DNA of 64,000 nt from a bacterium (GTDB lineage: Bacteria > Vulcanimicrobiota > Vulcanimicrobiia > Vulcanimicrobiales > Vulcanimicrobiaceae). This document shows, piece by piece, positions 1 to 64,000 of the stretch. Within the stretch, counting starts at the first letter, position 1, and every line of letters begins with the position of its first letter. Where the stretch lies: contig JAKBKY010000004.1 of assembly GCA_021832345.1 (NCBI GenBank), positions 1-64,000 of the forward strand, read 5' to 3'. The translations under genes and the position numbers were made by a program. Under the pieces are notes generated by a model. It did no database searches and was not told where the DNA came from. It worked only from the letters and a program-made list of their open reading frames with translations.

Positions 1-199
1 TCGTGTGAGCGGGTATTCCCCATATGGCCGTGCTGTTCGCCCCCGGATTGTCGGTTTCCAGCCTTGGGGACGCCGCCCGACGCTCTGGTGACGGAGGATC
101 ACAAAGCGACACCAAATCGAACGTTTGCGGATGTAGAAGAACCGCTCACGCCGCACGGTTACGAAGGGGAGCGACCTGGCCATACCCGAAGGACGCTCC

Positions 200-457
200 A
201 TGAAGAATCGGCCGCTTAGCGTTCGCTCTGCCGTCATGTTTGCGAGTGCGACGCTCGCGTTGGCGCTCACCGCTTGCGGCGGTTTGCAGGGCGGGGGCAT
301 TAACCCAGTTGGGCCGACGCCACCAGGGCCCGGCGTCGTCACCGAGTATGCCATCCCAACAGCCGACGCACAACCCGGCGGTATCACCACGGGGCCGGAC
401 GGCAACCTCTGGTTCACCGAAAATGACGCCGACAAGATCGGGAAGATCGTGCCATAG
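200..457 (+). pseudogene. Truncated lipoprotein with the first blade of a Vgb/streptogramin-lyase-like propeller
   Basis: The reading frame encodes 85 residues. It starts with a lipoprotein signal: a basic N-terminus, a hydrophobic stretch and the lipobox LTAC near residue 26. A Gly/Pro linker follows, then a segment containing ITTGPDGNLWFTE and DKIGKI, which is the repeat signature of virginiamycin B lyase-like beta-propellers. Intact members carry six or seven such blades and are about 300 residues long; here a TAG ends the frame after one. No further blade is visible in the next 400 bases in any frame. An AAGGA motif sits about six bases before the ATG, so the start looks genuine. I read it as a 3'-truncated gene; a functional short lipoprotein cannot be excluded. 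Confidence 0.6.
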
Positions 458-530
458 CCACGGGATTTTCGGGATTGTATGGTCGTCTGGCGACGTCGGT
501 TTCGCTTGGTTCTGTGAGCCCGATGACTAG

Positions 531-860
531 TAGGACGCGGGAGCTTCGGGCACCCTAAACTGTTGCTGCGAGCACGTGTATCAGACTCTTCATGGTGAAC
601 CCACCCCGCCGAGGCCTAAAACACAGATGTACGGAAGTGCCAAGTTCGTCGAGACCATTCAAACCTTGTTGCAAATACAGGAGGGCGCGGTGCGTCTCGA
701 AGCACCGGCGCTCAGCTTAGAGACGGATTCCCTCTTGAGGAGGTGCGGTGCGCCTCACTCGTTCATCGGATGGACGTTCTCATGTCACATGGCAAACGAG
801 CCGTGCGGAGCATGTCGAGGGTGCTACAAACATCTAGCTACGATCGAGAGCGTGTATTGA
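531..860 (+). pseudogene. C-terminal remnant of a QueC/QatC-like (7-cyano-7-deazaguanine synthase family) protein
   Basis: The frame is open from the stop at 528-530; the first usable start is the GTG at 576, giving 94 residues. Counting from that GTG, the C-terminal third holds four cysteines (70, 77, 80, 83) in the arrangement C-x6-C-x2-C-x2-C, inside the segment SCHMANEPCGACRGC. This matches the zinc site at the C-terminus of QueC-family proteins, including the QueC-like QatC of the Qat antiphage system. The upstream text (VRLEAPALSLETDSLLRR) also resembles the family region before the zinc site. The N-terminal ATP-pyrophosphatase domain with its SGGxDS loop is absent, so this fragment cannot be a working synthase. 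It is probably the tail of a deleted gene. Whether the parent was a queuosine enzyme or a defence protein cannot be decided from the fragment. Confidence 0.55.
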
Positions 861-926
861 AGCGTTCCAATTTTCCAATTATGGAGATGTGCGTTTTGTA
901 AGGTATATGGGTCAGCCGTCCGAGCG

Positions 927-1835
927 TTACGGTCGCCCAAGCGCCTCCCTGGCGCGCATCAGACGTAGCACCGCTTCGTTATAAGGCGTTGGAATACCGA
1001 CGCGCCGGCCCGCCGCCACAACGGCACCGTTGATATGATCGATCTCACTTGGATGGCGCGACTGCAGATCGAAGGCCATCGAACTCTTCGAATCCGCGCC
1101 GACATCGATGACCTCGGTAATATACTGCCAGGCATCGGCAAACGGCAGGCTGATCTTCAGCGCCGTAGCGACCGAGACCGCCTCCTGCGCGAGCGCCCGG
1201 GCGAGGCGCGCCGCATCTGCATCACGAGGGATCGCGCCAACCTCGCAGTCCAGCAGCGCGCTCATGGCGTTGACGGCCGCATTGGCAACAAGCTTTCCCC
1301 ACAGGTGCGGACGTATATCGTAGACCACCGAGCAACGCAGGCCGCTCCCCGAGAGCAACTCTGCGACCGTCCGCGATGTCGCCGGTGCCGCGCCGGCGGA
1401 GCCCACGATGGTGCCGCCCGGTTTCGAGCTACGCACCCGCCCAGGCGCCAACATCAGCGACGACTCGGTGGTCACGCCAAGAACGACGGGCACCGCGCCG
1501 CCGAGCGCCGTCTTGATCGCTTCGTCATTCCCGATCCCGTTCTGCAGCGAGACCACCGGCGTCACCGGATTGAGTTCGCCCGCAAATGCCCGCAGCGCTT
1601 GCAGTGTATCCACGGCCTTCACAAACAAGAAGAGCACCTGCGAGCCATACAACTGCCGCGCGGAGCGAGCCACGCTCACGCGCCGGGCCGGCGAATCGTT
1701 CACTGCGATTCCATGCTCACCGATCGCCTCAAGCACCGCGGGATTGTTATCGAGCATCGTAACCTCGCCCACGCCCGCCAGATGAAACCCGAAGAGCGTT
1801 CCCATCGCACCTGCGCCGATGATACCGATCCGCAT
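927..1835 (-). CDS. panE: 2-dehydropantoate 2-reductase (ketopantoate reductase)
   Basis: This enzyme reduces ketopantoate to pantoate with NADPH in the cytosolic pathway to pantothenate and coenzyme A. The protein is about 302 residues, the usual family length. It opens with the Rossmann motif GIIGAGAMGT at residues 3-12. The middle contains the family segments VSLQNGIGN and LWGKLVANAAVN (the catalytic Lys is in GKL), and the C-terminal helical domain ends with IPTPYNEAVLRL. I chose the ATG at 1833-1835 because the glycine-rich loop must lie at the N-terminus; the frame extends 11 codons further upstream but those codons are not family-like. It is the last gene of the run from gmk to mlaD, separated from mlaD by about 145 bases of very G+C-rich sequence in which I see no gene. 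Confidence 0.92.
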   Translation of the reverse strand: MRIGIIGAGAMGTLFGFHLAGVGEVTMLDNNPAVLEAIGEHGIAVNDSPARRVSVARSARQLYGSQVLFLFVKAVDTLQALRAFAGELNPVTPVVSLQNGIGNDEAIKTALGGAVPVVLGVTTESSLMLAPGRVRSSKPGGTIVGSAGAAPATSRTVAELLSGSGLRCSVVYDIRPHLWGKLVANAAVNAMSALLDCEVGAIPRDADAARLARALAQEAVSVATALKISLPFADAWQYITEVIDVGADSKSSMAFDLQSRHPSEIDHINGAVVAAGRRVGIPTPYNEAVLRLMRAREALGRP

Positions 1836-1980
1836 GTCGTTAGTAACCGATGGCCCGAAGGGCCACATGCAACAACTGAAAATTCTCGGGGGCCGAAGGC
1901 CGGGGGCCCCGGCGGCTTTGCCGACGGGGGGCGAGGAGCGCGAAGCGCGGATTCGCCATTTTCACCGTTAGAAAGCCCCG

Positions 1981-3558
1981 CTAGAACTGATACTGGACGC
2001 CATAAACGGTGCGACGTTCCGCATGATTGATCGCGCGTTGGCCTAGAAAGAGACTCGTGCCCGGCGCCACTCGCAGATCGCCGATCAGATCGATCGTCGG
2101 TCGACGAGGGTCGTAGAGCCGCCCGAGGATGCCGTACCTGCGACTGCCATACCGCCCGAGCACACCTAGGCGCGAGTACAGAATCCCGCCACCGACGCTT
2201 AAACGCCGACTCAAGCGATGTAACAACACCAGGTTCCATGTCGTAGCCGCGCCGATGTCGTTTGCACCGAGCAGCAGGTTCGTCGAAGCATGAGGTAACA
2301 GCGTTGCATTGAGGTCCGTCTGCGGCCCGCGATCGGCTGAGAACAACGAGGTCGGGCAGCAGACGCGCTGCGCGGAGAGAACGCTCATGCGTAGTTGCAG
2401 GCTCACAAGCCGATTGACCAGGGCTGCCAGATGCGGCTTCGCTTTGCCGGTCGGTGAGCCGCTTGCGGCCGCCGGCGAGTTGCTTGCGGCCGCTCCCCTG
2501 GAAGTTCCCGCAGGCGCGGGGGTCGCTCCGGCATCAACGCCGTAAACGTGGCTCTTTCCACCCAGTGCGCCGAGCAATGAGTTGGCTTTTTGCACCGTCG
2601 CGTCAAGATGCGCGATCGTATCGCGCAGTTGCGCTCGGGTCTGCGCATTCCCCGTGACACTGTGCAGATCGTGCGTGATCTTGGCGATGGTGCGCGTGGT
2701 TTGCGCAATGTTTTCGGCGGTATCGAGGAGCGAAGCGTGCAGTCTTCGATTGGTAGCAAGCGACCGCAAGCTGTCGACCGATTGCGAGAGCGCAACCGAG
2801 GTTGCATCGAGCTGCTTCAGGATACGAGCAACATGGGATGAATCGCCGCTCACGCTCTGATTGAGGGTGTCCGTCAGTTGCACGACGTTAGCACTAGCCC
2901 TGCCAAGCGAACTCTGGAGCGTATCGGCGATCATCCGCGTCTGTGCCGAGAGCCGGACGACCGTCGTGTCAGCGGTCACCGTCAAGCGATTGGCATTATC
3001 CATGGTCTGTTGCAGTGTATCGAGCAGCGCCGGCGTACGGCGTTCGATCACCGCCAGCGTCGAATCGAGCCTCTTGAGCTGTCCTTGCCCCTCCTGCAAC
3101 AGATCGGCAACCGTTGCCGTGTTCTGACCCTGCGGCTGTTCGCTGATGGGGAGGATGCGCCGCGCCAAGATGGCGACCGGAGGTGGTTCCGGCGTCGGCC
3201 CAACGATGCCCTTGGGCAGGGGCTTGGGCACAGGCGGAACGATGAGCAGATTCGGCGAGCCGGTCAACGGCGCTTGAATCAGGAAGCGGGAGTTCACCGG
3301 GATCTCCACATCGCGGTTGATGATCATGATGACATCGACGGTGTGGTCGGGCAGCAGCGAGATCGAGTCGACGGAACCCACCGTGACGCCGCTAAAATAG
3401 ACCACGGAGCCGCTGGTGAGACCCGCGGCAGAGTTGAAGTGCACGCCGACGCGATAGCCGGTATACCGCGTGCCAAGGTCCGTGATCACGTAGAAGATCG
3501 CAAAGAGCAACAGGAGTGCGAGGATCGCGAATGCGCCTACCTGAGCTTGCTTTGACAT
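1981..3558 (-). CDS. mlaD: MlaD-like MCE-domain protein with a long C-terminal extension
   Basis: This is the substrate-binding MCE subunit of an Mla-type lipid transporter, anchored in the inner membrane and reaching toward the outer membrane. One transmembrane helix (residues about 8-27) is followed by a single MCE domain (about 34-112) and then some 200 residues of helical, Ser/Thr/Gln-rich sequence. A low-complexity Pro/Ala/Gly linker comes near 345-375. The last 120 residues are rich in alternating beta-type segments and end in YGVQYQF. E. coli MlaD has about 183 residues, so at 525 residues this one is far longer. The start is supported by AAGGAG about eight bases upstream. It follows mlaE and mlaF in the same transcription unit. 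The C-terminal region might contact the outer membrane, but that is inference. Confidence 0.82.
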   Translation of the reverse strand: MSKQAQVGAFAILALLLLFAIFYVITDLGTRYTGYRVGVHFNSAAGLTSGSVVYFSGVTVGSVDSISLLPDHTVDVIMIINRDVEIPVNSRFLIQAPLTGSPNLLIVPPVPKPLPKGIVGPTPEPPPVAILARRILPISEQPQGQNTATVADLLQEGQGQLKRLDSTLAVIERRTPALLDTLQQTMDNANRLTVTADTTVVRLSAQTRMIADTLQSSLGRASANVVQLTDTLNQSVSGDSSHVARILKQLDATSVALSQSVDSLRSLATNRRLHASLLDTAENIAQTTRTIAKITHDLHSVTGNAQTRAQLRDTIAHLDATVQKANSLLGALGGKSHVYGVDAGATPAPAGTSRGAAASNSPAAASGSPTGKAKPHLAALVNRLVSLQLRMSVLSAQRVCCPTSLFSADRGPQTDLNATLLPHASTNLLLGANDIGAATTWNLVLLHRLSRRLSVGGGILYSRLGVLGRYGSRRYGILGRLYDPRRPTIDLIGDLRVAPGTSLFLGQRAINHAERRTVYGVQYQF

Positions 3559-3612
3559 CGATACTGCTCCTTCGTCATGGCGGACGCGGCACCTCGCCCA
3601 GAGGCCACGAGG

Positions 3613-4368
3613 CTAGATTGGGATCGGGCCTACTTCGCTGCCCGCTAAGAACTGCCGCACGATGGGATTGTCGGACCTCTTGATCTCTTCCGGGGTCCCG
3701 AAGGCGATGATCGTGCCTTCGAAGAGCATGGCTATGTAATCCGCCATCATGAAGATGGACCGAAGGTCTTGCGAGATGACGACGGCCGTGCCGTTGAGCT
3801 TCTTACGCAAGGCCACGATCATATTGGTGATCAGATGTGTGACGATCGGATCGAGGCCCGTGGTCGGCTCATCGTAGAGAATCAGTTCCGGACGGGTGAC
3901 GATGGAGCGCGCGAATCCAGCCCGTTTGAGCATGCCGCCCGAGAGTTCGCTCGGCAGGAGTTCCGAGGAGCCGGCCAGCCCCACGCTCTCCAAAGCGTCG
4001 TGCACGATGTGCAGGATCTCCGGCTCCGATAGCTCCGTATTCTCGCGCAGCGGCAGAGCCACGTTGTCACCGATCGTCATGCTGTCCAAGAGCGCTGCAA
4101 ACTGAAACGAGAGACTGATCTTCTGGCGCAGTGCAGCAAGATCTCGTTCGGGGAGGTGACAGAGATCGTGATCTCCGATGTAGACGTGTCCCGAATCCGG
4201 CGGCCGCAGCGCATCGAGCAGGTGCAGGATCGTGGACTTACCGGCGCCCGAGAGACCGATGACGCAGGTGATGGCACCCTCCATGATGTCGAGCGAACAG
4301 TTCTTCAGGACGACGTGGTCGCCGTAGGTGAGTGTGACATCATCCAGGCGGGCGAAGACCTTGCCCAT
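3613..4368 (-). CDS. mlaF: Mla-type ABC transporter ATP-binding protein
   Basis: This is the cytoplasmic ATPase that powers the MlaE permease. It has about 251 residues with every ABC motif present: Walker A GLSGAGKST, Q-loop LSFQFAALLDSMT, signature LSGGMLKRAG and Walker B LILYDEPTTGLDP. The signature sequence LSGGMxKR is characteristic of the Mkl/MlaF branch. The ATG at 4366-4368 shares one base with the mlaE stop (TGATG), which implies coupled translation. The open frame runs about 90 codons further upstream, but that extension reads mlaE in another frame and is not part of the protein. The predicted final residues VGPIPI have no obvious function. Confidence 0.93.
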   Translation of the reverse strand: MGKVFARLDDVTLTYGDHVVLKNCSLDIMEGAITCVIGLSGAGKSTILHLLDALRPPDSGHVYIGDHDLCHLPERDLAALRQKISLSFQFAALLDSMTIGDNVALPLRENTELSEPEILHIVHDALESVGLAGSSELLPSELSGGMLKRAGFARSIVTRPELILYDEPTTGLDPIVTHLITNMIVALRKKLNGTAVVISQDLRSIFMMADYIAMLFEGTIIAFGTPEEIKRSDNPIVRQFLAGSEVGPIPI

Positions 4369-5144
4369 CAGCCTCCACCGAAGAGGATGTACGAGAGGAT
4401 GAAGTTGGAGATGAAGATCAGGATAATTGAGATGACGACGGCACCGGTAGTTGAGCGGCCCACCCCGGAGGCACCGCCGCGCGTCTTGAGTCCTTGATAC
4501 GAGCCCACCAGTGCGATGATCAGCGCAAAGAACAGCGACTTGAGTAACCCTTTCATGACGTCGGGAAATCCGATCGTTTGGCGGGCCGCGGTGAGAAACG
4601 TCTGATAGTCGATGTGTGCGTAGGCATGGGCGATCCACATGCCTCCGAGCACCGAGACCACGTCGGCAAAGATCGTTAGGAGCGGCAGCATCACCAGCAA
4701 CGCGATCAGCCGCGGCACAACCAGAAAGCGAACCGGCGAAATGCCCATCGAGCGAAGCGCCTCGATCTGTTCGGTGACCACCATCGACCCGAGCTCAGCG
4801 GCGATAGCCGCTCCGACCCGTCCGGCGACAACGACCGCCGAGAGCATCGGGCCAAGCTCCCGAACCGCCGTATAGGCCACCGCCCCGCCCACGAGATTGC
4901 CGACGCCATACTGCACCGCTTGCTCGGCCGACTCTAACGAGAAAACCATGCCGGTAAAGAGCGATGTCAGGAGCACGATGATCAGCGACTGCAGACCCAA
5001 GAGATAACATTGAGCGATCGTCTCGCCGAAGCGGATCCGTAGCCGCGCGATGAGGCCAAAGGACTCGCCGGCAAGCTGCGCCACGCCTCCGGTATACTCT
5101 AAGAGATAGATCGTGCCGGCGCCGAATCTCTCAAGGAACTTCAC
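4368..5144 (-). CDS. mlaE: MlaE-type ABC transporter permease
   Basis: This is the integral membrane permease of the Mla lipid transporter, at 258 residues the family length. It has five or six hydrophobic segments and the MlaE hallmark region RELGPMLSAVVVAGRVGAAI near residues 115-135, followed by GSMVVTEQIEALRSMGISP. The start is a GTG that overlaps the TGA of the upstream small gene (GTGA), and its own stop overlaps the mlaF ATG. The set mlaE-mlaF-mlaD lacks neighbouring MlaA, MlaB or MlaC genes, as in many non-proteobacterial Mla loci. Confidence 0.92.
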   Translation of the reverse strand: MKFLERFGAGTIYLLEYTGGVAQLAGESFGLIARLRIRFGETIAQCYLLGLQSLIIVLLTSLFTGMVFSLESAEQAVQYGVGNLVGGAVAYTAVRELGPMLSAVVVAGRVGAAIAAELGSMVVTEQIEALRSMGISPVRFLVVPRLIALLVMLPLLTIFADVVSVLGGMWIAHAYAHIDYQTFLTAARQTIGFPDVMKGLLKSLFFALIIALVGSYQGLKTRGGASGVGRSTTGAVVISIILIFISNFILSYILFGGG

Positions 5145-5482
5145 GACGGCGCGCCCAAAGTGCGCAGCTCGTCGAGCACGGCACCGGTCGCTTCGATGCG
5201 TTTGGCAACGACCGTTCTCTCCGCTGCCAGATTGAACGCCACTTGCTGCACCCTGCTCAATCGCCGGTCGACATCGCCAAGCTGCGCCCTCGCCTCACGC
5301 TCGAATCCGGAAAAATAGGTAGCTACGGCCCGGGCATACGAGGCTACCGTGGCCTCATCGAGCGATCCCTCGGCGAGCGCCGATTCGATTGTGCGCTGCG
5401 CTGCGAGCAAGCGCCGATCCGTGATGTGAAAGCCGGCGACCCGCTGCGCCAACCGCGCAATAGCGGTTCGGTCACCCTGCAT
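5141..5482 (-). CDS. Small helical protein of unknown function, coupled to mlaE
   Basis: It encodes 113 residues, rich in Ala, Arg, Glu and Leu, and almost certainly all-helical; the second half (about 45-105) has the heptad look of a coiled coil. No cysteine, signal peptide or membrane segment is seen. Its 5' end overlaps the 3' end of rph by 11 bases and its stop overlaps the mlaE start, so it is translated as part of the rph-mla chain. I do not recognise the family. Its position between an RNase and an Mla transporter suggests an accessory role for either, but the sequence does not say which. Confidence 0.6.
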
Positions 5483-6215
5483 GTGTGAGTACCGAGAGAC
5501 CGGCCTGCGATAACGCGGCGCGCTGTCGGCTCATGAGGCTCACGATTCCCGACTGCGCGAGACTGAGTAACGATTCGAGCTGAAGGCGATCGAAGGGTTC
5601 TGCCTCGGCCGTTCCCTGCAGTTCCACAAAGCGACCTTGGTCCGTCATCGCGACGTTCATGTCGACGTGTGCTTGGCTGTCCTCATCGTAGGCAAGATCA
5701 AGCATCGGCACGCCACCGACAATTCCGACGCTCGTCGCCGCTACTGCAGCCGTCAGCGGCCAAGCAGGTCGCGTCGAATCGAACTGCGTCGCTAGGGCCA
5801 GGGCTAAGGCGACGTAGGCCCCGGTGAGTGCCGCCGTGCGCGTACCGCCGTCGGCCTGTAGGACGTCGCAATCGATCCAGATGCTGCGCTCACCGAGCTT
5901 GGCGAGATCGACGACCGCGCGCAACGAGCGCCCAATGATGCGCTGTATTTCATGGGTTCGCCCACCGACGCGGCCCTTGCTCGACTCGCGCTGGGTGCGT
6001 TCCGAGGTCGCTCGCGGCAGCATCGCGTACTCGGCGGTAACCCAACCCGTTCCGCGTCCCCGCATCCACGGCGGGACGCGGTCTTCGAGCGTCGCCGCAC
6101 ACAGCACCCGGGTGTTGCCGACCGAAATCAACGCACTCCCTTCGGCGTACTTAAGATAGTTCGGCTCGATGCTTACCTGCCGCAACTCGTCTGGGCGGCG
6201 TCCGTCGCTGCGCAT
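5472..6215 (-). CDS. rph: Ribonuclease PH
   Basis: This is the phosphorolytic 3'-5' exoribonuclease that trims tRNA 3' ends and other RNAs using phosphate. It has 247 residues, the standard length. It begins [11 protein letters not shown] and carries the family blocks [41 protein letters not shown] and the active-site segment [15 protein letters not shown], then [16 protein letters not shown] with the metal-binding Asp residues. Its start lies one base after the glmS stop, and its end overlaps the small gene that leads into mlaE. Confidence 0.96.
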
Positions 6216-6216
6216 G

Positions 6217-8058
6217 CTATTCCACCGTTACGGTCTTGGCGAGATTTCTTGGCTGATCGACATCCTTCCCTTCCAAATCCGCAATGTGGTAGGCCAGTAA
6301 CTGTAGCGGGATAATATTGACGACCGGTGAGAGCAGCTCGTCTACCTTCGGCACCCAGAACACATGATCGGCCACCTGCGCCGCCTCTTCATCGCCATAG
6401 TTGGCAACGATGATCACGGGCGCTTCACGCGCGCGAGACTCCATTAAATTCGAGAGCATCTTCTCGCGAACGCGCCCGTCGGTCACAATCCCGATCACCG
6501 GCACGGCAGGATCCAGCAATGCGATCGGCCCGTGTTTCATCTCACCCGCGGCGTAGCCCTCAGCGTGGATGTACGCGATCTCCTTCAGCTTCAGCGCACC
6601 TTCAAGAGCTGTTGGGAAGTTGACGTAGCGACCGAGAAAGAGTACGCTCTGCGCCTTGCGGATCTGCTTTGCAACGCGTCGCACGTCGTCTGATGCATTG
6701 AGCAGCAGGTCGATGGCCGCCGGCAGAAGCTTGGTTCCATCGGCGATAGCGCGCAGACGATCGACCGGCGTACTCTGACGAAGCGCTGCTAGATAGAGCG
6801 CAAAAAGTGTCATCACCGTGACCTGCGAGACGTAGGTCTTCGTGGCGGCTACGCCGATCTCGGGGCCGCCGCGCGTGAAGAGCGTGGCGTCGGCCACGCG
6901 ACTCAAATGTGAGCCCAACGCGTTACAGATTCCCAGGACCGTCGAGTGGGCACCCTTGGCGATACGCACGGCCTCGATCGTATCGGCCGTCTCACCGGAC
7001 TGTGACATCGCGATCGTCAAGGCATTGCCATCTACTACGGGATCACCGTAGCGAAACTCGCTTGCCACTTCCATCTCCACCGGAAGATGAACCAGCGATC
7101 GAAGGAGATACATCCCGACCATGCCGGCATAGTACGCCGTCCCGCAGCCGGTAATCGCGATCTTTCCAATCGCGCGCAACCGTTCTGGCGTCACGTCGCC
7201 AAGCTCCGCGGCTAGCGTTACCTGGTTGAGGTCGTCGATGCGCCCGCTCAGCGTCTCCTTTATGACACGTGGCTGCTCGAAGATCTCCTTGAGCATGAAG
7301 TGCTTGAAGCCACCCTTCTCCGCCGCACCCATATCCCACGCTATCTGCACGACGTCGCGCTCAAGTTCTTTCCCGTCGTAGTCGGAGAGCTTCCAACCAT
7401 CGCGTCCCACGACGACGAGCTCGCCTTCCTGGAGGATGATCTCGCGCTTGGTATACTTGAGGATCGCCGGGGTATCCGAAGCCACAAACATCTCGCCCTC
7501 GCCGATGCCCACCACCAGTGGACTGGCTCCGTTACGGGCAAAGATCAGATGCTCCGGGTCATAGTTGGACATCACTCCCAGAGCGTAGGCGCCCCGTAGT
7601 TCACGCAGGGTCGCACGTACCGCCGCCAGGAGATCGCCGTTGTAATGCGATTCAATGAGGTGCGCGATAACCTCGGTGTCGGTTTCGCTGGTAAAGACAT
7701 GCCCGCGCTCGAGCAGATGCGCTCGCAACGTCGCGTAATTTTCAATGATCCCGTTGTGAACGACCGCGATACGGCCGCTGCAATCGCCTAACGGGTGAGC
7801 GTTCGCGTCGGACGGTTTGCCGTGCGTGGCCCAGCGCGTATGACCGAGGCCTACGCTCCCGGCCAAGGGTTCGCCGTCACGCAGGCGCTCCACAAGGCGG
7901 CCGAGCCGGCCCTCGGACTTGGATCCGACCAGATTCCCCTGAGCATCGATAACCGCGATCCCGGCGCTGTCGTATCCTCGATACTCGAGTCGCGCGAGAG
8001 CATCGAGCACGATGGGCACGCTGTCCCGCTTGCCGATGTAGCCAACGATGCCGCACAT
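6217..8058 (-). CDS. glmS: Glutamine--fructose-6-phosphate aminotransferase (isomerizing)
   Basis: The enzyme makes glucosamine-6-phosphate from fructose-6-phosphate and glutamine, the first step toward UDP-GlcNAc for peptidoglycan and LPS. It has 613 residues. The N-terminal nucleophile Cys2 is in MCGIVGYIG, followed by the class II glutaminase domain ([25 protein letters not shown]). Two SIS sugar-isomerase domains follow ([26 protein letters not shown]) and the protein ends [13 protein letters not shown], the family terminus. No glmS ribozyme can lie upstream because rpoZ ends only six bases before the start. Expression presumably follows the gmk-rpoZ operon. Confidence 0.97.
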
Positions 8059-8064
8059 TAGAAG

Positions 8065-8337
8065 TTACTTGATCCCTTCTTTAGTTCGGTGATAGGCGAT
8101 CTTGCCTTCGGCAATCTCGTCGAGAGCGATCGACACGGGTTTGTTGGGATTGATCGTCGTCAGATCCACGAGAGGCTCGCTGATGAAAAACTCGCGCCGT
8201 TCTGTGGGCGGCATTTCAGCAACGCGGATCCAGTTGTTGAGCTGGCGAGCGCGCTTGGTCACGATGTTGACGAGGCTAAACTTCGAGTCTGCGTGTTCGA
8301 GCAGGGCGCCGAGGTCGCCAAAGACGGTTTTACTCAT
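8065..8337 (-). CDS. rpoZ: DNA-directed RNA polymerase omega subunit
   Basis: This is the small subunit that assists folding and assembly of the beta-prime subunit of RNA polymerase. It has 90 residues and contains FSLVNIVTKRARQLNNW, the conserved omega segment in which a Lys/Arg-Ala-Arg-Gln helix contacts beta-prime, followed by KPVSIALDEIAEGKI, the second family block. It sits six bases downstream of gmk and six bases upstream of glmS. The gmk-rpoZ pairing is widespread in bacteria. Confidence 0.93.
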   Translation of the reverse strand: MSKTVFGDLGALLEHADSKFSLVNIVTKRARQLNNWIRVAEMPPTERREFFISEPLVDLTTINPNKPVSIALDEIAEGKIAYHRTKEGIK

Positions 8338-8343
8338 GATGAT

Positions 8344-8964
8344 TTAGGAATGTTCTACCTTTCGGATGATGTCATCGCTATAGCGATGGATGCGAAAACG
8401 CTCGGCCTGTAGGATCGACTGCAAGTCGTCGACCGCCCGCTCCAACTGACGCTGTTCGTTTATTACGAGGTAATCGAACTCGCGGATCGAGCGCATCTCT
8501 TCGTGCGCGATCACTAATCGCGCTACGATCGCTTCGTTGCTCTCGGTTCGCCGCTCAAGCAAGCGCTCGCGTAACGTCGAGAACTTGTCCGGCAGCAAAA
8601 AGATCAACGTTGCTTCGGGGTAGGCGTGTTTTATCGCCAAGGCGCCGTGCACCTCCGGTTTGGCGATAAGATCGTCCCCACGCTGCAGGACGCGGTCCAC
8701 GGCATCGCGAGGGGTGCCGTAGAGGTGGCCGCCATACTCGCGCCACTCGAGGAACCCATCCTCGGCGATCCGGCGCTCGAAAGCCTCGCGCGAGAGGAAG
8801 AAATAGTGCTCTCCTTCGCGTTCGCCCGCACGAGCGGTTCGCGTCGTCGCCGATACGGAGTACATCAACCGCGGCACGCGACCACGCACGGCCTCGACCA
8901 AGGTGTCCTTCCCGGCACCGGACGGGCCGGAGATCACAAATAAGAGACCGGGGCCGTGAATCAA
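8344..8964 (-). CDS. gmk: Guanylate kinase
   Basis: It phosphorylates GMP to GDP with ATP. The P-loop SGPSGAGKDT lies near the N-terminus, and the GMP-binding segments YSVSATTRTARAGEREG and GEHYFFL follow, with ATLIFLLPDKFSTLRERL in the lid and core region. The length is about 206 residues, usual for the family. I prefer the TTG at 8962-8964 because a GGAG motif lies six bases before it; another TTG at 8976 lies inside that ribosome-binding sequence. It is the first housekeeping gene of the gmk-rpoZ-glmS-rph-mla chain, and a lipoprotein gene ends about 80 bases upstream. Confidence 0.94.
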   Translation of the reverse strand: MIHGPGLLFVISGPSGAGKDTLVEAVRGRVPRLMYSVSATTRTARAGEREGEHYFFLSREAFERRIAEDGFLEWREYGGHLYGTPRDAVDRVLQRGDDLIAKPEVHGALAIKHAYPEATLIFLLPDKFSTLRERLLERRTESNEAIVARLVIAHEEMRSIREFDYLVINEQRQLERAVDDLQSILQAERFRIHRYSDDIIRKVEHS

Positions 8965-9042
8965 CCTATACTCCAAGGCTTGGCAGAGTCCCGTGCTTTC
9001 ACGTTGAGCAGGCTCGCTCCCTCGCGCCCGTACAGCAGGTTG

Positions 9043-9501
9043 TTAGAGTGGAGCGCGACAGAGTACGCTCGTAAACGCCCGCTTCACGGCGGCTGCGAAT
9101 GGGGTGCCGCTCGGGCGGCGATACTCCACCAGGATCGCGTGGCGCCCGCGCACGACAAATCCGAGGTCCAGCAGTTGGGCGCTCGAGCCTGGGAGACGAA
9201 ACTTCAAGACGCCCGCCATGCCCGGGCACGGCGGGTAGGGCACAGTGGCGAGCAGGTGTGCGCCGGGATGGCGGATGATCACGCCGAGTGCCTCCTGGGT
9301 GGAGAGATCTCTCGGCGATTCGGAGAACGGCATCGTCCGGCGCTCGTAGCTCTGCGTACCGTGAGTCCACTGCGCCTGTCCTGCGACCACCTCTCGCTGC
9401 CAGCCGATCGGATGGTCGCTCGCTTTGCCGGCGCAACCGGCCATCAGTGTCGAAACGGCGACCAGAACCAAGGCACGAGGAAGAGTTGAAGCCTTCACCA
9501 T
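9043..9501 (-). CDS. Predicted lipoprotein of unknown function
   Basis: It encodes 152 residues beginning with a clear lipoprotein signal peptide: Lys3, a hydrophobic core and the lipobox LMAGC with the acylated Cys near residue 22. The mature part of about 130 residues looks like a mixed alpha/beta domain (ALGVIIRHPGAHLLA, GVLKFRLPGSSAQLLDLGFVV) and ends with two separated cysteines, one in PPCPG and one near the C-terminus. I do not recognise the family. Its start codon is only 12 bases from the divergently read rqcH start, so the two promoters must overlap or lie within each other's genes. Confidence 0.72.
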   Translation of the reverse strand: MVKASTLPRALVLVAVSTLMAGCAGKASDHPIGWQREVVAGQAQWTHGTQSYERRTMPFSESPRDLSTQEALGVIIRHPGAHLLATVPYPPCPGMAGVLKFRLPGSSAQLLDLGFVVRGRHAILVEYRRPSGTPFAAAVKRAFTSVLCRAPL

Positions 9502-9513
9502 GACAGTATTCCC

Positions 9514-11091
9514 ATGCTGACCGACTGGCTCGCGATCCTGCGCACAGCCACCGACCTACGCCTTGCGTTACGGGGCGCGCGCGTCCTTGAGGTCGGCATC
9601 GACCCTGCCGGCCGGCTGGTCATCGCGCTGCGCACGCCCGGTGGCACCCGACACCTGGTGATCGCCCTATTCGCTAGCCCACCGCTGCTCTGGCTACGCG
9701 ACGCAGACGCGCAGCCGTTACGCCTGGAGCCGGGCTTCGTCAGGACGGCCGACCGCACGATGCGCCGGATGGTGGTTGCCGGCGTACGGGCCAGGCGTGG
9801 GGATCGTCTCCTGCGCTTCGACCTCACATCACGCTCAAGTTTCGGTGTCAGCGACGACCTCGCATTCGTGCTAGAACTGGTTCCTCGCTTCGGCAATGCG
9901 ATTCTGCTGAAGGGCGAAACGATCGTGACCGCGGCCAAGACCTTCTCCTTGAGCGAGAATCCCGTTCGCGTGGTGCAGATCGGCGGCGCTTACACCCCAC
10001 CGCCACGGCACGAGGACCCGGACGGCTTGCCGCGCCTCCTGCACGAGAGTCTCGCTCTCCATCCGGCCGCGCGCGATGCGTCCTTGGCGATGGCTCTGGC
10101 CGCCGCGAACGATCCGACGCAGCCGGTCCTCGTCTACGAACGCGATGCTCGCATCGTTGCCGCCTACCCAACGCCCCTGGCCCAGTTTGGCGAGTCTGCG
10201 CCCAGGAGCATGCCCTCCATGCCGGCTGCCTTTGCGGCGTACAGCGAACAGGCACAAGCACTCGATGCGAGCCGAACGCACGAACGGGTCCGCACGACCT
10301 TGCTGCGCCGCATGCGCGAGAAACGACGCGCGTTGCGTACGGAGCATCTGTCTCTCGAACAGCGCCGTAGCCAAGCGCTCGAGCGCGACACGTTACGCGC
10401 TCAGGGGCAGGCTCTTCTTCATCATCTCTACGAGTTGGAGCCGAGCGAACAACAAGACGCCAAAGAGCGCGCCGCCCGGCTCTTCGCCCGCTATCGCAAA
10501 GCGGGCAGTTCCCTTGCACACATCGAGCGACGCCTCGCGCAACTCGACGCCCAGCTCGAAGCGTTGGACGCACTAAGCTGGGAACTCGAGCGGGCCGACG
10601 CACACACGCTCGGCGATGTCGAAGAGGCGCTCGACGCTCTGCTCGGCCGGCCCGGCAACGCCCAGGGTCGCCCACGGTGCCGCAAGCACCGAGCCCGACT
10701 GCCCTGGGTCTTTGAGCTGGAGCCCGGCGTACGCGTCTACGTCGGCCGCTCGCCGACGGAGAACGCCGAGATCACCTTCCGCATCGCCAAAGCGCACGAC
10801 TGGTGGTTTCACGCGCGAGGCGCGCCCGGAGCTCATGTCATCTTACAACGCGACGATCGCCAGGCTCCGTCGCAGGCACAACTGGAGGCCGCGGCTGCGG
10901 TGGCCGCCCTCCATTCTAGAGCGACGAAGAGCCAGTGGGTGGCCGTTGATTATACGCAACGTCGCTACGTCCGCAAAGCACCGGCATCGCCCCCGGGCCT
11001 CGTCTTCTACACGCAGGCGCAGACGCTGACCGTCGCGCCTGCGCCGCCGCCGGTCCCTAGCGAAGACGCTCCTCGCACGCGGCCCAATTGA
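9514..11091 (+). CDS. rqcH: Rqc2-homolog NFACT protein RqcH (alanine-tailing factor)
   Basis: RqcH binds stalled 50S subunits carrying peptidyl-tRNA and recruits tRNA-Ala to add C-terminal alanine tails that mark stalled nascent chains for degradation. The protein has 525 residues in the canonical order: an NFACT-N domain (about 1-200) containing RRGDRLLRF, whose Asp-Arg pair fits the DR motif needed for tRNA recruitment; a long Arg/Glu/Gln-rich coiled coil (about 255-370); and an NFACT-R domain with VYVGRSPTENAEITF and HDWWFHARGAPGAHVIL. ClpXP, encoded later in this window, degrades alanine-tailed proteins in other bacteria. The 3' end overlaps the convergent superoxide dismutase gene by 35 bases. 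The ATG at 9514 has no strong ribosome-binding site. Confidence 0.92.
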   Translation: MLTDWLAILRTATDLRLALRGARVLEVGIDPAGRLVIALRTPGGTRHLVIALFASPPLLWLRDADAQPLRLEPGFVRTADRTMRRMVVAGVRARRGDRLLRFDLTSRSSFGVSDDLAFVLELVPRFGNAILLKGETIVTAAKTFSLSENPVRVVQIGGAYTPPPRHEDPDGLPRLLHESLALHPAARDASLAMALAAANDPTQPVLVYERDARIVAAYPTPLAQFGESAPRSMPSMPAAFAAYSEQAQALDASRTHERVRTTLLRRMREKRRALRTEHLSLEQRRSQALERDTLRAQGQALLHHLYELEPSEQQDAKERAARLFARYRKAGSSLAHIERRLAQLDAQLEALDALSWELERADAHTLGDVEEALDALLGRPGNAQGRPRCRKHRARLPWVFELEPGVRVYVGRSPTENAEITFRIAKAHDWWFHARGAPGAHVILQRDDRQAPSQAQLEAAAAVAALHSRATKSQWVAVDYTQRRYVRKAPASPPGLVFYTQAQTLTVAPAPPPVPSEDAPRTRPN

Positions 11092-11644
11092 GATTGGCAA
11101 AGAATGCCTCGATATACTTACTGCGTTCCGCCGGTTTATAGTCGCGAATGTAGGCGTGTTCCCAGACATCGAGGACAACGATCGGCTTAAAGCCTGCCAC
11201 GTTGCCGTTCTCATGTTCGGCGATCCAGTGGTTGGTGATCTGTCCGTTCGTCGTATCGAGATAGGCAATCACCCAGCCGATGCCGCGCATCCCGCCAACC
11301 GCCATGAAGTCTTTCTTCCAGGCGTCGAAACCACCAAATGCTTCACCCAAGGCATCATGAAGCTTGCCGGCCTTGAGATCCTGCGGATGCTTCGTGAGGT
11401 TGTCGAAGTAGTACTCATGCAACCGCATACCGTTGTACTCAAAGCCTAGGCGTCGAACGAGTTCGGCATAGGCAGGATCGGCGCCGGCGTTCTTGCCGGC
11501 CGCGCGGATCTCGGTCAAGCGCTCGTTGAGCAGGTTGGTGTTCTTTACGTAGCCTTCGTAGAGGCCGAAATGAACGCCAAGCGTGTCGTCGGAGATGCCC
11601 TCCAGGCCCAACAGATCCCATTTCTTCGGCGTGTAGGTTTTCAT
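11057..11644 (-). CDS. Superoxide dismutase, Fe/Mn family
   Basis: It converts superoxide to hydrogen peroxide and oxygen in the cytoplasm. The protein has 195 residues and no signal peptide. The four metal ligands are visible: His25 in GVHFGL, His76 in RLHEYYF, and Asp159 and His163 in VLDVWEHAYIRDY. The last block is the family fingerprint (DxWEHAY). Iron versus manganese preference cannot be read safely from the sequence. A good ribosome-binding site (GGAAGAG) precedes the ATG. About 175 bases separate it from the oxidoreductase gene; that gap contains no gene I can support but could hold its promoter. Confidence 0.95.
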   Translation of the reverse strand: MKTYTPKKWDLLGLEGISDDTLGVHFGLYEGYVKNTNLLNERLTEIRAAGKNAGADPAYAELVRRLGFEYNGMRLHEYYFDNLTKHPQDLKAGKLHDALGEAFGGFDAWKKDFMAVGGMRGIGWVIAYLDTTNGQITNHWIAEHENGNVAGFKPIVVLDVWEHAYIRDYKPAERSKYIEAFFANLNWAACEERLR

Positions 11645-11819
11645 CGTATGCTCTTCCTTCGTAGCGATGCGAACGTCTTCAAGATCGTCATTTTCTTCTT
11701 CAGATCGTTAAGGACACCTCGATACATCCAGGCACTCGTCTTGAACCCTCGGAGAACGCACCTGCTTCGTCGTGTGTTCAGTCACAGATCACGCTGTAGA
11801 TGCTCCCGGGCACCTGGAT

Positions 11820-12806
11820 TTATCGAGGCGCCCTTAAGATGATCTTGCCGATATGGAGATTGGCCTCCAACCGGCGATGGGCATCCGCTGCCTGCGACAA
11901 CGGAAAGGTCGTATCCACGACCGGCCGTATCGTTTCTCGACGCTCCAGGTGGGGCCAGATACGCTCGCGCAAACCGGCCGCAATGGCCGCCTTCTGCGTA
12001 GCCGTCCTCGGTCGCAGGCTCGAGCCGAAGATGGAGGCCCGCCGCGCCAGCAGTGCACCGATATCCAGCTCAACGCGAGCGCCCAGCATCGTCGAGATGC
12101 AGGCGATACGACCGTCCAAAGCGATGCAGCCGAGATCCCGAGCTATCGAATCACCGCCCAGTGTCTCCAAGATGACATCGACGCCGTGGCCACCGGTAGC
12201 GGCCATCACCTGCGTCTCCAGCCCCGGCGCGCGCGAGTCCAGCGCGATCTCGGCCCCGAGATCCAAACACGCCTGGCGTTTCTCCTGCGTCCCCGCAGTT
12301 GCGATAACTCGAACCCCGAGCGCGCGGGCAAACATGAGGGCCGTCGTGCCGATTCCACCACCGGCCGCATGCACCAGGAGGATCTCACCGCCCTGTAAGG
12401 CCGCGCGAGTCAGCAAGTTATCGAAGACCGTAAAGGCATTCTCAGGCAAGGAGGCCGCCTCGATACAACTCCAGCCTTCCGGGAGAGGCAAGACCTGGCC
12501 GTTAGGCACGGCGACAAACTGCGCGTATGCGCCGCCGTTGCAGAGCGCACACACCCGCTCACCGAGGCGAGCGTCGGGGACGCCCTCACCAACCGCGCAG
12601 ATCGTACCGGCACACTCAAGGCCGAGGATGGGGTTCGCGCCTTGCGGGGGAGGATAGCGCCCCGCTCGTTGCAGCGCATCGGCACGGCAGACCCCTGCCG
12701 CCTCGACTGCGATCAACACGTCGCCCGGCCCCGGCTGCGGCGTGGGTACTTCCGCAAGTGTCAGCACCTCGGGGCCTCCCGGTTGCGAGACGATAATGGC
12801 CTGCAT
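11820..12806 (-). CDS. NAD(P)H quinone oxidoreductase, PIG3-like zinc-independent MDR family
   Basis: This is a 328-residue medium-chain dehydrogenase/reductase. It begins MQAIIVSQPGGPEVL, the typical opening of quinone reductases of the Qor/PIG3 group, with GLECAGTICAVGEGV in the catalytic domain and the nucleotide-binding motif HAAGGGIGTTALMFARALG in the Rossmann domain. The structural and catalytic zinc cysteines of alcohol dehydrogenases are missing, which argues for a one- or two-electron quinone or enone reductase. An AGGGAAAGG motif precedes the ATG. A dyad (arms 11808-11815 and 11826-11833) spans the stop codon and could form a hairpin, but it has no U-run. The gene may share an oxidative-stress role with the adjacent superoxide dismutase; that is inference. 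Confidence 0.88.
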   Translation of the reverse strand: MQAIIVSQPGGPEVLTLAEVPTPQPGPGDVLIAVEAAGVCRADALQRAGRYPPPQGANPILGLECAGTICAVGEGVPDARLGERVCALCNGGAYAQFVAVPNGQVLPLPEGWSCIEAASLPENAFTVFDNLLTRAALQGGEILLVHAAGGGIGTTALMFARALGVRVIATAGTQEKRQACLDLGAEIALDSRAPGLETQVMAATGGHGVDVILETLGGDSIARDLGCIALDGRIACISTMLGARVELDIGALLARRASIFGSSLRPRTATQKAAIAAGLRERIWPHLERRETIRPVVDTTFPLSQAADAHRRLEANLHIGKIILRAPR

Positions 12807-13222
12807 AGACCTTTCCCTGGACCCAAGCGATTCCGTCTCCGGTTTCAGCGTCTTCGAAATCTAAGCCGTAGTTCTTTCGGCCTAGGATGTCCTGACCGAG
12901 GCGAAGACCAGCACTGAAGGGTCAGGGCGTGCCTTGACAGCCAGATTCGGTCGTAACCACACCCGCGACTTCCAGGCCGGTCCAGGCACCGCCCTGACCC
13001 TTCGGCCCCCACCGGCCCGGAAGTCCGGTCATGGGTGCCGAATAGGGCCGCAAACGCCCCATACGGAGCGTCGGGTAGTATTCCGTGCAACTCACTAACT
13101 TGGACAACCGAACCGTTTCCGAATCGCTGGCACACTTTTCCGTTGCTGGCACGATGCTGTACGATCCGTCGATGCAAAATGCTGGGCAGGCAGCGACGGC
13201 CGCGCTAACGATTTTGGAGAGC
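12807..13222. other. Intergenic left flank of the methylase-HerA-NurA island
   Basis: About 415 bases between the oxidoreductase and the first island gene. Overlapping short frames exist on both strands, but none resembles a known protein and none has consistent coding character. The region holds an inverted repeat at 12916-13003 (listed separately). The promoter of the island operon must lie here, because the operon is the first plus-strand unit after a minus-strand gene, but I cannot identify convincing -35 and -10 boxes. The methylase frame is open back to 13085; the codons before 13223 do not look like methylase sequence. Confidence 0.4.
12916..13003. repeat. Inverted repeat with arms of about 19-20 bases
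   Basis: The left arm at 12916-12934 and the right arm at 12984-13003 are complementary except for one extra base in the right arm, separated by 49 bases. The arms contain GGGTCAGGGC and its complement. No U-run follows on either strand, so a simple rho-independent terminator is unlikely. It could be the end of a vanished element or an island boundary structure. Confidence 0.5.
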
Positions 13223-14254
13223 ATGTCGATCGCAATTCAGTTCCCGAATCGCGCCGCTCGCCAGCAGCCGCGCCGTACGCCATGGATCCCATCTGCCGCA
13301 GAGTGGATGAATCTCCGGCTCATCTCCCACAAGGCTGACGTGAGCCCGCTCCGCTACCCCGGCGGAAAGCGGAAACTGGCTGTGCTTGTCGGTCAGATAT
13401 TTGCGCGAGCCCAAACCAAGCCTCAACTCCTCGTCGAGCCCTTCGCTGGGGGTGCCTCAGTTGCGATCTCTTTGCTTGAGGCCGGCTTCGTTGAAAACAT
13501 CGCGCTCTCGGATGCCGACGAACTCGTCGCTTCGTTCTGGAAGACCGTATTCTCCGATCAGGCTGAGGAATTGGCCCGGATGGTAAAACGCACAAAGGTT
13601 TCAATTTCCGAACGTAAGCGCATTATCGCTTCGCGACCGCGAACGACGCTGAACCTTGCTTTCAAATGTCTATTCATGAATCGGACAAGTTTTTCAGGCA
13701 TCCTTCACGACAATGCCGGGGTCGTCGGCGGCAAGAAGCAGCGTAGCGAATACAAGATCGGCTGCCGCTTCAACCAGGAACGCCTGGCGCAGCGGATTCG
13801 CACACTTTCCGCACTCCGGCATCGCGTGACGTTTGTCGAATGCCAATCATACGAGCAGACCATCGCCATGGTCGTTGCAATGGAGAGCACGCAACGAGCA
13901 CCGGAAACGGTCTTCTGGTATTTCGATCCTCCATTCTTCGAACGCGCCGATCGGCTCTACCGGAAGGTCTTTAAGGATGCCGACCACATCACGTTCCGGA
14001 ATTGGCTAGGCTGCATTCCTGGCCACTTCGTCCTATCGTACGACGACGTTAAGGCGTCCGCAGAACTCTACGGTGACGATCCGCGCCTCATGCGACTCGG
14101 CATGCAGTATGTCGGCGGAGCGGCAAGTGAACGCCCGTTGGTCTCCGAGTTGATCATCTCCGACCTAATGCCGAACGGCGGCACCAAGATCTCCATCAAC
14201 CACAAGACGCGCTCGGTTCTGAACGCCAACACAACGAGAAGGAATAGAAGGTAA
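13223..14254 (+). CDS. D12-class DNA N6-adenine methyltransferase
   Basis: This enzyme is expected to transfer methyl from S-adenosylmethionine to adenine N6 in a short DNA target. With the chosen start it has 343 residues. Visible motifs are LRYPGGKRKLA (about 43-53, the N-terminal SAM-contact block of the Dam/D12 family), the SAM-binding motif I VEPFAGGAS (71-79), LNLAFKCLFMNRTSFSGI (143-160) and the catalytic motif IV DPPF (235-238). A Phe in place of the usual Tyr still fits the D/N-PP-Y/F/W pattern. I chose the ATG at 13223 because GGAGA lies just upstream. It opens a five-gene operon; its TAA overlaps the herA ATG (TAATG). No paired restriction endonuclease of a classical type II system is present, which points to a modification role inside a larger system. 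Confidence 0.85.
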   Translation: MSIAIQFPNRAARQQPRRTPWIPSAAEWMNLRLISHKADVSPLRYPGGKRKLAVLVGQIFARAQTKPQLLVEPFAGGASVAISLLEAGFVENIALSDADELVASFWKTVFSDQAEELARMVKRTKVSISERKRIIASRPRTTLNLAFKCLFMNRTSFSGILHDNAGVVGGKKQRSEYKIGCRFNQERLAQRIRTLSALRHRVTFVECQSYEQTIAMVVAMESTQRAPETVFWYFDPPFFERADRLYRKVFKDADHITFRNWLGCIPGHFVLSYDDVKASAELYGDDPRLMRLGMQYVGGAASERPLVSELIISDLMPNGGTKISINHKTRSVLNANTTRRNRR

Positions 14255-16395
14255 TGGATTCGATTGCGAAAACGACCGCCGGTCTCCTGGAACTGCCAAC
14301 ACTCGTGGCAGATCCGGAGAGTACGCATGTTGGCTTCATCATCCACATGACTTATGACAAGGTTACGGTGTTGACCAACGACCAGTGGAAACACCGGTGC
14401 GGCGGCGTTCCGCAGAATTCGTTCCTTGTAGCCGCTTCGTTCGACCCGGCAAATTTCGAAACGACACCCGAGGAAGACCGGACAGTCGTTCTCTTGCGCG
14501 CCATCGGCCCCAAGTCACTACCGCAGGATAACGATACCCTCAAGTCCATCATCGAGAAGTACCAACGGGCTACGCAGGTTCAGGCCACCGACCAACATGA
14601 CGGATTCGAACGCATCACGCTCTCCCGACTTCAATACTCCGGCATGGAATGCCATATCCTAGGCTCGTTTCAGTCCGATGCCGTCGGGCGACTCACAATG
14701 GGCTCCGACGTCGAAGATTTCTTCGCCGTAGCGCGACTGCGTGTCTACAAGCCAACGCCGAAGGTCCTCGAACGGATCGTCAACTTCATCGCTCCCGACC
14801 GCGTCGCCAAGGCCGAAGAGACGGCGAAACTACTCCTCGGGTCAATGCCCCAGCCCATTCCGATCGGCAACGTCCGCTACACGTCTTCCAATGCCGTGCA
14901 GCGTGCCAACAAAGCCGACGTGCCGGTCCGCATCCAGCCTCTCGATTTCCTCGCACGCCGGACCGCGGTCTACGGCATGACTCGCACGGGTAAGTCGAAC
15001 ACCGTGAAGACGATGGTCGCATCGGTCGCGACCGTTGCAAAAAAGGCGAGAGTCAAAATCGGCCAAATCATCTTCGATATCAAAGGCGAGTACGCGAACG
15101 CCAACGGCAAGGACGATGGTTCCTCACTGGCTGAAGCCCTGGGCGGTGATGTCGTGCGCTACCGCGCACTCCAGAAAACGGGATTCCGCGACCTGCGAGA
15201 CAATTTCTACCAATCGCTGACGTCCGGATTGATGACGCTGCAGTACCTCCTCGCAAATGATCCGGCTAACAGCGGTTCCGACATAGGCACCCTTATCGCT
15301 CTCTCGTTAGACGAGCCGACCAAGGAGAAGTTTCCAGACCAGAGGGCGTTCGAGGGAGCCCAGAAGCGACACGCAAAGCAAGTCGCAATCTATAAGGCCA
15401 TTCTCTACAAGGCCGGCCTGACACCAACCGCAGCCGACAACAAGGTCACGTTCGACATCGGCAAGGGTGTTTATCAGCAAATGCACAATCATAGCCACGT
15501 CGCAGGCACATCGTGCGATAGATCCTGTTCAAATGCGGACCAAAGGGCTGATCATGCAAAAGCCATCCTGGGAGACCCTTCGACAGGTATAACGCTGGAT
15601 GAAGCAGTGGATCTGCTCATCAAAATTCGGAACGTCAACAAAGACTCCGCCATCGCTAGTTCAACGAAGGGCAAGAACTGGGTCAATGAAACGGAGCGCG
15701 GGCTGCTCAATCTGCTCTTTGGCGAGGCAGATACGGGAGCCAAAATCCGCTCGGCAAAAGTCATCGGCAACGCCATTCAGATTTGGCACTCGCCGACCGG
15801 TAGCGACGACGTTCCACGCGATGTCTATAACTTTCTCAAGCAGGGACAAATCGTCATCATCGACCTTTCCGTTGGACCAGAATCCACGCGCAAGAGCAAG
15901 GCCGAAGCAATTGCCAACTACATGCTCAATCAGGCTCTCACGACAATGGCCGATGAGAAAGAGCCTCCGCTTGTCATGATGTACGTCGAAGAAGCCCACA
16001 ACCTCATCGGCTCGAAGGCTGAAATCGACTCGACGTGGCCTCGCATCGCGAAGGAAGGCGCGGCGATGAATATCGGGCTCGTATACTGCACGCAAGAGCC
16101 GTCGTCAATCCACGCTAACATCATGGCAAACACGGAGAACTTCTTCGTCACCCACCTGAACAACGATGACGAAATCAAGACCATCAGCAAATTCTACGAT
16201 TTCGGCGATTTCGCGGCCGTCATAAAGAAGGCTACGGATGTCGGCTTCTCCCGTATCAAGACGCTCTCTTCGTCGTTCGTCGTACCCACGCAGATTCTGC
16301 AGTTCAAACCCGACATGGTCAAAGCCGAATACGATGCGGCCGGCAAGAAGCCCGAAGAAATCAAGCCACCCACCAACGGAGCCGCCGGAGCCTAA
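14254..16395 (+). CDS. herA: HerA-family hexameric DNA-translocating ATPase (DUF87)
   Basis: HerA is an FtsK/HerA-superfamily motor that moves along DNA and normally works with the nuclease NurA. The protein has 713 residues. The N-terminal 200 residues form the HAS-barrel-like region. The Walker A motif is GMTRTGKSNT (241-250, Lys247), followed by IGQIIFDIKGEY. The Walker B motif is VMMYVEEAHNLIG (574-586) with tandem acidic residues 579-580. A glutamine sensor lies in YCTQEPSS (611-618), and the C-terminal conserved block is FFVTHLNNDDE (630-640). About 330 residues separate Walker A and B, and this span contains an inserted segment with HNHSHVAGTSCDRSC that may bind metal. The start overlaps the methylase stop and only three bases separate its stop from nurA. 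Codon and base composition are lower in G+C than in the housekeeping genes. Confidence 0.9.
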   Translation: MDSIAKTTAGLLELPTLVADPESTHVGFIIHMTYDKVTVLTNDQWKHRCGGVPQNSFLVAASFDPANFETTPEEDRTVVLLRAIGPKSLPQDNDTLKSIIEKYQRATQVQATDQHDGFERITLSRLQYSGMECHILGSFQSDAVGRLTMGSDVEDFFAVARLRVYKPTPKVLERIVNFIAPDRVAKAEETAKLLLGSMPQPIPIGNVRYTSSNAVQRANKADVPVRIQPLDFLARRTAVYGMTRTGKSNTVKTMVASVATVAKKARVKIGQIIFDIKGEYANANGKDDGSSLAEALGGDVVRYRALQKTGFRDLRDNFYQSLTSGLMTLQYLLANDPANSGSDIGTLIALSLDEPTKEKFPDQRAFEGAQKRHAKQVAIYKAILYKAGLTPTAADNKVTFDIGKGVYQQMHNHSHVAGTSCDRSCSNADQRADHAKAILGDPSTGITLDEAVDLLIKIRNVNKDSAIASSTKGKNWVNETERGLLNLLFGEADTGAKIRSAKVIGNAIQIWHSPTGSDDVPRDVYNFLKQGQIVIIDLSVGPESTRKSKAEAIANYMLNQALTTMADEKEPPLVMMYVEEAHNLIGSKAEIDSTWPRIAKEGAAMNIGLVYCTQEPSSIHANIMANTENFFVTHLNNDDEIKTISKFYDFGDFAAVIKKATDVGFSRIKTLSSSFVVPTQILQFKPDMVKAEYDAAGKKPEEIKPPTNGAAGA

Positions 16396-16398
16396 TAC

Positions 16399-17796
16399 GT
16401 GTCGCCGTTTAATAATCAGCCGGCCGGCAAAACCGGCCACGAAGACATTCTCTGGAATCCCGAGATCATCCAGTACATGGAAACGTGGGCAGACGTTCCA
16501 AAACCGGAGACGGCAAAACTGGAGGGCATCTTTTCGAAGGCCCCAACCATTGGTGGCTATACGCCTGTCGTGCCCGAAGTCATCGTTGCGTTCGACGGAT
16601 CGCTTTACGAAGCATCGGCTGACCAGCATGAGCCGAGCCGGCGCGTCGGCTACATCAAAGTGGGTATGGTTGCGCTTAACGTCCAGAAATACCAGAGTCT
16701 TTCCGATCGCAACATGCCGTTCGTAGACCCTATGGCTGTCAATCGGCTTCAGGAACAGAACGCCATCAGCATGGCCCTCCCAAGCGCTTATCTAAAAGAG
16801 AAGGACTACGACTCGATTAGAGAGGGCTATCGAGCCGCCATCTTCCGCCACTACTCCAGTGACAACACTCGGATCGGCACTGACAAGCACACGATGCTCG
16901 ACACGGTCATCGATTTGCTCCGGATAAATCATGCGGTTGTAAATGATGGCGGGCTCGAAGTGACCATTCTTCCATCATGCCCGAGCGAAGACAACGTGTG
17001 CAAAGAGCAGAACGTCAAGGTTTCGCTGGTAGGAAAGAGCGCGTGCCCGGCCTGCAAAACGTCGCTCTTTGTCACCGATACGCTCCGCGTGTGGGAGTGC
17101 TTCAGTGAATTCTCCTCCAACCTGGAATCGTTCAACAGATTGATGCTCGCGACCGAAGGCATTGTTCTGGCACATTCGCTCCTCTTCTTCAAGAGAACGA
17201 ATCAATTATCGATCTTGTCAAATTTCGCCTTCGTCATGGACGGACCGCTATCAATCAGCGGCGAGGCTGCGAAGTTCCACGCACCCATCATGAGTCTCAT
17301 CAATCAATTGCAGATCGATATGATCGCGCAAAAGTTAGCGCCACCGCTCATTATGGGACTCACGAAAACCGGAATGTCCGTTGAGCATTTCATGGTAAGG
17401 AAGGAAGCCGTTCCCGACGGCATCGCCTTTCCGCTAACCGACGAATACCGTTACACCAACATCGTAGGCGGAAACGTGCGCACAAGACCATTCGGTGAGG
17501 AATTCTACTACGGCCAAGACGTCCTGCTCAAGACAGATGAAGGACGGCAATTTCTTATCTCGCTGCCATACCCGTGGGACTCGAAACAAGAGCAGGGATT
17601 CAAAAAGAATCGCTTCGATCTGACGCATTATCGGAACGTGGATACGGCTATCGGCATCATCAACATGTTCCAGTCCGACCTGTACGAAAATTCGATGGTC
17701 CCGGTAATCCTCGCCCACGAATACGCATCCATCAGCCTCACGCCGGGCGGCAAGATTCTCGACTTGGTTACGGCCAGAGCGCTCGGCGCAGCATGA
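16399..17796 (+). CDS. nurA: NurA-domain nuclease, partner of HerA
   Basis: NurA is a manganese-dependent 5'-3' exonuclease and single-strand endonuclease that forms a complex with HerA. The protein has 465 residues. The catalytic pattern is visible: VIVAFDGSL (Asp66), NFAFVMDGPLS (Asp281) and ILAHEYASISL (His440-Glu441), matching the family's three acidic blocks. An insertion with Cys194, Cys201, Cys216 and Cys219 (ending CPACK) looks like a zinc-binding knuckle not found in the archaeal enzymes I know. The gene follows herA immediately, and its TGA overlaps the next ATG (ATGA). Archaeal HerA-NurA acts with Mre11-Rad50 in end resection. The bacterial setting beside a methyltransferase suggests a defence or mobile-DNA role instead; that is inference. 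Confidence 0.82.
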   Translation: MSPFNNQPAGKTGHEDILWNPEIIQYMETWADVPKPETAKLEGIFSKAPTIGGYTPVVPEVIVAFDGSLYEASADQHEPSRRVGYIKVGMVALNVQKYQSLSDRNMPFVDPMAVNRLQEQNAISMALPSAYLKEKDYDSIREGYRAAIFRHYSSDNTRIGTDKHTMLDTVIDLLRINHAVVNDGGLEVTILPSCPSEDNVCKEQNVKVSLVGKSACPACKTSLFVTDTLRVWECFSEFSSNLESFNRLMLATEGIVLAHSLLFFKRTNQLSILSNFAFVMDGPLSISGEAAKFHAPIMSLINQLQIDMIAQKLAPPLIMGLTKTGMSVEHFMVRKEAVPDGIAFPLTDEYRYTNIVGGNVRTRPFGEEFYYGQDVLLKTDEGRQFLISLPYPWDSKQEQGFKKNRFDLTHYRNVDTAIGIINMFQSDLYENSMVPVILAHEYASISLTPGGKILDLVTARALGAA

Positions 17797-18107
17797 CGGC
17801 CGCTGGATGCCGGCGCTGCACGACCGGATGCAGTTATCGCAGCGATGTCGTTACGCTATTCAAGACGAACGAAGAACGCCTCCAAGATAGAAAGAGCATC
17901 TTCGCAACGCTCGTAGCCGAAGGTATGGCTTGTGGAAACTGCTGCTCTCCTACACACATCGGATCCTTGCTCTACCACTTGCGCCAGGATGGCGTGGTCG
18001 AGCGCGTAAGAACGGGCAAGTTTCGGTACCGGAAATCTGACGACGCAGCAAAAGACTTTGTCCATGCAGGGCGCACGTGTAAGACGGGTACGAAGGAAAC
18101 CGAGTGA
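17793..18107 (+). CDS. Small Cys-rich, winged-helix-like protein of the HerA-NurA cassette
   Basis: It encodes 104 residues starting at the ATG that overlaps the nurA stop and ending in a TGA that overlaps the next GTG. Seven cysteines are present; Cys6, Cys9 and Cys13 sit in CRRCTTGC and Cys47, Cys50 and Cys51 in CGNCC, so a bound metal is plausible. Residues about 33-82 read as helix, helix, then a beta-wing ending HIGSLLYHLRQDGVVERVRTG, which looks like a small winged helix-turn-helix. It could regulate the operon or act as a DNA- or protein-binding adaptor. I do not recognise a named family, and the open frame extending to 17574 is a shadow of nurA. Confidence 0.62.
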   Translation: MTAAGCRRCTTGCSYRSDVVTLFKTNEERLQDRKSIFATLVAEGMACGNCCSPTHIGSLLYHLRQDGVVERVRTGKFRYRKSDDAAKDFVHAGRTCKTGTKETE

Positions 18108-19249
18108 GCCCCGATTCCGATCCGCAAGGTGAACCTTTGGAGAGTTTCGCCCGAGGTTTCCTAGAGAAACAGCACACCGAGCACGGCCTTGAACCGATCC
18201 GCTATCCGGACGAATCTGGCCGATTTCCAAAGCCACTTCTTCAGCGATTTGTCGGCAGGCCGCTTGCAATCGTCGCTGACACAAACGTTCTCCTTGGCGA
18301 TTGCGTCACCGGCTATAAGAAGGTCGGCCATACCGTCCTTGTGACCGGTGCAAACAGCGGCACATTCCACGTGTTCTGTCCAGAGCACGTCTTCAATGAA
18401 GTGCCTGAAAAATGCGAAGAGTTCTGCGCCAAGACAAAAGCGGACCCCAAGCGTCTTCTTGATTGCTGGTGTAGCAAAGTCGTTCCAAAGTTGAGAATCG
18501 TTCCTACCGAAGCGGTCCAGAACGAGATGCTGGTGAACGAAGAGCGAGATCGGGTTGAGTTCTTCAGAACCATAGATCCGGACGACATACCTGCGGTTCA
18601 ACTATCTCTAACCATTGGTGCCGTATTCCTCAGCAAGGACCCTCCGGCATGGAAGGCCGTTTACGGCAAGGAGGCCGAGAACGAAATTCTCAATAAATGG
18701 GTAAACGTTCTCATCGAAGGCAGCAATGCTGGAGAGATGGGCACCGTCGCATTCATGACGAGTACGCTGCCTGCTGCGGCGGTAGTCGGAACCGTTCAGT
18801 TCTTCTCGTGGGCGGTCAAGAAATCACTGCTAATCACCGGACTTGGTCTCCTAGCAGCGGCGTTCGGCGCTTCTAGACTCCCCGCAGAGTTTTACGGAAA
18901 GGCCTGGAACGTAACGAAGAGTGCGTTCGCGTTCGCGGGAAACGAAATATACGCGCCATATGGGCGTTACCTTGAGAACTTCCGCAAATTCGAGCCCCCG
19001 CAGCCGACGTGGGAGGAAGTGGGGGCATTGCAAAACCGCGATGCGGCTCTCACGAGAGCCTGCCTTTATCGGCTTGCTCGCGCCTACGAACCGCTTTCAG
19101 CCCGAGAACTCGCCGACGAACTTCCTTATCTAGGGATAGGTCAGGGCGAACAGCGAGTGCGGCAGATATTAAGCGGGAATTCGGCATTCTTCAAAACGGA
19201 TCGAGGCAAGTGGCAAGTAGGCTGGCCAAGCACCCACTGGAAGAAGTGA
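18104..19249 (+). CDS. PIN-domain nuclease with central membrane helices and C-terminal winged helix
   Basis: The N-terminal half is a PIN domain: IVADTNVLLGD carries the first catalytic Asp59 and the conserved Asn61, FNEVPE supplies Glu99, IDPDDIPAVQLS supplies Asp158-161 and FLSKDPP gives the late Asp179. PIN enzymes are metal-dependent RNases or DNases common in toxins. Residues about 213-257 contain two hydrophobic stretches (one reads LLITGLGLLAAAFG) that look like a membrane hairpin. The last 75 residues resemble a winged helix (LSARELADELPYLGIG, RVRQIL). The GTG start overlaps the previous stop (GTGA), placing it as the last gene of the operon. At 381 residues it is much longer than VapC toxins and no antitoxin-like neighbour of the usual kind is present. 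Membrane placement of a nuclease suggests a signal- or damage-triggered effector; this is inference. Confidence 0.75.
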   Translation: MSPDSDPQGEPLESFARGFLEKQHTEHGLEPIRYPDESGRFPKPLLQRFVGRPLAIVADTNVLLGDCVTGYKKVGHTVLVTGANSGTFHVFCPEHVFNEVPEKCEEFCAKTKADPKRLLDCWCSKVVPKLRIVPTEAVQNEMLVNEERDRVEFFRTIDPDDIPAVQLSLTIGAVFLSKDPPAWKAVYGKEAENEILNKWVNVLIEGSNAGEMGTVAFMTSTLPAAAVVGTVQFFSWAVKKSLLITGLGLLAAAFGASRLPAEFYGKAWNVTKSAFAFAGNEIYAPYGRYLENFRKFEPPQPTWEEVGALQNRDAALTRACLYRLARAYEPLSARELADELPYLGIGQGEQRVRQILSGNSAFFKTDRGKWQVGWPSTHWKK

Positions 19250-19279
19250 GTCCTCTTCGGGAATCCAAGCAGGTAATGA

Positions 19280-19570
19280 GACTTCCAAGGACGATCTGAT
19301 CCATCGCTTGGCACGCCGAAAGAAGCGCCCGACCACGGCCACAAGAAATCCACACGCTACGCTCTGCAACAGCGTGCCAAAAAACTGCGCCCGCAGGTCC
19401 TCAATATCCGTACCAAGATTCCATGGCCTTTCGGAGGCAACACGTACGTCTATGCCGCCATCGCAGCGAATGGCGGCATCCTTCGAGAGACCGACATCAT
19501 CGCCTCACTTGGCGAGGCCGCAAGGAACTCCCTATACCCTAATCCACCATTAAAATCTGAACAACCATGA
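19280..19570 (+). pseudogene. Coding-like open frame without a start codon, downstream of the PIN gene
   Basis: A 96-codon frame runs from the stop at 19277-19279 to a TGA at 19568-19570. It contains no ATG, GTG or TTG in frame, yet the second half reads like real protein (KKLRPQVLNIRTKIPWPF, NTYVYAAIAANGGILRET, then DIIASLGEAARNSLY) and has coding-like third positions. It may be the 3' remnant of another cassette gene, or a gene starting at an unusual codon. I do not recognise the family. Confidence 0.4.
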
Positions 19571-19605
19571 AAAAGCCGAAACCCTGATGAACTCAGGCGT
19601 TCGGC
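19570..19605 (-). terminator. Rho-independent terminator of queA
   Basis: Read on the minus strand, GCCGAA and TTCGGC arms (19575-19580 with 19600-19605) enclose a second stem (CCTGA with TCAGG) and a five-base loop, followed directly by TTTTT. It lies 36 bases after the queA stop and marks the end of the long carB-to-queA transcription unit. It also closes the right side of the island. Confidence 0.8.
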
Positions 19606-19640
19606 GCTGTCGGCGGTGATCTACCAGGGGTAACTTCCGT

Positions 19641-20705
19641 CTAGGGCGCGGCGCGAGGCTCGATCAGCATTGCGTCACCAAACGAAAAGAAGCGGTACCG
19701 CCGGCGAACGGCCTCTTCGTATGCCTGCAGCACCCGCCGGCGTCCACCGAAGGCACTGACCAGAACCAACAACGACGACGCCGGGAGGTGAAAGTTCGTG
19801 ATGAGCGCGTCGACGACGCGAAAGCGAAAACCTGGACGAATGAACAGCTCCGTACGCCCTTGGCCTGCCATGAGCCGCCCATGATCGCTCATGGCGCCTT
19901 CAAGCGTACGCACGACGGTCGTGCCCACCGCTACGATCCGGCGGCCTTCTCGCTTGGCAGCCAAGATCGTATCGATGCAGTCCTGTGAGATATCGTAGGT
20001 CTCGCCGTGCATCCGATGATCGTCCAGCGTCTCTCCTTGTATAGGACGAAACGTTCCAAGCCCGATGTCCAGGCAGAGGCGCGTGAACTGCACGCCCCGT
20101 TGCCGCAAGCGATCGAGTAACTCCGGCGTAAAATGCAGCGACGCCGTCGGTGCTGCAACGCTTCCCGCAGTCTCGGCAAAGACGCTCTGGTAACGCGCTT
20201 GTGCCTCGTCACTGTCGTGATGAATGTAGGGAGGCAACGGTAATCGACCGCAGGCCAGCAGATCATCAAACGAACCGCGTAGAGAGAAGGCCAGCTCCCG
20301 TATACCATCTTCTCCTACCGCGGTGACCTCGGCTTGACTCGAATCGGCAAACGCGATGCGCTCTGCGACCTTCAAGCGGCGCGCCGGGCGAAGGAGCGCG
20401 CGCCAGTGCGTCGCCTGCGGGTCGTAGCGAAAACTCGTCGTCGGATGCAACAGCAGAACCTCGACGCTCCCGCCGCTAGGAATGCGCCGGCCGCGCAGTC
20501 GTGCAGCAATGACGGCGGTCCGGTTGAGCACGAAGAGATCCCCGGGCGCGACCAACTCGGGCAGATCCGAAAAGACGCGATGCTCCGGGAGTTCGCCGCG
20601 CAACACGAGCAGACGCGAAGCATCCCGCTGGGGTGCGGGGTGCTGTGCGATCAGTTCGGAGGGAAGTTCGAAATGGTAGGCGGCGGTTAGCCGTTCGTCG
20701 TCAAT
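19641..20705 (-). CDS. queA: S-adenosylmethionine:tRNA ribosyltransferase-isomerase
   Basis: QueA transfers and isomerises the ribosyl part of SAM onto preQ1 in tRNA to give epoxyqueuosine. Family segments are present: FELPSELIAQHP near the N-terminus, RDASRLLVL, LNRTAVIAARLRGR, SVAAPTASLHF, LDIGLGTFRPI and RIVAVGTTVVRTLE. The start is unusual. The family N-terminus should fall within a few codons of 20700, but the frame has no ATG, GTG or TTG there; the nearest ATG is at 20814-20816, 38 codons too early and inside the PilZ gene. I place the start provisionally at an ATT (20703-20705). Coupling to the PilZ stop at 20687 may help initiation. The gene ends before a clear terminator. Confidence 0.88.
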   Translation of the reverse strand: MDDERLTAAYHFELPSELIAQHPAPQRDASRLLVLRGELPEHRVFSDLPELVAPGDLFVLNRTAVIAARLRGRRIPSGGSVEVLLLHPTTSFRYDPQATHWRALLRPARRLKVAERIAFADSSQAEVTAVGEDGIRELAFSLRGSFDDLLACGRLPLPPYIHHDSDEAQARYQSVFAETAGSVAAPTASLHFTPELLDRLRQRGVQFTRLCLDIGLGTFRPIQGETLDDHRMHGETYDISQDCIDTILAAKREGRRIVAVGTTVVRTLEGAMSDHGRLMAGQGRTELFIRPGFRFRVVDALITNFHLPASSLLVLVSAFGGRRRVLQAYEEAVRRRYRFFSFGDAMLIEPRAAP

Positions 20706-21076
20706 CGCCGGCGTTCGATCTCGATGAAAGTCTCGATCCGTTTGCGCTGCTCCGAAGTTAAGTCGAGGAACTGGACGCCGATTTGGAAGGTATCGCCCGA
20801 GAAGCTCCTGATCCAACGGATCTGCCCGCGCAGCGTCAGCATCGGATTGCGCTTCATCGTGAACGTGTACTTCGTCCCCACGGGAAGATACTGATCGACC
20901 ATCGCTCGCATACCGGTCGGCGAGATATCGGCGATTGCACCTCGAAAGAGCATCGCGGAGAGGGCGTCTTCGACGATGATATCGATGTACTTATGCAAGC
21001 GCACGCTGTAACGCTTGTCAACGACGGCGTTGACTTCGTCGTCGCTAGGTGTGTCTGAGGCCTGCCGGTCGCTCAT
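20687..21076 (-). CDS. PilZ-domain protein, probable cyclic-di-GMP receptor
   Basis: It encodes 129 residues from the ATG that overlaps the upstream stop (ATGA). The c-di-GMP-binding signature is complete: RYSVR near residues 22-26 gives the RxxxR motif and ADISPTGMR gives the D/NxSxxG motif. FQIGVQFLDLT near the end is also typical of the PilZ barrel. A longer frame reading upstream only covers the previous gene in another frame and is not used. A type IV pilus cluster lies in the same window, so the protein may link c-di-GMP to pilus or surface functions; no direct evidence of this is visible. Confidence 0.85.
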   Translation of the reverse strand: MSDRQASDTPSDDEVNAVVDKRYSVRLHKYIDIIVEDALSAMLFRGAIADISPTGMRAMVDQYLPVGTKYTFTMKRNPMLTLRGQIRWIRSFSGDTFQIGVQFLDLTSEQRKRIETFIEIERRRLTTNG

Positions 21077-22068
21077 ACGGAAATCTGCGTACCTGGGAAG
21101 TAGAATGCGAGGATACCCGAAGCCGATGCATCGCGCAGTGCCAAGCCGTAGGCTCCCCACTGGCATAACCCAACTCCATGTCCGAGGCCTCCACCTTCGA
21201 TGTTGACCATTCCCGGCGCCTGCGTCGTGTTCAACACCAGCAGCGACTTCATCCGGTCGTAGCCGAGGCGGGCACGAAACGAGTCGCCGCTCACAAATGC
21301 CTGGCTCTGGGTACCGACGAGCGCCAAGCGTACTGCACGGCCGCTGGGATCTCGCTCGGCGACAAGGACCTCCTGCAGCGGACCAAGGCCGGTCATCCGG
21401 GTGGGAAACGCCTGCGCGATCACCCTGGTCGGCAACGCCACCTGCCAGCGGTAGTCGGGCGACGCCGTGCAGTACGGGCAGACGACTCCACCCAGATACG
21501 GCAACGGTGGCCCGCCCCACGCCGCACTTGCCGACTCCGTGTGGCCACCGCAACACGACGAATAAGCGACCTGTGCGAAGTCACCTCCAAAACGGAGCAC
21601 CAGACCGGCAGTAGCTTGCACTGCAGCGGTCGCCGTCGGCGCCTCGGCGTCGACCCCGCCGTAGACCTGATCGATCTGGGTCGGCGCCAGGTCATAGGCC
21701 CGCTGAGGATTACTGCGCTGCAGCACGTAGGTCCGCGCACAGATCGCTTGCGCCTGGAGCGCTGCGGCAGGCCAATCGGCGGGCATCTCTTGAGCGATGA
21801 CGCCGTAGAGATACTCCTCCAGATCGACGAGGCTCACCACGCGACCATCCGGCAAGCGCTCGAACCGCCCGCGATAGGGACGGCCATCGTAGAGAAAGCC
21901 GCCATCGGGAGACAGCGTTGCGACGCCCCGTCCGAGCAGCACGCGCAGCCGCTGGCGGCGCGACTCCACCGCAGGGTCCGCGTCGATCGGCTGTGCGCCC
22001 TGGGCCGGGAGCCCCAGGAGGCTCACGGCAGCACCGAGCGCGAGAAACGCCCTGCGAGAGAGACTCAT
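21073..22068 (-). CDS. SpoIID/LytB-domain secreted protein
   Basis: SpoIID-family proteins act on peptidoglycan; SpoIID itself is a lytic transglycosylase acting on denuded glycan. The chosen start (22068, overlapping the ruvB stop as ATGA) gives 331 residues beginning MSLSRRAFLALGAAVSLLG, a signal peptide with a twin-arginine look. Family blocks follow: LEEYLYGVIAQEMPADWP contains the catalytic Glu region, AALQAQAICARTYVL comes next, then VYGG, and the C-terminal GGGLGHGVGLCQWGAYGLA is the hallmark. In non-sporulating bacteria such proteins are thought to act in cell division or envelope remodelling. The cysteine pair in SSCCGGHTES and the CPYC motif may form disulfides or bind metal. Confidence 0.86.
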   Translation of the reverse strand: MSLSRRAFLALGAAVSLLGLPAQGAQPIDADPAVESRRQRLRVLLGRGVATLSPDGGFLYDGRPYRGRFERLPDGRVVSLVDLEEYLYGVIAQEMPADWPAAALQAQAICARTYVLQRSNPQRAYDLAPTQIDQVYGGVDAEAPTATAAVQATAGLVLRFGGDFAQVAYSSCCGGHTESASAAWGGPPLPYLGGVVCPYCTASPDYRWQVALPTRVIAQAFPTRMTGLGPLQEVLVAERDPSGRAVRLALVGTQSQAFVSGDSFRARLGYDRMKSLLVLNTTQAPGMVNIEGGGLGHGVGLCQWGAYGLALRDASASGILAFYFPGTQISV

Positions 22069-23168
22069 AGCAATCGCGGTGCCTGCGGGGGTCCGCCCGG
22101 CAAACCGAGGTGACGCCACGCCTCGGGAGTGGCACGCCGCCCGGACGCCATCCGAACGACGAAGCCGAGTTTCAGCAGATAGGGCTCGACCACATCCTCT
22201 AACGTCTCGGCATCCTCGTTCAACGACGCAGCGATCGCGGCGATCCCCGCCGGTCCCCCCGCGTACTGCTCGATCAAGGTGCGCAAGTAGGCGCGATCGA
22301 GGCGATCGAGCCCGAGCGCATCCACTCCTTCCCGCGCCAGCGCCTCAAGCGCGACCTCTGAGGTGATGTGGCCGGCGGCTCGCACCTCTGCATAATCACG
22401 CACCCGACGCAGCAAGCGATTGGCGATGCGGGGCGTGCCTCGGCTGCGTAAGGCGATGGCGCGCGCACCCTGCACGTCGATCGGCACCTCAAGTACCTGG
22501 GCGGAGCGGCGCACGATCGCCTCAAGATCGTCATTCCCGTAGTAATCGAGGTGGTGCGATATGCCAAAGCGATTGCGTAGCGGTGCGGAGAGCATCCCCG
22601 CTCGCGTCGTTGCGCCGATCAAGGTAAAGCGCCGCAAGGGCAGTTTGATGCTCTTGGCATAGGCACCGCGATCGACGATGAAATCGATCTGAAAATCCTC
22701 CATCGCCGGGTAGAGAAACTCTTCGACGACCACTCCCAAGCGATGGACCTCATCGATGAAGAGCACATCGCCGTTCTCAAGCGAGGTTAACAGGCCGACG
22801 AGGTCCTTCGGCTTCTCCAGCGTTGGCCCACTGGTCGGACGAAAGCCTCGCCCCAGCTCGCCTGCAACCAACGCGGCGAGCGTCGTCTTCCCAAGGCCGG
22901 GCGGACCATAGAACAAGACGTGTTCAAGCGGCTCGCCACGGCGCTGGGCGGCCAAGATGGCGATGCGCAGGTTTTCGACGACGTCTCGCTGCCCCACGTA
23001 CTCATCGAGTGAGGTCGGGCGCAAGCTTGCCCCAAAGACCTCGTCTTCGAGGGTATCTTCGGGCGCCACAAGACGACCCTCGCCGAAGGCGCTCGTGGCT
23101 ATCTCGGCGTCGGCCGGGCCGAGGAGACGGCGACGCGCGTGCGTTCCTTCTTCCACGTTAGGCTCCAT
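22065..23168 (-). CDS. ruvB: Holliday junction branch migration ATPase RuvB
   Basis: RuvB is the AAA+ hexameric motor that drives branch migration with RuvA. The selected ATG (23168) overlaps the ruvA stop by 11 bases and gives 367 residues. Visible motifs are the entry segment LRPTSLDEYVGQ, Walker A GPPGLGKTTLA, Walker B VLFIDEVHRL, sensor 1 LIGATTRAGML and the arginine-finger region LRNRFGI. The C-terminal winged helix ends near GRRATPEAWRHLG. An N-terminal extension of about 45 residues precedes the core. All three ruv genes are contiguous. Confidence 0.96.
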   Translation of the reverse strand: MEPNVEEGTHARRRLLGPADAEIATSAFGEGRLVAPEDTLEDEVFGASLRPTSLDEYVGQRDVVENLRIAILAAQRRGEPLEHVLFYGPPGLGKTTLAALVAGELGRGFRPTSGPTLEKPKDLVGLLTSLENGDVLFIDEVHRLGVVVEEFLYPAMEDFQIDFIVDRGAYAKSIKLPLRRFTLIGATTRAGMLSAPLRNRFGISHHLDYYGNDDLEAIVRRSAQVLEVPIDVQGARAIALRSRGTPRIANRLLRRVRDYAEVRAAGHITSEVALEALAREGVDALGLDRLDRAYLRTLIEQYAGGPAGIAAIAASLNEDAETLEDVVEPYLLKLGFVVRMASGRRATPEAWRHLGLPGGPPQAPRLL

Positions 23169-23802
23169 TCGCGGTTGCGCCGCCGGCTCCGGCGCTCTTA
23201 CGCCGATAGATTTCCGCCAGGAGCTCCTCGGCGTCAACCACCGCCACGACCTCGAGTGTCTCGCGAATCATCGCCTCCGCCTCGCCCCGTTTGTACTCGA
23301 GTTGCAGTAAGACCGCCAGAGCCTCGTCGGCAAAGTCCGGCATCCGCGCCGACACGCCGGCCGCTTCGGCTTCACGTATCAACAGAAAACGCGCGACCTT
23401 GCCTTGCAGCTTCGCGACGATGTCGCGAGCCTTCTGCTGGCCGATCCCCGGCAGCGTCTTGAGAAAACTCATATCCGCGCGATCGATCGCCTGGGCGATC
23501 TGTGCCATCGGCGCGGAGAAGGCACGCGCCGCCGAACGCGGACCGATGCTCGCTACACGCAGCAACGCCTCGAAAAACTCTCGTTCGACGGCGTTGGTAA
23601 AGCCGTAGTATGTAAAACGCCCGGTCTGTCCGTCAAGGTTTACAACGGCATAGATCTCCAGCGTCACGCGCTCTCCCACTGCATGCACAATCTTCTGTGC
23701 GACGCATGGCGGCAGCAAGATCTCATATCCCAGTCCGCCCACATCCAACAGCACGGCTTCGGAGGTTCGCTCCACGAGCGTCCCGACGATTCGAGAGAAC
23801 AT
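23158..23802 (-). CDS. ruvA: Holliday junction DNA helicase subunit RuvA
   Basis: RuvA forms the tetramer that holds the four-way junction and loads RuvB. It has 214 residues. The OB-fold domain begins MFSRIVGTLVERT, with VLLDVGGLGYEI and FTYYGFTNAVEREFF. The helix-hairpin-helix region follows (LKTLPGIGQQKARDIV), and the C-terminal domain III that contacts RuvB lies after a flexible linker. The start codon shares bases with the ruvC stop (TGATG). Confidence 0.94.
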   Translation of the reverse strand: MFSRIVGTLVERTSEAVLLDVGGLGYEILLPPCVAQKIVHAVGERVTLEIYAVVNLDGQTGRFTYYGFTNAVEREFFEALLRVASIGPRSAARAFSAPMAQIAQAIDRADMSFLKTLPGIGQQKARDIVAKLQGKVARFLLIREAEAAGVSARMPDFADEALAVLLQLEYKRGEAEAMIRETLEVVAVVDAEELLAEIYRRKSAGAGGATANGA

Positions 23803-24299
23803 CAGGCGATCGCGTGCTCCGTAAGATTGGCATAGGCCAGCGCCAGGCCCAACGCATCCGAGACATCGTAGGGATGCACGGGGGCGCGTAAACCCAGCAA
23901 TCGCCCTACCATCCGGGCCACCTGGTCTTTGCTCGCAGCGCCCGAGCCGACGAGAGCGCGCTTCACCCGCGAGTGCGCAAGCGTCTCAACCGGCAGACCG
24001 GCCTGGGCGCATGCAAGACAAAGGACACCGCGTGCATGCGCCATGAGAATCGCCGTCGACGGATTGCGGTAGGTCGTGTAGAGCTCTTCGATGACGACGA
24101 CGTCGGGCATCGTCGCGGCGATGACCACCCTCAGCGCATCGTGCAGTTCGCACAATCGCCGTTCCAGCGGCAACGCCGCTGCCGGCGTCAAGACCCCTGC
24201 TTCGATCAAACGCAAACGTCCCGCACGAAGTTCGATCGCTCCGTAGCCCGTGACGCGTAGCGCGGGATCCAACCCGAGGATGCGCAGAGTGCTGCCCAT
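23802..24299 (-). CDS. ruvC: Crossover junction endodeoxyribonuclease RuvC
   Basis: RuvC resolves Holliday junctions by symmetric nicking. It has 165 residues. The acidic catalytic set is visible: Asp in ILGLDPALRVTGYG, Glu in VVIEELYTTYRN, and the late pair in YDVSDALGLALAY. ARGVLCLACAQAG and VKRALVGSGAASKDQV are also family blocks. The gene begins 15 bases after the kinase stop and is coupled to ruvA. Confidence 0.93.
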   Translation of the reverse strand: MGSTLRILGLDPALRVTGYGAIELRAGRLRLIEAGVLTPAAALPLERRLCELHDALRVVIAATMPDVVVIEELYTTYRNPSTAILMAHARGVLCLACAQAGLPVETLAHSRVKRALVGSGAASKDQVARMVGRLLGLRAPVHPYDVSDALGLALAYANLTEHAIA

Positions 24300-24314
24300 A
24301 GCGCGCGTGGGCCG

Positions 24315-26375
24315 TTACGGGCCGTTGACGATCAGCGTCACGGTTGACCCGGGCGCCAGCGTCGTCCCGACCTCAGGATCGGTCCCGACAACTTTGCCGT
24401 CGGCACCAACCTTGGTCGTATACTGCAAGGGCCCCGGCGTGTAACCTGCAGCCTGCAAGCGCGCCTGCGCATCTGCGACCGACATCCCTTCCGTGTCGGG
24501 AACTGCCCCCGGCACAGAGAGCACCACGCCGACGGTCGACCCGGTCGGAGCCTGCGTTCCACCCGCAGGCGTCTCGCCGACGATCGTCCCGTTCTCATCA
24601 GCCTGAACGCTGTAGGTCACGTCCGGAACGAAACCGGCTGCCGAGAGTGCGCCTAACGCCGAGTTCAACGGCCGCCCTCCCACGTCCGGGATCGTTGCCG
24701 GCGGTCCGGTCGCGGCGGCGCTGACCACGACGTGAACCGTCGTGCCGGAGCGCGAGACGGGTACTCCCGGCATGATATCCTGCGAGAGGATCGTTCCCGC
24801 AGGCGAGCCGGTGCTGGGCTGCTGCCCGGCGACCACCAGCGAAAAGCCGTCCTTCTGCGCCACACTCTGCGCCTTCGCAAGCGAGAGCTCCACCAGGTTC
24901 GGCATCAGCGTGGCCTTAGGGCCCTTGGAGACGACCAGCGTGATCGTCGTTCCCTGCGGAACCTGCGAACCTGGTTTAGGGGATTGATCGATGACGCTGC
25001 CCTTGGGCGCACTATCGTATCGTTGTACGACGCGGACTTTGAAGCGATCGTAGACGAGGTCCTTGGTCGCATCCGCGACGACGAAGCCGCGGACATCGCG
25101 CAACCCGACCAACGGTAGACCGTTACTCACCACCAGTTCAACCAAACTATTCGGCGCAATGACCCCCCCGGGTGCGGGATTCTGCCGTATGACTCGATTT
25201 GCAGGCACCGTATCACTCGCCGTGCGAATGAAGCGCGCGGAGAGTCCCGCATTGACGACCGCCTGCTGTGCCGCTACATCGGTCATCCCTGCATAGTTGC
25301 CGACGGTCACCCCGACGGCAGCGCTCGGAAACGAACGGCCGAAGATGACGTAACCGGCGATCATCGCTAACACTAATAAGGCCACGAGCCAACCGACAAA
25401 CCGGCTGCCGGCGCGACTACGCCGCTCTTCATCGTCGCCCAGCGACGTATAGCTGCGATCCGGTAATGGCGAACGTCGCGGTGGCGGCTGCGTAGGGTCG
25501 TGTCCCAGAAGGGGCGTCGGAGCATCGTCGCGCAGTGGAAACGCGGCTTGCGCCGGGCGTTCGCGCGCTTCACGAAGAGCCGATGCGACTTCGCTTGCGG
25601 ATTGAAACCGATGCCCGGGCAGCTTCTGCAGGAGCCGGTTGACGATGGCGGCGACCGCTGGGCTTACACCGCTCTCCGGGTCGATCCGCGGCACCGGATC
25701 GCCGATATGGCGCAAGGCCACGGTCACCGGCGATTCTCCCGTGTAGGGAAGCTGCCCGGTTAACATCTGATAGAGTACGATGCCGACACTGTAGAGGTCG
25801 GAGGCGTCGGTGAGTTCGTGCCCCTGCGCCTGCTCGGGCGAGGAGTAAAAGACGCTTCCCATCACCACGCCGGGCTTGGTAAGCGCCAACGTTTCCTGCG
25901 ACACGGCGCGAGCTATGCCGAAATCGGAGAGCTTGAGGACATCATCCTTGGTCACCAGAATATTGGCGGGCTTGATGTCTCGATGCAGCAGACCCGCACG
26001 GTGCGCGTACGCAAGCCCACTGCAAATCTGCGCCGCGTAGTCGATGGCAACAGGTTCAGGCAGCGCTCCCTGCGCGATGATCTCTGCTAACGACGAGCCG
26101 TCGATCAGCTCCATCACGATGTAGTAGGTCTCGCCCTGCCGGCCAACGTCATAGGTATTGACGATGTTGGGGTGCGAGAGTTTGGCCGCCGACTCCGCTT
26201 CTTGGTAGAAACGTCGTACAAACTCGGCATCCGCGGCGTACTGCTGGCGGAGTACCTTGACGGCAACGCGTCGCCGCAACACCGTATCGGTGCCGCTGTA
26301 GACGACCGCCATACCACCCTCGCCGAGCTTTCCGTCGAGGCGGTAGCGGTTGTTGAATATCTGTTGCTCGATCAA
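24315..26375 (-). CDS. Membrane Ser/Thr protein kinase with five PASTA domains (PrkC/PknB type)
   Basis: This kinase senses cell-wall fragments through external PASTA repeats and phosphorylates cytoplasmic targets in growth and division. It has 686 residues. The kinase domain (about 10-270) shows the glycine loop GEGGMAVVY, Lys40 in VAVKVL, the catalytic loop HRDIKPANIL (131-140) and DFG at 151-153. A basic juxtamembrane stretch leads to one transmembrane helix (about 328-348), then five PASTA repeats fill the extracellular part. Its ATG overlaps the stop of the PBP gene (ATGA). The pairing of a PASTA kinase with a transpeptidase mirrors the pbpA-pknB arrangement of actinobacteria and is unusual in a diderm with a secretin. 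Confidence 0.95.
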   Translation of the reverse strand: MIEQQIFNNRYRLDGKLGEGGMAVVYSGTDTVLRRRVAVKVLRQQYAADAEFVRRFYQEAESAAKLSHPNIVNTYDVGRQGETYYIVMELIDGSSLAEIIAQGALPEPVAIDYAAQICSGLAYAHRAGLLHRDIKPANILVTKDDVLKLSDFGIARAVSQETLALTKPGVVMGSVFYSSPEQAQGHELTDASDLYSVGIVLYQMLTGQLPYTGESPVTVALRHIGDPVPRIDPESGVSPAVAAIVNRLLQKLPGHRFQSASEVASALREARERPAQAAFPLRDDAPTPLLGHDPTQPPPRRSPLPDRSYTSLGDDEERRSRAGSRFVGWLVALLVLAMIAGYVIFGRSFPSAAVGVTVGNYAGMTDVAAQQAVVNAGLSARFIRTASDTVPANRVIRQNPAPGGVIAPNSLVELVVSNGLPLVGLRDVRGFVVADATKDLVYDRFKVRVVQRYDSAPKGSVIDQSPKPGSQVPQGTTITLVVSKGPKATLMPNLVELSLAKAQSVAQKDGFSLVVAGQQPSTGSPAGTILSQDIMPGVPVSRSGTTVHVVVSAAATGPPATIPDVGGRPLNSALGALSAAGFVPDVTYSVQADENGTIVGETPAGGTQAPTGSTVGVVLSVPGAVPDTEGMSVADAQARLQAAGYTPGPLQYTTKVGADGKVVGTDPEVGTTLAPGSTVTLIVNGP

Positions 26376-27778
26376 CTTCTCATACTCTGCAAAGCGATGC
26401 GCATCACATCACGCGCTATGGGCGCGGCTACCGCTGCCCCATATCCTGCATTTTCTACGACGATCGCAACCACCGCTTTCGGTGCCTGGGCCGGCGCAAA
26501 GCAGACGAACCAAGAATCGGCCACGCCGCGCGGGTTGGTTGCCGTTCCGGTCTTGCCGGCTACCAACACCCCAGGCAAGGCAGCGGAGGTTCCCGTGCCG
26601 TAGCGTACGACGGCCAGCATCATCTTCGTGACCTCGGCTGCCGTCTCCGCCGAAATCGGCGTGGACAGCGTCCCGCCGCTGTAGGTGCTGGCAACCGCTC
26701 CGGCACGCACGATTTGACGCACGATGTAGGGGCGCGGTTCCACGCCGCCATTGGCAACCGTGGCGGCAATCAAGGCCATCTGCAAGGGCGAAACGAGGAG
26801 CGCACCTTGCCCAAAGCCCATCTGGGCCAGCTCGCTCGGCGTGATGCTCGATTCCGGCGGATAGCGCGCGGGTTCGGTGGGGAGTTGGAAGTCGAGGGAC
26901 GAGCCGATCTGCCAGCGATGCAAGTAGCGATAGAACTCAGCTAGACCTAAACGCAGGGCAACCTGCGCGTAATCTACGTTTACCGAGAGCGCGAAGGCGC
27001 GGGTTAAGTCGCTGCGTCCGGTCACTTCGTGGCCGGCATTATGCAGGCGAAACTTCCCGATATAGTAGTATCCGGGGTCGTAGAAGGTCGAATGCAGCGT
27101 GACCGCACCGGTGTCTAACGCTGCACTTGAGGTAAAGATCTTAAACGTCGAGCCGGGCGGATAGAGGCCGTCGAGGGCGCGATCCAGCAGCGGCGCTTGC
27201 GAATCGTGGAGCAATCTTGGAAAGCTCGCGGCCAGCGTATTGGGATCGAAAGACGGAACGCTTGCGATAGCCAGCACCGCCCCAGTATGCGGATCGAGCA
27301 CGACGCCGGCCGCTCGCGCATGCGCCGCCAGCTCTGCATAGAGTTCGCGTTGGATGGCAGGGACAATCGTCGTGACGACATTGGCGCCACGTACGGCGGC
27401 GGTGCTACCCCGTAGAGCTGCCAGAAGGGCTTGCACCTGCGCAGCCGGGTCACCCGAGGTCGGGGCCGGCGAGAGCGCACGGTCGTAGGCAGCTTCAATG
27501 CCGCTGGTACCGTAGCGGACCGAATCGTAGCCGACGATCTGCGCGAGTTCGCGACCCAGTGGATAGACACGATGCGCGCCAACCGTCTTGGCGAGTACCG
27601 TCCCATCTGTGGCCAGGATGCTGCCACGGCGACGGTTGGGTAGCGCTCGACGCGGATTGCCCGGGTGTGCGGCGATCTGCGGACCGGCCACAAGCTGGAC
27701 GTAGGCTTGGCGAAGAATGAGCCCGATGAAGAGCAGGACGAAGAGCACCCACAGGCGCGCTATGGCGCGATTGATCAT
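26372..27778 (-). CDS. Class B penicillin-binding protein (peptidoglycan transpeptidase, PbpA/FtsI type)
   Basis: It cross-links peptidoglycan in the periplasm and is anchored by one N-terminal helix (residues about 9-26). The transpeptidase motifs are complete: nucleophile Ser210 in STFK, SVN at 265-267 and KTGT at 409-412. At 468 residues, with a short N-terminal region, it resembles mycobacterial PbpA more than a full FtsI with a large dimerisation domain. No rodA/ftsW gene lies next to it in the window. It is coupled to the PASTA kinase downstream and to an unknown gene upstream (27775-27778 overlap). Confidence 0.92.
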   Translation of the reverse strand: MINRAIARLWVLFVLLFIGLILRQAYVQLVAGPQIAAHPGNPRRALPNRRRGSILATDGTVLAKTVGAHRVYPLGRELAQIVGYDSVRYGTSGIEAAYDRALSPAPTSGDPAAQVQALLAALRGSTAAVRGANVVTTIVPAIQRELYAELAAHARAAGVVLDPHTGAVLAIASVPSFDPNTLAASFPRLLHDSQAPLLDRALDGLYPPGSTFKIFTSSAALDTGAVTLHSTFYDPGYYYIGKFRLHNAGHEVTGRSDLTRAFALSVNVDYAQVALRLGLAEFYRYLHRWQIGSSLDFQLPTEPARYPPESSITPSELAQMGFGQGALLVSPLQMALIAATVANGGVEPRPYIVRQIVRAGAVASTYSGGTLSTPISAETAAEVTKMMLAVVRYGTGTSAALPGVLVAGKTGTATNPRGVADSWFVCFAPAQAPKAVVAIVVENAGYGAAVAAPIARDVMRIALQSMRS

Positions 27779-28494
27779 CCTTGGCTCACCGGCGCGTCGC
27801 CGGCGACAAGCTCACGCAGAAGCGTATAGCCCCCTTCGGTGCGCACCGCCAGGTACGAGCGATCGGGGTCGGCCGCAAGCACGAGATTGACGGCTTGGCG
27901 AGCGACCGTCTCGTCGAGATCGCTGGTCGCCAGCACGGCAGCGACGTCTAACTCGGCCAGCAGCGGAGAAACGACATACGCGCAGGCCGGTAGTGTCTCG
28001 AAATGCCGCTCTTCGTACGGGCCGTTGCGCCACGGGCCGCGCGGGCCGAAGACTTGCGCATGGTAATCCCATGCACAGAGGCGGCGATCGCGCCAGACGA
28101 ACTCGTCGCTCACGCAGAGACGCCGACAGGCGGCACAGGCAACGAGGAGAGCCGAGGGTCGATCGAGCGCTTCGATGAGCTCGTCGGGAAGCTCGTCGAC
28201 GTTGAGCACCGCGCCGCTGGTCAGCCGGTCGGGAGCAGGTGCATGCCAACCGATCCGTGCCAACAGATCCATCGCGGACAGTGACGTGATGAATGCCTGG
28301 TCGACGTCGGCGGGGAAGGTCCGCTCCACCCATTCGAGGAGGTCACCGGGTGCGATGCCTACGTGCTTGTTGCCTTCCCCCAGCACCACGCCCATCGGCG
28401 TCACGGCAAGCGGAACGAGGTGCGCGGCAATCGTGCCCTTCTCAGGGCGAAAGTCGTGAACGAACGCCAGCGTGTTCGCGTCGCCCCCCACCAC
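27775..28494 (-). CDS. Conserved-looking protein of unknown function between carB and the PBP gene
   Basis: Using the GTG at 28492-28494, it encodes about 239 residues. The frame is open to 28635, but those extra codons overlap carB, and GGAGGA lies at 28509-28514, so initiation near 28490-28500 is likely; the exact start is uncertain. The N-terminal half reads like an alpha/beta domain (GTIAAHLVPLAVTPMGVVLG). Residues in the middle contain CAACRRLC followed by RDRRLCAWDYHAQVFGPRG, a possible zinc-binding cluster, and the C-terminus has YLAVRTEGGYTLLREL. No signal peptide or membrane segment is visible. I do not recognise the family. Its stop overlaps the PBP start, so it belongs to the envelope part of the operon. 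Confidence 0.65.
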   Translation of the reverse strand: MVGGDANTLAFVHDFRPEKGTIAAHLVPLAVTPMGVVLGEGNKHVGIAPGDLLEWVERTFPADVDQAFITSLSAMDLLARIGWHAPAPDRLTSGAVLNVDELPDELIEALDRPSALLVACAACRRLCVSDEFVWRDRRLCAWDYHAQVFGPRGPWRNGPYEERHFETLPACAYVVSPLLAELDVAAVLATSDLDETVARQAVNLVLAADPDRSYLAVRTEGGYTLLRELVAGDAPVSQG

Positions 28495-28523
28495 CAGGAC
28501 ACGCGGTTCCTCCGATGGGGTGT

Positions 28524-31500
28524 TCAGCGGCTGCCGACCCTGGACGCATGGTACGCTTGCAAGCTGCGGGGCGGCCCTGCCACGCTCTCGAGCGCTTCCG
28601 CGAGGGCTCTCGCCGTATCCAAACTGCTCAAACACGCAATGCTGGCTTCGACTGCGGCCCGCCGAATCTTGTATCCGTCGGAGACCTCGCGCGCTCCGAG
28701 GGCATCGTTGATGACCATATCCACCGCTCGCGCTGCGATCAGATCGACGATATGGGGCGAGCCTTGGGCGATCTTGCGTACGGACTCACAGACGATCCCG
28801 GCGGCTTCGAGTACCGCTTGGGTACCCGGCGTTGCAACCAACCGATGCCCAAGCGCAGCGTACCGCGCCAAGATCGGGACCGCAGATGCCTTCTCCTCGT
28901 CGGCAATCGACACGAGCACCCGGCCGCCGTCGCGCGGTAGACGAATACCGGCCCCAAGAAACCCCTTGCGCAGAGCGCCTGCAAATGTTGCATCGATGCC
29001 CAGCACCTCGCCCGTTGACTTCATCTCAGGCCCCAGGATCGTTTCAACGCCACGCATCTTGGAAAACGAGAAGACCGGGACTTTCACCACCACGAACGGC
29101 GCGCGTGGATGCAGGCCGACGCCATACTCCATATTGCGTAACCGTTCGCCCAGCGCCACCCTCGTTGCCGCCGCCACGATATTGATTCCCGTAGCCTTCT
29201 GGATGATGGGCACGGTACGAGAAGCCCGAGGATTGGCCTCAATGATATAGAGCGATCCCTCGTGGATCACGAACTGAATATTGATGAGGCCGCGGATCTT
29301 CAACTCACCGGCAATAGCGGTCGTCGTCTCTACGATTCGCGCTTCCATCTCGGCGTCGATGGTCTGCGTCGGATAGACGCTGATGGAATCGCCCGAATGG
29401 ATGCCGGCACGTTCGATGTGTTCGAAGATGCCCGGGATAAGGATGTCGGTGCCGTCGCAGACGGCATCCACCTCGACCTCGAGCCCTTTGAGATACTTAT
29501 CGACCAGCAGAGGTGCGTCGGGCACAATGGGCGGGGCCGACTCAGCATAGGACGCGAGTTGCCCCTCGTTGTAGACGATCTCCATCGCGCGGCCACCGAG
29601 CACAAACGAAGGGCGCACCAGGACTGGAAAGCCCAGTTCGCGCGCGATCACGCGGGCTTGACGAAAACTACGCGCCGCGCGACCTTGCGGGCGGGCCACC
29701 CCTAAGCGCGCGAGGGCAGCATCGAACTGCTCCCGGTTCTCGGCCATATCGAGACTCACACGATCGCTTCCAACGATACGCACACCTCGGCGGTCAAGCT
29801 CCGCCGCCAGATTGATTGCGGTCTGCCCACCGAAGGCCAGCATCACGCCGCGCGCCTTCGTACGGCGATAGATGGCTTCGACTTCGTCGGGTCCCGGCGG
29901 CTCAAAGACCAGCACATCGGAGATATCGAAGTCGGTGGAGACCGTCTCGGGATTGTTGTTCACGACGACCGGCGAGTAGCCGGCAGCTTTGAGGGCCCAA
30001 GCCGCATGCACACAGCTATAATCGAACTCGATTCCTTGCCCGATCCGAATTGGACCGCTGCCGACGACCACGACCGCCTCCCCTTCGGTAGGCCGCATCT
30101 CATCCTGCTCGCCACGCGAGATGTAGTAGTACGGCGACCGAGCCGGAAACTCCGCAGCCGCCGTATCGACCATACGAAACGCCGCCGCGGGGACCGACGG
30201 CTCCTCGACGCCTAGGGTGCGTAGTGCCGCCACCGAGTATCCGGCTTCGAACGCGGTGCGCACGTCCTCGGCCGCGCCGGCGCGGCGCAAGCGTTCCTCG
30301 AGGGCGACGAGCTGCGCAAGTTCGTGAAGCCAAAATCGATCGATGCCGGACGCCGCGCAAATCGCATCGATGCGCGCAGGCAGGCCCCCGCGCCGCAGAG
30401 ATTCGGCGACGGCAAAGAGCCGTTCGTGCGTAGGGCGAGTGATGACCTCGTCGAGCGCTGCATCGCTCCATTGAGCGAACCCGTGCCCCGTCAGGGTCTC
30501 CCGTGCCAGATCGAGTCCGCGCAACGCCTTCATGAGAGCCGCTTGAAACGTCCGCGCGATCCCCATCGCTTCGCCCGTCGACTTCATCTGGGTGCCCAGC
30601 CGTGTATCCGCCAAAGGGAACTTATCGAACGGCCAGCGGGGAATCTTCACGACCACGTAGTCCAGCGTCGGCTCGTAGGCCGCCGTCGTGACGCCGGTGA
30701 CGGGATTTGGAATACGATCGAGCGTCTGTCCCAAAGCGATCTTCGTGGAAATCTTGGCGATTGGATAGCCGGTGGCTTTGGATGCCAGCGCGGAGCTGCG
30801 CGAGACCCGCGGATTGACTTCAATGATCTGATACTCGTTGCGATGCGGATGAAGCGCAAACTGGATGTTGCATCCGCCTTGGACATTGAGCGCGCGAATG
30901 ACGTTGAGACTTGCGCTGCGAAGCATCTGATACTCAAGATCCGAGAGGGTCTGCGACGGTGCGACGACGATCGAATCGCCCGTATGCACCCCAACGGGAT
31001 CGATGTTCTCCATGTTGCAGACGACGATGCAGTTGCCGGCGCCGTCTCGTAGGACTTCATACTCGATCTCTTTCCAACCGAGCAATGAGGTCTCAAGCAA
31101 CACCTGACCGATGGGACTCGCATGCAACCCCTCGCCCAGGGCCTGGCGCAGCCCAGCTTCGTCATAGGCGATACCTCCACCGGTGCCGCCGAGAGTGTAC
31201 GCGGGCCGAACCACAAGCGGATAGCCGACACGCTCACCGAAAGCGACTCCCGCTTCGATCTGCGTGACGATCTCGCTTTCGGCGACGGGCTCGCCGATCT
31301 CCAGCATCTTCAGTTTGAACTTTTGGCGATCTTCGGCGAGCTTGATGGTCTCGACCGGCGTACCCAAGAGCCGGATACCATAGCGCTCCAGCACGCCGCG
31401 GTCATAGAGGTCAACCGCCAAATTGAGGCCGGTCTGGCCACCCAACGTCGGGAGCAGGGCATCGGGGCGTTCGGCCTCGATGATGGCCTGCAGCGACTCG

Positions 31501-31700
31501 AGGGTCAACGGTTCCAAATAGACTGCATCGGCGATCTCGGGATCGGTCATGATCGTCGCCGGATTGGAGTTGACGAGGACGACGCGGTGCCCTTCTTCCC
31601 TCAGGGCACGGCACGCTTGCACACCCGCATAGTCGAACTCCGCCGCCTGGCCGATGACGATCGGCCCGGAGCCGATGACGAGCACGTTCTGCGAGGGCAT
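28524..31700 (-). CDS. carB: Carbamoyl-phosphate synthase large subunit
   Basis: CarB makes carbamoyl phosphate from bicarbonate, ATP and ammonia supplied by CarA, feeding pyrimidine and arginine synthesis. It has 1058 residues with the internal duplication typical of the enzyme: LVIGSGPIVIGQAAEFDYAG at the start and VVVGSGPIRIGQGIEFDYSC near residue 545. Two ATP-grasp cores follow (PLVVRPAYTLGGTGGG and PVLVRPSFVLGGRAMEI), and the C-terminal MGS-like allosteric domain covers about the last 130 residues. The other pyrimidine genes, including carA, lie about 8.5 kb away across an accessory patch. Its start has no strong ribosome-binding site. About 180 bases upstream carry no gene I can support. 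Confidence 0.97.
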   Translation of the reverse strand: MPSQNVLVIGSGPIVIGQAAEFDYAGVQACRALREEGHRVVLVNSNPATIMTDPEIADAVYLEPLTLESLQAIIEAERPDALLPTLGGQTGLNLAVDLYDRGVLERYGIRLLGTPVETIKLAEDRQKFKLKMLEIGEPVAESEIVTQIEAGVAFGERVGYPLVVRPAYTLGGTGGGIAYDEAGLRQALGEGLHASPIGQVLLETSLLGWKEIEYEVLRDGAGNCIVVCNMENIDPVGVHTGDSIVVAPSQTLSDLEYQMLRSASLNVIRALNVQGGCNIQFALHPHRNEYQIIEVNPRVSRSSALASKATGYPIAKISTKIALGQTLDRIPNPVTGVTTAAYEPTLDYVVVKIPRWPFDKFPLADTRLGTQMKSTGEAMGIARTFQAALMKALRGLDLARETLTGHGFAQWSDAALDEVITRPTHERLFAVAESLRRGGLPARIDAICAASGIDRFWLHELAQLVALEERLRRAGAAEDVRTAFEAGYSVAALRTLGVEEPSVPAAAFRMVDTAAAEFPARSPYYYISRGEQDEMRPTEGEAVVVVGSGPIRIGQGIEFDYSCVHAAWALKAAGYSPVVVNNNPETVSTDFDISDVLVFEPPGPDEVEAIYRRTKARGVMLAFGGQTAINLAAELDRRGVRIVGSDRVSLDMAENREQFDAALARLGVARPQGRAARSFRQARVIARELGFPVLVRPSFVLGGRAMEIVYNEGQLASYAESAPPIVPDAPLLVDKYLKGLEVEVDAVCDGTDILIPGIFEHIERAGIHSGDSISVYPTQTIDAEMEARIVETTTAIAGELKIRGLINIQFVIHEGSLYIIEANPRASRTVPIIQKATGINIVAAATRVALGERLRNMEYGVGLHPRAPFVVVKVPVFSFSKMRGVETILGPEMKSTGEVLGIDATFAGALRKGFLGAGIRLPRDGGRVLVSIADEEKASAVPILARYAALGHRLVATPGTQAVLEAAGIVCESVRKIAQGSPHIVDLIAARAVDMVINDALGAREVSDGYKIRRAAVEASIACLSSLDTARALAEALESVAGPPRSLQAYHASRVGSR

Positions 31701-31879
31701 CTACGGAGCGCTAGGGTTGGCCGGGGTTGCGGCCTAGTCCTGGCCGGCGCCGCCTTCAGCACGTTACGACCGGAAGGAATTTGGGAGACGACGGGCTTGC
31801 CCTCGGGAGGCGCGGGATCAGCACGGATGACCGCTGGGCGAGGCGAAGTAGCGGCTCACACTTGCCGGGAGGCTATGCC

Positions 31880-32458
31880 ATGAAGATGGCGCTCTACACC
31901 TTCAACCGCACGCTCAGGGATTCGAGCGGAAACGGAAAAGCCATCGTGACCGCTCCGCTGAACATCAGCGTAGCGGCCTTGCCGCAAGTCACGTTCGGGG
32001 CCTGGGTCAAAGCCGTATCCCTCAGCAATCCGGAATACGGCATCATCTCCAACGACGACGGAAACTTCGACCGCTCGTTGGACATCGACAACAGAGATGC
32101 GGCCACCGGCGCAAACTGGTCGGCTTTCGTCGGCAACAACGTCGTCGGCAAGGTTCCTGCAGCCAAAGGCCGGTGGGTCTTCCTCGCCGTCAGCTTCGAT
32201 CAGAGTTCGAGCCCCGGCCGGTATGCATTGTACGTCAATGACGGATCGCGGACGACGGTGCTCAGGGGAGCCGACGCTTTCGACGGCAACAGCGTGACGT
32301 CGGGCGTGACGATAGGGCGCAACCACAGTTACGATCAGCCGTTCGACGGTGAAGTCGCCAACGCGTTCTTCTATCGCGGCATTCTCACCGGAGCGCAGAT
32401 AAAAAAGATCATCGCAAAGGGCCCATCGGCCATACCAGGATACCGGAAACTCCGCTGA
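31880..32458 (+). CDS. LamG/concanavalin-like domain protein, possibly a fragment
   Basis: With the ATG at 31880 (GGGAGG seven bases upstream) it encodes 192 residues. The sequence has the pattern of a LamG-3 jelly-roll domain: LYTFNRTLRDSSGNGK at the start, VTFGAWVKA, KGRWVFLAVSFDQ, RYALYVNDG, then FDGEVANAFFYRGILTGAQI. Such domains bind carbohydrate or other ligands, usually in secreted proteins. No signal peptide is present, and the domain seems to begin almost at its first strand, so the gene may have lost its 5' part. About 140 bases after the stop contain nothing recognisable. The surroundings are full of remnants, which fits a decaying gene. Confidence 0.6.
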   Translation: MKMALYTFNRTLRDSSGNGKAIVTAPLNISVAALPQVTFGAWVKAVSLSNPEYGIISNDDGNFDRSLDIDNRDAATGANWSAFVGNNVVGKVPAAKGRWVFLAVSFDQSSSPGRYALYVNDGSRTTVLRGADAFDGNSVTSGVTIGRNHSYDQPFDGEVANAFFYRGILTGAQIKKIIAKGPSAIPGYRKLR

Positions 32459-32599
32459 GCGCATTCGTCAAGCAAGACGATTCGCTCGACCTCGTACTCC
32501 GCGGAAACCGAACTCGTTTGATGCACCAGCTCGGGCGCACGAGCTACGACGTTAACCTCACCAAAGGCAACCTGACGTCAAGAATCCGGGATTCTCTCA

Positions 32600-32953
32600 T
32601 CAGCCGCCTCTGCTGCGTTGCAGCAACAACCAAATGAGCAGCACAAGAGCCAACGCAAGCGCGAGGATGTCTGTAACGTACGACGGCAAGGCGATGACCG
32701 CCCCAACCCCAACGAGGCTGCCCGCCGCCATGAACAAAGCCCCACGAAGAGTGCGCCAGCTACGTGGGCGAATCGAGAGATACCCATAGACGCTAACCAC
32801 AACAAATACAAGTACGGCTGCGGCGACCGGGACCAGCGGTCTCGTGCTCTTCAGGGACCCTAGCGTGAGCACCACCGCGAAGCCCACGAGGAAGATCGCG
32901 AGCAGGCGCCGGTGTAAAACTCGCTTCCCCGGCTCCCGTTGGAACAGGTACAT
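32600..32953 (-). CDS. Small integral membrane protein of unknown function
   Basis: It encodes about 117 residues with three to four hydrophobic helices, for example LLAIFLVGFAVVLTLG and VPVAAAVLVFVVVSVYGYL, then GALFMAAGSLVGVGAV and ILALALALVLLIWLLL. Positively charged residues between helices (RPRSWRTLR) suggest a defined topology. The ATG at 32951-32953 is preceded by a GTG in frame; an AGAAG sequence just upstream is a weak ribosome-binding site. No family is recognised. It stands alone between the LamG gene and the IS element. Confidence 0.6.
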   Translation of the reverse strand: MYLFQREPGKRVLHRRLLAIFLVGFAVVLTLGSLKSTRPLVPVAAAVLVFVVVSVYGYLSIRPRSWRTLRGALFMAAGSLVGVGAVIALPSYVTDILALALALVLLIWLLLQRSRGG

Positions 32954-33050
32954 CACTTCTTACCGTCCGAAGCTCTGCTTATAGCGGTACGTCCTGGCAA
33001 TACGCATCCAGCAACTGTTGTATCAACGTCTGCAACTGCGACAACTGAGT

Positions 33051-33080
33051 TGACAGTCTAAGCTGTCGAAATCCCCTTGC
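33051..33080. repeat. IS3 left terminal inverted repeat
   Basis: It begins TGACAGTCTA and matches the complement of 34408-34437 at 22 of 30 positions. It defines the left end of the element. Confidence 0.75.
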
Positions 33081-33279
33081 TTCGCTGCCACCGGCAGCGT
33101 TCGGTTAGGTTATCTCGGTTCGGCGCTACGCGCCGGTGGGTCGTGCTTCGTTTGTCGCAATCGCCCGACCTTCTGGGTCATCCGATTGCTCCAAGTCGCG
33201 TCCTGCGGCTTTATTTCGGTTCGCTTTTGGCCGGAAAGGCCGCTCTGAGCGTCGCAGGCGGTCTTTCGCATCAAGCTGC

Positions 33280-34016
33280 TCATGCCGCTCTCCCGAACGC
33301 GGCTTGCTCTCCGAGCAGGAGCGCACGCTGTTCCGCCGGCGTCCGCCAGTTCAACGCTTCATGCGGGCGTTCGGTGTTGTAGAAGACGCGCCACCGCTCG
33401 GCCGCGGTTCTGATCTCAGCATCGTTTGGATCACCCGCTCGGCAACAGCGTTGCCGGTTGGGCGACCGACCGGGGAAAACGTGTGATTGACCTTCCACTG
33501 GTCGCAGAGCTGCTCGCAATCCGCTCCGGTGTACACCGAACCGTGGTCGCTGCGTAGCTCGAAGTCGTCGGGAACGATCGCGGGTTCACCAAACGTCACC
33601 TGCAGCGAAGCTTCGAGCGGCTTGAGAATCGTCGGCGCGTCCTGCGCCTTGGTTACGCCGATCTCGAAGACTGTGCGGCGGCCGTTATCGATGACCGGCG
33701 TGACCGCCACCCAACCGTCCTTGCGGCTCCACACCGTCGTCATATCCGTGCTCCAGCGCCGATTGGGCATCGGGACGACCACGGTACCGCGACGCGGTTC
33801 GCAGCGCCGAGCATTGGGCGCGAATGTCAATTGCGCCTCGTGCATGAGCTTCCAGACCCGCCGGCGGGCGACGAAGATCGCGCGGCGTCGCAACATCGCC
33901 CACACCTTGCGATGCCCCCACGCCGCATGCTCCGTCGCAATCGTTCGGATCTCCGTCAACAGTCGCTCGTCCGAGATCGATGTGGGCCTGCGCGATACCC
34001 GCCGACGTCCGCAAGC
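33280..34016 (-). pseudogene. IS3-family orfB (DDE transposase), frameshifted
   Basis: The integrase core is visible: the HTH_21-like lead-in EHAAWGHRKVWAMLRRR, the first Asp in NRRWSTDMTTVW, the second Asp in LRSDHGSVYTG and the Glu in NAVAERVIQTM. Right after that Glu helix (near 33430) the frame breaks. The expected C-terminus continues in another frame as RWRVFYNTERPHEALNW, ending with a stop at 33280, and some 15-25 residues normally found between these blocks are missing. The product cannot be a complete transposase. Confidence 0.82.
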
Positions 34017-34399
34017 TCATCGTGACGACCTCGGCGGCTGGGAAGGGTGGTGGCGCTCGCGATTCTTGATGGCCTGCTTGATCAACGCAAGCTGGATGCT
34101 CGTATCGGTCAGCGCTTCTTTGAGCGACTCGACTTCACGTTGCAGCTCTCGCTCCCGGCGGCTGGGCTCGCGCCACGGCGCATCGCCAGCTCGATCCCTT
34201 CCAGTGCCGACGTGCGCCATGATTCAATCGTCGTGGGGCTCACGCCGAACTGCTTGCTGAGCACGTCGACGCTCCTCTTGCCGGCGATCAATGCCGGCAC
34301 CGCCTCCGTGCGCTCCTTGGTGCTTCGCCGCCCCGGTCGGCCGCGCCGAACTTCGTCGTTCGGCTGGGTTCGCTTGTCTTCCAAGATCATCTCCCTCAT
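34017..34399 (-). pseudogene. IS3-family orfA (helix-turn-helix protein), frameshifted
   Basis: The first part of the frame (from the ATG at 34399) encodes the orfA helix-turn-helix: RSTKERTEAVPALIAGKRS, then VLSKQFGVSPTTIESWRTSALEG. Near 34170 the leucine-zipper part (ELQREVESLKEALTDTS, QLALIKQAIKNRE) continues in a different frame ending at 34017. In intact IS3 elements both parts are one frame, with programmed shifting only at the orfA-orfB junction, so this break is decay. Confidence 0.78.
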
Positions 34400-34407
34400 C
34401 AGGTGTT

Positions 34408-34437
34408 GGGGGGAGATTTCGACCGCCTACCCTGTCA
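34408..34437. repeat. IS3 right terminal inverted repeat
   Basis: Its complement begins TGACAGGGTA and pairs with 33051-33080. It defines the right end of the element, immediately upstream of orfA. Confidence 0.75.
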
Positions 34438-34499
34438 ACCGTATACCGGGGGCCGGGCCATCCTTTCTGGCGCGACGATACCCCGCCCGGTAAGATCTA

Positions 34500-34846
34500 G
34501 CGTGGCGCGATTCGAGATGGTGCAACATCGCGGTGATTTCGCTCGCAGACGCGCGTACCGGCAGGAACGGGCGTCATGCATTGGTCGGTATGTTGCGCCA
34601 GCCGGTGTTCGGGCGCCTCGCCGTATACGAGGATGTGAACGACGCCGGGCGCCTGCGTCACGATCCGGCGATGCGCTGGATCAGGCGATGCGCCGGATCG
34701 TCGGCGGCGAAGGGTCGCGCGGCGGCGAAGGGTCGCGCGGCGGCGAAGGGTCGCGCGGCGTCGCCGAGCCAGATGGGCCGGTTCGAGACGCGCTGGCTTA
34801 CATCTGGCGAATCCCGGTTGAAACAATCCGCGGTGCCGCCGCGTAA
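34500..34846 (+). pseudogene. Remnant of an IS1380-family transposase
   Basis: In one plus-strand frame (from about 34533) the sequence reads HALVGMLRQPVFGRLAVYED followed by VNDAGRLRHDPAMRWI, which is the conserved N-terminal block of IS1380-group transposases. Later it reads AASPSQMGRFETRWLTS, the block that normally follows about 20 residues further. Between them an 18-base unit is repeated and the frame shifts. The catalytic domain is missing; the sequence runs into unrelated DNA before the next gene. This is a dead fragment next to the IS3 element. Confidence 0.68.
34703..34756. repeat. Three tandem copies of an 18-base unit
   Basis: The unit GGCGGCGAAGGGTCGCGC occurs three times in a row (34703-34720, 34721-34738, 34739-34756), with a partial fourth copy. 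It lies inside the IS1380 remnant and keeps its frame because 18 is a multiple of three. It is a local replication-slippage expansion, not a CRISPR. Confidence 0.9.
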
Positions 34847-34867
34847 AAACGGCATGCAGGAACGTAA

Positions 34868-35569
34868 ATGAACGAACGATCTTCTCCGTGGTGGTATCGC
34901 GGGCGTGGCATCGTGTTTGGAATGATCTACTTCCTCGGCTTTGTCGTCGGGGGAGTATCATCCCAACCGCAGCATGGTTACGTGTCGGCATTCGTGCAAC
35001 TTGGTTCGCGCTTCGGCTCCAACGGCATCTTCGGACTGCTGATCTTCGGTGTGGTATTGACGGCGCTTTGCTTTCTGCTGCGGCTCTGGGGATCGAGTTA
35101 TTTGAGCGCGGGAATCGTCTGGAACGATAACGCTCGCACGGATGCGCTGCTCGTCCGTGGCCCGTTCCGTTACACTCGTAATCCGCTCTATCTCGGCAAC
35201 CTGTTGATGGCGATCGGTATCGGCCTCATGGCGCCGATCGGCGGCTGGATATTCATCGCTCTTGCGACTGGCATCTTCATCTGGATGCTTGCGCGCCATG
35301 AAGAGGCCGGATTACGGGAGCGCTACGGCGCCGCGTATGAACGATACGCTGCAACGGTCCCTTGGCTTCTTCCACGCTTGACGCCCGCTCCGGAGACGGG
35401 CCATGCCGAAGCCTCACTCCGGCAAGGCTTGCTCTCTGAAGTACTTACCGGGGCAGTATTGCTTGGCATGATCGCGGTCCTCTTCGGCGCGCGCCTAGGG
35501 GTCTTGGCTTTTTTCGTACTCTACGTCATCGGCATCATCGCCCAGAGCGTCGTGAAACGCGTGTCGTGA
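34868..35569 (+). CDS. Isoprenylcysteine carboxyl methyltransferase-like membrane methyltransferase
   Basis: It encodes 233 residues with about six hydrophobic segments. The ICMT/phospholipid-methyltransferase signature is present: VRGPFRYTRNPLYLGNLLMA near residue 96, followed by ARHEEAGLRERYGAAYERYA and VPWLLPRLTP. Such enzymes methylate small membrane-bound substrates using SAM; in bacteria the substrates are usually unknown (isoprenoid-derived acids or phospholipids have been proposed). The ATG has a moderate AGGAA upstream. Two more hydrophobic helices at the C-terminus follow the catalytic region. It is the only plainly intact gene between the IS remnants and pdxH. Confidence 0.8.
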   Translation: MNERSSPWWYRGRGIVFGMIYFLGFVVGGVSSQPQHGYVSAFVQLGSRFGSNGIFGLLIFGVVLTALCFLLRLWGSSYLSAGIVWNDNARTDALLVRGPFRYTRNPLYLGNLLMAIGIGLMAPIGGWIFIALATGIFIWMLARHEEAGLRERYGAAYERYAATVPWLLPRLTPAPETGHAEASLRQGLLSEVLTGAVLLGMIAVLFGARLGVLAFFVLYVIGIIAQSVVKRVS

Positions 35570-35696
35570 AACGCGAGACCATCGCGCGCTTATGGAAGCG
35601 CAAATGAGACCAGGACCTTCAAAAACTCCCACAATCGGAACGGCATCGTAACCTCGAAGCCGATTCCGCCGAGTTCATCTGTGCCGTTGCTGCCGG

Positions 35697-35956
35697 GTGC
35701 CACGCAAGACTGGGTGCTACGCAAGACGGCTGGCCGAGATTGGCGGATCCAGCGGAATCTCAATCATCCCCCTTGCCGAGGCTGCGCGCCAGGCGGGTGG
35801 GAGCCTGACCTCCATCGAGATCGAACCCCAAGCGGCAGGCCGAAGCACGAGGAACGATCGCCGCGCTAGGTCTGGCAGATTGGGTTGAGCAGCACGGCTG
35901 CTCCCACAGCGATCAGAATCAGGGTCCGGCGACGTCGCATCCTCTATCTCCCTCTT
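35697..35956 (+). pseudogene. Frameshifted O-methyltransferase fragment
   Basis: One frame reads RLAEIGGSSGISIIPLAEAA then RQAGGSLTSIEIEP, the SAM-binding motif I and the acidic loop of catechol-type O-methyltransferases. Just after that, near 35835, the family text continues in another frame: QAEARGTIAALGLADWVEQHG, with a stop at about 35956. A single indel explains the change. Neither the beginning nor the catalytic C-terminal part is present, so the gene is dead. Another 130 bases upstream, after the ICMT-like gene, hold nothing I can assign. Confidence 0.65.
35866..35940 (-). CDS. Possible 24-residue membrane peptide downstream of pdxH
   Basis: A very short frame, MRRRRTLILIAVGAAVLLNP followed by ICQT, starts at 35940 after AGGGAGATAGAGG, a plausible ribosome-binding site. 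Four arginines precede a hydrophobic stretch of about 14 residues, the layout of a small single-span membrane peptide. It lies 74 bases after the pdxH stop on the same strand and overlaps the dead O-methyltransferase on the other strand. Without conservation data it may be chance. Confidence 0.3.
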   Translation of the reverse strand: MRRRRTLILIAVGAAVLLNPICQT

Positions 35957-36013
35957 AGATCGACGCTAACGTGCGATCCTGAGAAGCGTCCGAGGGAACC
36001 GGCGGCGACGTGC

Positions 36014-36649
36014 CTAGGGTTGGAGGCGACGCACGAGCCATGTACCCCCCGCGCGGAGAAACTCCAAGCGATCGTGCATACGGTTGGGGCGGCCTTGCCA
36101 AAATTCAACGCGACTCGGCACGATGAGGTAGCCGCCCCAAGAGTGCGGGCGTGGAACCTCTTCTTCTTCGAAGCGTTGCTCAAAGTGTTCCATGCGCTCC
36201 TCAAGCAATCGGCGCGACTCCACCACCTCGCTCTGATCGCTCGCCCAAGCAGCGAGTTGATGCCCCCGGGGACGACCGGCAAAATACGCATCAGACTCCT
36301 CCTCGGAGATTCGCGCCGCAACCCCTTCGACGCGAACCTGCCGTTGCATGGACGCCCACCAGAAGACCGCGCTAACATGCGGATTTTCACCGATCTGCCG
36401 GCCTTTTCGGCTCTCGTAGGAGGTATAGAAGACCAAACCACGGCTATCGAGGCCACGCAAGAGGACCATCCGTTGCGACGGATGCCCCTGCTGATTTACG
36501 GTTGCCACACACATCGCGTGCGGTTCGATGACCTGCGCCTGACCGGCGTCATCGAGCCATATTCGCAGTTGCTCCAGCGGATCTGCCTGTACGCTCGCTT
36601 CATCGAGACCACCGCGCTCGTCACCGGCCCGCGCCTGTTCGATCTTCAT
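36014..36649 (-). CDS. pdxH: Pyridoxamine/pyridoxine 5'-phosphate oxidase
   Basis: This FMN enzyme oxidises pyridoxamine or pyridoxine phosphate to pyridoxal phosphate. It has 211 residues, the standard length. Family blocks are EPHAMCVATVNQQGHPSQRM, LLRGLDSRGLVFYTSYESRK (FMN binding), FWWASMQRQVRVEG and the C-terminal WGGYLIVPSRVEFWQGRPNR with HDRLEF. Its start overlaps the stop of the VWA gene (ATGA), placing it last in the long valS-to-pdxH unit. Confidence 0.95.
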   Translation of the reverse strand: MKIEQARAGDERGGLDEASVQADPLEQLRIWLDDAGQAQVIEPHAMCVATVNQQGHPSQRMVLLRGLDSRGLVFYTSYESRKGRQIGENPHVSAVFWWASMQRQVRVEGVAARISEEESDAYFAGRPRGHQLAAWASDQSEVVESRRLLEERMEHFEQRFEEEEVPRPHSWGGYLIVPSRVEFWQGRPNRMHDRLEFLRAGGTWLVRRLQP

Positions 36650-37566
36650 CGATACCCCCCAAAGAAAGAGCCCACTAAAAAGCTTGCGAGCATCCCCAAA
36701 CCTGCAAGCAGCGCAAAAGCGAGCGACGCGTCGACCCGACGTTGCTCAAATCCCGTGACGCCGCCGAGATGCGAGAGGATCCCGCGCAGCTCTCCGGCGT
36801 CGCTCGCACGCGCGTAGGTTCCACCACTGACCTGCGCATAGGCCCTGAGTGCACCCTGATCCAGTTGCGCCGGTTCGCCGGTTCCAGGGATGAAAGCCCC
36901 CGAGTTGGTGCCGATGCCTATGGTATAGACAGGGACATGAAGCTCGCCTAACCGCTGTGCGACGGCCATGGGGTTCACGCCGGTATTGTTTACCCCATCG
37001 GTCAGTAACACGATGACGCGATGCCCTCGGGCAGGCAACATGCGGGCGGCTAGCGCAAGCGCATCCCCAATCGCCGTCGCCCCATTGGGCGGCGGCAGTT
37101 GAGCCAACGCCTGAATCGCACGGCGATGGTGGCTCGTCAGCGGTTGAACGACCTCGGCTTGAGAGGAAAAGGCCACAATCCCAATGCGAATCCCAGGAGG
37201 CGATCGGCGAATAAACGCCCGTGCGGCTGCCGTGGCAGCGGCCGAACGGGTCGGAGCGATATCGGTCGATGCCATGGAACCCGAGGTATCGACACAAATC
37301 ACCGCACTACCCTGCTGCACCGGGACCGGCAGAGTTATGCGTGGGCCGGCAACGGCAAGTGCAAGCAGCGCGACCGAAACGATCCATGCCGCCACCAGCA
37401 TCCGAACGATCCATGCCGATGTCGAAAACGCCTCCCGCACAAAGGCGACGTTGGAGTAGAGCAGCGCCGCCGCGTCGCGCCGCCGCGCAGCGTAGCGAAG
37501 GTACCAGCCCACTGCCAGTATCGCGAGCAACGCGACCGGCAGACGCCAGGGATACTCAAAGCTCAT
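36646..37566 (-). CDS. VWA-domain membrane protein (BatA-like)
   Basis: It encodes 306 residues from the ATG at 37566, which overlaps the DUF58 stop. Two helices lie at the N-terminus (about 8-25 and 55-80), then a von Willebrand A domain with the MIDAS motif DTSGSM and the later Thr/Asp sites (LLTDGVNNTG). One more helix lies near the C-terminus (FALLAGLGMLASFLVGSFFG). With MoxR, DUF58 and the BatD-like gene it forms the MoxR-DUF58-VWA (Bat) module, thought to work as a chaperone or metal-insertion system at the membrane. The substrate is unknown. Confidence 0.86.
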   Translation of the reverse strand: MSFEYPWRLPVALLAILAVGWYLRYAARRRDAAALLYSNVAFVREAFSTSAWIVRMLVAAWIVSVALLALAVAGPRITLPVPVQQGSAVICVDTSGSMASTDIAPTRSAAATAAARAFIRRSPPGIRIGIVAFSSQAEVVQPLTSHHRRAIQALAQLPPPNGATAIGDALALAARMLPARGHRVIVLLTDGVNNTGVNPMAVAQRLGELHVPVYTIGIGTNSGAFIPGTGEPAQLDQGALRAYAQVSGGTYARASDAGELRGILSHLGGVTGFEQRRVDASLAFALLAGLGMLASFLVGSFFGGYR

Positions 37567-38432
37567 GACTGCACGAGATGGCCCACGCCGAACGCAGCAT
37601 AGAGACTGGCGGGGCCGGCACCCTCCAGCAGCGGAGCCGCTCGCCAACGCGCCTGCTCCAAGCGTTCGATCAACCGCGCTTCCCGCCGGGCTACCGCCTC
37701 AACGTATGCTCGCCGTTGCCGCGCCCCGATGTACGCATCCAAGAGACGACCTGATTGTGCGTCCTTGAATCGGACGAAGCCACGTAGGGGCAAGCCCTCA
37801 TACCACGGATCGCGCGCGACCAAACAGGTCATATCGTAGCGTCGTCCCAGATCCGCCAGCATCGCGTCACCGTCCGGCACCGTCTCCTCCTCGGTAAAAT
37901 CGTACCCGTCGGTAATCAGCAGTAAGGCGCTGCCGGCCGGCAGAATCGCTCGTGCGATACGCAGGTGATTCCAGAGATCGAACTGCTCGCTTGCACTCGC
38001 ATGAAACGCGAAAGCTGCCGTTGCTGCCGCCCGCCCGCGCAAACGTATATCGGGCACCGCACCGCGCGCGGTAATCTGCATGGCGCGGTCTTCACTTTCG
38101 ACCGCTTCGAACCAGGCTCGGAGGACGTCGAGGGCGCAATCCAGCAGCGACGTCGATCGTCCGACGCGCATGGATGCCGAGGTATCGACGATAGCCGCCA
38201 TCGTCAAGGCGACATCCTCCAGTACGACGCGGGTCTGCAGAGCCCCCGAACGCGCCGTAGCGGCCCAGTCGATCCGGCGCGGATCGTCTCCGGCGACGTA
38301 TGCTCTCAACTCCGCAAATTCATAACCGTCGCCCCGCAGCCCGCTCGGAGAGCCGGAGCCGAAGAGACGAGGACGACGTTTCCCTGTGAGCAGGGCGTTG
38401 CGTAGACGCCGCCCACGATCAGTGGCCGGCAT
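37563..38432 (-). CDS. DUF58-family protein of the MoxR module
   Basis: It has 289 residues. The DUF58 core is recognised by GDGYEFAELRAYVAGDDPRR, then IDWAATARSGALQTR and MAAIVDTSASM, a degenerate VWA-like fold. No membrane segment is visible, so it is probably soluble or peripheral. Its start shares bases with the moxR stop (TGATG) and its stop overlaps the VWA start, so the three proteins are translated together, as is typical for this module. Confidence 0.87.
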   Translation of the reverse strand: MPATDRGRRLRNALLTGKRRPRLFGSGSPSGLRGDGYEFAELRAYVAGDDPRRIDWAATARSGALQTRVVLEDVALTMAAIVDTSASMRVGRSTSLLDCALDVLRAWFEAVESEDRAMQITARGAVPDIRLRGRAAATAAFAFHASASEQFDLWNHLRIARAILPAGSALLLITDGYDFTEEETVPDGDAMLADLGRRYDMTCLVARDPWYEGLPLRGFVRFKDAQSGRLLDAYIGARQRRAYVEAVARREARLIERLEQARWRAAPLLEGAGPASLYAAFGVGHLVQS

Positions 38433-39358
38433 CAGGGTGCACGCACACCGTCGATCACGTCGCTCAGCAACCGCTCGCTGTCGATGCCTTCACTACTCAC
38501 GCGGTACGAAAAACCTACCCGATGCCTGAGCGCGCCCGATGCCACAGAACGGATGTCGTCTGGAAGGACGAAATCTCGCCCCGCTAGGAGCGCTTTGGCA
38601 CGCGCCAGGTTTACGATGGCCAGGGTTGCGCGCGGGCTTGCCCCATACGCAATATACGGGCTTTCAGCCTCGCGTGTGCCGGCCACTAACTCCACCACGT
38701 AACGCTTGAGCTGAGCATCGACGTGAACGCCACGGGCGGCAACCCTCCACGCACGAACGTCATCGAGCGTTGCCGCATGCGTCGTCAACTGCGTCTGCGC
38801 TATTGCAAAGCGTTCTAGGATGGCAAGCTCTTCTTCGCGCGACGGATAACCGACATTCACCTTCAACAAAAACCGATCCATCTGCGCGACCGGCAAGGCA
38901 TAGGTTCCGTCAGCGTCCAGAGGGTTCATGGTGGCCATGACGAGGAACGGATCGGGCAGTACATGGGTCTGGAGGCCAATCGTGACCTGACGCTCTCCCA
39001 TCGCTTCGAGCAACGCTGATTGCACCTTCGCAGGAGCGCGATTGATCTCATCGGCAAGCACGACGTTCGCGAAGACAGGCCCAAGAACGGTTATGAAACG
39101 GGCCTCATGCTGATCGTAGATACGCGTTCCGACGACATCGCTCGGCAGAAGATCCGGTGTAAACTGGACGCGCTTGAACTCCCCGTCGAGAGCGGCGGCA
39201 AGTGCCCGGCATGCGAGCGTCTTGGCCAGCCCCGGAGGGCCTTCCAGCAGCAGATGGCCATCAGCTATCAGCGCCAGCAGAAGAGCTTCGACGACCGCTT
39301 GTTGTCCAACGATCGTATTCTCGACGGCGCGTTTGACATCGTTTGGCGATGCATTCAT
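38432..39358 (-). CDS. MoxR-family AAA+ ATPase
   Basis: It has 308 residues from the ATG at 39358 (ATGA overlap with the upstream gene). Motifs: IVGQQAVVEALLLAL, Walker A GPPGLAKT, Walker B VVLADEINRAPAKVQ, sensor 1 MATMNP and the arginine-finger region MDRFLLK. MoxR ATPases act with VWA proteins to remodel or activate partner complexes. The frame continues about 130 codons upstream in non-family sequence and that part is excluded. Confidence 0.94.
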   Translation of the reverse strand: MNASPNDVKRAVENTIVGQQAVVEALLLALIADGHLLLEGPPGLAKTLACRALAAALDGEFKRVQFTPDLLPSDVVGTRIYDQHEARFITVLGPVFANVVLADEINRAPAKVQSALLEAMGERQVTIGLQTHVLPDPFLVMATMNPLDADGTYALPVAQMDRFLLKVNVGYPSREEELAILERFAIAQTQLTTHAATLDDVRAWRVAARGVHVDAQLKRYVVELVAGTREAESPYIAYGASPRATLAIVNLARAKALLAGRDFVLPDDIRSVASGALRHRVGFSYRVSSEGIDSERLLSDVIDGVRAP

Positions 39359-40287
39359 ACGTAAGCACACTCCAAGTCGGCGAGCGCAGCGCTCACGGCG
39401 ACAGTGAGATCCCCGTCGTGCGTGAACGAGGCACGCTCGAGACTGAACAACGCACGTCGTAGACGCGAGTCCACGACACGCGAGGACCGGAGAACGTCCG
39501 AAAGCGTCGCCCCGGCATCGACGCCCAGAGCCTCCCAGAGGAGCGCGCGAGCGCGCAGCGCTCCAAGGCGGTCGGGCTGCGCCCGAAGGATCGAGAGCGC
39601 CTGGCCAACGCTCTGCGCCGGCGTGAGCGGCGCTGGGGACGGCGCGACAGGCGCAGGCGCTGCGGCAACGACCTGATTTCCCCGCGACCGAGATCTCTCT
39701 ACGGCTAGGCGCAGTGCGACGACGATGCAGACCAGCGCGACGACGCCCCAAAACGTGAGCGTCAGCAGCAAGAGTGCCGCCCGGCGCAGAGTTCGCGCCA
39801 TGCCGCCCAAGCGCACGGGCATAAGCGCACCGCCGCCAATCTGCAGCGTTAGCGCATTTGAGAGAAAGCGCATCGGTTTGCCGTTCTGGGTGTCGAAGGC
39901 GTCGAGATAAGCCGGATCGATATGAATGCTGCCCGTTTGATGGGACACGACAGTAATGACCTCGCGATACAGGGTACCGTCTGGACGGGCGATGAGCCGT
40001 TGCTCGTCACCAAGGATCTCAAGCCCGCTAAAGTTCGGCAGAATCAGGTTGCGCAACGAGGTAATATGCTGGGTAACGCGCACCATGACGATGAGATGAA
40101 AGCGCCGCTCCAATGTCGGTGTGGCGGTATCGCTGCTCAGCGTGAACTGTAATACATGCAACGGTTGAAGTTGCCCGGCCCAAACGCATGCCGGCGCAAG
40201 CAGCACAGCTACCGCTAAGCACGCCGCCGCAACGGCGTTACGCCAAGCCGGCGTCTGCAAACCACTGCGCAAAGAGACGTCGTGCAT
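39355..40287 (-). CDS. BatD-like membrane protein with signal peptide
   Basis: From the ATG at 40287 it encodes 310 residues, overlapping the carA 3' end by 50 bases; a later in-frame TTG near the signal peptide is an alternative start. A signal peptide (AVAAACLAVAVLLAPACVWA) is followed by an N-terminal beta-rich domain (FHLIVMVRVTQHITS, SLRNLILPNFSGLEILG) like the first part of BatD. A transmembrane helix (ALLLLTLTFWGVVALVCIVV) and a cytoplasmic tail follow, the tail containing a Pro/Ala linker and a helical domain (LGALRARALLWEALGVDAGA). It precedes moxR and should be the fourth partner of the module. Similarity to BatD is judged only by architecture. Confidence 0.7.
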   Translation of the reverse strand: MHDVSLRSGLQTPAWRNAVAAACLAVAVLLAPACVWAGQLQPLHVLQFTLSSDTATPTLERRFHLIVMVRVTQHITSLRNLILPNFSGLEILGDEQRLIARPDGTLYREVITVVSHQTGSIHIDPAYLDAFDTQNGKPMRFLSNALTLQIGGGALMPVRLGGMARTLRRAALLLLTLTFWGVVALVCIVVALRLAVERSRSRGNQVVAAAPAPVAPSPAPLTPAQSVGQALSILRAQPDRLGALRARALLWEALGVDAGATLSDVLRSSRVVDSRLRRALFSLERASFTHDGDLTVAVSAALADLECAYV

Positions 40288-41320
40288 CGAAGGGGCCGGG
40301 CGACGCCTCGGGATGAAACTGTACGGCAGCCATCGGTAGCCGGCGATGGCGAAAGCCTTCGTTCGTGCCATCATTGAGATTGGTCATCGTGGGCAACAGC
40401 TCCGCCGGAAGGCTGGCCGCATCGACGGCATACCCGTGGTTGTGTGCCGTGACCAGCACCTCACCGGTCTCGAGCATCTGGACGGGTTGATTGCCGCCGC
40501 GGTGACCGTAGGGTAACTTATACGTCGCACCTCCGCAGGCCAGCGCCAGCAACTGATGGCCAAGGCAGATCCCGTAGATAGGAAGATGTCCGATCAGTGC
40601 GCGCAGCGTTTCGATGGTCTGCGGAAGATCGGTAGGATCGCCTGGGCCCGGTGAAATGAAGAGCATCTGCGGTGCCGTTTGCGTGATCGTCGCAGCGTCG
40701 GCATCGTAGGGCAGTACCGTAATCTCTGCACCAAGGGCCGTCAGTTCGCGCAGGATCGCTCGCTTCACGCCGCAATCGAGCAACGTCACGCGCGGACCAC
40801 CGGGGATCCCTTCGGTGCGCGCCTGCCGCGCAGCAACGCTGGGAACCAGACCCTTCGTCGTCGCCGCCCGTGCATAGCGCACCAGCTCAGCCTGCGCGCG
40901 GCCGAGTGCGCTTTCACCTACCGCCAGTGCCGCCCAAATCGTTCCATGCTCGCGCAAGACAATCGTGATCGCGCGCGTATCGGCCCCAAGCAACGTAGGG
41001 ATCCGTTGTTCGGTCAGCCATGACGGCAAGTCTTGACGGGAACGGTAGTGCGAGGGGTGTTCGGCGATGCGTTTGATAACCGTCCCGGCAACGCAAGCGC
41101 GCGAATACTGTGCCGCGCTGCCCGATATCCCGTAGTTGCCGATCATGGGATAGGTAAAGGTGAGAATCTGCCCGGCGTAGGATGGGTCGGTCAACGCCTC
41201 TTCGTAGCCGGTCATTCCCGTGTAAAAGACGGCCTCGCCGAGGGCGAGCCCCTCGAAGGCAAGGCCGTAGCCCTCGAAGCAGGACCCATCGGCGAGAAAG
41301 AGAGCGGCCGGCAACGACAT
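40238..41320 (-). CDS. carA: Carbamoyl-phosphate synthase small (glutaminase) subunit
   Basis: CarA releases ammonia from glutamine and channels it to CarB. It has 360 residues from the ATG at 41320, two bases after the pyrC stop. The N-terminal domain begins AALFLADGSCFEGYG with GYEEALTDPSYAGQI. The class I glutaminase domain has LLDCGVKRAILREL, the nucleophile Cys in PIYGICLGHQLLAL and the His-Glu of QFHPEASPGP. The partner carB lies on the same strand but about 8.5 kb downstream, beyond the MoxR module and an accessory patch. Confidence 0.96.
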   Translation of the reverse strand: MSLPAALFLADGSCFEGYGLAFEGLALGEAVFYTGMTGYEEALTDPSYAGQILTFTYPMIGNYGISGSAAQYSRACVAGTVIKRIAEHPSHYRSRQDLPSWLTEQRIPTLLGADTRAITIVLREHGTIWAALAVGESALGRAQAELVRYARAATTKGLVPSVAARQARTEGIPGGPRVTLLDCGVKRAILRELTALGAEITVLPYDADAATITQTAPQMLFISPGPGDPTDLPQTIETLRALIGHLPIYGICLGHQLLALACGGATYKLPYGHRGGNQPVQMLETGEVLVTAHNHGYAVDAASLPAELLPTMTNLNDGTNEGFRHRRLPMAAVQFHPEASPGPFDARRLFAQWFADAGLA

Positions 41321-41322
41321 GC

Positions 41323-42591
41323 TTAGGCCTCCCCTTGGATGAGCCGTCCCGCAACGAACGTGGCTAAGACGCGCCGCGGTAGCATCATGCCGTCGAACGG
41401 CGTCGATCTCCCCTTTGACGCGAAGTGCGCCGCATCTACGCGCCATTGCTCATCAGCGAAGATCGTCACATCCGCAGCGCTTCCGGGTGCAAGCGTACCA
41501 CCTGGGAGATGGAAGAGTCGTGCCGGGTTGGTCGAGAGCAACTCGACGAAACGTGGCAACGGCAAGTCCGGCAGCGCTAGGGCGTAGGCCCCCACCGCGA
41601 TCTCCAAGCCGCTGAATCCCACGGCGGCGCTGCGAATTTCGACGGACTTCTCCGCCGCCGTATGCGGGGCATGGTCGGTGGCAAAGCAATCGATCGTTCC
41701 AGCTCGCACGGCATCGCGCAACGCTCGAGCATCCATAGCGGAGCGCAACGGTGGATTCACTTTCGCTCGCCCTCCGAGTGTGCGAACGGCTTCGTCAGTG
41801 AAGAACAAGTGGTGTGGCGTCACCTCGCAGCTCGCCGTGGTACCGATCGAGCGAGCGAAACGGATAAGCTCGAGAGCACCCGCCGTCGAACAATGTGCGA
41901 TATGCCAGCTCTTGCCGGTCTGCCGCGCGATCAAGAGGTCGCGCGCTACGATGATATCTTCGCACAACGGCGAGGCGCCGGCCAACCCGAGGGCCTCGGC
42001 GACCGGGCCGGCGTTCATGACCGTGCCGGCCGCCAGGTGTTCGTCCTCGGCATGGGAGATAAACGGCGCTGCCAGATCCCGCGCCGCCAGCGCCGCATCC
42101 ACGAGTACCCGAGCGTTCATTATCGTGCTGCCATCGTCACTGAACGCAACGGCACCGGCGCGCGATAAGGCCCCATAGTCGAGCAGGCTCTCCCCGCGTC
42201 GCCCCAGCGTGATCGCGGCGATCGGATAGAGGCGGCAGCGCGGTTGCCCGTCTCCGATCTCGCCCGCTGCAAGCTTCGCCAGCAAGTTGGGATCGTCAAG
42301 AGCGGGGTTCGTATTCGGCATGCAGGCGACGGCGGTGAATCCCCCACGCGCCGCAGCCAATGTCCCGGTAGCAATGGTTTCCTTCTCGGGGAAACCGGGC
42401 TCGCGTAAGTGTACGTGTGGATCGATGAATCCCGGCGCGACATACGCACCCGTCGCATCGAAAATCTCTTCGTCCGGGCGCGCAACGATATGCTCGCCCA
42501 CCTCGGTGACAACCTCCCCATGCAGGCGCACGTCCAACATCGCGTCGATGCCGCGCGCGGGGTCGATCAAGCGACCGCCGGTAATCAGCAC
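41323..42591 (-). CDS. pyrC: Dihydroorotase
   Basis: This zinc amidohydrolase closes the ring of carbamoyl aspartate to dihydroorotate. The GTG at 42591 overlaps the pyrB stop by seven bases and gives 422 residues. Metal-site motifs are visible: PGFIDPHVHLREPGF near residue 55, ISHAEDEHL, HIAHCSTAGALELI and FATDHAPHT. This is the longer class I type normally linked with ATCase, in line with its operon position. Confidence 0.95.
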   Translation of the reverse strand: MLITGGRLIDPARGIDAMLDVRLHGEVVTEVGEHIVARPDEEIFDATGAYVAPGFIDPHVHLREPGFPEKETIATGTLAAARGGFTAVACMPNTNPALDDPNLLAKLAAGEIGDGQPRCRLYPIAAITLGRRGESLLDYGALSRAGAVAFSDDGSTIMNARVLVDAALAARDLAAPFISHAEDEHLAAGTVMNAGPVAEALGLAGASPLCEDIIVARDLLIARQTGKSWHIAHCSTAGALELIRFARSIGTTASCEVTPHHLFFTDEAVRTLGGRAKVNPPLRSAMDARALRDAVRAGTIDCFATDHAPHTAAEKSVEIRSAAVGFSGLEIAVGAYALALPDLPLPRFVELLSTNPARLFHLPGGTLAPGSAADVTIFADEQWRVDAAHFASKGRSTPFDGMMLPRRVLATFVAGRLIQGEA

Positions 42592-43520
42592 GCAGCGTCG
42601 GCCGGGCCGTTGACGAGCAGATCCAACACGGCCATCCGAACGCTGACGCCGTGCATGACCTGTCGCGCATAGCGCCACCCGGCAAAGGAGAGAACGCTCT
42701 CATCGAGTTCTATGCCGCGGTTGTAGGGACCCGGATGCAGGACGACGACATGCGCCGGTAGTGCAGCGCAGCGTTGGGCATCGAGCCGGTACCGCGCAAC
42801 GTACTCCTCCTCCGAGAACGGCATCGCGCCGATACGCTCGCGTTGGATACGCAGCAAGATCACCGCGTCCAGGTGTGGAGCGATCTTGTCCAGATCGCGT
42901 TCGATGGTCACTCCGGGCGGCGCATCTGCCTCGCTGACAAACTCGGGCGGACCAACCAAGACAACGTCTGCACCCAAACGTCGCAGACCCAACATCGAGC
43001 TGTGGGCCACGCGACTATGCGCGACATCACCGACGATGGCCACCGTTCGCGAAAGCAACGTCCCAAACTCTTCACGCAACGTGAACAAATCGAGCAACGC
43101 TTGCGTGGGATGAGCGTGCATCCCGTCTCCGGCGTTGATCACGTGACCGTCAAAAGCCAAAGCCACCTTTCCCGCGTAGCCGGATTCGGGATGGCGTAAC
43201 ACGAACACAGCGACACCCATGGCGCCCAACGTCATCGCCGTGTCCTCGATGGTCTCGCCCTTGGTCGCGAGACTGGCGTCCTTGGGAGAGAGGTTCACGA
43301 CATGCGCGCCGAGCCGCAACTCCGCAAGATTAAAGGAGACGAACGTTCGGGTGCTGGCTTCAAAGAAGAGATTCACGCACGCCACACCGGCTAAGAGCGG
43401 TCCAGGTGGATGTTCCTCGAACCGTTGGGCGCGGGTGAAGATGATTTCCAACTCGTCGCCACTCAGATCGCTCAGATCGACGAGACTACGCCGGGTCCGC
43501 AAAGAGCACCACCTCATCAC
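42585..43520 (-). CDS. pyrB: Aspartate carbamoyltransferase catalytic subunit
   Basis: PyrB condenses carbamoyl phosphate with aspartate. It has 311 residues. The carbamoyl-phosphate site is FFEASTRTFVSFNLA near residue 52, followed by SLATKGETIEDTA, HPTQALLDLFT and VLHPGPYNRGIELD. No pyrI regulatory gene is present; control is probably through PyrR. The start codon overlaps the pyrR 3' end by 35 bases; the exact initiation codon (GTG 43520 or ATG 43517) is unclear. Confidence 0.95.
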   Translation of the reverse strand: MMRWCSLRTRRSLVDLSDLSGDELEIIFTRAQRFEEHPPGPLLAGVACVNLFFEASTRTFVSFNLAELRLGAHVVNLSPKDASLATKGETIEDTAMTLGAMGVAVFVLRHPESGYAGKVALAFDGHVINAGDGMHAHPTQALLDLFTLREEFGTLLSRTVAIVGDVAHSRVAHSSMLGLRRLGADVVLVGPPEFVSEADAPPGVTIERDLDKIAPHLDAVILLRIQRERIGAMPFSEEEYVARYRLDAQRCAALPAHVVVLHPGPYNRGIELDESVLSFAGWRYARQVMHGVSVRMAVLDLLVNGPADAAC

Positions 43521-44028
43521 TTTGGCTCGGCACCGGCGCGATGTTCACGACGATGCGCTCGCGACGACTTGTGGGAACGAACCGGCCGACAAAGTCACCC
43601 TGGACCGGCAACTCACGCAAGCCACGATCGACGAGGACGCACAGACGAATCACCGCCGGTCGCCCAAGGTCCGTCACCGCATCGAGGGCCGATCTCACGG
43701 TCCGTCCCGTGTAGAGCACGTCGTCAACGACCACCACCGTCTTGCCGGCTACGTCAACCGGGATGAGGGACTCCGGCAGGTCGTGGCTCACCTCGTCATC
43801 TCGATAGAGATCGATATTGAGGAAGCCAAGCGCCGGCGTGGTTCCGGCAATGCGGCCTATGCAATCGGCGATGCGTCTGGCGAGCGCCTCACCGCCTCGC
43901 CGAACTCCCATCATGACGAGCTCATCGACGCACGCGTGAGGCTCGACGATCTGATGCGCAAGCCGAGCAATCGTACGCTCGATCTCCGCCGCTTCAAGCA
44001 GCACCCGCCGCGTCGTGGTTGCGTTCAT
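43486..44028 (-). CDS. pyrR: PyrR bifunctional regulator / uracil phosphoribosyltransferase
   Basis: PyrR binds pyr mRNA in response to UMP and also has uracil phosphoribosyltransferase activity. It has 180 residues. The PRPP-binding signature is VVVVDDVLYTGRTVRSALDA, preceded by DLYRDDE, both typical of PyrR. It leads the pyrB-pyrC-carA genes, but its ATG overlaps the valS stop (ATGA), so no leader attenuator can lie directly in front of it. Any PyrR-controlled RNA must be elsewhere or further upstream. Confidence 0.93.
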   Translation of the reverse strand: MNATTTRRVLLEAAEIERTIARLAHQIVEPHACVDELVMMGVRRGGEALARRIADCIGRIAGTTPALGFLNIDLYRDDEVSHDLPESLIPVDVAGKTVVVVDDVLYTGRTVRSALDAVTDLGRPAVIRLCVLVDRGLRELPVQGDFVGRFVPTSRRERIVVNIAPVPSQSDEVVLFADPA

Positions 44029-46649
44029 TCGCCGTCCTTCTCGAGCTTGGCATACGCCGCGGTTACGACGTCTAACTCGCTTTCGTACTGCGCCAGCTTC
44101 TCTCTCTGCGCTGCCACAACCTCGGGTGCGGCGCGGGCGATAAAGGCTTCATTGGCGAGCTTCTTGCGGCCGCGCTCGACCTCGGTACGCAACCGCTCGA
44201 GATCCTTCTCATACCGCGCCCGCATGAACTCCGGCGAGGCCTCCAACCGGACGGTGGCGAGCATTTGGGGCAGGGCCTGCCCCGGTGCGTCGACGCGAAC
44301 GACCTTGCCGCCCACGTAGAGTTCCAACAAGCCGGCCAGCTCTGCCGGAAGCCGCTGCGCCACGATCAGGCGCACCCGCGCTTTGGGCGCCAGGCGCAGC
44401 TCCGCCCGCACGTTACGCAGCCGTTCTACCGCAACGCGCAGGGCCTCAAACGTCGAGCAGGCCGCCCGATCGACCGGGACCTCGTGCGGGTCAGGCCAGG
44501 CGGCAGTCATGATGCTCGCGCCGTCATGCGGGAGCGCCAGCCACACTTCTTCGGTGATGAACGGAGCGATTGGATGGAGCAGCCGCATGGCATTATTCCA
44601 CACGAACGACAGCACGGCCGAGCGAGTATCGCCGGGGAACTTCGTTGCTTCGACATACCAGTCGCAGAACTCATACCAAACGAAACGCAGCAGCGCTTCG
44701 GCAGCATTCCCGAAATCATAGTGGTTCAGCAGCGAGGCGACTTCGTCAATGGTATCGTGAAGGCGCGTCAATATCCAGCGGTCGGCGAGAAGCAGATCGC
44801 CGGTTGCGGGGAGTCGAAGTGCATTGGGCACACCCTCGGGCAGCGAGAGAATATACCGGGTCGCGTTCCAAATCTTGTTGTTGAAGTTGCGAGCCTCTTC
44901 ACAGCGCGACTCCTGGAATCGCACTTCTTGCGCTTCCAGGCGCATCTGGCGCACGACGCCCATGCGGAATGCATCGGCACCGTATCTCTCCACCAGCTCC
45001 ATGGGATCGATGGCATTCCCCGAGGACTTGCTCATCTTGCGCCCCTGCGCATCAAAGACCAGGGGCGTGACAAAGACTTCCCCAAATGGGATTCGCCCCA
45101 TGGTATACAGCCCTAACATCACCATGCGCGCTACCCACAGGAAGATGATCTCGCCGCCGGTGACAAGCACTTGGCTTGGATACCAGTGGGCCAACTCCGC
45201 CGTGCGCTCGGGCCAACCCAAAATCGAAAACGGCCAAAGCCCACTGCTAAACCATGTGTCGAGCGTATCCGGATCGCGAACGATCGTCGTGGCGCCGTGT
45301 CGTTGCAGCGCCAGCGCTGCGGCCTCTTCCTCGGTCTCGGCAACGACGATCTCGCCGCTCGGCGTATACCAAACGGGGAGTTGATGCCCCCACCATACCT
45401 GGCGAGAGATATTCCAGTCACGGATGTTCTCCAGCCATCGCTCGTACGTGCGTCCATAACGTTCCGGAACGAAGCGCAGGCGACCGTCCCGATAGGCCGC
45501 AAGCGCCGGTTCGGCAAGGGGCTGCATCCTCACAAACCACTGCTCCGAGAGTAGCGGCTCGATGATCTCTCCCGTACGTTCGCTGGTCGCGACGGCGTGC
45601 CGGTAGGCTTGCTCGCCGGCAAGCAACCCGCGCGCACGCAGATCGGCAAGCAGTTGACGTCGCGCTTCGAAACGATCCAGCCCTTCGTAGGGTCCCACGG
45701 CCATCTCTTTCCCGGTGATGCGCGCGTCGAGATCGAGAATCGAGGGCATCGATAAGCCATGACGCAAGCCGATTTCATAGTCGAGCGCGTCATGCGCCGG
45801 GGTCACTTTGACGGCGCCCGTCCCGAACTCGCGCTCGACGCCGGGATCGGCGATGATGGGAATCTGCCGGTCCAAGAGGGGTGGAACCAGCACAAACCTG
45901 CCGACGAAGCGCCGGTAACGATCGTCGTCGGGGTGCACGGCAATCGCCACGTCACCAAGGATCGTCTCCGGCCGCGTGGTCGCCACGACGATGCCATCGG
46001 ATTCTTGCGCCGCATCGACAAACGGATAGCGCACTCGCCAGAGATACGCATCGCGCTCGACGTGTTCGACTTCCGCATCCGATATGGTCGTGCGCGCCTT
46101 CGGATCCCAATTGACCAACCGCTTGCCGCGATAGATCAGGCCATCGCGATAGAGCTGAACGAAGACCTTGCAGGCCGCCGCCGAGAGGCCTGGATCCAAC
46201 GTAAAGCGTTCGCGCTGCCAATCGGGGCCAAAGCCGAGCGCCCGAAACTGATCGACGATGCGACCGCCGTACCGTCGCGTCCAATCCCAGGCGCGCTCCA
46301 AGTAGCGCTCTCGCCCGAGTTGCGCCCGCGTGAGCCCCTCTTTGGCCAGCTCTCGTAACACCACCGCTTCGGTAGCGATCGCGGCGTGGTCAAGGCCGGG
46401 GATCCAGTCGGCGTTCTCGCCCAACATCCGATGGTAGCGCACCAGCGCGTCCATCGGTGTATAGGTCGACCCGTGGCCGATGTGCGCCGGGCCCGTGACG
46501 TTGGGCGGCGGCATACAGATGATGAACGGCGGGCGCGCAGGGTCAGGAGTCTCGTGGAAGTAGCCGCGTTGCTCCCACGCAGCGTAGAGTCGGGGCTCCA
46601 CCGCTGCAGGATCGTACGTTTTAGGAAACTCGGTGCCCGGGGTCGTCAT
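44025..46649 (-). CDS. valS: Valyl-tRNA synthetase
   Basis: It charges tRNA-Val. From the ATG at 46649 it has 874 residues. The class I signatures are HIGH at about 56-59 (in PPPNVTGPAHIGH) and KMSKS in GRKMSKSSGNAIDP. The editing domain includes ATTRPETILGDVAIAVHP, and the C-terminus has a coiled coil (ERLRTEVERGRKKLANEAFI) as in other ValRS enzymes. About 95 bases upstream, toward the metalloprotease gene, contain an inverted repeat; no T-box is visible. Confidence 0.96.
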   Translation of the reverse strand: MTTPGTEFPKTYDPAAVEPRLYAAWEQRGYFHETPDPARPPFIICMPPPNVTGPAHIGHGSTYTPMDALVRYHRMLGENADWIPGLDHAAIATEAVVLRELAKEGLTRAQLGRERYLERAWDWTRRYGGRIVDQFRALGFGPDWQRERFTLDPGLSAAACKVFVQLYRDGLIYRGKRLVNWDPKARTTISDAEVEHVERDAYLWRVRYPFVDAAQESDGIVVATTRPETILGDVAIAVHPDDDRYRRFVGRFVLVPPLLDRQIPIIADPGVEREFGTGAVKVTPAHDALDYEIGLRHGLSMPSILDLDARITGKEMAVGPYEGLDRFEARRQLLADLRARGLLAGEQAYRHAVATSERTGEIIEPLLSEQWFVRMQPLAEPALAAYRDGRLRFVPERYGRTYERWLENIRDWNISRQVWWGHQLPVWYTPSGEIVVAETEEEAAALALQRHGATTIVRDPDTLDTWFSSGLWPFSILGWPERTAELAHWYPSQVLVTGGEIIFLWVARMVMLGLYTMGRIPFGEVFVTPLVFDAQGRKMSKSSGNAIDPMELVERYGADAFRMGVVRQMRLEAQEVRFQESRCEEARNFNNKIWNATRYILSLPEGVPNALRLPATGDLLLADRWILTRLHDTIDEVASLLNHYDFGNAAEALLRFVWYEFCDWYVEATKFPGDTRSAVLSFVWNNAMRLLHPIAPFITEEVWLALPHDGASIMTAAWPDPHEVPVDRAACSTFEALRVAVERLRNVRAELRLAPKARVRLIVAQRLPAELAGLLELYVGGKVVRVDAPGQALPQMLATVRLEASPEFMRARYEKDLERLRTEVERGRKKLANEAFIARAAPEVVAAQREKLAQYESELDVVTAAYAKLEKDGE

Positions 46650-46691
46650 CGGGCCGATCGATTCCGCGCCGCTGCGCTTGGACCCTCGGTA

Positions 46692-46736
46692 GCGCGCTAT
46701 CAACAACCCTCGTCTGGAAAGCCGCCGATAGCGCGC
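46692..46736. repeat. Perfect 10-base inverted repeat upstream of valS
   Basis: GCGCGCTATC at 46692-46701 pairs exactly with GATAGCGCGC at 46727-46736, leaving a 25-base loop. It sits between the stop of the metalloprotease gene (46744) and the valS start. It could act as a transcription terminator without a U-run or as an mRNA structure in front of valS. Confidence 0.6.
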
Positions 46737-46743
46737 GCGCCGA

Positions 46744-49293
46744 TTATGGCAAAAGGCGCCCTAGCGGCGAGGGTGCTGCCACCGAGGCACGCGCCTCGAG
46801 GGCTTGCTTGGCAATCGCCATCAGCGCCTCCAAGTGGGCCCGCGTCATGGAGTCGATCTTGCCATGGTGCAATCCGGCATTAGCAACATCAGCCAACTTG
46901 ATGAGTTGAAGGCGTGCCATCGCCTGTGCATCGGTCGGAGTACCCGGGACAGGCATCAGCCACATCCCCGCCAGCCGATTCGCGTAACGAATCTGCAGGC
47001 TCCGACGAATCACGCCCGCCTTGGCGATGCCGCCGTTGGCGAGATCTCCGTAGATACTCGACTGCGCCCAGTTAAAGAGATCGGAGAGACTCATCGTCGA
47101 GCCCCGCGGATACTTCATTGAGAGCGTATCGATACGCTGGAGCGTGATCGGCGCGAAGACCTCGTCCAGAGCCATATCCTGCGCAGCCGCGGCCATCTTG
47201 GCGATATCGACACCGTGATGATTGGGCGGATTGTAGGCCCACATGCCACCGGTGAACGAACTCACCTCGTTGTAGATGAGGCTCCTTAAGACGAGGGGAT
47301 TATAGTGCCATGCCCGATCGGCGAAGAGACCGCGGGCCAAAAGCTGCCAGGCCCGGTACTCCTGTGCACGAGGGACGGCCTGCAGCGGTAGTCCCGATCC
47401 CTTTTCGCCCTTGTCGGCGCGTGAGAGGTATTCGCCGCCGATCGTGTGCGCGGGCATAACGGCGCACCGCGTGTAGTAGTACAGCGGCTCCAAGAACGCC
47501 ATGCGCGCCTCTTGGTAGGAACGCCCCTGCGCCGGGAAGCGTGCGTTGACCGCATTCATGAGGCCATGCATCATCTTCATCTGCACCCCACACCAGGCCA
47601 ACGGATGATTCGTCAGATCGAACTGTGCGACGCGTGGATCGATGGCATGACCGTTGAAAAACTCAACATCTTCGTCGGAGGCGAAGCGATAGAGAGGATT
47701 ATCCCATTTTGATGCCCAGCGTCGTAGTGTGGGCAGCTCCTGCCGCGCAGTCTTGGCGTTGGGAACATACCCGTAGCCGTAATGGATCGCGTAGTAATCG
47801 TAGGGCCCGAGCACCAGTTGGACATAGTCACCTTGCTTGGTGCCTTTGGGCCACAAGTTGACGGGAGCGTACTCCATGACCGAGGTCGCGATCCCGAACT
47901 TGTTGGTGAACTTCTTGCTTTGTAGATCCTGCGCCGTATATGCGTAAGAGCCGATGAAGTTGTGTTGGAGACCCAGCGTGTGGCCGGATTCATGGAGCAC
48001 GGTCGCACGCAGATATTGGAGGGCAAACTTCTTCTCTAGCGCGGGAGAATCGGGCAAGCCTCGTGCCGGCGCCACGACAAAGCGATAGATCCGCCGGGTC
48101 ATGCCCATGATGGCATCGACGTCAACGCCGACATTGATCTCCTGTCCCGTGCGCGGGTCGGTCGTGATCAACGCTTCGGCGCCAAACTGCGGGTTGGTCG
48201 TGTCCACCCATCGCACCATGTTATGGCGGATATCGGCCGGATCCCAGCCCGGCGTCGTGGGCTGCTGCTTCACTTGGACGGCGTCGAGAATGCCGATCTT
48301 CTCGAAGGCATTATTCCACGTCATCAGCGCATCTTTAACGGTTTGGCGATATTCGCGTGGGATATCATTGCTCATGTAGAACACGAGTGGTCTCGTCGCC
48401 TTCGACGGCTTACCGGGCGTTGCCGGTGCGAAGTTCCAGCGCGAGATGTAGTAGAGGTTGCGCGTAACGTAGCGATCGTGCGCAAAATCGAGGAGCGGCT
48501 GCTCGAAGAAGCCGACTCGCGGGTCGGCAATTCTGGGCATGTAGTGATCGTGCGGCAGCGCAATGATGTTATAGGTCATCTTGACCTCGAGGCTGCGTGC
48601 GTCCGGGGCATTATCGATCAAGGTCGGATCGAAGCTCGCCCACGTTTGATCGACGCGCAGCGTATCGTTCTTTGGGAAAGCCTTTGTTTGACTAAAGAAC
48701 GTGCGGCTCGGATCGAGATGGTAGCCGTGCATTGGGTTCTTGATCTCTGCTTGAAACACGGCGGCATAGTTTGCTACATCGCCGAGGAAAGGCGCAGCCG
48801 GGATCAGAACAGTGCCGTTGGAGGCATCCTGTGCGATGATCGGCACGACGGCGATCACGGAGCTGGGCAACGACTGGCGTGCAGCCTTGGCGCGCGGGCT
48901 GCCGGTTCGCACTTTGGCATAGGTGTTCGGCCAGCGCATGACGATCGTGTTGCCGACGCGCTCGAAGCGCATGATCCGAGCAGGCGCCACGTACGGCTCG
49001 CCTGCGGCCGGGCCAAACCCCCCCAGGCCAGTCGATGGAACCGAGGTCTCGATGAAGTCTTGGCCGATCTGCGTCTTGGCCAAGGCAAAGTAAACATTGC
49101 CGGCCTTACGGACGATCGGAATCAATCCCGGAAGGACCTTCGCCCCTTTGACGAAGACCGCATAGGGCATCGGAGAACCCGGCGATGCCGGGGACGAGGT
49201 TGTCGGCTTTGGGGCTTGCGCGGCTACGGCCATCGGCCCGAACGTGACCGTTGCCACCAGAAGCAACGCGGCGCGCAGAAAACTCAAACGCAT
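46744..49293 (-). CDS. Secreted zinc-dependent metalloprotease (DUF5117/DUF5118 type)
   Basis: It is an 849-residue protein with a signal peptide (LRAALLLVATVTFGPMAVAA). The metal site is HESGHTLGLQH at about residues 434-444, the extended HExxHxxGxxH of metzincins. The order of blocks (N-terminal LPGLIPIVRKAGNVYFALA, then GFGPAAGEPYVAPARIMRFE, the protease and a long helical tail) matches large bacterial zinc-dependent metalloproteases of this uncharacterised group. Substrates are unknown. AAGGAG lies seven bases before the ATG. The 5' region holds a small hairpin (arms 49312-49319 and 49332-49339). Confidence 0.9.
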   Translation of the reverse strand: MRLSFLRAALLLVATVTFGPMAVAAQAPKPTTSSPASPGSPMPYAVFVKGAKVLPGLIPIVRKAGNVYFALAKTQIGQDFIETSVPSTGLGGFGPAAGEPYVAPARIMRFERVGNTIVMRWPNTYAKVRTGSPRAKAARQSLPSSVIAVVPIIAQDASNGTVLIPAAPFLGDVANYAAVFQAEIKNPMHGYHLDPSRTFFSQTKAFPKNDTLRVDQTWASFDPTLIDNAPDARSLEVKMTYNIIALPHDHYMPRIADPRVGFFEQPLLDFAHDRYVTRNLYYISRWNFAPATPGKPSKATRPLVFYMSNDIPREYRQTVKDALMTWNNAFEKIGILDAVQVKQQPTTPGWDPADIRHNMVRWVDTTNPQFGAEALITTDPRTGQEINVGVDVDAIMGMTRRIYRFVVAPARGLPDSPALEKKFALQYLRATVLHESGHTLGLQHNFIGSYAYTAQDLQSKKFTNKFGIATSVMEYAPVNLWPKGTKQGDYVQLVLGPYDYYAIHYGYGYVPNAKTARQELPTLRRWASKWDNPLYRFASDEDVEFFNGHAIDPRVAQFDLTNHPLAWCGVQMKMMHGLMNAVNARFPAQGRSYQEARMAFLEPLYYYTRCAVMPAHTIGGEYLSRADKGEKGSGLPLQAVPRAQEYRAWQLLARGLFADRAWHYNPLVLRSLIYNEVSSFTGGMWAYNPPNHHGVDIAKMAAAAQDMALDEVFAPITLQRIDTLSMKYPRGSTMSLSDLFNWAQSSIYGDLANGGIAKAGVIRRSLQIRYANRLAGMWLMPVPGTPTDAQAMARLQLIKLADVANAGLHHGKIDSMTRAHLEALMAIAKQALEARASVAAPSPLGRLLP

Positions 49294-49365
49294 TCAGAAC
49301 TCCTTCATTCGTTTCGGCGCTCATTCGCCTTCGCCGAAAATGACCCTTGGAGCTCCTCCGGTGAA

Positions 49366-49540
49366 CGCCTAGGAGGCTGTCGGAGTTCAGCACGTGTCCG
49401 TCTTTCGGCCGCCTTTTACCCGAATACTTCGTTGCTCATCAGTCACGAAGCTACGGCTTCGCTCCTTCTTCGCGCCTCGTCTCCGAACAAAATTCGGCAC
49501 CAAATCCGAAAACAGCTTAACTCCGACAGCCTCCTAGGCG
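49366..49540. mobile_element. Short inverted-repeat element (MITE-like) ending inside the clpX stop region
   Basis: Arms of 26 bases at 49366-49391 and 49515-49540 are complementary with one mismatch, containing CTAGGAGGCTGTCGGAGTT and its reverse. The 123 bases between them code for nothing recognisable, so this is too small to be autonomous; it looks like a MITE or an internally deleted IS. The clpX stop codon (49534-49536) is part of the right arm, which means the element supplies the end of clpX. The arms resemble IS ends seen in several families, but I cannot name the parent. Confidence 0.72.
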
Positions 49541-50793
49541 GGCATGTCTTTCTTTTGATCCGCGAAGACCAGGGTCGGGGTCTCGTTCTTTTCGATGACG
49601 TCCTTATTGACGATGCATTTCTTGACGCCTTGGAGCGACGGAATATCGTACATGACATCGAGCATCACCTCCTCGACGATCGAACGCAGCCCCCGTGCCC
49701 CCGTCTTGCGCTTCTGCGCACGCGACGCAATGGAGACCAGTGCCTCTTTCGTGAACTGCAGATCGACGCCGTCAAGCCCCATGATCTTTTGAAATTGTTT
49801 AACCAAGGCGTTACGAGGTTCGGTAAGGATCCGGCGCAGTGCAAGCTCGTCGAGCGCATCAAGAGTCACGACGATCGGCAAGCGGCCGATGAACTCTGGA
49901 ATGAGACCAAACTTCAACAGGTCTTCAGGCATCAGTTGCTGGAGCAACTTGCCGACTCGTTGCTCTCGTTTGCCTTCCGGCTGTGCGCGAAAGCCCATGT
50001 TATTCGCTGCCACGCGCGACTCGATGATCCGCTCAAGCCCATCGAAGGCTCCGCCGCAGATGAAGAGCACGTTGGTCGTATCGATTTGAATGAACTCTTG
50101 ATGCGGATGTTTGCGTCCGCCTTGAGGAGGGACATTCGCGGTCGTGCCTTCCAGTATCCTCAAGAGCGCTTGCTGCACGCCTTCGCCTGAAACGTCTCTG
50201 GTAATCGACGGATTCTCGCTTTTGCGCGCAATCTTGTCGATTTCATCGATGTAAATGATGCCCTTTTCAGCGCGTTTGACGTCGTAGTCTGCGGCTTGAA
50301 TGAGCTTCAGCAGAATATTCTCGACATCTTCGCCCACGTAGCCGGCCTCGGTAAGCGAGGTCGCATCGGCCATAGCCAATGGGACATCCAAAATCTTGGC
50401 GAGCGTCTGGGCGAGGTAGGTCTTCCCCGAACCGGTCGGCCCTACAAGCAGAATGTTCGACTTCTGCAGGTCGATATCGTCGGCACCGGCTCCCGCATTG
50501 ATGCGTTTGTAATGGTTGTAGACGGCAACCGCTAGTGACTTCTTCGCCCGATCCTGGCCGATGACGTATTGATTGAGGATCTGATTGATCTCTTTGGGTT
50601 TGGGGATGTTTCGAAGGCGCAGATTCTCATCGGCATTCTTGTAAAGCTCTTCTTCGATGATCTCGTTACAGAGCTCGATACACTCATCACAGATGTAGAC
50701 GCCGGGCCCTGCGATTAACTTGCGTACTTGCTCCTGCGACTTGCCGCAGAAACTACACTTGAGCTGGCCCTTTTCGTCTCCGAAGCGAAACAT
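49534..50793 (-). CDS. clpX: ATP-dependent Clp protease ATP-binding subunit ClpX
   Basis: ClpX is the AAA+ unfoldase that feeds ClpP. It has 419 residues. The N-terminal zinc domain ([10 protein letters not shown] and CDECIELC) is followed by Walker [13 protein letters not shown], Walker [15 protein letters not shown], the pore loop [13 protein letters not shown] and sensor-2 region. The last residues [11 protein letters not shown] are followed by a stop that lies inside an inverted-repeat element, so the original C-terminus may have been replaced. tig, clpP and clpX are contiguous, a common order. Confidence 0.96.
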
Positions 50794-50817
50794 CGTCTGG
50801 CTGCCGCGGTCCTCTCC

Positions 50818-51426
50818 CTACGCCGGTGTCGCGAGCGACGCTCGGTTTGCGATAACGGAGTCAATGATGCCGTACTCCTTGGCTTCTTCGGCGCTCATAT
50901 AGAAATCCCGGTCGATATCGTGCAAGACCTGCTCCAGCGGCTTATGGGTCGTCTCCTCGTAGATCCGGGCAACCGTGTGACGGGTCGCGATCAGGTCCCG
51001 GGCGGCAATCTCGACATCGGTGGCCTGACCGCCGATCTGGGAGACCCATGGTTGGTGGATGAGAATCTTGGCGTGGGACAGGGCGAAGCGCTTGCCTTGC
51101 GCTCCGCCGGTTAAGAGGATGGAACCCATCGAGGCGGCCATACCGGCACAGATCGTCGCAACATCGGACTTAATGTAACGCATCGTGTCGAAGATCGCCA
51201 GGCCCGCAGTAACGCTGCCGCCGGGACTATTGACATACATATCGATGTCCTTATCCGGGTCTTCCTTTTCAAGGAAGAGCAACTGCGCGATCACGAGATT
51301 CGCGAGGTGATCGTCGATGGGGCCGCCGACAAAGACGATCCGATCCTTGAGCAAACGCGAGTAGATGTCGTATGCGCGCTCGCCGCGAGCGCTCTGCTCG
51401 ACGACCATTGGAACCAGATGACTCAT
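50818..51426 (-). CDS. clpP: ATP-dependent Clp protease proteolytic subunit
   Basis: ClpP is the tetradecameric serine protease chamber. It has 202 residues. The catalytic serine is in [13 protein letters not shown], the histidine in [15 protein letters not shown] and the aspartate in the segment after [16 protein letters not shown]. It begins [20 protein letters not shown], with the N-terminal loop and propeptide of the family. AAGGAG lies nine bases before the ATG. It sits between tig and clpX. Confidence 0.96.
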
Positions 51427-51477
51427 GGCTGTGGGCTCCTTACAGTGTGCCGGAGGGGTATCGTACTCGTAACTACG

Positions 51478-52800
51478 CTAGCCGTCGGAGAGTTGCCGTG
51501 GGGCGTCTACGGCCGCATCGGTGAGCTCGGAGGAAGCAAGCAGAAACGCGAGAGTCTTGTTGCGCACGATGCCGTCCTCAAGCCCGTGCAGACTGTTGGC
51601 GAGCGCCTTGCGAATGCGCTCAACCGGTTGCCCGTACCGGCGCGAGAGCGACTCGAGTTCCTCCCGGATGTCGGCAGGCGTCGCCACGATGGACTCAGCC
51701 TTGGCGATCGCTTCGATCAACAAGGTGCCCTTTACGCGACGTTCGGCTTCCTCGACAAAGCCGGCGCGCAACTCCGCTTGCGTCTGGCCGACGTCCTCAA
51801 GGTAGGACTCTAAGGTCCCCCCAGACCGGCCGGCGTTGGAGGCAACCTCCTCGACGAGGTGATCGATTTCGCGCTCGACCATCGATGGCGGCAGTTCGAA
51901 CTGATGCTCGCTCAGCAAACGTTCGACGAGATGGTTTGCGGCCTGTCGATCGGCCCGTGCTTGGGCAATTGCCTCTAAACGAGCCCGCACATCTCGACGT
52001 AGCGCCTCAAGATGTTCGTAGTTGCCCAAACCGGCAGCGAACCGGTCGTCGAGGAGCGGGACCTCGAGCTCCTTGATGTCGTGGAGCGTCACGGCAAAGG
52101 TGGCAACCTTGCCGGCCAGCTCCGGCTGGGCGTAGTCCGGCGGAAACGTCGCCTCGAACTCCCGCGACTCGCCCGCCTGCAGACCCACGATACCGGTCGC
52201 GAAGCCCGGGATAAAGCGATCTTCGGAAAGCTCGATCGTCTGCTGCTCGGCCGATCCACCCTCAAAGGGTTCATCACCGATCCGGCCCCGGTAGTCGAGG
52301 GTGACGATATCGCCCAGGCGAGCCGGACGATCGCACGGAATCAGGGTACCGCGTTCGCGCGCTAGGGCCTCAAGGCTGTGGTCGACGTCCTCGTCGGTAA
52401 TAACGATCGGAGGCCGTGGGACGCTGATACCGCGATAGGAACCCAGCGTAATGACCGGCCGAACTTCGACGGTAGCCTTGATGCGGGTGGGCTGGCCTGA
52501 CTCCTGTTCGAGGAACTCCATCTGCGGCCGGTCGACGGGATCGAGGTCGTGCTCGCGCACGGCTCGAGCGTACGCTTCGGGCACTAACTCTTCCATCGCA
52601 CGATCGAGGATCGTCGCTTCCCCGTAGGTCTGCTCGAAGACGCGGCGCGGCACGTGACCGGGCCGAAAGCCGGGCAGCTTCACTTTGGCGACGAGTTGAC
52701 GAAAAGCGCGATCCGCAGCCGCCGCGAGTTCGTCGGGCGGGATGGCGATCTCGAGCTCAATTTTGGTGGGTGCCAGGCGGGTCAGGGTCGAGGTGGTCAC
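51478..52800 (-). CDS. tig: Trigger factor (ribosome-associated chaperone)
   Basis: Trigger factor binds ribosomal protein uL23 and folds emerging chains. From the GTG at 52800 (GGAG seven bases upstream) it has 440 residues. The ribosome-binding loop appears as KLPGFRPGHVPRRVFEQTYG near residue 45; the PPIase domain begins near RLGDIVTLDYRGRIGDEPFE; the C-terminal chaperone arms follow. The frame reads about 33 codons further upstream, into the adjacent tRNA-Gly gene, and that part is excluded. Confidence 0.94.
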   Translation of the reverse strand: MTTSTLTRLAPTKIELEIAIPPDELAAAADRAFRQLVAKVKLPGFRPGHVPRRVFEQTYGEATILDRAMEELVPEAYARAVREHDLDPVDRPQMEFLEQESGQPTRIKATVEVRPVITLGSYRGISVPRPPIVITDEDVDHSLEALARERGTLIPCDRPARLGDIVTLDYRGRIGDEPFEGGSAEQQTIELSEDRFIPGFATGIVGLQAGESREFEATFPPDYAQPELAGKVATFAVTLHDIKELEVPLLDDRFAAGLGNYEHLEALRRDVRARLEAIAQARADRQAANHLVERLLSEHQFELPPSMVEREIDHLVEEVASNAGRSGGTLESYLEDVGQTQAELRAGFVEEAERRVKGTLLIEAIAKAESIVATPADIREELESLSRRYGQPVERIRKALANSLHGLEDGIVRNKTLAFLLASSELTDAAVDAPRQLSDG

Positions 52801-52854
52801 GGGTACTCCGAAAAGGTGACGAGTGTGGTCGTGCGCGGTTTGGGATCGGAAACG

Positions 52855-52929
52855 TGGAGCGGAAGACGAGATTCGAACTCGCGACCCTCGCCTTGGCAAG
52901 GCGATGCTCTACCACTGAGCTACTTCCGC
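52855..52929 (-). tRNA. tRNA-Gly (anticodon GCC)
   Basis: The 75-base gene on the minus strand folds as a cloverleaf: acceptor GCGGAAG pairs with CTTCCGC, the D-stem is GCTC...GAGC, the anticodon arm contains CTTGCCAAG with GCC at the anticodon, and the T-arm has GTTCGAATC. The 3' CCA is encoded after the discriminator T. It lies between tig and tRNA-Leu. Confidence 0.95.
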
Positions 52930-52950
52930 ACGCTCCCATCGAGCGGACCC

Positions 52951-53035
52951 TGGTGGGCAAGCAGAGACTCGAACTCTGACGGGTTGCCCCACTGGAACCT
53001 AAATCCAGCGCGTCTACCGGTTCCGCCACTTGCCC
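52951..53035 (-). tRNA. tRNA-Leu (anticodon TAG)
   Basis: The 85-base gene has acceptor GGGCAAG pairing with CTTGCCC, the D-loop segment GGAACCGGTAGACGC, an anticodon arm CTGGATTTAGGTTCCAG (anticodon TAG), a long class II variable arm and a T-arm with GTTCGAGTC. CCA is encoded after discriminator A. It reads CTN leucine codons. It precedes tRNA-Gly with a 21-base gap, so both may be co-transcribed. Confidence 0.95.
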
Positions 53036-53176
53036 GCGGGCTGGCGACCCCATAGATATTCCGCCGCCCGTGCGATTCCTTTAACAGCTCCCGGCGCCTT
53101 GCCATGCTGGACCGCTCCGGCGCCCTGTGTTACAATCCGCCCGTTCTGCCGGACCAATCCACAGGAGTATTCTTCG

Positions 53177-53518
53177 TTGCCGAATATCAAAGCCGCTGAA
53201 AAATGGGCGCGCCAGAGCGAGCGCCGCAGGGTACGCAATCTGAACGTTACGTCGCGTCTCAAGACGATCTTTAAGAAGGCGGTCCTCAAACCCGAAGCAC
53301 AGCCCGCCGAAACGGTGGAGAGCGCATTCGACAAGGCCGCCAGTAAGGGCATCATCCATCCAAATAAAGCGGCACGCAAGAAGGGCCGCCTCGCAGCCGC
53401 CGTAAAGCGCGCCGAGAGCGCCCCCAAAGCCGTCAAAGCCACCACGAGAGCAAAATCCGGCGCGGCGAAAAAAGCCTCGTCCAAGAAGAACTCAACGAAG
53501 AAGGCGACGAACGCCTAA
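53177..53518 (+). CDS. rpsT: Small ribosomal subunit protein bS20
   Basis: bS20 binds 16S rRNA and helps 30S assembly. The start is a TTG at 53177 with AGGAG about ten bases upstream, giving 113 residues that begin LPNIKAAEKWARQSERRRVR. The central helices (LKTIFKKAVLKPE, FDKAASKGIIHPNKAARKKG) match the family, whose usual length is about 85-90 residues. The extra tail is Lys/Ala/Ser-rich, reminiscent of basic extensions in some bacteria. The open frame runs further upstream, but that part overlaps nothing family-like. Confidence 0.92.
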   Translation: MPNIKAAEKWARQSERRRVRNLNVTSRLKTIFKKAVLKPEAQPAETVESAFDKAASKGIIHPNKAARKKGRLAAAVKRAESAPKAVKATTRAKSGAAKKASSKKNSTKKATNA

Positions 53519-53579
53519 CTCCACGGACGATGCGCGCGGCCCGGAGGGGGAGGATGCCAAGGCACTCTTCCTCACCGAG

Positions 53580-54773
53580 ATGGCGCGCGAACTTCACCGA
53601 GCCGGCATCGCGACCGATTCGCTCGAGGAGACGCTCGGAGGCGTCGCGACGGCCATCGGGCTTGAGGTCCAAATCTTCGCTCTGCCCACCAACATCACGA
53701 TCGCGCTGGGGCCGCAGTCACACCAGCGCCTGATCATGTTGCGTCTGGCACCGAGCGCCGTCAACCTTCGGCGTATCGGCTTGCTGAACGAGGTTTACGA
53801 CGACGTCTTAGCCGGCCGTTTGGACTACCGCCAGGCCTCGCAGCTCCTCGCCGGTATCGATCGCCGCGTCGCCGGCAAACCGCCGCTGCTGCGGGTCTTC
53901 GCGCTCGCACTCGTCGCGATCGGGGTAGCCATCGTGCTTGGAGCCGGCATCAGAGAGCTTGTGGTGGCCGCCCTGATCGGTGCTGCCACCGGCAGCATCG
54001 CGGCCGTCGCAGCCGGAAGTACGGTCGTCAGCCGCCTCTTCGAAGTCATCGCGGCGTTCTGCGCGACGTTGATCGTCGCCGGCTTCACCACGCTCTTCGG
54101 CCCCACCAACATCTACATCTCGATCGTCGCCGGAGTCGTGGTACTCCTACCAGGCTACTCGCTGACCTTGGCGCTCCACGAGCTCGCGAATCAAGAGTTG
54201 GTCGCGGGAACGGCTCGCCTCGGGAAGGTGTTCTCGACGCTCCTGGCTCTGGGTTGCGGCGCGTTGTTAGGCTTTGCTGCGGCCGGGCCCGCCCTCTTGC
54301 GCGTCGGTGACGTGCGGCCACACCCCGTCGCAGCCACGTTCTGGTTCGTCGCGGTGATCGTTATGTCGGTCGGCCTCTCGATCGACCTCGACGCGCGCCT
54401 GCGCGACTTCGTCTGGGTCTTTGCCGCCAGCTTCGTGGCCTTTGCTACGTCGCATCTCTTCGGCTTGCTTCCCATCCACGGCATCGGGGCCTTTGCCGCC
54501 GCTTTTGTTTGCGGCACGGTCGCCAATCTCGGCGCTCGGTTCCTGCGCGTCCCGCAGCCGGTTATGTTGGTCCCGGCGCTCCTGGTCCTTGTGCCCGGCT
54601 CGCTGAGCTACGAGAGCGTCCTCTTCGCCTTCCAACAGAATATCAACTCAGCCCTCATCTTCGCCGCCAACGCCGTGACCGCAGCCATCCTGCTGGTCGC
54701 CGGGCTCTTACTCTCCCAGCTCGTCTTCCCGAGCATGCCGCTACGCGGCTCGCAAGCGCCGACCCGATCGTAA
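53580..54773 (+). CDS. Threonine/serine exporter family protein (ThrE type, DUF1212-DUF3815)
   Basis: It is a 397-residue membrane protein. The N-terminal cytoplasmic part (GVATAIGLEVQIFALPTNI, NEVYDDVLAGRLDYRQASQLL) is the DUF1212 region. About ten hydrophobic helices follow; the second half, beginning at about residue 255 (ATFWFVAVIVMSVGLSIDLD), contains the ThrE_2 block LLVLVPGSLSYES. Fused ThrE-type carriers export threonine and serine in Corynebacterium. The first residues are less certain because the only ATG is at 53580 and the frame is open for another 60 bases without a start codon. Confidence 0.86.
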   Translation: MARELHRAGIATDSLEETLGGVATAIGLEVQIFALPTNITIALGPQSHQRLIMLRLAPSAVNLRRIGLLNEVYDDVLAGRLDYRQASQLLAGIDRRVAGKPPLLRVFALALVAIGVAIVLGAGIRELVVAALIGAATGSIAAVAAGSTVVSRLFEVIAAFCATLIVAGFTTLFGPTNIYISIVAGVVVLLPGYSLTLALHELANQELVAGTARLGKVFSTLLALGCGALLGFAAAGPALLRVGDVRPHPVAATFWFVAVIVMSVGLSIDLDARLRDFVWVFAASFVAFATSHLFGLLPIHGIGAFAAAFVCGTVANLGARFLRVPQPVMLVPALLVLVPGSLSYESVLFAFQQNINSALIFAANAVTAAILLVAGLLLSQLVFPSMPLRGSQAPTRS

Positions 54774-54818
54774 GGACGGCACCTTCCACGCCACCGCCGT
54801 GCATTGAGGATCGCTCCG

Positions 54819-57200
54819 TTACGGATCGACGTTGATAACCAAGCGCGTGGCGCGATCCGCGCGCGCGAGCGGTACCAGGCGCTCCCGAATCGCCGCTCGC
54901 GCCGCGCTCGACCGGTTCGTCTTGAGCAGAAACCGGAAACGCCATTCATCGTTCATGCGTGCGATCGGATACGGAGAGGGACCGAGTACTTCACCGACGT
55001 CGCACCCCTGCAATAGCGTCGCGTAACGCTGCGCCGCCTCTTCGGCGGCCGCGCGCAGCCGGCCGATAGCTCCCAGGGCGATGAGCTGCGTCGCGGGAGG
55101 GTAGGCAAGCATCCGGCGCTCCTCAAGCTCCTGCGCGGCGAAGCCGGCATAATCGTGTGCGGCGGCATACGCGATCGCCGGATGATCGGCCGAGTAGGTC
55201 TGCACGATGGCCTCGCCGGCTCGCACCCGGCCACTGCGTCCGCACACCTGGGTAATCAGCGAAAAGGTGCGTTCTGCCGCTCGAAACTCCGGGACGTGTA
55301 GGCCTAAGTCGGCTGCTACGACGCCGACGAGCGTCACGGTTGGAAAATCCAACCCCTTCGCGACCATCTGCGTCCCAACGAGAACGTCGCCCGCCTCTGC
55401 AAACTCGTCCAGCAGACGAGCATGGTCGCCGATGCGCGTCGTAGTATCCGAATCCATCCGTACAACGTGCGCATGAGGAAACATGTGCAGGACCTCCTGC
55501 GCGACTCGCTCGGTTCCGATTCCAAACTCTCGAATCGTTTGGGCTCCACAACGCGAGCACACGGATGGGAGCGCCGCTCGTAGGTCGCAGTAATGGCAAC
55601 GCAGGATTCCCTCGCTTCGGTGCACGGCGAGAGAGACGCTGCACCGCGTGCAGGTGGGAACGTCGCCACAGGAGCGACAGAGCAAGAAGCCTGCCGTACC
55701 GCGCCGATTAACGAACAGCACACTCTTCTCGCCACGCACGAGGCGATCTTCCAATGCCTGCGCCAAGCGCGCGCTAAAGATGTGCCGGTTCCCGCTTTCA
55801 AACTCCGCCGTCAAGTTGATGACGTGAATGTTGGGCATCTCTGCTTGCGTCGCTCGCGTCTGCAAGCGCACCAGACCCATGCGCCCGCTCGTTGCCGCTG
55901 CATAGCTTTCAAGCGACGGAGTCGCGCTCCCCAGAACCAACACGCCGGCGGCCCGGCGCATCCGCTCGCGCGCAACCTCCACCGCGTGGTAGCGCGGAAC
56001 CGTCTCCTGCTTGTAGGAGGTTTCGTGCGACTCGTCTACGACGATCAATCTCACGTTCTGCAGCGGCGCAAACACAGCGCTCCGTGCGCCGACGACGACG
56101 TCCACCTCGCCGCGCATACAGGCCGCCCAGGCATCGAAGCGCTCGCGATCGGAGAGCGCCGAGTGCAACACCGCTACCCGTCCGCCAAAGGCATCCTCGA
56201 AGCGCCGAGCGGTCTGCGGTGTCAGCGCGATCTCGGGGACGAGCACGATGGCCCTGCCCCCCGCACGCAGAACCCGGTCGATGGCCGCCAAGTAGACGTA
56301 GGTTTTCCCACTGCCGGTAACGCCGAAGAGCAGCAGTTCGCTTGGCTGTTTGGTCGCTAGACGCTCGGCGATCTCATCGATCGCGGCGGCTTGCTCAAGC
56401 GTAGGGCTCACCGCCGGCAACCCGCCGCCGGCAGGAGCTTGGCGGTTCGGGAGGACGTCGGCTTCGCGCAAGGCGCCGGCGCGTACCGCACGCAAGATGG
56501 TCGCCGCCGAGAAGCCGGCCAAAAGCGCTTGCGCGCGCGGCACCCCCGGGCGTTGCGCAACGAAGGCTTGCAAAGCTTCGACTTTCGGGCCGCGCACGGT
56601 CGATTGACCGGGGAACAACACGCGAAGACGAAACTCCCGGCTGCGCGCCGAGGACGAGCGACGCGTTCGACGCAACGCCCCCCCGGCAACCAGCGCCCCG
56701 AGATAGCGTCCCAGTTCTCGACGATCTCCCAAGCGCCGCGCCGCCGGATGCCGCAGGACCCGCTCGCGCGCGAAGCTCAGTGGGAAATCTTCCCATAGCA
56801 GGTCGAGGAGCGCTGCAGGCACCGACGGGTAACCCTCTGCCGAAGGCAATGAGCCCGTTCGTTCAAGCAGTTCGCCGACCTTCGGGACGGACTGCGCGGG
56901 AGCCACGGCTCCGATGGCCTCCCCGAGAGTGCAGACGTAGCGTTCGGCGATGAACCGCGCTAGATGCAAGCCCACGTCGTTAAATGCAGGCAGGTCGCCG
57001 AGTCTTTCGCAAACTGTTTTGATGCGCGGATCGGGATCGATCTCGTGCATCGCCGAGATCACAAACCCGGGAACGGTGCGCGGGCCCAGCGGTACGCAAA
57101 CCACATCGCCGATCTGCAAGGAAAGGTCGCCGGCGTCGTAGGTGAGCGGAAGGTCGAACCGGGACGAGCGGATCGTCGTGAGGACCTCGACAACGTTCAC
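54819..57200 (-). CDS. priA: Primosomal protein N' (replication restart helicase PriA)
   Basis: PriA recognises stalled forks and reloads the replicative helicase. It has 793 residues. Helicase motifs: Walker A LFGVTGSGKTYVYL near residue 295, DESH in LIVVDESHETSYKQE and LVGTQMVAKGLDFPTVTLV. The zinc-binding segment has paired cysteines (CRSCGDVPTCTRCS, then CHYCD and CSRCG). The N-terminal DNA-binding domain begins MNVVEVLTTIRSSRFDLPLTY. It is convergent with the ThrE gene and follows aroB by six bases. Confidence 0.95.
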   Translation of the reverse strand: MNVVEVLTTIRSSRFDLPLTYDAGDLSLQIGDVVCVPLGPRTVPGFVISAMHEIDPDPRIKTVCERLGDLPAFNDVGLHLARFIAERYVCTLGEAIGAVAPAQSVPKVGELLERTGSLPSAEGYPSVPAALLDLLWEDFPLSFARERVLRHPAARRLGDRRELGRYLGALVAGGALRRTRRSSSARSREFRLRVLFPGQSTVRGPKVEALQAFVAQRPGVPRAQALLAGFSAATILRAVRAGALREADVLPNRQAPAGGGLPAVSPTLEQAAAIDEIAERLATKQPSELLLFGVTGSGKTYVYLAAIDRVLRAGGRAIVLVPEIALTPQTARRFEDAFGGRVAVLHSALSDRERFDAWAACMRGEVDVVVGARSAVFAPLQNVRLIVVDESHETSYKQETVPRYHAVEVARERMRRAAGVLVLGSATPSLESYAAATSGRMGLVRLQTRATQAEMPNIHVINLTAEFESGNRHIFSARLAQALEDRLVRGEKSVLFVNRRGTAGFLLCRSCGDVPTCTRCSVSLAVHRSEGILRCHYCDLRAALPSVCSRCGAQTIREFGIGTERVAQEVLHMFPHAHVVRMDSDTTTRIGDHARLLDEFAEAGDVLVGTQMVAKGLDFPTVTLVGVVAADLGLHVPEFRAAERTFSLITQVCGRSGRVRAGEAIVQTYSADHPAIAYAAAHDYAGFAAQELEERRMLAYPPATQLIALGAIGRLRAAAEEAAQRYATLLQGCDVGEVLGPSPYPIARMNDEWRFRFLLKTNRSSAARAAIRERLVPLARADRATRLVINVDP

Positions 57201-57206
57201 GATCGA

Positions 57207-58304
57207 TTAGCCGGCCGCGCCGGGGCGCAGACGCACGCGCTCCAGTACGTTACGCACCGTCGCGCGTCGGGCGACGATGCCATGCTCGACATCACCGATG
57301 GCGCGTGGCAGAACAAAACGCAGACGCCCCTTCCGCACCTTCTTGTCGGCGCCCATCGCTGCCAGCGTCGCGTCGACATCCAGAGCGGCGTGCATCGGCA
57401 GTCTAAGCAACGCCAAGAGCGCCAGCACGCGCAGGTGTTCTTCTTCGCTAAAGCGCCCCAGACGCAGCGCCAGCATGCCCGCAGCGCGCAACCCCACCGC
57501 TACGGCAGCGCCGTGTGACATACGATAGCCGCCGGCACGTTCGAAGGCATGGGCAAAGGTATGTCCGAGGTTAAGCAACTCCCGGTCGCCGGCTTCCAAG
57601 CGATCGTCTCGCACGATGGCGGCCTTGATGCGAATCGCATCGACGACGATGCTCTCCCACGGCCAGCGATAGAATGGATGTGCAGCCAGCGTCTCGAGTC
57701 CTTCGAACAAGTCGCCGCCTTCGATGATCGCCGCCTTGACGATCTCCGCTAACCCTTCGCGAAGGTGTCGATAGGGTAGCGTCTGCAACGCGTCGAGGTC
57801 GCAGAACACGGCAACCGGGTCGCGAAATGCGCCGGCGAGATTCTTGCCGCCGGCCAAGTCCACGCCGGTCTTTCCTCCAATGGCCGCGTCGACCATCGCC
57901 ACGAGCGACGTGGCTACGTGCGCATACGCGGTGCCCCGCATATAGGTGGCCGCCGCAAACCCGAAGAGATCGCTTGCGACGCCTCCGCCCACGCCGATCA
58001 ACAACGTTGTTCGCTCCGCTCCCACCGTCGTGAGCCCATCGAGGACCACTTCGAGGGTCGACAGTCGCTTGCGCCGTTCTCCTAACGCAAAGGCGAGAAG
58101 CCTTGCCTGCGGGCGCAAGCGGCGCACGAGCCGCTGTGCAATCGTTCGGACCGCCGGATTGGCATCGCAGAGAACGACGACGTCCCGATACGAACGCGAC
58201 AACAGAAACTCATTCATGCACCCAACGACGCCGGGAGCAACGATGATCGGATAACCGAGGGCCTCGTCGGCGACTACAGTTCGATCTTTTTCTTGTGCAA
58301 CCAC
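57207..58304 (-). CDS. aroB: 3-dehydroquinate synthase
   Basis: AroB cyclises DAHP to 3-dehydroquinate in the shikimate pathway. It has about 365 residues. The NAD- and metal-binding blocks are GVGGGVASDLFGFAAATYMRG, then YAHVATSLVAMVDAAIGGKTGVD and NLAGAF, followed by LRAAGMLAL and LNLGHTFAHAFE with a metal-ligand His. The first 20 codons overlap aroK, and the exact start (58304 or later) is uncertain. It is the third of three aro genes after pilQ. Confidence 0.94.
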   Translation of the reverse strand: MVAQEKDRTVVADEALGYPIIVAPGVVGCMNEFLLSRSYRDVVVLCDANPAVRTIAQRLVRRLRPQARLLAFALGERRKRLSTLEVVLDGLTTVGAERTTLLIGVGGGVASDLFGFAAATYMRGTAYAHVATSLVAMVDAAIGGKTGVDLAGGKNLAGAFRDPVAVFCDLDALQTLPYRHLREGLAEIVKAAIIEGGDLFEGLETLAAHPFYRWPWESIVVDAIRIKAAIVRDDRLEAGDRELLNLGHTFAHAFERAGGYRMSHGAAVAVGLRAAGMLALRLGRFSEEEHLRVLALLALLRLPMHAALDVDATLAAMGADKKVRKGRLRFVLPRAIGDVEHGIVARRATVRNVLERVRLRPGAAG

Positions 58305-58798
58305 TCGATGATCTGATCGACGATCTGCACCCCGGAGAGTTCGTCCGCTTCGACGACAAGATCGGCATGCGCGTACTGCGGCATGCGCTTGACATAGAGT
58401 TCCTTGATCTTCTGCAGCGAGGGATTCGGACCAAGCAGCGGTCGAACGCGGGTGCTGCGCCGGAGGCGGCCCAACACCTGTTCCGGAGCGACTTTAATGA
58501 AGACGCGATAGGCCTTCTTCTTGAGCAGCTTGAGCGTAGGTTCGTGCGTCACCGCACCGCCGCCCAGCGCCACGATGCCCGGGAGCTCCTCTTCAAGGAC
58601 GTGCGCGATCGCATCGTACTCGTAGGCGCGAAACTGGGGCTCGCCCTGCGCATAGAAAATGTCCGAGATCGCTCCATGGCGTTCGACCACGAGATCGTCG
58701 ATGTCAAAGAACGCGCACCCAAGTTTGCGCGCCAAGCGTTTGCCGATCGTAGACTTTCCCGAGGCCATAAAGCCGACGAGGGCCACATGACGTTTCAT
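58274..58798 (-). CDS. aroK: Shikimate kinase
   Basis: AroK phosphorylates shikimate at the 3-hydroxyl. It has 174 residues, the usual size. It begins KRHVALVGFMASGKSTIGKR with the P-loop GFMASGKST, followed by the substrate segment FFDIDDLVVE, RAYEYDAI, and IVALGGGAVTHEP. The ATG overlaps the aroC stop (ATGA). The pilMNOPQ-aroC-aroK-aroB order resembles gene clusters in many type IV pilus bacteria. Confidence 0.95.
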   Translation of the reverse strand: MKRHVALVGFMASGKSTIGKRLARKLGCAFFDIDDLVVERHGAISDIFYAQGEPQFRAYEYDAIAHVLEEELPGIVALGGGAVTHEPTLKLLKKKAYRVFIKVAPEQVLGRLRRSTRVRPLLGPNPSLQKIKELYVKRMPQYAHADLVVEADELSGVQIVDQIIEWLHKKKIEL

Positions 58799-59961
58799 TC
58801 CACAGACTCCTGTATCGTCGTGAAGAGGTCGGCCGCGCAGGCCTGCGAACGCCGAAGGTTGTCGAGCGTCTCATCGATCGAATCACCTCCGTACTTTTCC
58901 AGTATCGGCGCCGTCAACGCCAGGCGCACCATCGCTTCGCCGACAATGGCTGCCGCCGGCACGACGCAGACATCACTGCGCACGATCGTGGCGGTAGCCT
59001 GCGAGCCCTCGTGAAGGTTGACGGACGGGAGGGCGCGCACCAAGGTCGGAATCGGTTTCACCGAGACGCGCAGGGTGATGGGCTGGCCGTTGCTCATTCC
59101 GCCCTCGATGCCGCCGGCACGGTTGCTTGGGCGCACCACATCGCCGTCCCGCATGACAAAGAGATCGTGCGCCTGCGAACCAGGCTTCCGGGCAACGGCG
59201 GCACCGAGGCCCACCTCGACCGCTTTGGCGCTCTGCATGCCCATGAGCGCGCCTGCAAGAATACCGTCCAAGCGAAGCTCCGGTTGACGATTACTGCCGA
59301 TCCCCACCGGCATACCGTCGACACGAACGACGAACTGACCGCCAAGCGTATCGCCCGCCGTCTTCGCGGCATCGATCGCAGCCACCATGCGTGCGGCGGT
59401 CGGCGCATGCGGGCATCGGACCGGGCTCTCTTCGAAGCTGCTCAGATCGAGGACATCGAACTCCGGCGCGGCGACATCACCGATGCTCTGAACATAGGAG
59501 TGCGTCACAATGCCCAGCGCCTCAAGGAACTGCGCGCAGATCGCGCCCAGACAGACGCGCATCGCCGTCTCGCGAGCGCTGGCGCGCTCCAACACGTTGC
59601 GCAGGTCCGTGTGGCCATACTTCAAAGCGCCGGCATAATCGGCATGCCCCGGACGCGGATTGGTCAGCGGCTTCCCGGAGCCCGAGACGGGGTCCATGAG
59701 CGCGCGGACGTTCTCGAAATCGCGGTTGCGAATGGTCACCGCGATCGGCGAACCGAGGGTCGCGCCTCCCCGCAGCCCGGCGAGGAACTCCACGCGATCC
59801 TGCTCGATCTTCATCCGGCTGCCACGACCGTGTCCACCTTGGCGTCGCGCGAGGGTCGCGTCGATCCGCCCCACATCGATGCTCAGACGGGCGGGCAATC
59901 CATCCAGGATGCCCACGAGCGCGGGGCCATGGGACTCACCGGCGGTCAAGTAACGGAACAT
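58795..59961 (-). CDS. aroC: Chorismate synthase
   Basis: AroC forms chorismate from EPSP using reduced FMN. It has 388 residues, beginning MFRYLTAGESHGPALVGILD with the family signature. Other blocks are RRQGGHGRGSRMKIEQD, PRPGHADYAGALKYG, RNVLERASARETAMRV and GIEGGMSNGQPI. The ATG at 59961 lacks a ribosome-binding site, but a GTG-initiated leader frame with a strong AAGGAGG overlaps it (see next entry), so coupled initiation is possible. Confidence 0.95.
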   Translation of the reverse strand: MFRYLTAGESHGPALVGILDGLPARLSIDVGRIDATLARRQGGHGRGSRMKIEQDRVEFLAGLRGGATLGSPIAVTIRNRDFENVRALMDPVSGSGKPLTNPRPGHADYAGALKYGHTDLRNVLERASARETAMRVCLGAICAQFLEALGIVTHSYVQSIGDVAAPEFDVLDLSSFEESPVRCPHAPTAARMVAAIDAAKTAGDTLGGQFVVRVDGMPVGIGSNRQPELRLDGILAGALMGMQSAKAVEVGLGAAVARKPGSQAHDLFVMRDGDVVRPSNRAGGIEGGMSNGQPITLRVSVKPIPTLVRALPSVNLHEGSQATATIVRSDVCVVPAAAIVGEAMVRLALTAPILEKYGGDSIDETLDNLRRSQACAADLFTTIQESVE

Positions 59962-59992
59962 CGTTCGGGAAGGGGTTAGAGAGCCGATGCAC
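59936..59992 (-). CDS. Possible 18-codon leader peptide overlapping the aroC start
   Basis: AAGGAGG at 59998-60004 is followed five bases later by a GTG (59990-59992) that opens an 18-codon frame ending in TGA at 59936-59938, 26 bases inside aroC. The aroC ATG itself has no ribosome-binding site. The arrangement suggests translational coupling or a leader. The peptide (VHRLSNPFPNDVPLLDRR) has no aromatic run, so tryptophan- or phenylalanine-type attenuation is not supported. Confidence 0.4.
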   Translation of the reverse strand: MHRLSNPFPNDVPLLDRR

Positions 59993-60091
59993 AGGCGCCT
60001 CCTTCAGCGGGTTGCGGGAAAAGGCTGGTGCGGCTATCACGCCGACCGCGTCATTTCAGCAACGAGCGACGACGAAAGCGACCAAAGCCCG

Positions 60092-61471
60092 TTAGCGGGA
60101 TTCGGCGGAGGCACCCGCTTTCAAAATGTGCGGCGTAATAAAGAAGACCACCTCGTCGCGTTCCCGGCGCATCATCTTGTTGCGAAAGAAGGCTCCCAGG
60201 ATCGGAATGTCTCCTAAGCCCGGGATCTTCGAGATCGTTTGGGCGCTCACGTCACGCAAGAGTCCGCCTAAGACGATCGTTTCGTCGTCACGCACGCGCA
60301 ACGTAGAATCGATTTTCCGGTTTCCGATGATGGGATAGCCGTTACTGCTTAAGCCCTCGATCTCACTGTATTCTGGATGCAGATCGGCGGTCACACTGCC
60401 GTCACTGCCGATGGTTGGGGTAAGACGCAGCTTCACGCCGACATCCAGAAAGCGCACCTGCGCTCCGACGAAAGCCGTCCCGTCGTAGGTGACTGGGAAC
60501 GTTTGCCCGATCAACAGATCCGCCTCGTGATTATTTAACGTGACCAGCTTCGGCGTAGCCAAGATGTGCGCTTGACCGCTCGTAACCAGAGCGTTGAGGC
60601 GGACGTTGAGGGCCAGCGCCTTGCCGGTAAAGGCATACGTCGCGGCTCCGGCAATCGGCGCTCCCGAGAGCGAGAGGCCGCCGAACTCCAGGCCAACGTC
60701 GCTTGAGGCGTTGATCGGCTCGATATCCACGACCTTGACTTCGAAGAGAACCTGCGGTCCGGCCACGTCGATCTTGCGGACCAGCGTTGCAACCGCACCG
60801 CGGGCTTGCGTATCGCCTCCGATCAGCACCGCGTTCTGCCCTTCATCGACCGAGAGAACGGCACTGCCGACGACGCCGCGAATCTCTTTCACCGCTTCAT
60901 CTGCGCGCAAGTAGCGCAGGCGCACGACCTGTGTCGCCCTTGGCCGGCGCCTCCGTGCATCGAGCGCAGCAATGAGGGTGCGCGCGCGGCGCAATGTAGG
61001 ACCGTCGCCGCTGACGACAACCGCTCCGGTACGATGATCCGCAAGAATGACCGTACCCTCGGCGAGCGCAGGGACGAGCTCCTTGGCAACCTGCTGCGGT
61101 CGCGCATGCTTCAAACGGAACACGGCAGTTCTCGTTCCGAGCGCGCCTGCGCTTGCGTCCGAACGACGATCCAGTGCCCGCGCAGTGCCGACGATGAGGA
61201 TGCCCGAACGATCTCGTACGGCCAAGCCCTGCGATCGGACGAGGACGCCTAAGGCCTGTTGAAAGGTGACGCGGTGAAGGTGGACGGTGATGCGCTCGTC
61301 CTTCAAGGACGAGTCCGCCACGACGTTGACGCCGGCCTGCGCCGCAAGCAACGTTAAAACGTCCGCCACACGCGCGTCGTGGACATCGAGTGAGAGCAGC
61401 CCCACCGCGCGGGCGGGCATACTCCCAAGAGCATACGCCAAGATCAACAGGTACGGGAGAAGGCGCCTCAT
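60092..61471 (-). CDS. pilQ: Type IV pilus secretin (PilQ-like)
   Basis: PilQ forms the outer-membrane gate for the pilus. From the ATG at 61471 (ATGA overlap with the previous gene) it has 459 residues. A signal peptide (LPYLLILAYALGSMPARA) precedes an N0 domain starting LLSLDVHDARVADVLTLLAA. N1-type repeats follow (VVRLRYLRADEAVKEI), then the secretin core with the hallmark VRDDETIVLGGLLRDVSAQT and a final segment KIPGLGDIPILGAFFRNK. It is shorter than proteobacterial PilQ because it has no AMIN domains. About 130 bases downstream of its stop the next gene is aroC, with no clear terminator. Confidence 0.93.
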   Translation of the reverse strand: MRRLLPYLLILAYALGSMPARAVGLLSLDVHDARVADVLTLLAAQAGVNVVADSSLKDERITVHLHRVTFQQALGVLVRSQGLAVRDRSGILIVGTARALDRRSDASAGALGTRTAVFRLKHARPQQVAKELVPALAEGTVILADHRTGAVVVSGDGPTLRRARTLIAALDARRRRPRATQVVRLRYLRADEAVKEIRGVVGSAVLSVDEGQNAVLIGGDTQARGAVATLVRKIDVAGPQVLFEVKVVDIEPINASSDVGLEFGGLSLSGAPIAGAATYAFTGKALALNVRLNALVTSGQAHILATPKLVTLNNHEADLLIGQTFPVTYDGTAFVGAQVRFLDVGVKLRLTPTIGSDGSVTADLHPEYSEIEGLSSNGYPIIGNRKIDSTLRVRDDETIVLGGLLRDVSAQTISKIPGLGDIPILGAFFRNKMMRRERDEVVFFITPHILKAGASAESR

Positions 61472-61911
61472 CGCTGCGCCGCGACGAAGGTAAGCCGACG
61501 GCCGTCGGCCAGGACGATCGAGCCGCGCCCGATGGAGAGAACTCGCGTTCCGAGAAGGCGCTGTCCGGACCGAACGACAACGATCTTTCCGCCGAACGCA
61601 AGCAAGGCGCGGGCGTGATCGCCCACCGATGTGGCTACTAACTGGAGATCTCCGGTCTGCGCCCCTAGTGCAAAGATCCGCTTCTGCGAACGCACCAACG
61701 GCACAAACGGATCGCGCGAGAGCGCAATGCGCCGATCCGGCGCAGCGAGATGCCCGGCCCAGACGCGGAGCGCCACGCCGCCGACCCGAGGTACGGCATG
61801 CAGCGCGACTGCCGGACGCAGCGCCAACGGTAAGAGGAGCAGGGCGCTGACGCAAGCGACGACTGCCAGACGCAGGCGCCAGCGCCGTCCGGCGTCATCG
61901 AGCGGCTGCAT
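61468..61911 (-). CDS. Small inner-membrane pilus protein in the PilP position
   Basis: It encodes 147 residues with one N-terminal hydrophobic helix (RLAVVACVSALLLLPLAL). The C-terminal 85 residues are beta-rich and read DPFVPLVRSQKRIFALGA, then GDHARALLAFGGKIVVVRSG and VLSIGRGSIVLADGRRLTFV. The pattern of a 'DPF' box followed by a small beta domain resembles PilP, the lipoprotein that links PilNO to PilQ, but no lipobox Cys is seen. It lies between pilO and pilQ, where pilP is expected, so a PilP analogue is likely. Confidence 0.65.
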   Translation of the reverse strand: MQPLDDAGRRWRLRLAVVACVSALLLLPLALRPAVALHAVPRVGGVALRVWAGHLAAPDRRIALSRDPFVPLVRSQKRIFALGAQTGDLQLVATSVGDHARALLAFGGKIVVVRSGQRLLGTRVLSIGRGSIVLADGRRLTFVAAQR

Positions 61912-62485
61912 GATGAACCTCCCCGGCCGTCGGCAAAGCGGTTACGCGCATGACGTCGATCTGAATCGTTGCGATGACGGTTCTTCCATTCGGATCGGAG
62001 ACATCAAAGGCCACCGGGTGCACGTCGATCAAGGGATTTCCGGCTGACAGCGTCTCGACGAAAGCCAAGAGTGGCGCGAACCTGCCTTCGACCGTCAACC
62101 CAACCGGCATCGCCGCAAGGCCCGCATGCGCGTCGGCAGGCGCGGCTCGCGGGCGAATCTGCACGATGTGCACCCGAAGGCGGTGCGCAAGATGATCGAA
62201 CCAACGTACCGCCTGGCCCATCGTCGCCCCCTGCCCACGCGAGGTGATCTTGGCCACGTCAGCGCGGATCAGCCGATCTCGCTCCCGTAGCGGCACGGCT
62301 TGCGCGAGAATCTCTCTGTCGGAAACGATTCGAGCATAGCTCCGTTCGCTGACTGAGAGGACCTTCCATACCTGTCGTTCGTAGCTCCGAACCACACCGA
62401 TGTAGCCCAAGCAGAGCACGACGAAGACGCCGATCCACGCCACGCGAATGTCGCGCATCGCCATCATCCGTGAGTTGAACATCAT
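61895..62485 (-). CDS. pilO: Type IV pilus inner-membrane platform protein PilO
   Basis: PilO pairs with PilN as a periplasmic scaffold. It has 196 residues: a short cytoplasmic start, a transmembrane helix (VAWIGVFVVLCLGYIGVV), a coiled-coil part and a ferredoxin-like domain (LRVHIVQIRP, MPVGLTVEGRFAPLLAFVET). The start region has several Met codons, so the N-terminus is uncertain by about 10 residues. Its stop overlaps the downstream gene and its start overlaps pilN. Confidence 0.82.
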   Translation of the reverse strand: MMFNSRMMAMRDIRVAWIGVFVVLCLGYIGVVRSYERQVWKVLSVSERSYARIVSDREILAQAVPLRERDRLIRADVAKITSRGQGATMGQAVRWFDHLAHRLRVHIVQIRPRAAPADAHAGLAAMPVGLTVEGRFAPLLAFVETLSAGNPLIDVHPVAFDVSDPNGRTVIATIQIDVMRVTALPTAGEVHHAAAR

Positions 62486-63048
62486 GGCCGAGCCTCCAGA
62501 CGAACCATAAAGGTGAGCAGGCTCATCCCTGCGGTGTGCATGCGCCGGACGCTGCCCAGACGCGCCGTCGTGACGCCTCGTCGCCTCCCAAATGCCTCAA
62601 GCAGCGTTGCTAGCGAGGCGAGATCGAGAGAGCGCCCTTGGAGCACGTCAGCCTTCCCTTCGTGGCCAAGTTTTGTCAGCCAGATGTGATCGGGAACGCG
62701 ATGCACGATAGCGGCGATGCGACCGGCTTCACGCCGGCCCGATCTACGAATCCGATGCAGCCGGCGATCAAACGCAGCCAGAGCGTGGACGCGCCGTGCC
62801 TGGTTGCGTAACATGGCAGTCTCCCGATCCAAGCGCACGAGGCGCTCACGCAAGTTTGCACGCACCTGACGGGCGTGGGCTAGACGCACGCTTTCGACGG
62901 CCCACGCACCCGTCAGCGTGGCGATGGTACAAGCCAAAGCCAGAGCGACCGGAACGAAGCGTTCACTCATGCGCCACGAGCAGATCCGCTCGATCCACAT
63001 CGGCTGCGGATCGTGTAAGAAGTCAAACCTCACGGAACGCTGCTCCAT
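62482..63048 (-). CDS. pilN: Type IV pilus assembly protein PilN
   Basis: PilN anchors to PilM through a short cytoplasmic N-terminal peptide and dimerises with PilO in the periplasm. From the ATG at 63048 it has 188 residues: RFDFLHDP near the start is the probable PilM-binding segment (compare the INLLP-type motif in others), then a transmembrane helix (about 30-52), coiled coil and a small alpha/beta domain ending in TFMVRLEARP. It overlaps the 3' end of pilM by 19 bases. Confidence 0.78.
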   Translation of the reverse strand: MEQRSVRFDFLHDPQPMWIERICSWRMSERFVPVALALACTIATLTGAWAVESVRLAHARQVRANLRERLVRLDRETAMLRNQARRVHALAAFDRRLHRIRRSGRREAGRIAAIVHRVPDHIWLTKLGHEGKADVLQGRSLDLASLATLLEAFGRRRGVTTARLGSVRRMHTAGMSLLTFMVRLEARP

Positions 63049-63995
63049 GAGGCCAGGCCCACCACGGTCGCCCAATCGGGGGCAAGCCGCCTCAACACGG
63101 ATTCCGGATAGGCTCCGGCGTCCAATCCCACCGGGATGACGAACGAGGCGCTGACCTGGGCCGCAAACGACAGATCCTGCGCGATTCCATCGAGGCGTCC
63201 ACCGTTGCCGGCAAGAGCCACCCGTTCGACCTGCAAGCCTTGCCCACGCGCCAGCGTGATGAGTTCGCCAAGACGGCGCACCAGCTCGCTGCGTCCGCTC
63301 TCCCCACCACCGGCAGCGCCCAAGATGCGCTTACGCCGTTCCGCCGTGCTTCGATCGATCGTCAGCGCCGCAGCGATCGCAAGGGTCACCGACTCTCCAC
63401 CGATCGACTCGCAGAAGGTCATGACTCCATGTGACGGATAGACGTGCAGGCGACTGTAGCCCGAAGCAACATCGAGGACGGCGTCGACACCGGGGAAGGC
63501 GCGCCGCAGCGCAAATGACTCGTCATCATAGGCCAGCGGCCGCAAACCGGCTTCTCGCAGAACGCGCAATCGCCACTCGAGCACGCCGGCAGAGATGATT
63601 CCTAGCGCGTAACGTCGGCGTTCGGCATCAAGAGGGTGCAGCCGCAGGTGCATATCTGCAGTGCCTCGGTGCCACCGGGCAGCTTCCAAACTCGCGGCTT
63701 GTCGTCGTTCGAAGGGCGTCATCGGCGGAAACTCCATCATATGCAACACCGATTCAGGGGCACCGCCCACAGCAACGCAACGCCGTTCTCGCACGCCGAG
63801 TTCGGCCACGGCCTCTTCAAGGATGGCGGCAACCAGGCAGGCATCCTCGCGCCCCCGGCGTTCGACCACGCCGTCAGGTAGCCGCCGCGTAGCAACAGCC
63901 CCAATGCAGACGCCGTGAGGTCCCTGCAGCGCCGAGCAGACCCGCAAACGCGTTCGGCCAAGGTCGATCGACAGGGGGAGGGGACCTTTCCTCAT
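63030..63995 (-). CDS. pilM: Type IV pilus assembly ATPase-like protein PilM
   Basis: PilM is an actin-like cytoplasmic protein that binds PilN. It has 321 residues and starts at the ATG at 63995, five bases from the window edge, so the 5' context is not visible. The first segment LSIDLGRTRLRVCSAL is the phosphate-1 loop of the actin fold, with AVLDVASGYSRLHVY and VERVALAGNGGRLDGIAQDL forming the phosphate-2 and adenosine-type loops. It heads the visible pilMNOPQ run. Confidence 0.85.
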   Translation of the reverse strand: MRKGPLPLSIDLGRTRLRVCSALQGPHGVCIGAVATRRLPDGVVERRGREDACLVAAILEEAVAELGVRERRCVAVGGAPESVLHMMEFPPMTPFERRQAASLEAARWHRGTADMHLRLHPLDAERRRYALGIISAGVLEWRLRVLREAGLRPLAYDDESFALRRAFPGVDAVLDVASGYSRLHVYPSHGVMTFCESIGGESVTLAIAAALTIDRSTAERRKRILGAAGGGESGRSELVRRLGELITLARGQGLQVERVALAGNGGRLDGIAQDLSFAAQVSASFVIPVGLDAGAYPESVLRRLAPDWATVVGLASWSSVP

Positions 63996-64000
63996 GATCC

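Follow-up and report, generated by a model that had tools for sequence, protein, structure and literature searches.

A linked DNA methyltransferase, HerA translocase and NurA nuclease as a candidate restriction-modification-like defence

Gene content and insertion site

The window analysed here is a stretch of 64,000 nucleotides (contig JAKBKY010000004.1) from a genome of the family Vulcanimicrobiaceae. Between qor (11820-12806) and queA (19641-20816), which form the flanks, it contains an insertion with five consecutive genes of the same orientation:

12807..19640, no strand: entire insertion, from qor to queA, as defined by a relative (L118) with qor and queA 7 bp apart
13223..14254, + strand: D12-class DNA adenine methyltransferase (MTase), the putative modification component (Pfam, PADLOC, motifs)
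14254..16395, + strand: HerA/FtsK-type hexameric DNA translocase of 713 aa (DUF87, Walker motifs, TdpA similarity)
16399..17796, + strand: NurA-family RNase H-fold nuclease with a zinc ribbon insert (PF09376 relatives, AF2 model, Foldseek)
17793..18107, + strand: small Cys-containing putative winged-helix protein, an accessory of the Eremiobacterota variant only
18104..19249, + strand: PIN_2 nuclease with a membrane-like hydrophobic segment and a C-terminal winged-helix-like part, an accessory

The MTase gene begins with the ATG at 13223, preceded by a GGAG ribosome-binding site, within an open frame that starts at 13085. It overlaps the HerA gene in a TAATG junction, three bases lie between HerA and NurA, and the junctions of NurA with the small gene and of the small gene with PIN are ATGA and GTGA overlaps. 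Open reading frames and junctions confirm the series of five genes joined end to start that was described in an earlier sequence-only reading, whose gene calls are essentially right, and the lowered G+C content noted there is likewise found, with 53-58% over 13-19 kb versus about 58-67% in most flanking intervals. The insert also holds, between qor and the MTase, an ORF of 100 aa without known family (12922-13224, - strand).

The 6.8 kb which separate qor from queA in the window correspond to 7 bp in a relative of the same family (G006, L118), and the gene order sod-qor-queA-PilZ-spoIID-ruvBAC is common to both apart from the insertion. HerA was not found in the 59 relatives searched, it is present in one copy in the window genome, and the MTase is the sole D12 match there. 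The cassette is therefore an acquired, non-housekeeping and clean insertion, and the linked MTase-HerA-NurA unit in it is of horizontal origin. No integrase, relaxase or secretion gene was seen in the insertion, and no tRNA was detected in it by ARAGORN.

Identity of the encoded proteins

The methyltransferase matches Pfam MethyltransfD12 (1e-11) and carries the motifs PFAGGA and DPPF, which are kept in 39 family members. By PADLOC it resembles PD-Lambda-5_B (8e-69), the likeness to PD-lambda-5 being limited to this component, as only the _B model matches and a PD-Lambda-5_A match is missing.

The motor protein matches DUF87/HerA in Pfam (4e-13) with Walker A GMTRTGKS and Walker B YVEEAH, and the GMTRTGKS and VEEAH-type motifs are invariant in the family. 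Among solved proteins, TdpA comes closest to it (5e-19 in a sequence search, 1e-24 in a profile search). The SIR2-HerA and HerA-DUF4297 antiphage systems also join a HerA motor to an effector partner in defence, whereas the partner here is NurA and no SIR2 or DUF4297 domain was found. Filing HerA under these systems was rejected, since with 57 and 43 bits it falls far short of the curated cut-offs of 800 and 850 bits. From the mad gene set of MADS, there is only a weak match to mad8 (HerA, 3e-13).

The window NurA protein itself has no Pfam match, and PF09376 is matched by 26 of 60 members of its family (best 8e-10). A profile search against the PDB returned only de novo barrels and noise, and the identity was obtained by a fold search. 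The AlphaFold model, computed from an input without plasmid-derived rows, has a pLDDT of 90 and a pTM of 0.89, and its best match to solved structures by Foldseek is TdpB in TdpAB (7e-9), followed by solved NurA (3taz; NurA 1e-4) and the Deinococcus HerA-NurA complex. Conservation in the family is 93-100% at the acidic positions D66, D227, E233, E253 and D281 and about 80% at the zinc ribbon residues C194, C201, C216 and C219. A HerA with intact Walker motifs thus adjoins a nuclease of NurA fold whose acidic residues are conserved. Searches with Pfam, PADLOC and NCBIfam found no REase, HsdR or Res subunit of type I-III restriction-modification among the five proteins.

The last gene matches PIN_2 (9e-6), and its acidic quartet D59, E99, D161 and D179 is invariant in four homologues. 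The small protein has no family match, and a low-confidence model shows a helix-helix-helix-wing arrangement. These results bear out what had been read from the letters of the DNA as a D12 adenine methyltransferase, a HerA motor with full Walker motifs, a NurA nuclease with acidic blocks and a PIN nuclease with a membrane helix, the last in the form of a hydrophobic membrane-like segment. The Cys-rich winged-helix-like character given to the small protein stands as far as the model goes and finds no backing in a known family.

Recurrence and carriage of the three-gene unit

In a scan of 84,980 species genomes, 419 HerA relatives were confirmed, and the loci of the best 80 of these 419 were read together with five plasmid and four viral loci; all counts of recurrence describe this best-scoring set and the plasmid and viral loci. 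NurA adjoins HerA in most loci, giving 73 unique loci with both. A methyltransferase lies within three genes of the pair in 61 of these 73, mostly overlapping or at a distance of up to 50 bp, and some of the loci counted without MTase are cut by contig ends; L007, which is also counted without MTase, does carry the MTase C-terminus, 73% identical. Among nearby ORFs 67 of 310 are MTases, against 3 of 386 at a distance of at least six genes (Fisher 5e-22). Recurrence far above chance is seen for MTase, HerA and NurA only, and these three genes are the conserved unit. Carriers are Proteobacteria, Firmicutes, Bacteroidota, a Treponema, Chloroflexi, Methanosarcina and the haloarchaeon Halorarius.

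Two classes of MTase occur across the family, D12 with DPPY/F and N6_N4_Mtase (PF01555) with SPPF/SPPY. SPPF/SPPY is the motif usual for N4-cytosine enzymes. Judged by these motifs, the D12 subtype is of adenine type and the N6_N4 subtype is probably of N4-cytosine type. On the HerA tree, which comes from a quick search and has some long branches (L004, L066), the MTase class changes six times versus 41 times in shuffles and divides two deep clades, D12 and N6_N4; swapping of the class inside shallow clades was looked for and not seen. The three proteins co-diverge: pairwise distances correlate between HerA and NurA (r 0.93, 0.91) and between HerA and MTase (r 0.73, 0.58), and none of 2000 permutations was as high in either comparison. 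Linkage of a cognate methyltransferase to the DNA-cutting component, as in restriction-modification, is thus found both in the 61 of 73 loci and in the co-divergence. Four gut-bacterial loci (L053-L056) have an N6_N4 MTase before HerA and a D12 MTase three genes away.

Two groups depart from this arrangement. In six cyanobacterial loci (L001-L003, L069, L070, L076), several of them on plasmids, no MTase is present near HerA-NurA. A small upstream ORF is found there, an XRE-type regulator where annotated. In 13 verrucomicrobial (Limisphaerales) loci (L038-L049, L052), neither NurA nor MTase is detectable near HerA. Several of these adjoin genes for an aminoacyl-tRNA synthetase and an alpha/beta hydrolase, and the motor may have been repurposed. 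On the Deferribacter plasmid pDF308, the HerA gene is interrupted by an IS200/IS605 element with TnpB (L005:7926-11724). PADLOC matches near the loci include type IV REase, PbeA, Druantia and a DISARM methylase, but in only a few of 140 cases and with no control set, and an enrichment in defence islands is not claimed.

The triad is also carried by phage. In the complete genome of the temperate Vibrio phage 10N.286.55.C4_PE001 (PQ189371.1; L125:1309-5750), it lies between integrase and excisionase, in the order integrase, HerA (43%), NurA (34%), a convergent D12 MTase (32%) and excisionase. Cargo genes are typically placed in such a slot, which speaks for a part in phage conflict. The IMG/VR loci L087-L090 are likewise surrounded by tail, holin, endolysin and integrase genes. 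Some relatives are located on plasmids; many copies, that of the window included, are not part of any recognised element.

Proposed function and alternative explanations

Among the closest described systems is TdpAB of the Thermus Tdp phosphorothioation defence (PDB 8wet, 8wfd), in which a HerA-like hexamer and a NurA-like nuclease are paired with a DNA-modifying enzyme, TdpA being nearest to HerA and TdpB to NurA as distant relatives. The two differ in the modification, phosphorothioation there and methylation of a base in the triad, where the enzyme is a D12 or N6_N4 MTase, and the window NurA is longer and has a zinc ribbon. Neither TdpC nor another phosphorothioating enzyme was found in the 6.8-kb insert, where the only recognised modifier is the D12 MTase. 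TdpAB reportedly attacks phosphorothioate-free DNA, and if so, the MTase-HerA-NurA family would be its methyl-marking counterpart.

We consider it likely that the triad is a three-gene defence of restriction-modification type, in which methylation marks self and a TdpAB-like HerA-NurA destroys unmarked DNA. The MTase would mark the host DNA, a HerA hexamer would translocate along duplex DNA and feed a docked NurA dimer, and NurA would shred the fed DNA by exonucleolytic degradation of the duplex, motor and nuclease steps being modelled on solved relatives. Methylated self DNA would be spared, either as the mark blocks loading or translocation, or with the MTase acting as a site-specific recruiter. 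Because an MTase of either chemistry is retained, we infer that methylation protects self DNA; that the methylation state would license cutting, and at which step, is proposed in the same sense. The archaeal and Deinococcus HerA-NurA pairs are not known to have a linked methyltransferase. These have the same motor and nuclease folds and low sequence similarity to the window family (PDB 9x1m, 7f6d). Purified HerA-NurA of T. kodakarensis degrades both duplex strands exonucleolytically from the ends, and its authors suggest antiviral defence (PMC12977600). Against the proposal, known HerA-NurA needs DNA ends, which does not account for recognition of unmodified DNA by sequence.

The MTase-HerA-NurA unit is consistent with self-marking and destruction of unmarked DNA, and the proposal builds on directly observed gene identity, catalytic motifs, tight linkage, co-divergence, horizontal mobility and phage carriage. 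It is supported by the MTase linkage, the clade-specific MTase class, the joint divergence and the two marking chemistries combined with the same motor and nuclease, and further by TdpA and TdpB as nearest structures, the phage triad, the viral contigs with tail, holin and integrase genes, the clean insertion absent from relatives and the duplex degradation in T. kodakarensis. Against it stand the cyanobacterial loci without MTase and the solitary verrucomicrobial HerA, and adjacency together with co-divergence falls short of proof that the mark protects.

A further point against it is that a similar gene set in Thermus serves DNA donation, and this is the most serious alternative: HerA-NurA would pump and trim DNA for export, and the MTase would mark or nick transfer sites. 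In the ICETh1 operon of Thermus thermophilus, the type IIG enzyme Tth111II is followed by NurA, the HerA-family ATPase TdtA and an N4/N6 MTase, and both NurA and TdtA are required for donation (PMC5365140). The operon thus shares motor, nuclease and methylase with the triad, and some triad relatives are on plasmids. However, it belongs to an integrative element with its own recombinase, its gene order is different and its proteins are shorter (TdtA 568 aa, TTC1878 377 aa), whereas in the window insert neither a type IIG enzyme nor integrative-element genes surround NurA-HerA and integrase, relaxase and secretion genes are lacking. As a temperate phage moreover holds the triad in a cargo slot, we regard a transfer module as unlikely.

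The sequence-only reading had proposed an abortive system of all five genes, with HerA-NurA sensing and the PIN nuclease as essential effector. The GTGA and ATGA overlaps couple the genes and the PIN quartet is intact, but PIN is missing from all other triad loci read, and its homologues are solitary in four other Eremiobacterota genomes. For the small protein a single homologue is convincing; it is 58% identical and encoded directly 3' of NurA in the Eremiobacterota locus L007 (L007 and L092 are the same contig and count as one locus here). In the 149 genomes searched from the phylum, and in plasmids, neither gene was found linked to the triad apart from this case for the small gene. The five genes as one conserved system are thereby not supported; of the co-occurrence expected elsewhere, that of all five fails and that of the triad holds. 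Since PIN relatives are solitary and the small gene is convincing in one other locus only, an abortive PIN step is an optional add-on at best, and the five-gene proposal is quite improbable. Both proteins are local accessories outside the conserved system, possibly a regulator and a backup effector. The stand-alone PIN_2 proteins (L100-L103) also have the hydrophobic segment and the C-terminal winged-helix-like part, and in the last two a protein of about 345 aa without known family precedes PIN. The cassette in L007 is followed (4336-8494) by genes for a HIT-domain protein, a membrane protein and a protein of 864 aa that has no family match and, judged by eye, in part resembles a synthase and MazG; this may be a further conflict cassette.

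Slightly less probable still is that HerA-NurA serves DNA repair by end resection, as a housekeeping or mobile function, and that the methylase is linked to it by chance. The first description of the pair was as a DNA-repair pair of archaea, and some of the 13 verrucomicrobial loci with HerA and without NurA or MTase lie beside an aminoacyl-tRNA synthetase gene; the cassette is, however, inserted into a conserved gene block and absent from the relatives searched, and the MTase linkage far above chance, the co-divergence and the prophage carriage do not fit. Least probable is a counter-measure of a phage or element, in the form of a superinfection-exclusion or addiction cassette that benefits the carrying element and not the host, since, even with the triad in prophages and a temperate phage and with restriction-modification units often acting as addiction modules, the window copy and many others are in no recognised element and the idea overlaps mechanistically with a restriction-modification-like defence.

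Returning to this defence, the triad is found repeatedly in bacteria and archaea and in at least one phage, and it has the look of a restriction-modification-type system not described before; a search of full-text literature, with preprints and most subscription journals outside its scope, gave no description of it as a defence. More tentatively, it may represent a widespread and so far undescribed class of modification-dependent defence, present in bacteria, archaea and a phage, in which one HerA-NurA shredder is licensed by the absence of an m6A-type or m4C-type mark. The methylation state would then be sensed while the DNA is being translocated, and not by a site-specific endonuclease. If the restriction-modification-like reading is right, the two natural versions, which join different methylation chemistries to one and the same machine, allow a direct test of how a processive and seemingly sequence-blind machine perceives a methyl mark. 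There would then be a class of restriction-modification-like systems in whose nuclease arm a ring motor feeds NurA, and HerA-NurA, long discussed as DNA repair, would be tied to immunity in bacteria and archaea.
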